Shown: one piece after another, positions 1 through 27,978 of the stretch
Layout: every line of letters starts with the position of its first letter
How positions within the stretch are numbered: the stretch's first letter is position 1
IMG/VR virus record: IMGVR_UViG_3300010150_000112
Location: 1 to 27,978 of that record
Strand: one strand, 5' to 3'
Length of the DNA: 27,978 nucleotides
From: a virus
Notes under the pieces: model-generated
Databases searched by the model: none
What the model saw: only the letters and a program-made list of their open reading frames with translations
Told to the model about the DNA's origin: nothing
Made by a program: the position numbers and the translations under genes

Positions 1-16
1 ATAAAAGGTAATATTA

Positions 17-1735
17 ATGGCACAAACAAAAGTTAGATTTGATAGAGCAGTAGAAGGAGCAACTAACATAGTTGACTCTGGTACTGAAGGTACTAAAGTA
101 GCTGCAGGTACTACAGCACAACGAGGGTCTACTACAGGTCAATTTAGATTTAATTCTACAACTGGATTAGCTGAATATTATACTGGTACACAATTCAAAG
201 TTATTGATGCACCACCAACTGTTGATAGTATTAATGTTACAGAAGTCGATAGTCAAGCAGGTGGAAACCAAACAATAGTTATTACTGGTTCTAGTTTTAA
301 TTCTGGTGCTACTGTAACTTTTATTGGAAATGCAGGAACAAATTTTAATGCCTCAACTACAACTTTAAATAGTGAAACACAAATTACAGCAGTTGCACCT
401 AAATCTAGTTTTTTAAATGCACAAGAACCTTATGATGTAAAAGTTGAAAATACTTCTGGTTTATCAGCAACACTTGCTAGTCAAATTAATGTAGACAGTT
501 CTCCAACTTTTACTGTTGCTAGTGGTACTCTTGACACTATATATGATTTTGACAGAGCAGGAAGTAATATAGCTACAATAGCAACAACAGATGCAGATGG
601 AGATACTATAACTATTTCTAAAATTTCTGGTACACTTCCAACTGGATTAACACTAAATTCAAATGGTACTTTTTCTGGCACAGCAGATGCAGAAACTTCT
701 GACACAACTTATAATTTTACAGTAAGAGCAACAGCAAATTCTAAAACAGCAGATAGAGCATACGCACTTATAGTTAAAGCACCACAAGTTGCTGGGTATC
801 AAAGTGTAGATACTTCTGTAAGTGGTTATGCTATTTATGCTTTCACTAATTCTGGTGGAAACATGAATGTAAATTTTTCAAATAATATTACTGCTGATGT
901 TTTAATGGTAGCAGGTGGTGGAGCAGGCGGTTATGCTTATGGAGATAATGATATGGGTAAAGGTGGCGGTGGAGCAGGTCAAGCTTTATATAAAACTAGT
1001 CATTCTATATCAGCAGGAAGCTACACTTTTTACATAGCTGATGGAGGTGCAGGTCGTTCAAATGGAAATAACTCAACTCCTCCACAAACTCCAGACGGAG
1101 AAAACACAACAGCATTTGGCTTAACAGCTATTGGTGGTGGTAATGGTGGAGCAGGAGATAACTTTTACTCTGCAGGTAGAGGTGGGTCAGCAGGTGGTTC
1201 TGGTGCTAGAGATAACAACTCAGCAACTTCATACACATCTAGTAAAACAACACCATCTGGTTGGAACTCTTATGGAAATAATGGTGGTACATCAATAAAT
1301 GGAAATTACTCTGGTGGTGGAGGAGGTGGTGCAGGTGCTAATGGTGGAAACCAATCTGGTGGACACAATGACATTAATTCACTTGGTGGAGCAGGTGGAG
1401 TAGGAATAGATTTATCATCAACATTTGGAACTAACTTTGGAGAAAGTGGTTGGTTCGCAGGTGGTGGTGGTGGCGGTACTTATAGAGGTGCAAGAAACTC
1501 AACAATCACTATGGCTAGAGCATCTGGTGGTCAAGGTGGTGGTGGAGATGGAGTTGCCTCAACTGACAGAAATAGTGGAAGTGTTTATCAATACTTATCA
1601 TCTAATCGAAATGGATTAGCCAACACAGGAGGTGGTGGAGGTGGTAGTGCAGAAGACCAACAAAATGTTTCTGGTCAAGGTTCATCTTCAGGTGCAGGTG
1701 GCTCTGGAGTTATATTAATTAGAGTTGCTGTCTAA
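17..1735 (+). CDS. Glycine-rich tail fibre / adhesin-like protein
   Basis: A 572-residue virion protein, probably part of the tail tip or fibre that touches the host. Residues 1-65 resemble a short phage structural module (GTTAQRGSTTGQFRFNSTTG). Residues about 66-160 look like an IPT/TIG Ig-like fold and 163-255 like a putative-Ig or cadherin-like repeat (DADGDTITI, GTLPTGLTL). From about residue 262 to the end the chain is dominated by GG and GGG runs, as in the glycine-rich adhesin tips of T-even gp38 proteins. The start has AAAAGG eight bases upstream. It lies where T7 carries its tail fibre and right-end genes, before the terminase. Its stop overlaps the next start (TAATG). The domain calls come from pattern and the adhesin role is inferred. 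Confidence 0.75.
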   Translation: MAQTKVRFDRAVEGATNIVDSGTEGTKVAAGTTAQRGSTTGQFRFNSTTGLAEYYTGTQFKVIDAPPTVDSINVTEVDSQAGGNQTIVITGSSFNSGATVTFIGNAGTNFNASTTTLNSETQITAVAPKSSFLNAQEPYDVKVENTSGLSATLASQINVDSSPTFTVASGTLDTIYDFDRAGSNIATIATTDADGDTITISKISGTLPTGLTLNSNGTFSGTADAETSDTTYNFTVRATANSKTADRAYALIVKAPQVAGYQSVDTSVSGYAIYAFTNSGGNMNVNFSNNITADVLMVAGGGAGGYAYGDNDMGKGGGGAGQALYKTSHSISAGSYTFYIADGGAGRSNGNNSTPPQTPDGENTTAFGLTAIGGGNGGAGDNFYSAGRGGSAGGSGARDNNSATSYTSSKTTPSGWNSYGNNGGTSINGNYSGGGGGGAGANGGNQSGGHNDINSLGGAGGVGIDLSSTFGTNFGESGWFAGGGGGGTYRGARNSTITMARASGGQGGGGDGVASTDRNSGSVYQYLSSNRNGLANTGGGGGGSAEDQQNVSGQGSSSGAGGSGVILIRVAV

Positions 1736-1974
1736 TGCCTAGAAAAAAGATAACACCAAAAGAGTTTAGCGAAGTCGCTACTGGTGTTAGACTTTCAAGC
1801 CATGAGAAACTTTGTGCTGAACGAATGAAACTTCTGCACGAAAGTATTACTGAATTAAAGAAGGAAGTTAAAAGTTTAAGAAATGACGTATCAACAGGTA
1901 AAGGTATGGTCAAAGTATTGGTATTTTTAGGTACAATTATTGCAACAATTATTGGTATATTCCAATTTAAGTAA
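1735..1974 (+). CDS. Small coiled-coil membrane protein, XhlA-like (possible holin)
   Basis: A 79-residue protein. Residues 22-50 are heptad-rich and charged (ERMKLLHESITELKKEVKSL), a likely coiled coil. Residues about 58-77 are a single hydrophobic segment (VKVLVFLGTIIATIIGIFQF) ending two residues before the stop. This N-terminal coiled coil with a C-terminal anchor is the layout of the XhlA hemolysin/holin-associated family. It starts within the stop of the adhesin gene (TAATG), so the two are probably translationally coupled. Its position among small membrane proteins just before the terminase matches T7, where the holin (17.5) sits between tail fibre and terminase. The lysis role is inferred. 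Confidence 0.65.
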   Translation: MPRKKITPKEFSEVATGVRLSSHEKLCAERMKLLHESITELKKEVKSLRNDVSTGKGMVKVLVFLGTIIATIIGIFQFK

Positions 1975-1975
1975 A

Positions 1976-2077
1976 ATGATTGATAGATTTCTTTATAGTT
2001 TTTTTGGCTTTCTTGATAAAATTATAGAAAATATTGAAAATTTAGTTATATCAAAAAAGAAAAAGAGGAAAAAGTAA
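1976..2077 (+). CDS. 33-residue basic-tailed peptide, unknown
   Basis: A short reading frame of 33 residues beginning MIDRFLYSFFGFLDKII and ending in a lysine/arginine tail (KKKKRKK). It starts two bases after the previous stop and its TAA overlaps the next ATG (TAATG), so it fills the gap between two genes exactly, which argues that it is translated. The N-terminal half is amphipathic with aromatic residues and the C-terminus is strongly basic, so it could bind membrane or nucleic acid. No function is recognised. Confidence 0.55.
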   Translation: MIDRFLYSFFGFLDKIIENIENLVISKKKKRKK

Positions 2078-2286
2078 TGTTTAAAATAACAGCAATACTA
2101 TGTGTATTAGCAGTGAATGGACAAAACTTATGTTTAGAAGGTGACTTACCTTTAACAAAACAATTAACAAGTGAAGAACAGTGTGTAAATACTGTGTCTT
2201 CTATTGGTATGTCAGTCCATGAAGAGTTTATGAAAAGACAAATAGTAATATCAATGAAATGTAAAAAAATAGGAGAATCAGTATGA
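2077..2286 (+). CDS. Small putative exported two-domain cysteine protein
   Basis: A 69-residue protein of unknown function. Residues 1-14 form a hydrophobic start (MFKITAILCVLAVNG) that could be a signal peptide or a membrane anchor, followed by a polar domain with cysteines at about 19, 36 and 62. Its organisation resembles the gene at 3350-3562: hydrophobic start, a VNG motif near residue 13, and spaced cysteines. It starts in the stop of the gene before and its TGA overlaps the next start. AAAGAGGAAAAAG just upstream can serve as ribosome binding site. Export is inferred only from the hydrophobic N-terminus. Confidence 0.6.
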   Translation: MFKITAILCVLAVNGQNLCLEGDLPLTKQLTSEEQCVNTVSSIGMSVHEEFMKRQIVISMKCKKIGESV

Positions 2287-2402
2287 TGATATATGGAGAA
2301 ACGCCTACACAATGGAAAAACCATGTTGTAACAAAAATTAAAGATAACAAAAAAGTATGTATAGCTTTTGCTATATGGTCAATAATATTGTGGTGGATAT
2401 AA
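2283..2402 (+). CDS. 39-residue single-span membrane peptide
   Basis: A 39-residue frame that overlaps the preceding stop (ATGA). Residues 1-24 are polar and basic. Residues about 25-39 are hydrophobic and very aromatic (VCIAFAIWSIILWWI), reaching the C-terminus. ATG codons at 2283 and 2286 are both possible starts. It ends four bases before the next gene, so it fits a tightly packed operon. It could be a pinholin-like or antiholin-like peptide, but nothing beyond topology and position supports that. Confidence 0.5.
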   Translation: MMIYGETPTQWKNHVVTKIKDNKKVCIAFAIWSIILWWI

Positions 2403-2405
2403 GAT

Positions 2406-2837
2406 ATGCCATTTGAAATGATAACAATGTTGGGCTCTACCGTTCTTGGTGGAGTTATGAGCATTTGGTCACAAAGTATTAAAGCAAAACAAGCAGAACA
2501 AAAAATGCTTATACAAAGAGCAGAAGTACAACAACAAGGTTTTAAAGAAGCTAGAGAATATGACAACAAAGGTTTTCAGTGGACTAGAAGAATTATAGCT
2601 TTAACTGCTGTCTTTGCTATTGTATTATTACCAAAATTAATGCCTGTATTCTCACCAGACACAAGTGTAATTGTAGGTTATTTAGAATTTAAACCATCAT
2701 TTTTCTTTATACCTGAAAAAGAAATAATGAAATGGGTAACACTATCTTCCAATAGTTTAGTTATTACACCTTTAGATACTAACCTAGTATCAGCTATCAT
2801 AGGTTTATACTTTGGTGGCTCATTAGTTAAGAAGTAA
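2406..2837 (+). CDS. Two-span membrane protein, holin candidate
   Basis: A 143-residue protein of unknown function. The N-terminus (MPFEMITMLGSTVLGGVMSIW) is hydrophobic and glycine-bearing. It is followed by a polar, glutamine-rich helix (about 25-58) and a clear transmembrane segment at about 62-82 (RRIIALTAVFAIVLLPKLMPVF). The C-terminus has another hydrophobic stretch (VSAIIGLYFGGSLV, about 127-140) before KK. I associate this sequence type with marine phage genomes, where it is usually left unnamed or called a holin. The gene stands in a run of small membrane genes before the terminase, which suggests a lysis role. That role is inferred. Confidence 0.65.
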   Translation: MPFEMITMLGSTVLGGVMSIWSQSIKAKQAEQKMLIQRAEVQQQGFKEAREYDNKGFQWTRRIIALTAVFAIVLLPKLMPVFSPDTSVIVGYLEFKPSFFFIPEKEIMKWVTLSSNSLVITPLDTNLVSAIIGLYFGGSLVKK

Positions 2838-2842
2838 TTAAT

Positions 2843-3205
2843 ATGAAAATCTCACAAGACACAGCAGTAAGTATGCCTATTAAAAATATGATAGGTATTA
2901 TAGCAGGTGTTGTTATGGGAGTGTTTGCATATACAGAAGTTACTGCAAGATTAACAAGTTTAGAAACGTCAAGAGAGTTAATGAACTCTGATTTACTTAA
3001 AAAGAGTGAACAAACTACTACTGATTCTGAACAATTCATGCTTTTAGAAGAGCTATATAAAACTGTAGAAAAACTACAGAACACACAAGAACAAAATATG
3101 ACTAATAAAGTTAATATTGAGTTTACACAAAAACAATTAGAAAAAGCTCTTGATGATATTGAAGAATTAAAGGATAAGGTAAGAGCAAATGGGAAGAGTT
3201 ACTAA
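2843..3205 (+). CDS. i-spanin-like protein (N-terminal anchor plus coiled coil)
   Basis: A 120-residue protein. Residues 14-31 are hydrophobic (KNMIGIIAGVVMGVFAYTEV). From about 34 to 115 the chain is highly charged and heptad-like, with two long helical stretches (SEQFMLLEELYKTVEKLQ and EFTQKQLEKALDDIEELKDK). An N-in inner-membrane anchor followed by a periplasmic coiled coil is the plan of Rz-type inner-membrane spanins, and T7 places Rz (18.5) in this part of its genome. No lipoprotein partner (Rz1) is visible inside or just after the gene: the overlapping frame at 3189-3353 has no lipobox. It may therefore be a tail-associated or other coiled-coil protein instead. Confidence 0.6.
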   Translation: MKISQDTAVSMPIKNMIGIIAGVVMGVFAYTEVTARLTSLETSRELMNSDLLKKSEQTTTDSEQFMLLEELYKTVEKLQNTQEQNMTNKVNIEFTQKQLEKALDDIEELKDKVRANGKSY

Positions 3206-3353
3206 AAAAATTGTTCAATATATCAATGATATGCGTAAAAAAACAAAGCAAATGGGTTTTGTTAAAGACTTAAAAAAAGAAGTAGAGATAGGTGCTAACG
3301 GCACACAAAAATATATAATTAAAAAAGGTATTAACAAAGGTAAGATAATATGA
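3189..3353 (+). CDS. 54-residue basic protein, unknown
   Basis: A lysine-rich 54-residue frame (MGRVTKKIVQYINDMRKK...) that begins 17 bases inside the end of the spanin-like gene and ends by overlapping the next ATG (ATGA). GGGAAGAG lies at the start itself, so no clear ribosome binding site is visible and translation probably relies on coupling. There is no hydrophobic segment. The middle reads FVKDLKKEVEIGANGTQKY, which suggests a small folded domain rather than random sequence. No function is recognised. Confidence 0.5.
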   Translation: MGRVTKKIVQYINDMRKKTKQMGFVKDLKKEVEIGANGTQKYIIKKGINKGKII

Positions 3354-3562
3354 TTGAAACAGTTATTGCTTTACTTATGATTGTTAATGGTGAAATTTTA
3401 GAACACAGAATACAAGATAGTATGTCAAAATGTTTAAAAGGTAAAAGAATTGCTATGCGTTCAAATACTGGTAACAATGTAGAATATCAATGTATTAAAT
3501 CTAAAGCAGAAACAGAAATATACATGGGTCAAAAAAGTATTAAAACATTAATATTAAAATAA
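3350..3562 (+). CDS. Small putative exported protein with a cysteine pair
   Basis: A 70-residue protein with a hydrophobic N-terminus (MIETVIALLMIVNGEIL), two cysteines (C28 in SKCLKGKR and C48 in YQCIKS) and a basic C-terminal half. Layout and the VNG motif near residue 13 match the gene at 2077-2286, so the two could be diverged paralogues. It starts in the stop of the preceding gene. The single N-terminal hydrophobic stretch may be a signal peptide with a periplasmic disulphide domain, or a membrane anchor. The function is unknown. Confidence 0.6.
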   Translation: MIETVIALLMIVNGEILEHRIQDSMSKCLKGKRIAMRSNTGNNVEYQCIKSKAETEIYMGQKSIKTLILK

Positions 3563-3574
3563 CTTAGGAGCTCT

Positions 3575-3733
3575 ATGGATAAAAGTCTTACAGACTTAAT
3601 ACAACCAAGCAAAGACGACATTATAGAAAACCAAAAAAAAGAAATAAACGAATTAAAAAAAGACAAAGAAAAACTACAACGAGAAGTTCAAAATGAACAA
3701 CAATCTCGTCTAATGGAATATCACACACCTTAA
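3575..3733 (+). CDS. 52-residue coiled-coil protein
   Basis: A small charged protein preceded by a good Shine-Dalgarno sequence (TTAGGAGCTCT, AGGAG six bases before ATG). Residues 14-44 are almost entirely E, K, Q, D, I and L (KDDIIENQKKEINELKKDKE), a strong coiled-coil pattern, with a short tail EYHTP. It sits two bases ahead of the next small gene and just upstream of the terminase, so it may be an accessory packaging or structural protein. That is only positional inference. Confidence 0.6.
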   Translation: MDKSLTDLIQPSKDDIIENQKKEINELKKDKEKLQREVQNEQQSRLMEYHTP

Positions 3734-3735
3734 TT

Positions 3736-3858
3736 ATGGCTAGAATAAATTTTAATCTTGTAGAATTACGAGAGAAACCTAAGAAGAGAAAAGGAAGACA
3801 TGCAAAAAGACCAAACAAAAGAAGCACCTTCAAAAAATACAACGGACAAGGTCGTTAG
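3736..3858 (+). CDS. 40-residue very basic protein overlapping terS
   Basis: A 40-residue frame (MARINFNLVELREKPKKRKG...) whose second half is dominated by K and R and ends KKYNGQGR. The RPN/K-rich stretch with a terminal GQGR resembles small basic proteins I associate with marine phages, so I think it is real although it overlaps the terminase small subunit gene by 59 bases in another frame. The overlap includes the terS ribosome binding site (AAAAGGAAGAC) and start. It is a likely nucleic-acid-binding micro-protein of unknown role. Confidence 0.5.
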   Translation: MARINFNLVELREKPKKRKGRHAKRPNKRSTFKKYNGQGR

Positions 3859-4051
3859 TATAGATGATATTGTCAAAGAATTACCAGAGTTATTAGTTAA
3901 ACACGCATATACAAAATTAAAATCAGGAGAAGAGCTAACCGCTTCAGAAATGAAGGTATGTTTAGAAGTCTGTAAAACTTATAGTACAGATAATCTTAAT
4001 AAAAAAACTGACAACATTTTAGATGACGTACCGTTTGATACAAATGGATAA
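3800..4051 (+). CDS. terS: Terminase small subunit
   Basis: An 83-residue protein immediately before the large terminase, where T7 has gp18 (89 residues). Such proteins recognise phage concatemers and regulate the packaging motor. The chain is acidic, with an N-terminal polar stretch and helices at about 21-70 (SIDDIVKELPELLVKHAYTK, LTASEMKVCLEVCKTY). The ATG at 3800 has AAAAGGAAGAC directly upstream. It overlaps the basic 40-residue gene at its start and the large subunit gene at its end (ATGGATAA). The call rests mainly on size, helical character and position. Confidence 0.8.
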   Translation: MQKDQTKEAPSKNTTDKVVSIDDIVKELPELLVKHAYTKLKSGEELTASEMKVCLEVCKTYSTDNLNKKTDNILDDVPFDTNG

Positions 4052-5684
4052 ACGAATTAAGAACTTTAAAAATTTTTTGTATTTATGTTGGAAACACTTA
4101 AATCTACCAGAACCAACACCTATACAATACGATATAGCAGACTATCTTCAGTCATCTGACAAGAGATTAGTTATAGAAGCCTTTAGAGGTGTAGGCAAAT
4201 CATGGATTACTTCAGCATTTGTCTGTCATCAATTACTTCTAAACCCACAACGTAACATATTAGTTGTATCTGCTTCTAAGAGTAGGGCTGATGATTTCAG
4301 TACATTTACACAAAGGTTAATAGGTGAGATGCCTTTATTGTCTCATTTAATACCTAGAGATAACCAAAGACATTCAAAAATTAGTTTTGATGTAGCACCT
4401 GCGTTAGCATCACATGCACCAAGTGTTAAGTCTATGGGTATCACAGGACAACTTACAGGTTCACGTGCAGATTTAATTATTGCTGATGACGTAGAGTCTG
4501 CTAATAACTCACAAACGCAACTTATGCGTGATAGACTTGGTGAGACAGTAAAAGAATTTGATGCAATCATAAAACCAGAAGTAGGACGTATTATATTTCT
4601 AGGTACACCACAAACAGAAATGTCATTATACAATGACCTAGAAGAAAGAGGTTTTAAAACTAGAATATGGACAGCACTATATCCTGATAAAAAACAAAGA
4701 ATTGGTTATGGTCATAAACTGGCTGAAATGATTGTAGACACAAAAGAATTAGAAGGTAAACCTACAGACCCTAAAAGGTTTGATGAGGTAGACCTTATGG
4801 AAAGACTTTCAAGTTACGGTAAAAGTGGATTCAACTTACAGTTTATGTTAGACACTACTATGTCTGACGCTAACAGATACCCTCTTAAATTAAATGATTT
4901 AATTGTAGCATCTGGTTGTTCTACATGGAAGGAAGCTCCTGCTAAAATACAGTGGGCTAGTTCTCCTGAACAAATAAAAGCTATAGACCCTGAGTTACCT
5001 AATGTGGGACTCAAAGGTGACTATTACGTAGCACCTATGAATATGTCTAAAGAATTTACACCATTTGAGGGCACTATCATGTCTATTGACCCTAGTGGTC
5101 GTGGAGAGGACAAAACAGCGTATGCGGTGCTTAAAATGCTTCATGGAGTGCTATATTTGACCTCTGTAGGTGCATTAGATGGTGGCTATGATGAAGATAC
5201 TCTGTATAGATTGTCTAATATAGCTAAGAAAAATGATGTAAACTATGTAGTTATTGAGAGTAACTTTGGTGACGGTATGGCAACACAGTTGTTAAAACCT
5301 ATAATGGCTAAAGTACACCCATGCGAAATAGAAGAAGTAAGACATAATATACAAAAAGAGAAGCGTATTATAGATACCTTAGAGCCAATTATGAATAGTC
5401 ATAGGCTTGTGGTAGATGATTTACTTATTAAAGAAGACTTTAAATTAGAACCTAACCATCAGTTGTTTAGACAGATGACTAGGTTGACTAGAGACAAGGG
5501 AGCTTTGAGACATGATGACCAAATTGATGCTGTGGCTATTGCCGCTAATGCTTGGGTTGAGCGTATGGACAGAGACCAAGTCTTATCATACAACCAACAT
5601 AAAGAAGAACTACTGGACAGAGACTTGGAGAAATTCATGGAAAACGCCATTGGAAGAGAACAACATAAGGATAGATTTATATAA
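4044..5684 (+). CDS. terL: Terminase large subunit (packaging ATPase/nuclease)
   Basis: The DNA-packaging motor, similar in size to T7 gp19. Numbered from the ATG at 4044 (546 residues), the ATPase has Walker A RGVGKS at 48-53 and Walker B LIIADD at 144-149. The RNase H-like nuclease domain begins at MSIDPSGRGEDKT (catalytic Asp about 349), with a second acidic site at VVIESNFGDG (Glu about 405) and a third at RHDDQIDAV (about 491-495). A further in-frame ATG at 4023 would add seven residues and a longer overlap with terS. I prefer 4044, which makes a short stop/start overlap and begins at the conserved-looking MDKRIKNF. The gene is intact. Confidence 0.95.
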   Translation: MDKRIKNFKNFLYLCWKHLNLPEPTPIQYDIADYLQSSDKRLVIEAFRGVGKSWITSAFVCHQLLLNPQRNILVVSASKSRADDFSTFTQRLIGEMPLLSHLIPRDNQRHSKISFDVAPALASHAPSVKSMGITGQLTGSRADLIIADDVESANNSQTQLMRDRLGETVKEFDAIIKPEVGRIIFLGTPQTEMSLYNDLEERGFKTRIWTALYPDKKQRIGYGHKLAEMIVDTKELEGKPTDPKRFDEVDLMERLSSYGKSGFNLQFMLDTTMSDANRYPLKLNDLIVASGCSTWKEAPAKIQWASSPEQIKAIDPELPNVGLKGDYYVAPMNMSKEFTPFEGTIMSIDPSGRGEDKTAYAVLKMLHGVLYLTSVGALDGGYDEDTLYRLSNIAKKNDVNYVVIESNFGDGMATQLLKPIMAKVHPCEIEEVRHNIQKEKRIIDTLEPIMNSHRLVVDDLLIKEDFKLEPNHQLFRQMTRLTRDKGALRHDDQIDAVAIAANAWVERMDRDQVLSYNQHKEELLDRDLEKFMENAIGREQHKDRFI

Positions 5685-5685
5685 C

Positions 5686-6129
5686 ATGGAAATTAAAGAC
5701 AACACACACATGATAGCTGTAGCAAAACGTATTAAGAAACACGAGGGTTTTAGAGTAAATGTTTATGATGACCATTTAGGAAATAAAACAGGTGGATATG
5801 GACATTTAATGTTACAAGGTGAAACTGAACCTGAAGGTGGATATACTAAGCAATATTGGGAAGGTGTGTTTGATAAAGATTTTAACACTGCTATAAATGG
5901 TGCTATAAGTCTTGTAGGTAAAGATGTACCACCTGAAGTAATGGGTGTAATGACAGAGATGGTGTTTCAATTAGGAACTACAGGTGTATCTAAGTTTTCA
6001 AAAACATTAGAACACATTAAAAACAAAGATTATCACAAAGCTAGTAAAGAAATGTTAGATAGTAAATGGGCAACTCAAACTAAAGAACGTGCTGTCTTTT
6101 TATCTAATATAATGTCAAATATTGAATAA
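5686..6129 (+). CDS. Endolysin, GH24 (T4-lysozyme-type) muramidase
   Basis: A 147-residue lysozyme that would cleave the glycan strands of peptidoglycan at lysis. The family's catalytic triad is present with T4 spacing: Glu20 in KKHEGFR, Asp29 in VYDDHLG and Thr35 in NKTGGYGH (T4: E11, D20, T26). There is no signal peptide, so it would need a holin. The ATG at 5686 lies one base after the terL stop. The reading frame extends upstream within terL, but that part is the terL sequence in another frame. It is the last gene before the genome-end region. A second lysozyme-family gene occurs at 13413-13838 but looks inactive, so this is probably the working lytic enzyme. Confidence 0.93.
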   Translation: MEIKDNTHMIAVAKRIKKHEGFRVNVYDDHLGNKTGGYGHLMLQGETEPEGGYTKQYWEGVFDKDFNTAINGAISLVGKDVPPEVMGVMTEMVFQLGTTGVSKFSKTLEHIKNKDYHKASKEMLDSKWATQTKERAVFLSNIMSNIE

Positions 6130-6436
6130 AAAAATTTGAATGGGTATATCGTATATGACTGGTGGGTGTTTCCCCATAGCCTACGCCAAAAACTGACTAA
6201 AAAAGACTTAAAAAGCGTGGATATATGCGGTTTTTTTCTGTATATAACGGATATATTGTCCGTTGCGGTGGGCTCGTGGTTTTCTTTTTGTATGTGTTAG
6301 AGCTTGTCTGTTTTTTTGGTTTGGTGGTTCAGTTAGTAAAGTTCCCATATAAGATAAGATAAGAGGTCAACAGTATATATACAGGTTACCTACTCACTAC
6401 ATACACCAACACACTAACAAGATAAGAAGACAAGAC
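6130..6436 (+). other. Gene-free region, probable genome end
   Basis: No convincing gene is seen in these 307 bases. The region follows the packaging genes and endolysin and precedes the early genes, which is where T7-like genomes are cut and carry their direct terminal repeat, so the physical ends probably lie here or in the next gap. Contents: weak hairpins (TGGG/CCCA around 6158-6173 and GCGT/ATGC before the T-run at 6231-6237), which may act as a terminator; an imperfect dyad AACGGA/TCCGTT around 6246-6264; and a putative phage promoter at 6338. The ends cannot be set from a single copy of the sequence. Confidence 0.45.
6338..6357 (+). promoter_or_regulatory. Putative phage RNA polymerase promoter P1
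   Basis: AAAGTTCCCATATAAGATAA is one of five copies of a motif, roughly AAAGTWCCC-N-TANTAGAYA, that occurs only at gene-block boundaries in this window. This copy is followed by repeated AAGATAAG and lies in the probable genome-end region, where T7 has its end promoters phiOL and phiOR used as replication origins. It has one mismatch to the consensus. The orientation is inferred from the other copies. Confidence 0.5.
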
Positions 6437-6523
6437 ATGAATAAGTTTAAGATGTTTACTATAGCCGCTTTGGTTGGCTACTGGTTAACTCTAATAGGTT
6501 GCACCGCAATTAAATATTTATAA
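6437..6523 (+). CDS. 28-residue putative lipoprotein
   Basis: A tiny frame with the full architecture of a bacterial lipoprotein precursor: a positive N-terminus (MNKFKMF), a hydrophobic core (TIAALVGYWLT) and a lipobox LIGC with Cys22, leaving a mature lipopeptide of only seven residues (CTAIKYL). Thr at +2 predicts an outer-membrane location by the usual rule. It stands alone between the probable genome end and the early genes, about 80 bases after promoter P1. The Shine-Dalgarno sequence is poor (AGAAGAC). It is smaller than entericidin or colicin-lysis lipoproteins but of the same kind. A role in superinfection exclusion or lysis is speculative, and chance translation cannot be excluded. 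Confidence 0.45.
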   Translation: MNKFKMFTIAALVGYWLTLIGCTAIKYL

Positions 6524-6617
6524 TTAAATTTATAATATTAAGTAAGTATAACAATTCTAATTAAGGCAATTCTGCCATAATCTCAATAACTCACAATCTA
6601 CAATTTACACACTATAA

Positions 6618-6649
6618 GTTATGCAATTCACGCATAGCTGTTATGCAAT
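6618..6649 (+). repeat. Tandem direct repeat GTTATGCAAT
   Basis: Two perfect copies of the 10-mer GTTATGCAAT start at 6618 and 6640, 22 bases apart, or two helical turns, so a protein would meet both on the same DNA face. The first copy is also part of a short inverted element (ATGC...GCAT). Such spacing fits a repressor operator or integrase arm sites. The function is inferred only from the pattern. Confidence 0.45.
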
Positions 6650-13040: not shown

Positions 13041-13416
13041 TCAAGTAGGTCTAAAGTACGGATTTAGGTCAGGCTTAGAGATAGCAATATCAAAAGAGCT
13101 TGACTTAAATAAAGTTAAATACGAATTTGAAACAATTAAATTAAAATACACTGTCCCAGAAAAAGTACACACTTATACTCCTGATTTTTATTTAAAAGAA
13201 AAAGAATTTTTTATAGAGACTAAAGGCTTATTTACTTCAGCAGATAGAAAAAAGATGCGGTTCATAAAAGAACAACACCCTGAGTTAGACATAAGATTTA
13301 TCTTTAGCAACAGTAGACAAAAAATTAGTAAAAAAAGTAAAACAACATACGGAATGTGGTGTGAGAAATATGGTTTTAAATATTCTGACAAACATATTCC
13401 TAGAGAATGGTTATGA
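13009..13416 (+). CDS. Endonuclease I (Holliday junction resolvase, T7 gp3-like)
   Basis: A PD-(D/E)XK junction-resolving enzyme that in T7 degrades host DNA and resolves branched replication intermediates. Residues matching the T7 active site are visible: Glu in GFRSGLE, Asp in HTYTPDFYL, and Glu and Lys in FIETKGL. EQHPELDIRFIFSNSR and the YGMWCEKYG block also match T7 gp3 closely. From the ATG at 13009 it has 135 residues. An ATG at 12973 would add 12 more, but the conserved part begins after 13009. It overlaps the SSB gene by 32 bases and the next gene by four (ATGA). Confidence 0.92.
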   Translation: MKWHNRKLTSNQVGLKYGFRSGLEIAISKELDLNKVKYEFETIKLKYTVPEKVHTYTPDFYLKEKEFFIETKGLFTSADRKKMRFIKEQHPELDIRFIFSNSRQKISKKSKTTYGMWCEKYGFKYSDKHIPREWL

Positions 13417-13838
13417 GTAATTTGAGAACAGAAACAAAATATATAGTTATACACAGCAGTGAGTCTTCTCCAAAAGAAAACTTTGATGTGAATGACATAG
13501 ATACACAACACCGTAAAGACGGTCTATTTTCTTGTGCATTTCATAAAATAATTAAAAGAGATGGCACAGTGCAAGACGGTAGAGACATGCAAGTAGCAGG
13601 AGCTCATATCGCAGATGGTAATTTAAAACTATCTAATAAAAATTCTATCGGTATCTGCCTAGTAGGCGGAAGAACCATAGACAATCAACCTGATTGTAAC
13701 TTCACGTTCAAACAGTACACCGCTTTGGTTAAACTTATAAAAGAGTTGAAACAGAAGTACAAGGTTGATGTAGTAGGTCACAGAGATGTGGCTGACTCCG
13801 TATCTCCACACTTTGATGTATCAGAGTTGTTGAGATAG
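13413..13838 (+). CDS. T7-lysozyme (amidase) homologue with altered active site
   Basis: A 141-residue member of the N-acetylmuramoyl-L-alanine amidase family of T7 gp3.5, clear from IVIHSSE, HKIIKRDGTV, NSIGICLVGG and GHRDVA. T7 gp3.5 both cuts peptidoglycan and binds and inhibits T7 RNA polymerase. Of the T7 zinc ligands H17, H122 and C130, both His are kept (His14 and His123) but Cys is replaced by Ser131. The catalytic Tyr46 and Lys128 equivalents are Phe43 and Ser129. Amidase activity is therefore doubtful, while polymerase binding could remain. The start at 13413 makes the ATGA overlap; an ATG at 13407 is also in frame. His133 might replace the missing zinc ligand. Confidence 0.88.
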   Translation: MSNLRTETKYIVIHSSESSPKENFDVNDIDTQHRKDGLFSCAFHKIIKRDGTVQDGRDMQVAGAHIADGNLKLSNKNSIGICLVGGRTIDNQPDCNFTFKQYTALVKLIKELKQKYKVDVVGHRDVADSVSPHFDVSELLR

Positions 13839-13844
13839 TTTGTT

Positions 13845-13883
13845 AGGTGTAACAGAGAAGCGAGAGTAGATACTGTTACACCT
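13845..13883 (+). promoter_or_regulatory. Perfect 11-bp inverted repeat
   Basis: AGGTGTAACAG (13845-13855) and CTGTTACACCT (13873-13883) are exact complements across a 17-base loop. It lies between the amidase homologue and the primase-helicase. No T-run follows, so a classical terminator is unlikely. It could be an RNase III-type processing stem or an operator. The loop contains AGTAGATA, also found in promoters P2 and P5. Confidence 0.65.
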
Positions 13884-13918
13884 TACAATTAACCCAAAAC
13901 AATAAGGTAAAAAATTTT

Positions 13919-15517
13919 ATGCAAAATACAGAAAGTGAGTTTTTATATCATACGTCATGTGATAATTGCTCTTCTTCAGATGCAAATTCTGTTTACTCAG
14001 ACGGACATGCTTTCTGTTTTTCTTGCAACACAACAACCAAAGGAAACGATTTGAATAACCCAGTATCAACAGAAACCAGTAAAGAATTTATAGAAGGTAG
14101 TATTACGGAATTAACAAAACGTAAAATTAATTACAACACAGTTCAAAAATTCAATTACCAATCTGGTGCGTGGTTTGGCAGACCTTGTCAAATAGCAAAT
14201 TACTATAATAAAAATAGAGAATTAGTTGCACAAAAACTAAGATACCCTGACAAAACTTTTCAATGGTTAGGTGATTCAAGAGAAGCAGGTTTATTTGGTC
14301 AGCATTTATGGAGAGACAAGGCAAAAATGTTGATTGTCACAGAAGGCGAAATAGATGCAATGAGCATATCCGCTATTAATCAAAATAAATTTCCTGTTGT
14401 AAGTATTAAGTCAGGAGCTCAAGGAGCTAAGAGAGATATACAAAGAGAATTAGAATGGGTTGAAGGATTTGATTCTGTTTATTTTTGTTTTGACCAAGAC
14501 GAACAAGGTAAAAAAGGTGCAATAGAATGTGCAAAATTACTTACACCTAACAAAGCTAAGATATGTACGTTGCCTCTTAAAGATGCAAACGAAATGATAC
14601 TTGCAAACAAAGTAAAAGAATTAACTGATTGTATCTGGTCAAGTAAAGCATACAGACCTGATGGTATTATTTTAGGTGCTGACATTTGGAATGACATACA
14701 AACAGAAGACACGTATGTTACAGCACAATATCCATTTGAATGTTTAAATAATAAGACTCATGGATTACGTAAAGGTGAGCTTGTTACAGTTACAGCAGGT
14801 AGTGGAGTTGGTAAGTCTAGCTTTTGTAGACATGTTGCATTAAGTTTATTAGAACAAAAATATTCTGTAGGTTACATAGCATTAGAAGAGAGTGTTAAAA
14901 GAAGTGCACTTGGAATTATGGGTGTGCATTTAAAAAAGCCATTACATTTAACAAGAGAAGGAATAGATGAAAAACAATTACACACCACGTTTACCTCTAC
15001 TATTGGTAATGGTAATTTTTATTTATACAATCACTTCGGAGCAAGTGCCGCAGATAATTTACTTTCTAAAATAAGATACTTAGCAAAAGCATGTAATGTA
15101 GACTGGGTAATACTAGACCATTTACACATGGCTTTGTCTGCACTTGGAGATGAACATACAAATGATGAAAGAAAACTTATTGATTATTTTGTAAGTAAAT
15201 TAAGAACACTTGTAGAAGAGACAGGCATTGGATTAATTTTGGTTAGTCATTTACGTAGGTCAACAGAAGGTGACAAAGGTTTTGAAGATGGCAAACAAGT
15301 TACATTAAGTAGTCTTAGAGGAAGCCAGTCCATAGCTCAGCTATCTGACATGGTACTTTCCATGAGTCGTGACTTAAAAGCAGAAAACAATATTGCAAAA
15401 TTACAAATACTTAAAAATAGATTTTCTGGTGAGACAGGAAATGCTTGTAGTTTACATTATGATTTAGCAACAGGTTGTTTAGCAGAAGTTAAAACAGAGG
15501 TGTTAGATGACTTCTGA
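13919..15517 (+). CDS. Primase-helicase (T7 gp4-like)
   Basis: A 532-residue bifunctional replication protein. The N-terminal zinc-binding domain has Cys14, Cys17, Cys33 and Cys36 (CDNC...CFSC), as in full-length T7 gp4A. The TOPRIM primase fold shows VTEGEIDAMS (Glu142) and FDQDEQG (about 191-197). The hexameric helicase domain has Walker A GSGVGKS at 294-300, a Walker B-like stretch at about 397-403 (VDWVILDHLH) and an arginine-finger-like SLRGSQSIAQLSD. It should unwind DNA and make primers for the polymerase at 16008. The gene overlaps the next one by 11 bases. Confidence 0.96.
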   Translation: MQNTESEFLYHTSCDNCSSSDANSVYSDGHAFCFSCNTTTKGNDLNNPVSTETSKEFIEGSITELTKRKINYNTVQKFNYQSGAWFGRPCQIANYYNKNRELVAQKLRYPDKTFQWLGDSREAGLFGQHLWRDKAKMLIVTEGEIDAMSISAINQNKFPVVSIKSGAQGAKRDIQRELEWVEGFDSVYFCFDQDEQGKKGAIECAKLLTPNKAKICTLPLKDANEMILANKVKELTDCIWSSKAYRPDGIILGADIWNDIQTEDTYVTAQYPFECLNNKTHGLRKGELVTVTAGSGVGKSSFCRHVALSLLEQKYSVGYIALEESVKRSALGIMGVHLKKPLHLTREGIDEKQLHTTFTSTIGNGNFYLYNHFGASAADNLLSKIRYLAKACNVDWVILDHLHMALSALGDEHTNDERKLIDYFVSKLRTLVEETGIGLILVSHLRRSTEGDKGFEDGKQVTLSSLRGSQSIAQLSDMVLSMSRDLKAENNIAKLQILKNRFSGETGNACSLHYDLATGCLAEVKTEVLDDF

Positions 15518-15725
15518 TGAGATAAAACTAAAAAAGAAAATGATGAGTTGGACTATGTATGTCATGGAAGCAGTCAGTAGAGCAAAGAAAACAAAACAGA
15601 CTGTAACTTTACATGTTGGCAAAGAAAGTTCAGCTATGTTATTACAAGATGCGTTATTGTCATTAGCTTTTAATGGTGAAGATGCGGCTTGGAATGTTCA
15701 AATAGAATCACACACATTACATTAA
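15507..15725 (+). CDS. 72-residue hypothetical protein in replication block
   Basis: A small soluble protein (MTSDEIKLKKKMMSWTMYVM...) beginning inside the end of the primase-helicase gene, so probably coupled to it. It has an amphipathic N-terminal helix, a short beta stretch (TVTLHVGKESSAMLL) and a C-terminal NVQIESHTLH. No known motif is seen. Its place between helicase and polymerase suggests a replication accessory role, by context only. One base separates it from the next gene. Confidence 0.65.
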   Translation: MTSDEIKLKKKMMSWTMYVMEAVSRAKKTKQTVTLHVGKESSAMLLQDALLSLAFNGEDAAWNVQIESHTLH

Positions 15726-15726
15726 C

Positions 15727-16011
15727 ATGAAACCATTACCACAAGTTACAAAGAAAATACTTAAAGCAGACTATGTGCAATTAACATGGAGTGATATAAA
15801 CTCTGACAGCTCATGGAAAAATTTAAAGGACGCTATGAAAAGTACACCAACAATTTGTATATCAACAGGTTGGCTAATTAAAAAAGATTTAAACGTGCAT
15901 ATTATAGTTGCTGATGTAAATTTTGAAGATGATGGTTCTTTAGGAGATGTTGGTAACATAACCACAATACCATCAAGCAACATATTAAAAATAAAGAAGA
16001 TTATATTATGA
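15727..16011 (+). CDS. 94-residue hypothetical protein in replication block
   Basis: A protein (MKPLPQVTKKILKADYVQLT...) rich in beta-forming residues, with the pattern TICISTGWLIKKDLNVHIIV then ADVNFEDDGSLGDVGNITTI and a final IPSSNILKIKKIIL. The last part reads like a short barrel domain giving a constant readout of 'IPSSNI' type, seen in small phage proteins of unknown function. It ends inside the start of the DNA polymerase gene (ATGA). The role is unknown. Confidence 0.65.
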   Translation: MKPLPQVTKKILKADYVQLTWSDINSDSSWKNLKDAMKSTPTICISTGWLIKKDLNVHIIVADVNFEDDGSLGDVGNITTIPSSNILKIKKIIL

Positions 16012-17705
16012 GATATTGTTTTGACATAGAAACAGATGGATTTTTAGATACAGCAACTAAAGTGCATTGTATTATATTAAAAAATATAGATACAAATGAA
16101 ATACTACATCTTAACAACGCACAAGCTGTAAAGAAATTAGAAGAAGCAGAATTAATTATTGGTCACAACATCATTAAGTTTGACATACCAGTTCTTAAAA
16201 AGTTTTATAATTTAAAATCAAAAGCAAAAGTTTTTGATACTATAGTAGCAACAAGATTGTTATTCCCTGATATTAAAGACCAAGATTTTAAACATAAGAA
16301 TTTTCCAAAAGACTGTATTGGCAGACACAGCTTAAAAGCGTGGGGTAACAGGGTGGGCGAATATAAAGAACAGTTTGATACAGATTGGAAAGAATTTAGT
16401 GTGGGTATGCTAGAATATTGTATTCAAGATGTTCATGTTACTCACACTTTATTCAATGTTATTGAGAAAAAACAATACTCACAACAAGCAATGGATTTAG
16501 AACACAATGTTGCAGAGATTATATTTCAACAAGAACAATATGGTTTTACTTTTAATAAAGAGAAAGCCCAACAGTTATATACAAAGTTAAACAGTAGAAG
16601 ATTAGAGCTAGAAGAACAATTACAAAAAATCTTTTTACCTATTACTGAGCACAGAGTTTCAGAAAAAACAGGTAAACAATTAAAAGATAGAGTAACTGTA
16701 TTTAATCCTAGTTCACGTCATCACATAGCACAAAGATTAAAAGACAAGTATGGTTGGGAAGCCAAAGAATTTACTAATGATGGTAAACCAAAACTAGATG
16801 ATACTGTATTGAGTAAATTGGAATATCCTGAAGCAAAAATTTTATGCGAACATTTTTTATTAGATAAAAGAATTGCACAATTAGCTACAGGTACACAAGC
16901 ATGGTTAAAACATGAGAAGAATAATAAAATACATGGCACTTGTAATACTAATTCTACGGTAACTGCTAGAGCGAGTCACTCGTTTCCAAACCTAGCACAA
17001 ATTCCAAGTGTGTCTGTACCTTTTGGTAAAGAATGTAGAAGTTTATTTACTGTACCTACTGGTAAAAAATTAGTTGGTATAGATATATCAGGATTAGAAG
17101 TTAGAATGTTAGCTCACTTTATGTCTAAGTATGACAATGGAGATTATTCTAAAGTTGTATTAGAAGGTGACATACATACAGAGACACAAAATCTTGCAGG
17201 TTTAGACTCAAGAGATTTAGCAAAAAGATTTTACTATTGCTTTTTATATGGTGGTGGTGTCAAACGAATAGCTGAAGTAACTGGTAAAAAAGTTGGTGAA
17301 GCATCTAAGATTAAAAAAAGATTCTTAAATAATTTACCTGCTCTTAGTAAACTTATAGAGCAAGTACAATTAGCATCAGAGCGTGGTCACTTACTTGGTC
17401 TTGATAAAAGACAGATAAAAGTAAGGTCAGCCCATGCCGCACTTAATACACTTTTACAGAGCTCAGGAGCTTTAGTGTGTAAACAGTGGTTAGTTGAGTT
17501 TAATAAATTAGTTAAGGATATTCCTGAAACTCAGCAGGTTGTCTGGGTGCATGACGAAATACAAGTTGAGTGTCTTGAAAAAGATGCAGAGACTATTGGT
17601 AAGTTAGCCGTTGAAGCAATACAAAAAACAGGTGAACACTTCCAATTAAGATTACCATTAACAGGCGAATATAAAATAGGAGATGATTGGAGTGGAACAC
17701 ATTAA
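16008..17705 (+). CDS. Family A DNA polymerase (T7 gp5-like), compact form
   Basis: A 565-residue replicative polymerase (T7: 704). The 3'-5' exonuclease is intact: FDIETDG (Asp6, Glu8), IIGHNIIKFDIPVL, and YCIQD (Asp141). The polymerase domain has motif A GIDISGLEVR (Asp359), motif B RDLAKRFYYCFLYGGG (Arg402, Lys406, Tyr410) and motif C WVHDEIQVE (Asp516). The residue matching T7 Tyr526 and E. coli Phe762 is Tyr410. In the thumb, the segment where T7 carries its thioredoxin-binding insertion is reduced to a short link (PITEHRVSEKTGKQLKDRV) before VFNPSSRHHI. Processivity must therefore be achieved differently. Confidence 0.96.
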   Translation: MRYCFDIETDGFLDTATKVHCIILKNIDTNEILHLNNAQAVKKLEEAELIIGHNIIKFDIPVLKKFYNLKSKAKVFDTIVATRLLFPDIKDQDFKHKNFPKDCIGRHSLKAWGNRVGEYKEQFDTDWKEFSVGMLEYCIQDVHVTHTLFNVIEKKQYSQQAMDLEHNVAEIIFQQEQYGFTFNKEKAQQLYTKLNSRRLELEEQLQKIFLPITEHRVSEKTGKQLKDRVTVFNPSSRHHIAQRLKDKYGWEAKEFTNDGKPKLDDTVLSKLEYPEAKILCEHFLLDKRIAQLATGTQAWLKHEKNNKIHGTCNTNSTVTARASHSFPNLAQIPSVSVPFGKECRSLFTVPTGKKLVGIDISGLEVRMLAHFMSKYDNGDYSKVVLEGDIHTETQNLAGLDSRDLAKRFYYCFLYGGGVKRIAEVTGKKVGEASKIKKRFLNNLPALSKLIEQVQLASERGHLLGLDKRQIKVRSAHAALNTLLQSSGALVCKQWLVEFNKLVKDIPETQQVVWVHDEIQVECLEKDAETIGKLAVEAIQKTGEHFQLRLPLTGEYKIGDDWSGTH

Positions 17706-18103
17706 TGAAAAATAATAAATTTGATATAGATTTAAAGTACGGTCAAGATAGAGAAAACAGAATAGAAAAAATACTTAAAGAAGGTAAACTAGAAGTTAAG
17801 ACTGAGAGAGACTGGTGGTTTAAGAGTGGTAACATTGCAATAGAAATAGAATGTAATGGTAAACCTTCAGGAGTTATGGCAACTAAGTCTGACTACTGGG
17901 TTCATATATTAGCTGATGGAGACAATGATTATTGTAGACTAATATTTGATACACGTACTGTTAAAAAACTTGCTAGAAAATATATTAGTAAAATTAAAAA
18001 TGTTGGTGATGGGTTTAGAAGTAAATGTGTAATGATACCTTTAGCTGAAATATTCTTAGCAAAAAATTTAGATGCAAATAAAACAAAAGGAAATAGTAAA
18101 TGA
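17705..18103 (+). CDS. PD-(D/E)XK-like putative nuclease
   Basis: A 132-residue protein beginning in the DNA polymerase stop (TAATG); an upstream in-frame ATG at 17687 would add six residues. It contains KYGQDRENRIEKIL, then KLEVKTERDWWFKSGNIAIE, and KPSGVMATKSDYWVHIL. The Glu30-Val-Lys32 core with nearby acids (Glu17, Glu47) fits the PD-(D/E)XK fold, and I associate this pattern with phage genomes, usually as an unnamed nuclease-like family. It lies between polymerase and exonuclease and overlaps the latter by four bases, suggesting DNA processing or degradation. No activity is proven. Confidence 0.65.
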   Translation: MKNNKFDIDLKYGQDRENRIEKILKEGKLEVKTERDWWFKSGNIAIEIECNGKPSGVMATKSDYWVHILADGDNDYCRLIFDTRTVKKLARKYISKIKNVGDGFRSKCVMIPLAEIFLAKNLDANKTKGNSK

Positions 18104-18864
18104 GTGATAAATACAAAAAGAAAAGAGTGTTACTAATTGATGGTGACATATTGTTATATAAGATTGCTCTTAACAATGAAATAGATACACACTGGGGTGA
18201 TGGTCTATGGACATTACATTGTGATGAGAAAGTATGTAAAGCAGATGTAGATGCAGTAATAGATGACTTAGGTTCTAGTCTATCAGCAGATGATTATGTT
18301 GTTACATTAACAGATGCTAACAATTTTAGAAAAGATGTCTTACCTTCTTACAAAAGTAATAGAAGAGAGAAGCGTAAACCTATGGTGTTAAAAGCATTGC
18401 GTGAATATGTAATGGAAAAACACAATGGTGTGTCTTGGAAAAACTTAGAAGCTGATGATGTCATGGGTATCATGGCAACTGAACCTTCTTTAAATGAAGA
18501 AAGAATTGTTGTCAGTATAGATAAAGATTTACGAACAGTACCATGTAACTTATCTCAAGATGGACAAACAATAGAGCAGATACCTCAACGATTAGCTGAC
18601 TATCAATTTATGATACAGACTTTGACAGGAGATAAAGTTGACGGATATGATGGCATAGATGGTGTCGGAGTTGTTACTGCTAATAAACTAATACAAAAAT
18701 ACACTAATGTTAAGTTAAAAGATTTGTGGAAAGTAGTTAAAGGTATCTACAAAGACAAAGGTTACTCAGCTAAAGAAGCATTAGCTCAAGCTAGAGTGGC
18801 ACACATACTTAGACATGGTGAATACAATAAGAAAACAGGGAAGGTTAAATTATGGACAATATAA
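18100..18864 (+). CDS. 5'-3' exonuclease (T7 gp6-like, FEN family)
   Basis: A 254-residue exonuclease that in T7 removes RNA primers and degrades host DNA. Visible active-site groups are LLIDGDILLYK (Asp14, Asp16), NLEADDVMGI (Glu117, Asp119, Asp120) and SIDKDLRTV (Asp141, Asp143). They are followed by the helix-turn-helix H3TH region TGDKVDGYDGIDGVGVVTAN at about 176-195. VLPSYKSNRREKRKP corresponds to the clamp region. The gene overlaps its neighbours on both sides (four and 13 bases). The length and all motifs indicate an intact enzyme. Confidence 0.93.
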   Translation: MSDKYKKKRVLLIDGDILLYKIALNNEIDTHWGDGLWTLHCDEKVCKADVDAVIDDLGSSLSADDYVVTLTDANNFRKDVLPSYKSNRREKRKPMVLKALREYVMEKHNGVSWKNLEADDVMGIMATEPSLNEERIVVSIDKDLRTVPCNLSQDGQTIEQIPQRLADYQFMIQTLTGDKVDGYDGIDGVGVVTANKLIQKYTNVKLKDLWKVVKGIYKDKGYSAKEALAQARVAHILRHGEYNKKTGKVKLWTI

Positions 18865-19076
18865 AAAACCCACCTCACTATGCAAACTCAGAGATAGAAC
18901 CTATTGATTATATTATAAAAAATAAGTTAACTTACTGTGAAGGTAATGTAGTAAAATATATTACACGTTGGCGTAAGAAGGGTGGCATAGAAGATTTAAA
19001 AAAAGCAAAACAGTACATTGATATTATTATAGAAAAAGAAGGTGTACCTACTGTAACAGAAAGTAAAGATGATTAA
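18852..19076 (+). CDS. DUF3310 protein (T7 gp1.7-related)
   Basis: A 74-residue protein with the full DUF3310 signature: NPPHYANSEIEPIDYI, then YCEGNVVKYITRWRKKGGIE and DLKKAKQYIDIII. In T7 a domain of this kind occurs in gp1.7, a nucleotide kinase that makes the phage sensitive to dideoxythymidine. This protein consists of little more than that domain. Standing between the exonuclease and the ribonucleotide reductase genes, a role in nucleotide supply is plausible. It overlaps the exonuclease by 13 bases and nrdA by eight. Confidence 0.88.
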   Translation: MDNIKNPPHYANSEIEPIDYIIKNKLTYCEGNVVKYITRWRKKGGIEDLKKAKQYIDIIIEKEGVPTVTESKDD

Positions 19077-20823
19077 TTACGAAAGAGATGAACTACTTAC
19101 TGACTTTGGTAAGACAACTTTAAAAGATAGGTATTTATTACCTGAAGAAGAATCACCGCAAGATGGATTTATGAGAGCGGCTAAAGCATTTTCTGACAAT
19201 GATGAAATGGCAGACCGTATATATAACTATGCTTCTAAACTTTGGTTTATGTTTTCTACACCTATTTTATCTAACGGTGGTACAAAAAGAGGTATGCCTA
19301 TCTCATGTTTTTTAAATTATGTTGGTGATAGTAGAGAAGGATTAACAGGACACTACACAGAAAATGCTTGGTTAGCTTCTGTTGGTGGTGGTATCGGCGG
19401 TTACTGGGGTGATGTTAGAAGTGATGGCACTGCTACATCAGGTGGTAGTCAATCATCAGGTTCAATACCTTTTCTTCACGTAGTAGACTCAGAAGTATTA
19501 GCTTTTTCACAAGGCAAAACAAGACGTGGTAGTTATGCCGCTTACATGGATATATCACACCCAGAAATTATAGAATTTATGGAGATGCGTAAACCTAGTG
19601 GTGGTGATGTTCATAGGAAATGTTTAAACTTACATCATGGTGTAAACTTATCTAATGAATTTATGCAATTAATAGACCATTGTGTTAAAGAACCTACTTA
19701 TGATGACAGTTGGAATCTTGTAGACCCACATACAAAAAAAGTAGTACGTACTGTATCAGCTAGAGAATTGTGGCAAAAGATATTAGAGACAAGAGTTGCT
19801 ACTGGTGAGCCTTATGTTTCATTTATAGATACTGTTAATGAATCATTGCCTGAACCTCAAAAGAAATTAGGACTAAGAGTTAATCATTCTAATTTATGTA
19901 CTGAAATAACTTTACCTACTAATGAAAATAGAACAGCAGTGTGTTGTTTGTCTTCTGTAAATTTAGAAAAGTATGACGAATGGAAAAATGATACATTGTT
20001 TGTACCTGACTTAATTAGATTTTTAGATAATGTCTTACAACATTTTATTGACAATGCACCTGACGAATTATTTAGAGCTAGATTTAGTGCGGCAAGTGAA
20101 AGAAGTTTAGGTTTAGGAGCTATGGGTTTTCATGCTTACTTACAATCTAAAGGAATACCTTTTGAGTCTGCTTTAGCTAAGTCATTAAATTTAAAAATAT
20201 TTAAAAAGATAAAAGAACAAGCTGTAGAAGAATCTAAAAGATTAGCAATTAAAAGAGGTGAAGCACCAGACATGGAAAATACTGGTATGCGTAATGCACA
20301 TTTACTAGCTATTGCACCTAATGCTTCTTCATCTATTATTTGTGGTACAACATCACCATCAATAGAACCATACAGAGCTAATGCTTATGTTCAAAAAACT
20401 ATGTCAGGTTCTTTTTTAGTTAAGAATAAATACTTAGAAAAATTATTAGAAAAAAAGGAGATAAATAATGATAAGACTTGGACTTCAATACTTGCGAATA
20501 GAGGCTCAGTGCTTCATATTAAAGAGCTATCTGATTATGAAAAAGATACGTTTAAAACTGCGATTGAAATTAACCAACAATGGGTAATAGAACATGCCGC
20601 AGATAGACAACAATATATTTGTCAAGGACAATCAGTTAATGTGTTTGTCCCTGCTGATGTAAACATTAAAGAGTTACATGACATACACATGTTAGCTTGG
20701 AAGAAAAAATTAAAGACACTTTATTACTGTCGTTCAGAAGCAATTAAACGTGCAGAATTAGTATCTAAAAAAATAGAAAGAACAATCATACCAGAAGCAG
20801 ATTGTTTAGCATGTGAGGGATAA
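19069..20823 (+). CDS. nrdA: Ribonucleotide reductase class I, large subunit
   Basis: The catalytic alpha chain that reduces ribonucleotides to deoxyribonucleotides for phage replication. It has 584 residues (E. coli NrdA: 761) and starts directly in the catalytic barrel, so the N-terminal ATP-cone that gives dATP feedback inhibition is absent. Key residues: Cys80 (MPISCFLN) and Cys292 (AVCCLSS) as the redox pair, Asn275-Cys277-Glu279 (SNLCTEI) at the active site, Tyr552-Tyr553 (TLYYCRSE) for radical transfer, and the C-terminal swinging pair Cys579/Cys582 (CLACEG). The enzyme appears complete. Two small genes separate it from nrdB. Confidence 0.96.
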   Translation: MINYERDELLTDFGKTTLKDRYLLPEEESPQDGFMRAAKAFSDNDEMADRIYNYASKLWFMFSTPILSNGGTKRGMPISCFLNYVGDSREGLTGHYTENAWLASVGGGIGGYWGDVRSDGTATSGGSQSSGSIPFLHVVDSEVLAFSQGKTRRGSYAAYMDISHPEIIEFMEMRKPSGGDVHRKCLNLHHGVNLSNEFMQLIDHCVKEPTYDDSWNLVDPHTKKVVRTVSARELWQKILETRVATGEPYVSFIDTVNESLPEPQKKLGLRVNHSNLCTEITLPTNENRTAVCCLSSVNLEKYDEWKNDTLFVPDLIRFLDNVLQHFIDNAPDELFRARFSAASERSLGLGAMGFHAYLQSKGIPFESALAKSLNLKIFKKIKEQAVEESKRLAIKRGEAPDMENTGMRNAHLLAIAPNASSSIICGTTSPSIEPYRANAYVQKTMSGSFLVKNKYLEKLLEKKEINNDKTWTSILANRGSVLHIKELSDYEKDTFKTAIEINQQWVIEHAADRQQYICQGQSVNVFVPADVNIKELHDIHMLAWKKKLKTLYYCRSEAIKRAELVSKKIERTIIPEADCLACEG

Positions 20824-20990
20824 TGACGGATAGTAGTATATTTGATGGTATGGATAAACCAAGACGTAAACGTAGGAAAAGAAAACCACCTAAACAAACT
20901 GTTTTATGGACTGTATATCATACTATTTTAGCAATAGAATTATTAATAATAATTATAATAGAAGGGATAGAATTGATTTATGGGCTTTAA
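20823..20990 (+). CDS. 55-residue single-span membrane protein between nrdA and nrdB
   Basis: A short protein starting in the nrdA stop (TAATG). The N-terminus contains a dense positive cluster (KPRRKRRKRKPPK, residues 12-24) followed by one hydrophobic segment at about 27-47 (VLWTVYHTILAIELLIIIII) and a short end EGIELIYGL. By the positive-inside rule the basic part would be cytoplasmic. It overlaps the next gene by 11 bases. It could be a membrane tether, a holin-like peptide or a superinfection factor; none of these is supported beyond topology. Confidence 0.65.
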   Translation: MTDSSIFDGMDKPRRKRRKRKPPKQTVLWTVYHTILAIELLIIIIIEGIELIYGL

Positions 20991-21162
20991 AGATTATAAA
21001 ATTAGAGATGGCGTACACATTCCTAGTAAAAAATATAAAGAAAACTATGATGCTATTTTTAAAGAAAAAAAGAAACAAGCTGACATGCAGTCAGATAATA
21101 TAGAAATGAAAACAATAGAAGAAGAACAAAAATATTTAGAGGAGTTAAAAAACAAACTATGA
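20980..21162 (+). CDS. 60-residue charged protein preceding nrdB
   Basis: A hydrophilic protein (MGFKDYKIRDGVHIPSKKYK...) that is strongly helical and charged from residue 20 on (YDAIFKEKKKQADMQSDNIE, EEEQKYLEELKNKL), probably coiled coil. It begins inside the membrane-peptide gene and its TGA overlaps the nrdB ATG. A GVHIPSKKYK-type start is sometimes seen in small phage proteins encoded near reductase genes, but I cannot assign a function. Confidence 0.65.
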   Translation: MGFKDYKIRDGVHIPSKKYKENYDAIFKEKKKQADMQSDNIEMKTIEEEQKYLEELKNKL

Positions 21163-22109
21163 GTTTATTTAAAGAAAGAGTACATTACAAACCATTTGAT
21201 TACGAATGGGCTTTTGAATCTTACGACATGCAACAAAAAATGCACTGGCTACCTAGTGAAGTACCTTTACATGAAGATGTAAGAGATTGGAATGAAAGAT
21301 TAAGTGCAGAAGAAAAAAATCTTATATCACAAATTCTTAAATTCTTTACTCAAGGTGACGTAGATATAGCTCAAGCATACTTAGATAAGTATATACCTAA
21401 GTTTAAATCACCTGAAGTTAGAATGATGTTGTCTTCTTTTGCTACAAGTGAAGCTAATCACGCACATAGTTATTCATTACTTAATGATACAATAGGATTA
21501 CCAGATAAAGAATACAAAGCATTTCAAGAATATAAAGAAATGGCTGATAAACATGAGTATTTATTTGCTAGTAAAGGTAAAGGACTAGAAGGATTAGCTA
21601 AAGAGATAGCTTGTTTTTCTGCATTTGGTGAAGGCTTACAGTTGTTTGCATCATTTGTTATGCTACTAAATTTTCAAAGATACGGAAGAATGAAGGGTAT
21701 GTGTCAAATAGTTACATGGTCTATTAGAGATGAGACTCATCACGTAGATGGTATGATTAAATTGTTTCATCAATTAATAAAAGAAAATCCTAATATTTGG
21801 ACAGAAAAATTTAAAGCAAGTATCTATCAAACAGCTAGAGATATGGTTGCATTAGAAGATAGATTTATTGATTTAGCATTTAGTATGGGTGGTATTAGAG
21901 GATTAAAAGCAGAAGAAGTTAAACAATATATTAGATATATTGCTGACAGAAGACTGTTACAACTGTCATTAAAACCTAATTTTGGTGTTAAACAAAACCC
22001 TTTAGGTTGGTTAGATTGGGTGTTAAATGGTGTAGAACATGCTAATTTCTTTGAAAATAGAGCTACAGAATATAACAAAGGTACAGTAACAGGGAGCTTG
22101 TGGGAGTAA
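21159..22109 (+). CDS. nrdB: Ribonucleotide reductase class I, small subunit
   Basis: A 316-residue beta chain that carries the di-metal centre and tyrosyl radical. The metal ligands can be placed by spacing to E. coli NrdB: Asp67 (TQGDVD), Glu98 and His101 (TSEANHAHSY), Glu158 (AFGEGLQ), Glu192 and His195 (IRDETHHVDG). The radical tyrosine is Tyr105, the equivalent of Y122, so this is an ordinary tyrosyl-type subunit and not a Tyr-less class. The C-terminus (TVTGSLWE) would dock to NrdA. The stop codon overlaps putative promoter P4, so the replication block ends here. Confidence 0.96.
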   Translation: MSLFKERVHYKPFDYEWAFESYDMQQKMHWLPSEVPLHEDVRDWNERLSAEEKNLISQILKFFTQGDVDIAQAYLDKYIPKFKSPEVRMMLSSFATSEANHAHSYSLLNDTIGLPDKEYKAFQEYKEMADKHEYLFASKGKGLEGLAKEIACFSAFGEGLQLFASFVMLLNFQRYGRMKGMCQIVTWSIRDETHHVDGMIKLFHQLIKENPNIWTEKFKASIYQTARDMVALEDRFIDLAFSMGGIRGLKAEEVKQYIRYIADRRLLQLSLKPNFGVKQNPLGWLDWVLNGVEHANFFENRATEYNKGTVTGSLWE

Positions 22110-22127
22110 AGTTCCCTTTTTAGACGA
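22108..22127 (+). promoter_or_regulatory. Putative phage RNA polymerase promoter P4
   Basis: AAAGTTCCCTTTTTAGACGA overlaps the nrdB stop and ends five bases before the next ATG. It is the weakest copy after the CCC block, with two mismatches. Its place at the replication-to-structure boundary is what is expected of a late promoter. Confidence 0.55.
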
Positions 22128-22132
22128 ATACA

Positions 22133-22306
22133 ATGGACGATTTAACATTACCAAATAACGTAGATGATTTAGTTAAACTACTTAATGAAGTTTATCCTGA
22201 AAAATCTCCTGATTTAAAAGATGATAATAAAACTATCTACTTTAAAGCAGGTCAGCGTGACGTTGTAAAATTTATTAACACTTTAAAAGAAAGAACGGAG
22301 AAATAA
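22133..22306 (+). CDS. 57-residue protein opening the structural block
   Basis: A small acidic protein (MDDLTLPNNVDDLVKLLNEV...) with a helical N-terminal part and a basic end (DVVKFINTLKERTEK). The ATG lies only five bases after the end of the P4 motif, with no Shine-Dalgarno sequence between, so it might be read from a very short or leaderless mRNA. It precedes a small virion-protein gene by two bases. PEKSPDLKDDNKTIYFKAGQ looks like a folded domain. I do not recognise its function. Confidence 0.6.
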   Translation: MDDLTLPNNVDDLVKLLNEVYPEKSPDLKDDNKTIYFKAGQRDVVKFINTLKERTEK

Positions 22307-22308
22307 AT

Positions 22309-22530
22309 ATGTGCACTAGCAGACCAAAAGCTCCTGCTCCACAACCTGCTCCACCAATGCCTGTAAATACATCACAAGCAATCGGTGAAGAATTATCACC
22401 TCAGTTGATAACAGCAGACGAGCAAGATATTGCAAAAAAGAAAAAGAAAGTTAAAAAATCAGGGACAAGTTCACTTCAGACTACTTCAGGAGTAAATGTT
22501 GCAACTGGTTCAGGCTTAAACATTTCTTAA
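22309..22530 (+). CDS. Small virion protein (T7 gp6.7/gp7.3-like)
   Basis: A 73-residue low-complexity protein. It starts MCTSRPKAPAPQPAPPMPVN, has a lysine cluster (KKKKKVKKSG, residues 44-53) and ends in a glycine/serine-rich tail (SLQTTSGVNVATGSGLNIS). T7 places two small virion proteins just before its portal: gp6.7, starting with a similar MC-S-PK pattern, and gp7.3, with a basic stretch and a GGGINI-like end. This protein combines both patterns. It is probably a minor ejected or head-tail protein. The homology is judged from memory of T7 sequences. Confidence 0.6.
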   Translation: MCTSRPKAPAPQPAPPMPVNTSQAIGEELSPQLITADEQDIAKKKKKVKKSGTSSLQTTSGVNVATGSGLNIS

Positions 22531-22533
22531 TAA

Positions 22534-24099
22534 ATGGAATACATGGACAACAATTTTACACAACACACAGCAAAAGAGCGTTACTTTAAGTTACAAGAGA
22601 ACAGAGAACATTTTTTAGATAGAGCTGAAGAGTGTGCTGAAATTACCATTCCGTCTCTAATACAACCTGATGGTTTTACAACATCATCAGATTTATATAC
22701 CCCCTTCCAATCAGTAGGAGCTAGGGGAGTCAACAATTTAGCTTCTAAACTTTTACTATTATTACTTCCCCCAAACTCTCCCTTCTTTAGATTATCTATA
22801 GCAGGAAAAGCAAAAGAAGATTTATCTGAAAGAGTAGAATTAAAAACAGAAGTTGAAAAATCTTTAGCTACTATTGAAAGAGAAGTAACTAATAAAATAG
22901 AACAACTAGCATTAAGAGTATCTGTATTTGAAGCTCTTAAACATTTAATTGTTTCAGGTAATGTCTTAACTTACTTACCAAAAAAAGGAAGCATGAGAGT
23001 GTTTCCATTATCACAGTACGTAGTTCAAAGAGATAGCTCAGGAAATGTATGTGAAATAATTGTTCAAGAAAAAATGAGCATTATGTCATTAGATAAAAAC
23101 GTAGCTTCAGAAATTACTTCTGACCCTGATTACAAAAAAGATAGTGAGATTGAATTGTATACTCATGTATATAAATTAGATGATTCTAAATTTTATGTTT
23201 GTCAAGAAGCTAATGGTGTAAAAATACCATCAAGCATTGGTACATTTACTAAAGAACGTATGCCTTACCAAGCTCTAAGAATGATTAGAGTTGATAATGA
23301 AGATTATGGTAGAGGATATGTAGAAGAATTTTTAGGAGATTTAAAATCATTAGAAGGTTTGTCTCAATCATTAGTAGAATCTGCGGCGGCTTCAAGTAAG
23401 GTAGTATTTTTAGTAAGACCTAATGCAGTAACTAGAAAAAAAGATTTATCACTAAGTAGAAATGGTGACATTATTACTGGTAGTGCAGAAGATGTATCAG
23501 TATTACAAGCAAACAAACAGTTTGACTTACAAGTTGTAGAAAGAATGATACAAAAATTAGAAGAAAGATTATCATTTGCTTTCTTATTACACACAGCAAT
23601 TCAAAGACAAGCTGAAAGAGTTACAGCACAAGAAATTAGATACATGGCTGAACAATTAGAAACAGCTATGGGTGGTATATATTCTTTATTATCACAAGAA
23701 TTTCAATTACCTTTAGTTTCTATTCTTATGAAAAGAATGGAACAAGCAAATGAAATACCTTCTTTACCAAAAGGTGCAGTCCAACCTACTATTATTACAG
23801 GTATTGAAGCATTAGGTAGAGGAAATGATTTACAAAAATTAAGAGAATTTGTAGCTGAGATAGGAAACTTAGCTCAAATAAATCCTGCGGTTGTTCAATC
23901 GTTAAACCCTGAAGATTTAATTAAACGTATTGCTACTGGTTTAGGTATTGATACAGATGGTTTAATAAAATCTCAAGAACAACTAGCTCAAGAACAAGCG
24001 GCTCAAGAAGAGCAAATGCAAAATGAGCAAATGATGCAAATGGCTGAGAAAGCTGTAGCACCAGTTGCAGGTAACTTGTCTAAACCACAACCACAATAG
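22534..24099 (+). CDS. Portal / head-tail connector protein (T7 gp8-like)
   Basis: A 521-residue portal protein (T7 gp8: 536) that forms the dodecameric ring at the capsid vertex through which DNA is packaged and ejected. Typical T7-portal blocks are visible: CAEITIPSLIQPDG, SVGARGVNNLASKLLLLLLP, SGNVLTYLP, ERMPYQALRMIRVDNEDYGR and the conserved AERVTAQEIRYMAEQLE. The C-terminus is glutamine-rich (QEQLAQEQAAQEEQMQ). A second in-frame ATG at 22543 (MDNNFT) could be the true start. It is followed 12 bases later by the scaffold gene, the classic head-gene order. Confidence 0.95.
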   Translation: MEYMDNNFTQHTAKERYFKLQENREHFLDRAEECAEITIPSLIQPDGFTTSSDLYTPFQSVGARGVNNLASKLLLLLLPPNSPFFRLSIAGKAKEDLSERVELKTEVEKSLATIEREVTNKIEQLALRVSVFEALKHLIVSGNVLTYLPKKGSMRVFPLSQYVVQRDSSGNVCEIIVQEKMSIMSLDKNVASEITSDPDYKKDSEIELYTHVYKLDDSKFYVCQEANGVKIPSSIGTFTKERMPYQALRMIRVDNEDYGRGYVEEFLGDLKSLEGLSQSLVESAAASSKVVFLVRPNAVTRKKDLSLSRNGDIITGSAEDVSVLQANKQFDLQVVERMIQKLEERLSFAFLLHTAIQRQAERVTAQEIRYMAEQLETAMGGIYSLLSQEFQLPLVSILMKRMEQANEIPSLPKGAVQPTIITGIEALGRGNDLQKLREFVAEIGNLAQINPAVVQSLNPEDLIKRIATGLGIDTDGLIKSQEQLAQEQAAQEEQMQNEQMMQMAEKAVAPVAGNLSKPQPQ

Positions 24100-24111
24100 A
24101 GGAAATAAAAA

Positions 24112-24849
24112 ATGGTAGAAACAATAGAAGTAAAACGTGACGAAACTACTAGCGAAAAGCCAGTAGAAGAAAATAGTGCACTTAGCAAACCAGAAGGTTT
24201 ACCAGAAAAATTTAATTCAGTTGAAGACTTAGCAAAGTCTTATGCAGAATTAGAAGCGAAGCTAGGTACTAATAAAGAACAACCAGTTAAAGAAAATACA
24301 CCTGTTCAAGAAACACAAAAAGGTGAATTAGATATAGCTGAAAATGTTGTTGAAAACGCAGGACTTGACATGAATAGTCTAGCTGATGAATATGCAGAGA
24401 ATGGTAAATTAAATGATGAATCATATCAAGCATTAGAAAAATCAGGTATTCCAAAAGAATATGTAGACCAATTTATTGAAGGTCAAAAAGCAATAGGTGA
24501 GCAACAAACTAATACTGTAAAAAATATGGTAGGTGGTGATGAGGCTTATAATGAAATGGCAACGTGGGCGGCAGGTAATATGTCGGAAGGTGAAAAGAAA
24601 GCCTATAACACAGCCGTTAATAGTAAAGACATGGACACTGTTAAGTTAGCAGTTGATGGTCTTAGAGCTAAGTATGAATCAGCTAATGGTTCAGAACCTA
24701 ATCTAACACAAGGCAAAGCTACACCTACTACAGAACAAGGTTATAAATCTTGGGCTGAAGTTACAGCCGCTATGTCTGATTCTAGGTATGCTAAAGACCC
24801 TGCTTATCAAGCAATGGTTAAAAACAAAATAGCTAACTCGGAGTTATAA
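24112..24849 (+). CDS. Capsid assembly scaffolding protein (T7 gp9-like)
   Basis: A 245-residue acidic, helix-rich protein between portal and capsid, where T7 has its scaffold gp9 (307 residues). It contains PEGLPEKFNSVEDLAKSYAE, a start common to T7-like scaffolds, then an acidic helical centre and a C-terminal KSWAEVTAAMSDSRYAKDPA block typical of capsid-binding scaffold ends. It would direct prohead assembly and leave before DNA packaging. The Shine-Dalgarno sequence AGAGGAAATAAAA precedes the ATG. Confidence 0.92.
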   Translation: MVETIEVKRDETTSEKPVEENSALSKPEGLPEKFNSVEDLAKSYAELEAKLGTNKEQPVKENTPVQETQKGELDIAENVVENAGLDMNSLADEYAENGKLNDESYQALEKSGIPKEYVDQFIEGQKAIGEQQTNTVKNMVGGDEAYNEMATWAAGNMSEGEKKAYNTAVNSKDMDTVKLAVDGLRAKYESANGSEPNLTQGKATPTTEQGYKSWAEVTAAMSDSRYAKDPAYQAMVKNKIANSEL

Positions 24850-24850
24850 T

Positions 24851-25090
24851 ATGATTGCTTGGTTACATGCGTTAAAGAAAAGGTATGAAGCTGATGAAGC
24901 TGAACATACTGCAACAATAGATACATTTTTACAAAACCCTGTGGGTGTTGCTGACCATGATAAATTTATGGATATATTGAAAGATAGATTTGATAAACGA
25001 ACTCATGCAAAATGTTGTCTTAAACAAATAGATGACATTATTGAAAAATCAAAAGTACCCCTAGTAGATAAAACCAAAAAGGAGAAATAA
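24851..25090 (+). CDS. 79-residue charged protein after scaffold
   Basis: A small helical protein (MIAWLHALKKRYEADEAEHT...) starting one base after the scaffold stop. The chain is rich in charged residues, has a cysteine pair (AKCCLKQ, about 56-57) and ends in a lysine-rich tail (KTKKEK). The final 40 bases also contain putative promoter P5, so coding and promoter sequence overlap. Position and size do not match a named T7 gene. It may be a scaffold-associated or accessory structural protein. The function is unknown. Confidence 0.65.
   Translation: MIAWLHALKKRYEADEAEHTATIDTFLQNPVGVADHDKFMDILKDRFDKRTHAKCCLKQIDDIIEKSKVPLVDKTKKEK
25052..25071 (+). promoter_or_regulatory. Putative phage RNA polymerase promoter P5
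   Basis: AAAGTACCCCTAGTAGATAA agrees fully with the shared motif. It lies inside the 3' end of the preceding gene and 21 bases before the ATG at 25093. It would supply high transcription of the basic proteins and the capsid gene, like T7 phi9 and phi10. Confidence 0.65.
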
Positions 25091-25092
25091 AT

Positions 25093-25218
25093 ATGCCAAT
25101 GGGAAAAGGAACTTACGGTTCTAAAAAAGGAAGACCAAGTAAAGCGTTAAAAGGTGGACAGAAAAGACTACCTGCCGCTTTAAAATCAAAAATAATGAGT
25201 AGTAAAAAGAAAAAATAA
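25093..25218 (+). CDS. 41-residue very basic protein 1
   Basis: A tiny protein (MPMGKGTYGSKKGRPSKALK...) with glycine and lysine throughout and a KKKK end. No acidic residue is present in its 41 residues. The ATG follows AAGGAGAAATAAAT, a strong ribosome binding site, and is the first start after promoter P5. A GTYGSKKGRP-type opening occurs in small phage proteins of unknown role. Nucleic-acid binding is likely from its charge. Confidence 0.7.
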   Translation: MPMGKGTYGSKKGRPSKALKGGQKRLPAALKSKIMSSKKKK

Positions 25219-25219
25219 T

Positions 25220-25369
25220 ATGGCAAAACGTGGATTATACGCTAACATTCATGCGAAGCGTAAAAGAATCGCCGCAGGTAGCGGTGAGAAAATGCGAAAA
25301 GCAGGAGCTAAAGGAAGACCTACTGCTAAGCAATTTACAAGAGCGGCAAAGACAGCTAAGAAAAGGTAG
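25220..25369 (+). CDS. 49-residue very basic protein 2
   Basis: A tiny protein (MAKRGLYANIHAKRKRIAAG...) that continues SGEKMRKAGAKGRPTAKQFT and ends in AKKR. The RGLYANIHAKRKRIAAGSGE pattern is one I associate with many tailed-phage genomes, always as a short protein of unknown function, so this is a real gene. It starts one base after the previous stop. The GRP motif also appears in the 41-residue neighbour. It is possibly DNA-binding or a head component. Confidence 0.75.
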   Translation: MAKRGLYANIHAKRKRIAAGSGEKMRKAGAKGRPTAKQFTRAAKTAKKR

Positions 25370-25371
25370 TC

Positions 25372-25590
25372 ATGGTTGCTAAAAAATACCAAAGTCCTTC
25401 AGGCGGCTTGAACGCCGCAGGGAGAGCTCACTTTAAGAGCAAAGGACATAACTTAAAAGCACCTACCAAAAGTAAAACAAGTGGAAGACGTAAATCGTTT
25501 TGTGCTCGTATGGGTGGTGTAAAAGGAGCTATGTCTAAGAACGGCAAACCTACTAGAAAAGCATTAGCTTTACGTAAGTGGGATTGTTAA
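25372..25590 (+). CDS. 72-residue basic protein 3 (DUF6321-like)
   Basis: A basic protein whose C-terminal part (SGRRKSFCARMGGVKGAMSK, then NGKPTRKALALRKWDC) and N-terminal GGLNAAGRAHFKSKGHNLKA match a widespread phage family that I recall as DUF6321; the number is from memory. Two cysteines are kept (about 48 and 72). It is the third in a row of small, strongly basic genes after promoter P5 and just before the capsid gene, two bases after the previous stop. The function is unknown. DNA packaging, capsid decoration or ejection are possible. Confidence 0.78.
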   Translation: MVAKKYQSPSGGLNAAGRAHFKSKGHNLKAPTKSKTSGRRKSFCARMGGVKGAMSKNGKPTRKALALRKWDC

Positions 25591-25650
25591 TATAGTTGTG
25601 CAACGCTTATGCGTGGCAACTGCCAATACAATTTAGCCAAATAACTTGAC

Positions 25651-25662
25651 CTACTGCGGTAG
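25651..25662 (+). promoter_or_regulatory. Short hairpin in capsid leader
   Basis: CTAC-TGCG-GTAG forms a 4-bp stem in the 139-base untranslated stretch before the capsid gene. TTGAC occurs before and after it (25646 and 25670), within a partly repeated AAATAACTTGAC/TTGACTAAATAAC pattern. It may affect capsid mRNA stability. The capsid start itself has AAAAAGGAGACAATCAC upstream. Confidence 0.35.
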
Positions 25663-25729
25663 ACAATCTTGACTAAATAACTGAATTGAAGAGGCTTTTA
25701 TAAACTAACATCAAAAAGGAGACAATCAC

Positions 25730-26710
25730 ATGTCAAACGCAAGTCCAGTTAAATTCGGAAATGCTAATAGTGGTAACACTCGTGATGATGCCCTGTTTTT
25801 AAAAGTGTTCGCAGGAGAAGTAATTACTTCTTTTGACAGAGCTTCAAAAACAGAAGGTGCTGATATGGTAAGAAGTATTAGTAATGGCAAGTCTGCAAGT
25901 TTTCCAGTTTTAGGGAGAATTTCAGCCGCTTATCACGCAGTTGGAGCAGAAATATTAGGTTCTGACGTTAACTCAAACGAAAAGGTTATTACAATTAATG
26001 ACCTTCTAATCTCATCAGTATTTGTTTCAAATATTGAAGAGGCAAAAAACCATTGGGACGTAAGAAGTGCATACTCACAAGAAATGGGTAGAGCATTAGC
26101 TTTTCAAAAAGATAAGCATATCTTACAAACAATCGGTCAAGCATCTCTAGCTAGTGCATCTGTTACTGGTGGAGACGCTACAAGTAACATAACTAACACA
26201 GGCATTGCTTCTGCTACAGACGCAACTGCGGCTAATGCAATGATAGATGCTATCTTTGCGGCGGCTAAAGAGCTTGATGCAAACTATGTTCCATCAGAAG
26301 GCAGAAAATGCTTTATGAGACTTGAAGAATACTACAAATTAGCTAACGCTACAAATGCAGTCAATGTTGACTTCACAGGCGGTGGCAATGGTGGTGTTGC
26401 TTCAGGAAAAGTTATGAAAATTGCAGGAATTGAATTAGTACCAGTTCCTCACTTTGTAACTGGAAACGTCAACTCAGGAGTTGCTCAAGGTTCAGCTACT
26501 AATGGTGGTTCAAACCCACAAGCTGTTAACTTGACTAACTTTGTTGCTCTAGTTTCTCACCCAAGTGCTGTAGGTACAGTTAAACTTATGGACTTAGGTG
26601 TTGAAAAAGAGTACGACATCAGAAGACAAGGTACGTTAATGGTTGCTAAATATGCTATGGGTCATGGTGTATTAAGACCAGAATCGGCTGTAGGAATTAA
26701 AGAAGCGTAA
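25730..26710 (+). CDS. Major capsid protein (T7 gp10-like)
   Basis: A 326-residue HK97-fold capsid subunit (T7 gp10A: 345). It begins MSNASPVKFGNANSGNTRDD and contains the typical T7-type blocks VFAGEVITSFDRASKTEGAD, GKSASFPVLGRISAAYHAVG, LISSVFVSNIEEAKNHWDVR and MGRALAFQKDKHILQTIGQA. Near the C-terminus are EKEYDIRRQGTLMVAKYAMG and HGVLRPESAVGI. It has a strong Shine-Dalgarno sequence and is followed by a terminator, as T7 gene 10 is by TPhi. No slippery site giving a longer minor form was seen near the stop. Confidence 0.96.
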   Translation: MSNASPVKFGNANSGNTRDDALFLKVFAGEVITSFDRASKTEGADMVRSISNGKSASFPVLGRISAAYHAVGAEILGSDVNSNEKVITINDLLISSVFVSNIEEAKNHWDVRSAYSQEMGRALAFQKDKHILQTIGQASLASASVTGGDATSNITNTGIASATDATAANAMIDAIFAAAKELDANYVPSEGRKCFMRLEEYYKLANATNAVNVDFTGGGNGGVASGKVMKIAGIELVPVPHFVTGNVNSGVAQGSATNGGSNPQAVNLTNFVALVSHPSAVGTVKLMDLGVEKEYDIRRQGTLMVAKYAMGHGVLRPESAVGIKEA

Positions 26711-26735
26711 TAGTTTCTTTATTTTTACTTGAATT

Positions 26736-26759
26736 AGGGGGAGTCAAATCCCCCTTTTT
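26736..26759 (+). terminator. Strong intrinsic terminator after capsid gene
   Basis: AGGGGGA (26736-26742) pairs perfectly with TCCCCCT (26749-26755) around the loop GTCAAA, followed by T residues to 26759. It is placed exactly like T7 TPhi, downstream of the major capsid gene, and would reduce transcription into the tail genes. Confidence 0.9.
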
Positions 26760-26781
26760 CTACATTAATTAAAAGGATAAA

Positions 26782-27390
26782 ATGACAACACAAATTACAC
26801 CAACTACAGAATTACAATCAGTTAATACTATGTTGAGTGTTATTGGCGAAGCTCCAGTAAACTCAATCACAGGTACAACAACTGTTGATGTATCAGTCGC
26901 TAAAAATATCCTAGACGAGACATCAATGTCTGTCCAATCAATAGGTTGGAATTTTAACACACATATTAATCACACAACACTAGCCTTAGATAGTGACAAC
27001 AAAGTTCCTTTACCTGCTAACTGTGTAAAAGCAGACGCTAATCAAGCGTACAGAAATTACAATTATACAATCAGAAATGGTTTTCTATATGATATGGAAA
27101 AACATACAGATGTATTTACAAGTGCACCTGCCTCAGTTGACTTAGTCTTAGTACAACAATTTGAACATTTACCAGAATACGCAAGACGATATATAACAAT
27201 GAAAGCATCAAGAAGATTTGCTTCAAGATTTATAGGTGATTCACAAATTACAAAATTAATTGGTCAAGATGAAAATGAAGCATTAATGTCATTTCATCAA
27301 GCAGATTCTCAAGAATCAGATATTAACATTCTTAATGGTGATGCAAATACATTTTCAATAATTAACAGAACAACTAGAAGGACTTACTAA
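26782..27390 (+). CDS. Tail tubular protein A (T7 gp11-like)
   Basis: A 202-residue protein (T7 gp11: 196) that forms the adaptor ring between portal and nozzle. It begins MTTQITPTTELQSVNTMLSV and shows the family's blocks GEAPVNSITG, SVQSIGWNFNTH, VPLPANCVKAD, YDMEKHTDVF and PEYARRYITMKASRRFASRF. It follows the capsid terminator and starts after AAAAGGATAAA. Its stop overlaps the next start (TAATG), so adaptor and nozzle proteins are translated together. Confidence 0.94.
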   Translation: MTTQITPTTELQSVNTMLSVIGEAPVNSITGTTTVDVSVAKNILDETSMSVQSIGWNFNTHINHTTLALDSDNKVPLPANCVKADANQAYRNYNYTIRNGFLYDMEKHTDVFTSAPASVDLVLVQQFEHLPEYARRYITMKASRRFASRFIGDSQITKLIGQDENEALMSFHQADSQESDINILNGDANTFSIINRTTRRTY

Positions 27391-27978
27391 TGGGTAGTGT
27401 GGTATCGCAGTCAATACCTAATTTTCTTAATGGTATGTCTCAACAGACTCCTACTCAAAGAGGAATAAATCAAGGTGAAGACCAAGTTAATTTTCAAAAT
27501 AGTATAGTAGAAGGTTTATCTAAAAGACCTTCATTAGATTATGTAGCAACTTTAGATTCTACTAATTTATATTCTAATAAAACTAAATTTTGGTCTATTC
27601 AAAGAGATGAGTCTAACCAATATATTGTAGCATTTTACAATGGTGGTGTTAAAGTTTGGGACTTAGAAGGAAATGTTAAAACTGTTACAGTTCAAAGTGG
27701 TTCAAGTTATTTAACATCTACAAATCCTAAAGCTAATTTTAAATTAGTAAACATTGCTGATTTTACTTTTATTGCAAACACAGCTACAACAGTTGCGGCA
27801 GATTCAGCTACAAGTGCGGCTAAAGTAGAAGAGTTTTTAATAAATGTAAAACTAACAAATTATGGTAGAGAATATAAAGTAGCATTAAAACACCCTAACA
27901 TGGCTCAAGAGTTAGAAGTAAGATTTCAACTTCCAACTGGTAATGATGCTTCTACTGATAGTAAATTTAGAGACACAG
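27390..27978 (+). CDS. Tail tubular protein B (T7 gp12-like), partial
   Basis: The first 196 codons of the nozzle protein. The frame stays open to the window edge (T7 gp12: 794 residues). The N-terminus SQSIPNFLNGMSQQTPTQRG and EGLSKRPSLDYVATL is characteristic of the family, in which the chain folds as a propeller forming the tail tip nozzle. VNIADFTFIANTA is also typical. The ATG lies in the stop of the gp11-like gene. The missing part, internal virion proteins and remaining tail genes are outside the window. Confidence 0.93.
   Translation, partial: MGSVVSQSIPNFLNGMSQQTPTQRGINQGEDQVNFQNSIVEGLSKRPSLDYVATLDSTNLYSNKTKFWSIQRDESNQYIVAFYNGGVKVWDLEGNVKTVTVQSGSSYLTSTNPKANFKLVNIADFTFIANTATTVAADSATSAAKVEEFLINVKLTNYGREYKVALKHPNMAQELEVRFQLPTGNDASTDSKFRDT

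Follow-up and report, generated by a model that had tools for sequence, protein, structure and literature searches.

T7 lysozyme (gp3.5) is a textbook two-job protein that cuts the cell wall and restrains the RNA polymerase of the phage; pET expression hosts make use of it. A stretch of viral DNA of 27,978 nucleotides (IMG/VR record IMGVR_UViG_3300010150_000112; the whole stretch is called the window below) encodes a homologue of gp3.5 in which the amidase site looks broken. A sequence-only reading of the window proposed that cell-wall cutting had moved to a second enzyme and that the homologue had been kept as a pure polymerase regulator. The locus thus raises two questions: (i) is the protein still an amidase, and (ii) if it is not, what is it kept for?

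The window is, by its sequence, a pelagiphage genome (Autographiviridae, Pelagivirus; SAR11 phages), with its best DNA matches to HTVC031P, HTVC142P, and Eistla at ~78% identity. SAR11 is an abundant ocean bacterium, and its phages are among the most abundant ocean viruses. Compared with T7, the gene order is T7-like: RNA polymerase, ssDNA-binding protein, endonuclease I, gp3.5 homologue, and primase/helicase (Table 1). An alternative in-frame ATG at 13407 would make the gp3.5 homologue two residues longer.

Table 1. Features of the window and codons of the former amidase site
Feature	Position	Strand	Evidence or remark
Terminase large subunit / DNA maturase B (terL)	4023..5684	+	Marks the exchangeable cell-wall hydrolase slot
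GH24 muramidase (PF00959), presumed working lysis enzyme, adjoins terL 3' end	5686..6129	+	Pfam
Single-subunit phage RNA polymerase, 815 aa, presumed partner of gp3.5	9937..12384	+	
T7 gp2.5-type ssDNA-binding protein	12426..13040	+	
T7 gp3-type endonuclease I; stop overlaps gp3.5 start	12973..13416	+	
gp3.5-like pseudo-amidase, 141 aa	13413..13838	+	Amidase_2, PHROG, and PDB matches; T7 alignment; model
His14 codon (T7 His17, zinc ligand)	13452..13454	+	Invariant, 108/108 pelagivirus sequences
Phe43 codon (T7 catalytic Tyr46)	13539..13541	+	T7 alignment
His123 codon (T7 His122, zinc ligand)	13779..13781	+	His, Cys, or Tyr within the genus
Ser129 codon (T7 Lys128)	13797..13799	+	T7 alignment
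Ser131 codon TCT (T7 zinc ligand Cys130)	13803..13805	+	Ser, Ala, or Cys in the window's clade
His133 codon (T7 position 132)	13809..13811	+	Possible substitute zinc ligand, unlikely
Hairpin, 11-bp stem, immediately 3' of gp3.5	13845..13883	+	
Primase/helicase	13919..15517	+	

By descent the protein belongs to the T7 gp3.5 / Amidase_2 family. It matches Pfam Amidase_2 (PF01510; E 3.1e-15, above the cut-off), PHROG 822 amidase (E 5.6e-41), and, in the PDB, T7 lysozyme 1lba (E 7e-22). An AlphaFold2 model made with 41 aligned relatives (mean pLDDT 87.8) compares with 1lba at TM 0.91, and the fold is therefore predicted to be intact. At T7 positions 17/46/122/128/130, the alignment gives His-Phe-His-Ser-Ser for the window versus His-Tyr-His-Lys-Cys for T7. 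This bears out the earlier claim that the third zinc ligand, Cys130, is now Ser, that catalytic Lys128 and Tyr46 are replaced by Ser and Phe, and that two His ligands are left. Family, gene order, and fold are thus shared with T7 gp3.5 (PDB 1lba, 1aro) at ~39% identity, but the window's version has these three residues replaced, a shorter tail, and an additional endolysin gene in its genome.

The effect of such replacements can be judged from mutants of homologues. Y46F abolishes the amidase activity of T7 lysozyme; in Drosophila PGRP-LB, Y78F abolishes activity and C160S removes zinc, and peptidoglycan binding remains in both mutants (PMC8124813). The Ts2631 endolysin retains 10% of its activity with Y58F and 12% with C139S (PMC4573324). 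Polymerase inhibition is kept, or nearly kept, by T7 lysozyme Y46F and K128T (PMC4573324), and zinc is dispensable for it (PMC5445346), so the two roles of T7 gp3.5 are separable, as the sequence-only reading had assumed. By every residue comparison made, the amidase site of the window's protein is dead. Its enzymatic inactivity is well predicted from these mutants, which are also compatible with a surviving second (polymerase) function.

We gathered relatives of gp3.5 by several IMG/VR scans and from named phages, which yielded 222 usable distinct sequences. The site is degenerate in 108 of them, all from pelagiviruses, and not in the other 114. Every complete sequence outside the pelagivirus clade reads H-Y-H-K-C and none of the 108 inside it does, a split in site residues that is far beyond chance. 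A single bipartition divides degenerate from intact sequences exactly (support 0.96; all trees are FastTree trees). We rejected a private mutation or sequencing error, because identical states occur in many independent contigs and the pattern is genus-wide. The degenerate set comprises 13 residue combinations in two main clades. Clade B (70 sequences, including the window's) has Phe46, with Ser, Ala, or Val at 128 and Ser, Cys, or Ala at 130; clade A (38 sequences, HTVC019P type) has Cys122 and usually Phe46, with Lys128 and Cys130 mostly retained. Ser or Ala occupies the third zinc-ligand position, 130, in 49 of the 108 distinct sequences. Within the degenerate clade, parsimony requires at least 3 changes at position 122, 6 at 128, and 4 at 130 but none at His17, which together with the 13 combinations indicates repeated change at the first three positions. 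As to whether the Ser/Ser/Phe state is conserved in related phages, then, degeneracy of the site is fixed (108/108) but the particular residues vary. We note that the Cys and Ala codons (TGT, GCT) lie one step from the Ser codon TCT; judging by the codons, one clade-B subclade may have gone back from Ser to Cys130 (TCT to TGT).

The surroundings of the site have changed as well. We compared 19 positions without change in intact relatives. C18, T21, H36, G45, Y46, H122, K128, C130, and P131 are relaxed in the larger clade that contains the degenerate sequences, and H17, G54, G59, R60, N73, G83, G84, N94, Q99, and L103 are not; this larger clade also includes some marine sequences with intact sites, in which none of the 19 positions varies. 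None of the 108 degenerate sequences has Trp35, which hardly varies in intact relatives, and all 108 have a substitution at Gly45. H36 and P131, which lie near the site and are invariant or nearly so in intact relatives, are variable in the degenerate sequences. Across the degenerate clade there are also new invariant residues (K38, H47, N75, L106, and R123 in T7 numbering), some beside the old cleft, and these could mark a new surface.

The gene is nonetheless under purifying selection. For gp3.5, median dN/dS is 0.17 among clade A sequences and 0.13 among those of clade B, values close to those of the neighbour genes, and the open reading frame is intact in all collected pelagivirus copies. 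We found gp3.5 in 64/64 IMG/VR loci that were located via the RNA polymerase alone and had enough downstream sequence, and in 18/18 database records with a pelagivirus-type polymerase. We consider it very probable that the protein has lost its amidase activity and is kept for a function that needs no catalysis.

The second enzyme of the window, which the sequence-only reading took for an intact lysozyme, is a GH24 muramidase (PF00959, E 7.7e-11) whose triad is intact (Glu20, Asp29, Thr35) and has the T4-type E-9-D-6-T spacing. Among the 19 pelagivirus records that reach 37 kb or more, 17 encode a muramidase of GH24 or pesticin type, just 3' of terL where checked: GH24 over the Pfam cut-off in eight, a diverged GH24 recognized by direct comparison in three, and a pesticin-type lysozyme (PF16754) instead of GH24 in six. 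One of the other two (G007) has a different slot ORF with an endolysin-like PHROG match, and no cell-wall hydrolase was found in the other (G015). We rejected replacement by GH24 in every genome, since several records have the pesticin type in the same slot and no GH24. One record (G001) encodes a gp3.5 identical to the window's, yet it has the pesticin type and no GH24, which indicates that gp3.5 and the slot hydrolase are exchanged independently. Swaps among GH24, pesticin-type, and other hydrolases after terL are seen between close pelagiviruses (window; L233 15453-15980; L084 13288-13773; L242; L248). The terL frame of one of these (L248 7754-9211; G010) is in several pieces, probably through assembly or sequencing errors.

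The GH24 and pesticin-type phage lysozymes (PF00959, PF16754) are muramidases of another fold, outside the gp3.5 family; from family and position, the enzyme in this slot is likely to perform lysis in pelagiviruses, and the exchangeable gene after terL can be annotated as the likely lysis gene. We did not find GH24 in T7, HTVC041P, CRP-113, RHEph01, KT997847, or 20 IMG/VR records with intact gp3.5 (several of them fragments), and the pesticin type was likewise not found in the intact-site relatives searched. CRP-113, with an intact gp3.5, has another hydrolase (PF07486). The association of a dead gp3.5 with a muramidase essentially goes back to a single event in evolution and does not constitute statistical proof. 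The proposal that cell-wall cutting moved to a second enzyme is well supported by the dead, fixed site and the hydrolase gene after terL, whose role in lysis we infer. The main text of a transcriptome study of HTVC022P does not give the timing of the two lysozyme genes (PMC12753301).

The second question is what the protein is kept for. Because T7 Y46F and K128T keep inhibition and zinc is not needed, a polymerase role is the best single guess. It is also favored by the history of the family, by the location of gp3.5 three genes past the polymerase, and by a hairpin behind gp3.5 that is described below. In T7-like phages, the N-terminal tail of gp3.5 carries polymerase inhibition (PMC10138996); the window's tail is four residues shorter than that of T7, and the tail is short too in intact-site marine relatives. 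PMC5445346 lists the polymerase positions that contact T7 lysozyme. In T7-like phages these tend to be more conserved than average (mean entropy 0.33 vs 0.54 overall), whereas in pelagiviruses they are more variable (1.09 vs 0.70). Among them 307E, 724P, and 726H are invariant in pelagiviruses; the T7 720-721 loop is missing from the pelagivirus polymerase, as are most residues that contact lysozyme in T7. Conservation of T7-style contacts is hence unsupported. Residues 4-52 of gp3.5, the polymerase-binding part in T7, showed no special gain of constraint in the degenerate clade. A mirror-tree comparison of gp3.5 and polymerase gave a partial r of 0.50 in the window's clade, no signal in clade A, and a weak one in the T7 positive control; we discarded it as evidence because the positive control failed and the clade A signal was absent. 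The sequence-only reading therefore stands in part: the dead site is fixed and the gene is kept, but its pure polymerase regulator is plausible rather than established. The tail is shorter, the T7-type contacts vary, and sister phages without gp3.5 keep their polymerase. On this analysis, the chance that the RNA polymerase is the target of the retained function is roughly even.

As a separate observation on these polymerases, the gene is split into two ORFs in a marine group of autographiviruses with intact gp3.5, with the same break near T7 residue 300 in ~37 loci: L226 (HTVC041P) 4185-6804, L231 (KT997847) 6600-9222, and ~35 more from IMG/VR (e.g., L325-L345, L357, L375, and L383). In the two loci inspected (L226 and L231), the second ORF starts with an ATG behind a ribosome-binding site of its own. 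This would be a naturally split T7-type polymerase; sequencing error is an unlikely cause.

A related genus provides a comparison. Our Votkovvirus set comprised HTVC200P, HTVC119P, AP013540, and 17 IMG/VR loci, and in the tree its gp3.5 forms the sister group of the pelagivirus sequences (joint support 0.97). Like the window's, the Votkovvirus protein lies after endonuclease I, has no catalytic site, is under purifying selection (dN/dS 0.16), and is annotated as lysozyme or amidase; GH24 is present in four of the genomes, elsewhere than at the gp3.5 locus. Unlike the window's, it has ~110 residues and no conserved ATG. Asp or Ala stands in place of the first zinc ligand, and a deletion has removed the segment that would carry His122, Lys128, and Cys130; over its length the model compares with T7 lysozyme at TM 0.88. 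Tyr46 is retained in some Votkovvirus sequences, and so must have been lost more than once or regained. The annotated Met is mostly Thr, Val, or Ile (L461-L477, L409 7568-7897, L459, L460). The ORF and the 3' end of the endonuclease I gene overlap. Translation may begin at a TTG codon, or it may enter the frame from within the endonuclease gene by a +1 slip at CCTAAAAAAC.

Outside the genus, the closest phages by polymerase, HTVC120P and Bylgja, have no gp3.5 but a 109-bp gap, and keep the polymerase; gp3.5 was also not found in P-SSP7 and Syn5 in the regions read. The gene can therefore be lost, and the genera Pelagivirus and Votkovvirus retain it with its enzymatic part gone. A pesticin-type lysozyme domain starts a large protein in the sister phages without gp3.5 (L410 9990-11849; L408 27095-29176), encoded among the internal virion protein genes.

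The strongest alternative is that the dead amidase does a non-catalytic job on another partner, such as the replication or packaging machinery or a host protein, with the cleft or another face reused. The new invariant residues, some of them near the old cleft, the unpreserved T7-type contacts, and the persistence of the polymerase in the sister group without gp3.5 would all fit. No data in this analysis indicate such a partner, however, and the family's known second function is polymerase binding, with the gene lying three genes past the polymerase in annotated pelagiviruses. We regard this alternative as possible but rather unlikely.

A further alternative is that the protein binds peptidoglycan without cutting it, holding wall fragments in the manner of animal recognition PGRPs. 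PGRPs are among the structural neighbours of the gp3.5 model, and Ser in place of the zinc Cys also marks non-amidase PGRPs (PMC4573324). The PGRP-LB mutants described above still bind (PMC8124813), and T7 R60 (R57 in the window), the apparent match of the ligand-contacting PGRP-LB R92, is invariant. PGRP-SA, PGRP-LC, and PGRP-LE thus resemble the window's protein in fold class, Cys-to-Ser change, and loss of amidase, but these animal immune receptors keep the Tyr and the binding groove, whereas the phage protein has lost the Tyr and groove residues: W35 is lost and G45 replaced in 108/108, and H36, H122, and P131 vary. In Votkovvirus a whole wall of the site is missing. By eye, neither a signal peptide nor a membrane anchor was obvious in gp3.5. 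We know of no role for non-cutting peptidoglycan binding in the lytic cycle, and we judge this alternative improbable.

Activity could also persist if the third zinc ligand had shifted to His133, two residues past the lost Cys. His17 is invariant, and in clade B Ser or Ala at 130 goes with His132 in 47/48 distinct sequences and Cys130 with Gln132 in 22/22. On the tree, however, one or two events would account for this coupling, among codons one step from TCT; L262, in clade B, has neither Cys130 nor His132, and three clade-B sequences also have Tyr122. Moreover, Tyr46 to Phe alone kills the activity of T7 lysozyme and PGRP-LB (PMC8124813), and Lys128 is gone too. A working amidase of this kind is very improbable. 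Least credible of all is a decaying, functionless remnant, which the lost active site, one sister lineage without the gene, and another with a truncated gene might suggest but which is already contradicted by a dN/dS that stays at 0.13-0.17 across widely diverged sequences, by the presence of gp3.5 in 64/64 loci, and by frames that remain open in the collected pelagivirus copies.

We therefore return to the polymerase as partner, and favor, at slightly better than even chances, a fixed pseudo-amidase that has lost catalysis and is kept most likely to bind and restrain the phage's RNA polymerase. In the common ancestor of Pelagivirus and Votkovvirus, another hydrolase, encoded just after terL in Pelagivirus, would have taken over peptidoglycan cutting. 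The zinc/Tyr site of gp3.5 would then have decayed along several routes, with the fold retained for a non-enzymatic job. Most likely gp3.5 would bind its own polymerase and hold it back late in infection, which would time replication and packaging, and the contact surface would have diverged from that of T7. Taken more broadly, we give an even chance to the idea that this clade of SAR11 phages made T7 lysozyme over into a regulator without enzymatic activity, dedicated to the polymerase or to another partner, with a re-made interface and with Votkovvirus as the minimal version.

T7 gp3.5, the GH24 and pesticin-type lysozymes, and pseudo-enzymes as kinds are known; the dead site in pelagivirus gp3.5 is undescribed in the literature searched. 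Databases annotate these genes as lysozyme or amidase, a label that probably misdescribes their activity. Evolution has apparently removed one job of T7 lysozyme and kept the protein in very abundant ocean viruses. If true, this is a natural separation-of-function experiment on one of the best-known bifunctional phage proteins, and these phages make testable which parts the second job needs, whether it exists outside T7-like phages, and what effect it has.

Finally, a strong hairpin lies directly 3' of gp3.5 in every pelagivirus checked (the gaps before primase in the window, L082, L083, L228, and L229). Its sequence varies among pelagiviruses, and some copies have a T run and are terminator-like. 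The position right after gp3.5 suggests a single transcript from the polymerase through gp3.5, and the transcript of polymerase, ssDNA-binding protein, endonuclease I, and gp3.5 may end or be processed there. The gap between gp3.5 and primase in HTVC019P (L083 8867-9054) contains an apparent tRNA-like stretch on the minus strand, possibly a tRNA attachment site; integration of HTVC022P at tRNA-Cys is reported in PMC12753301.
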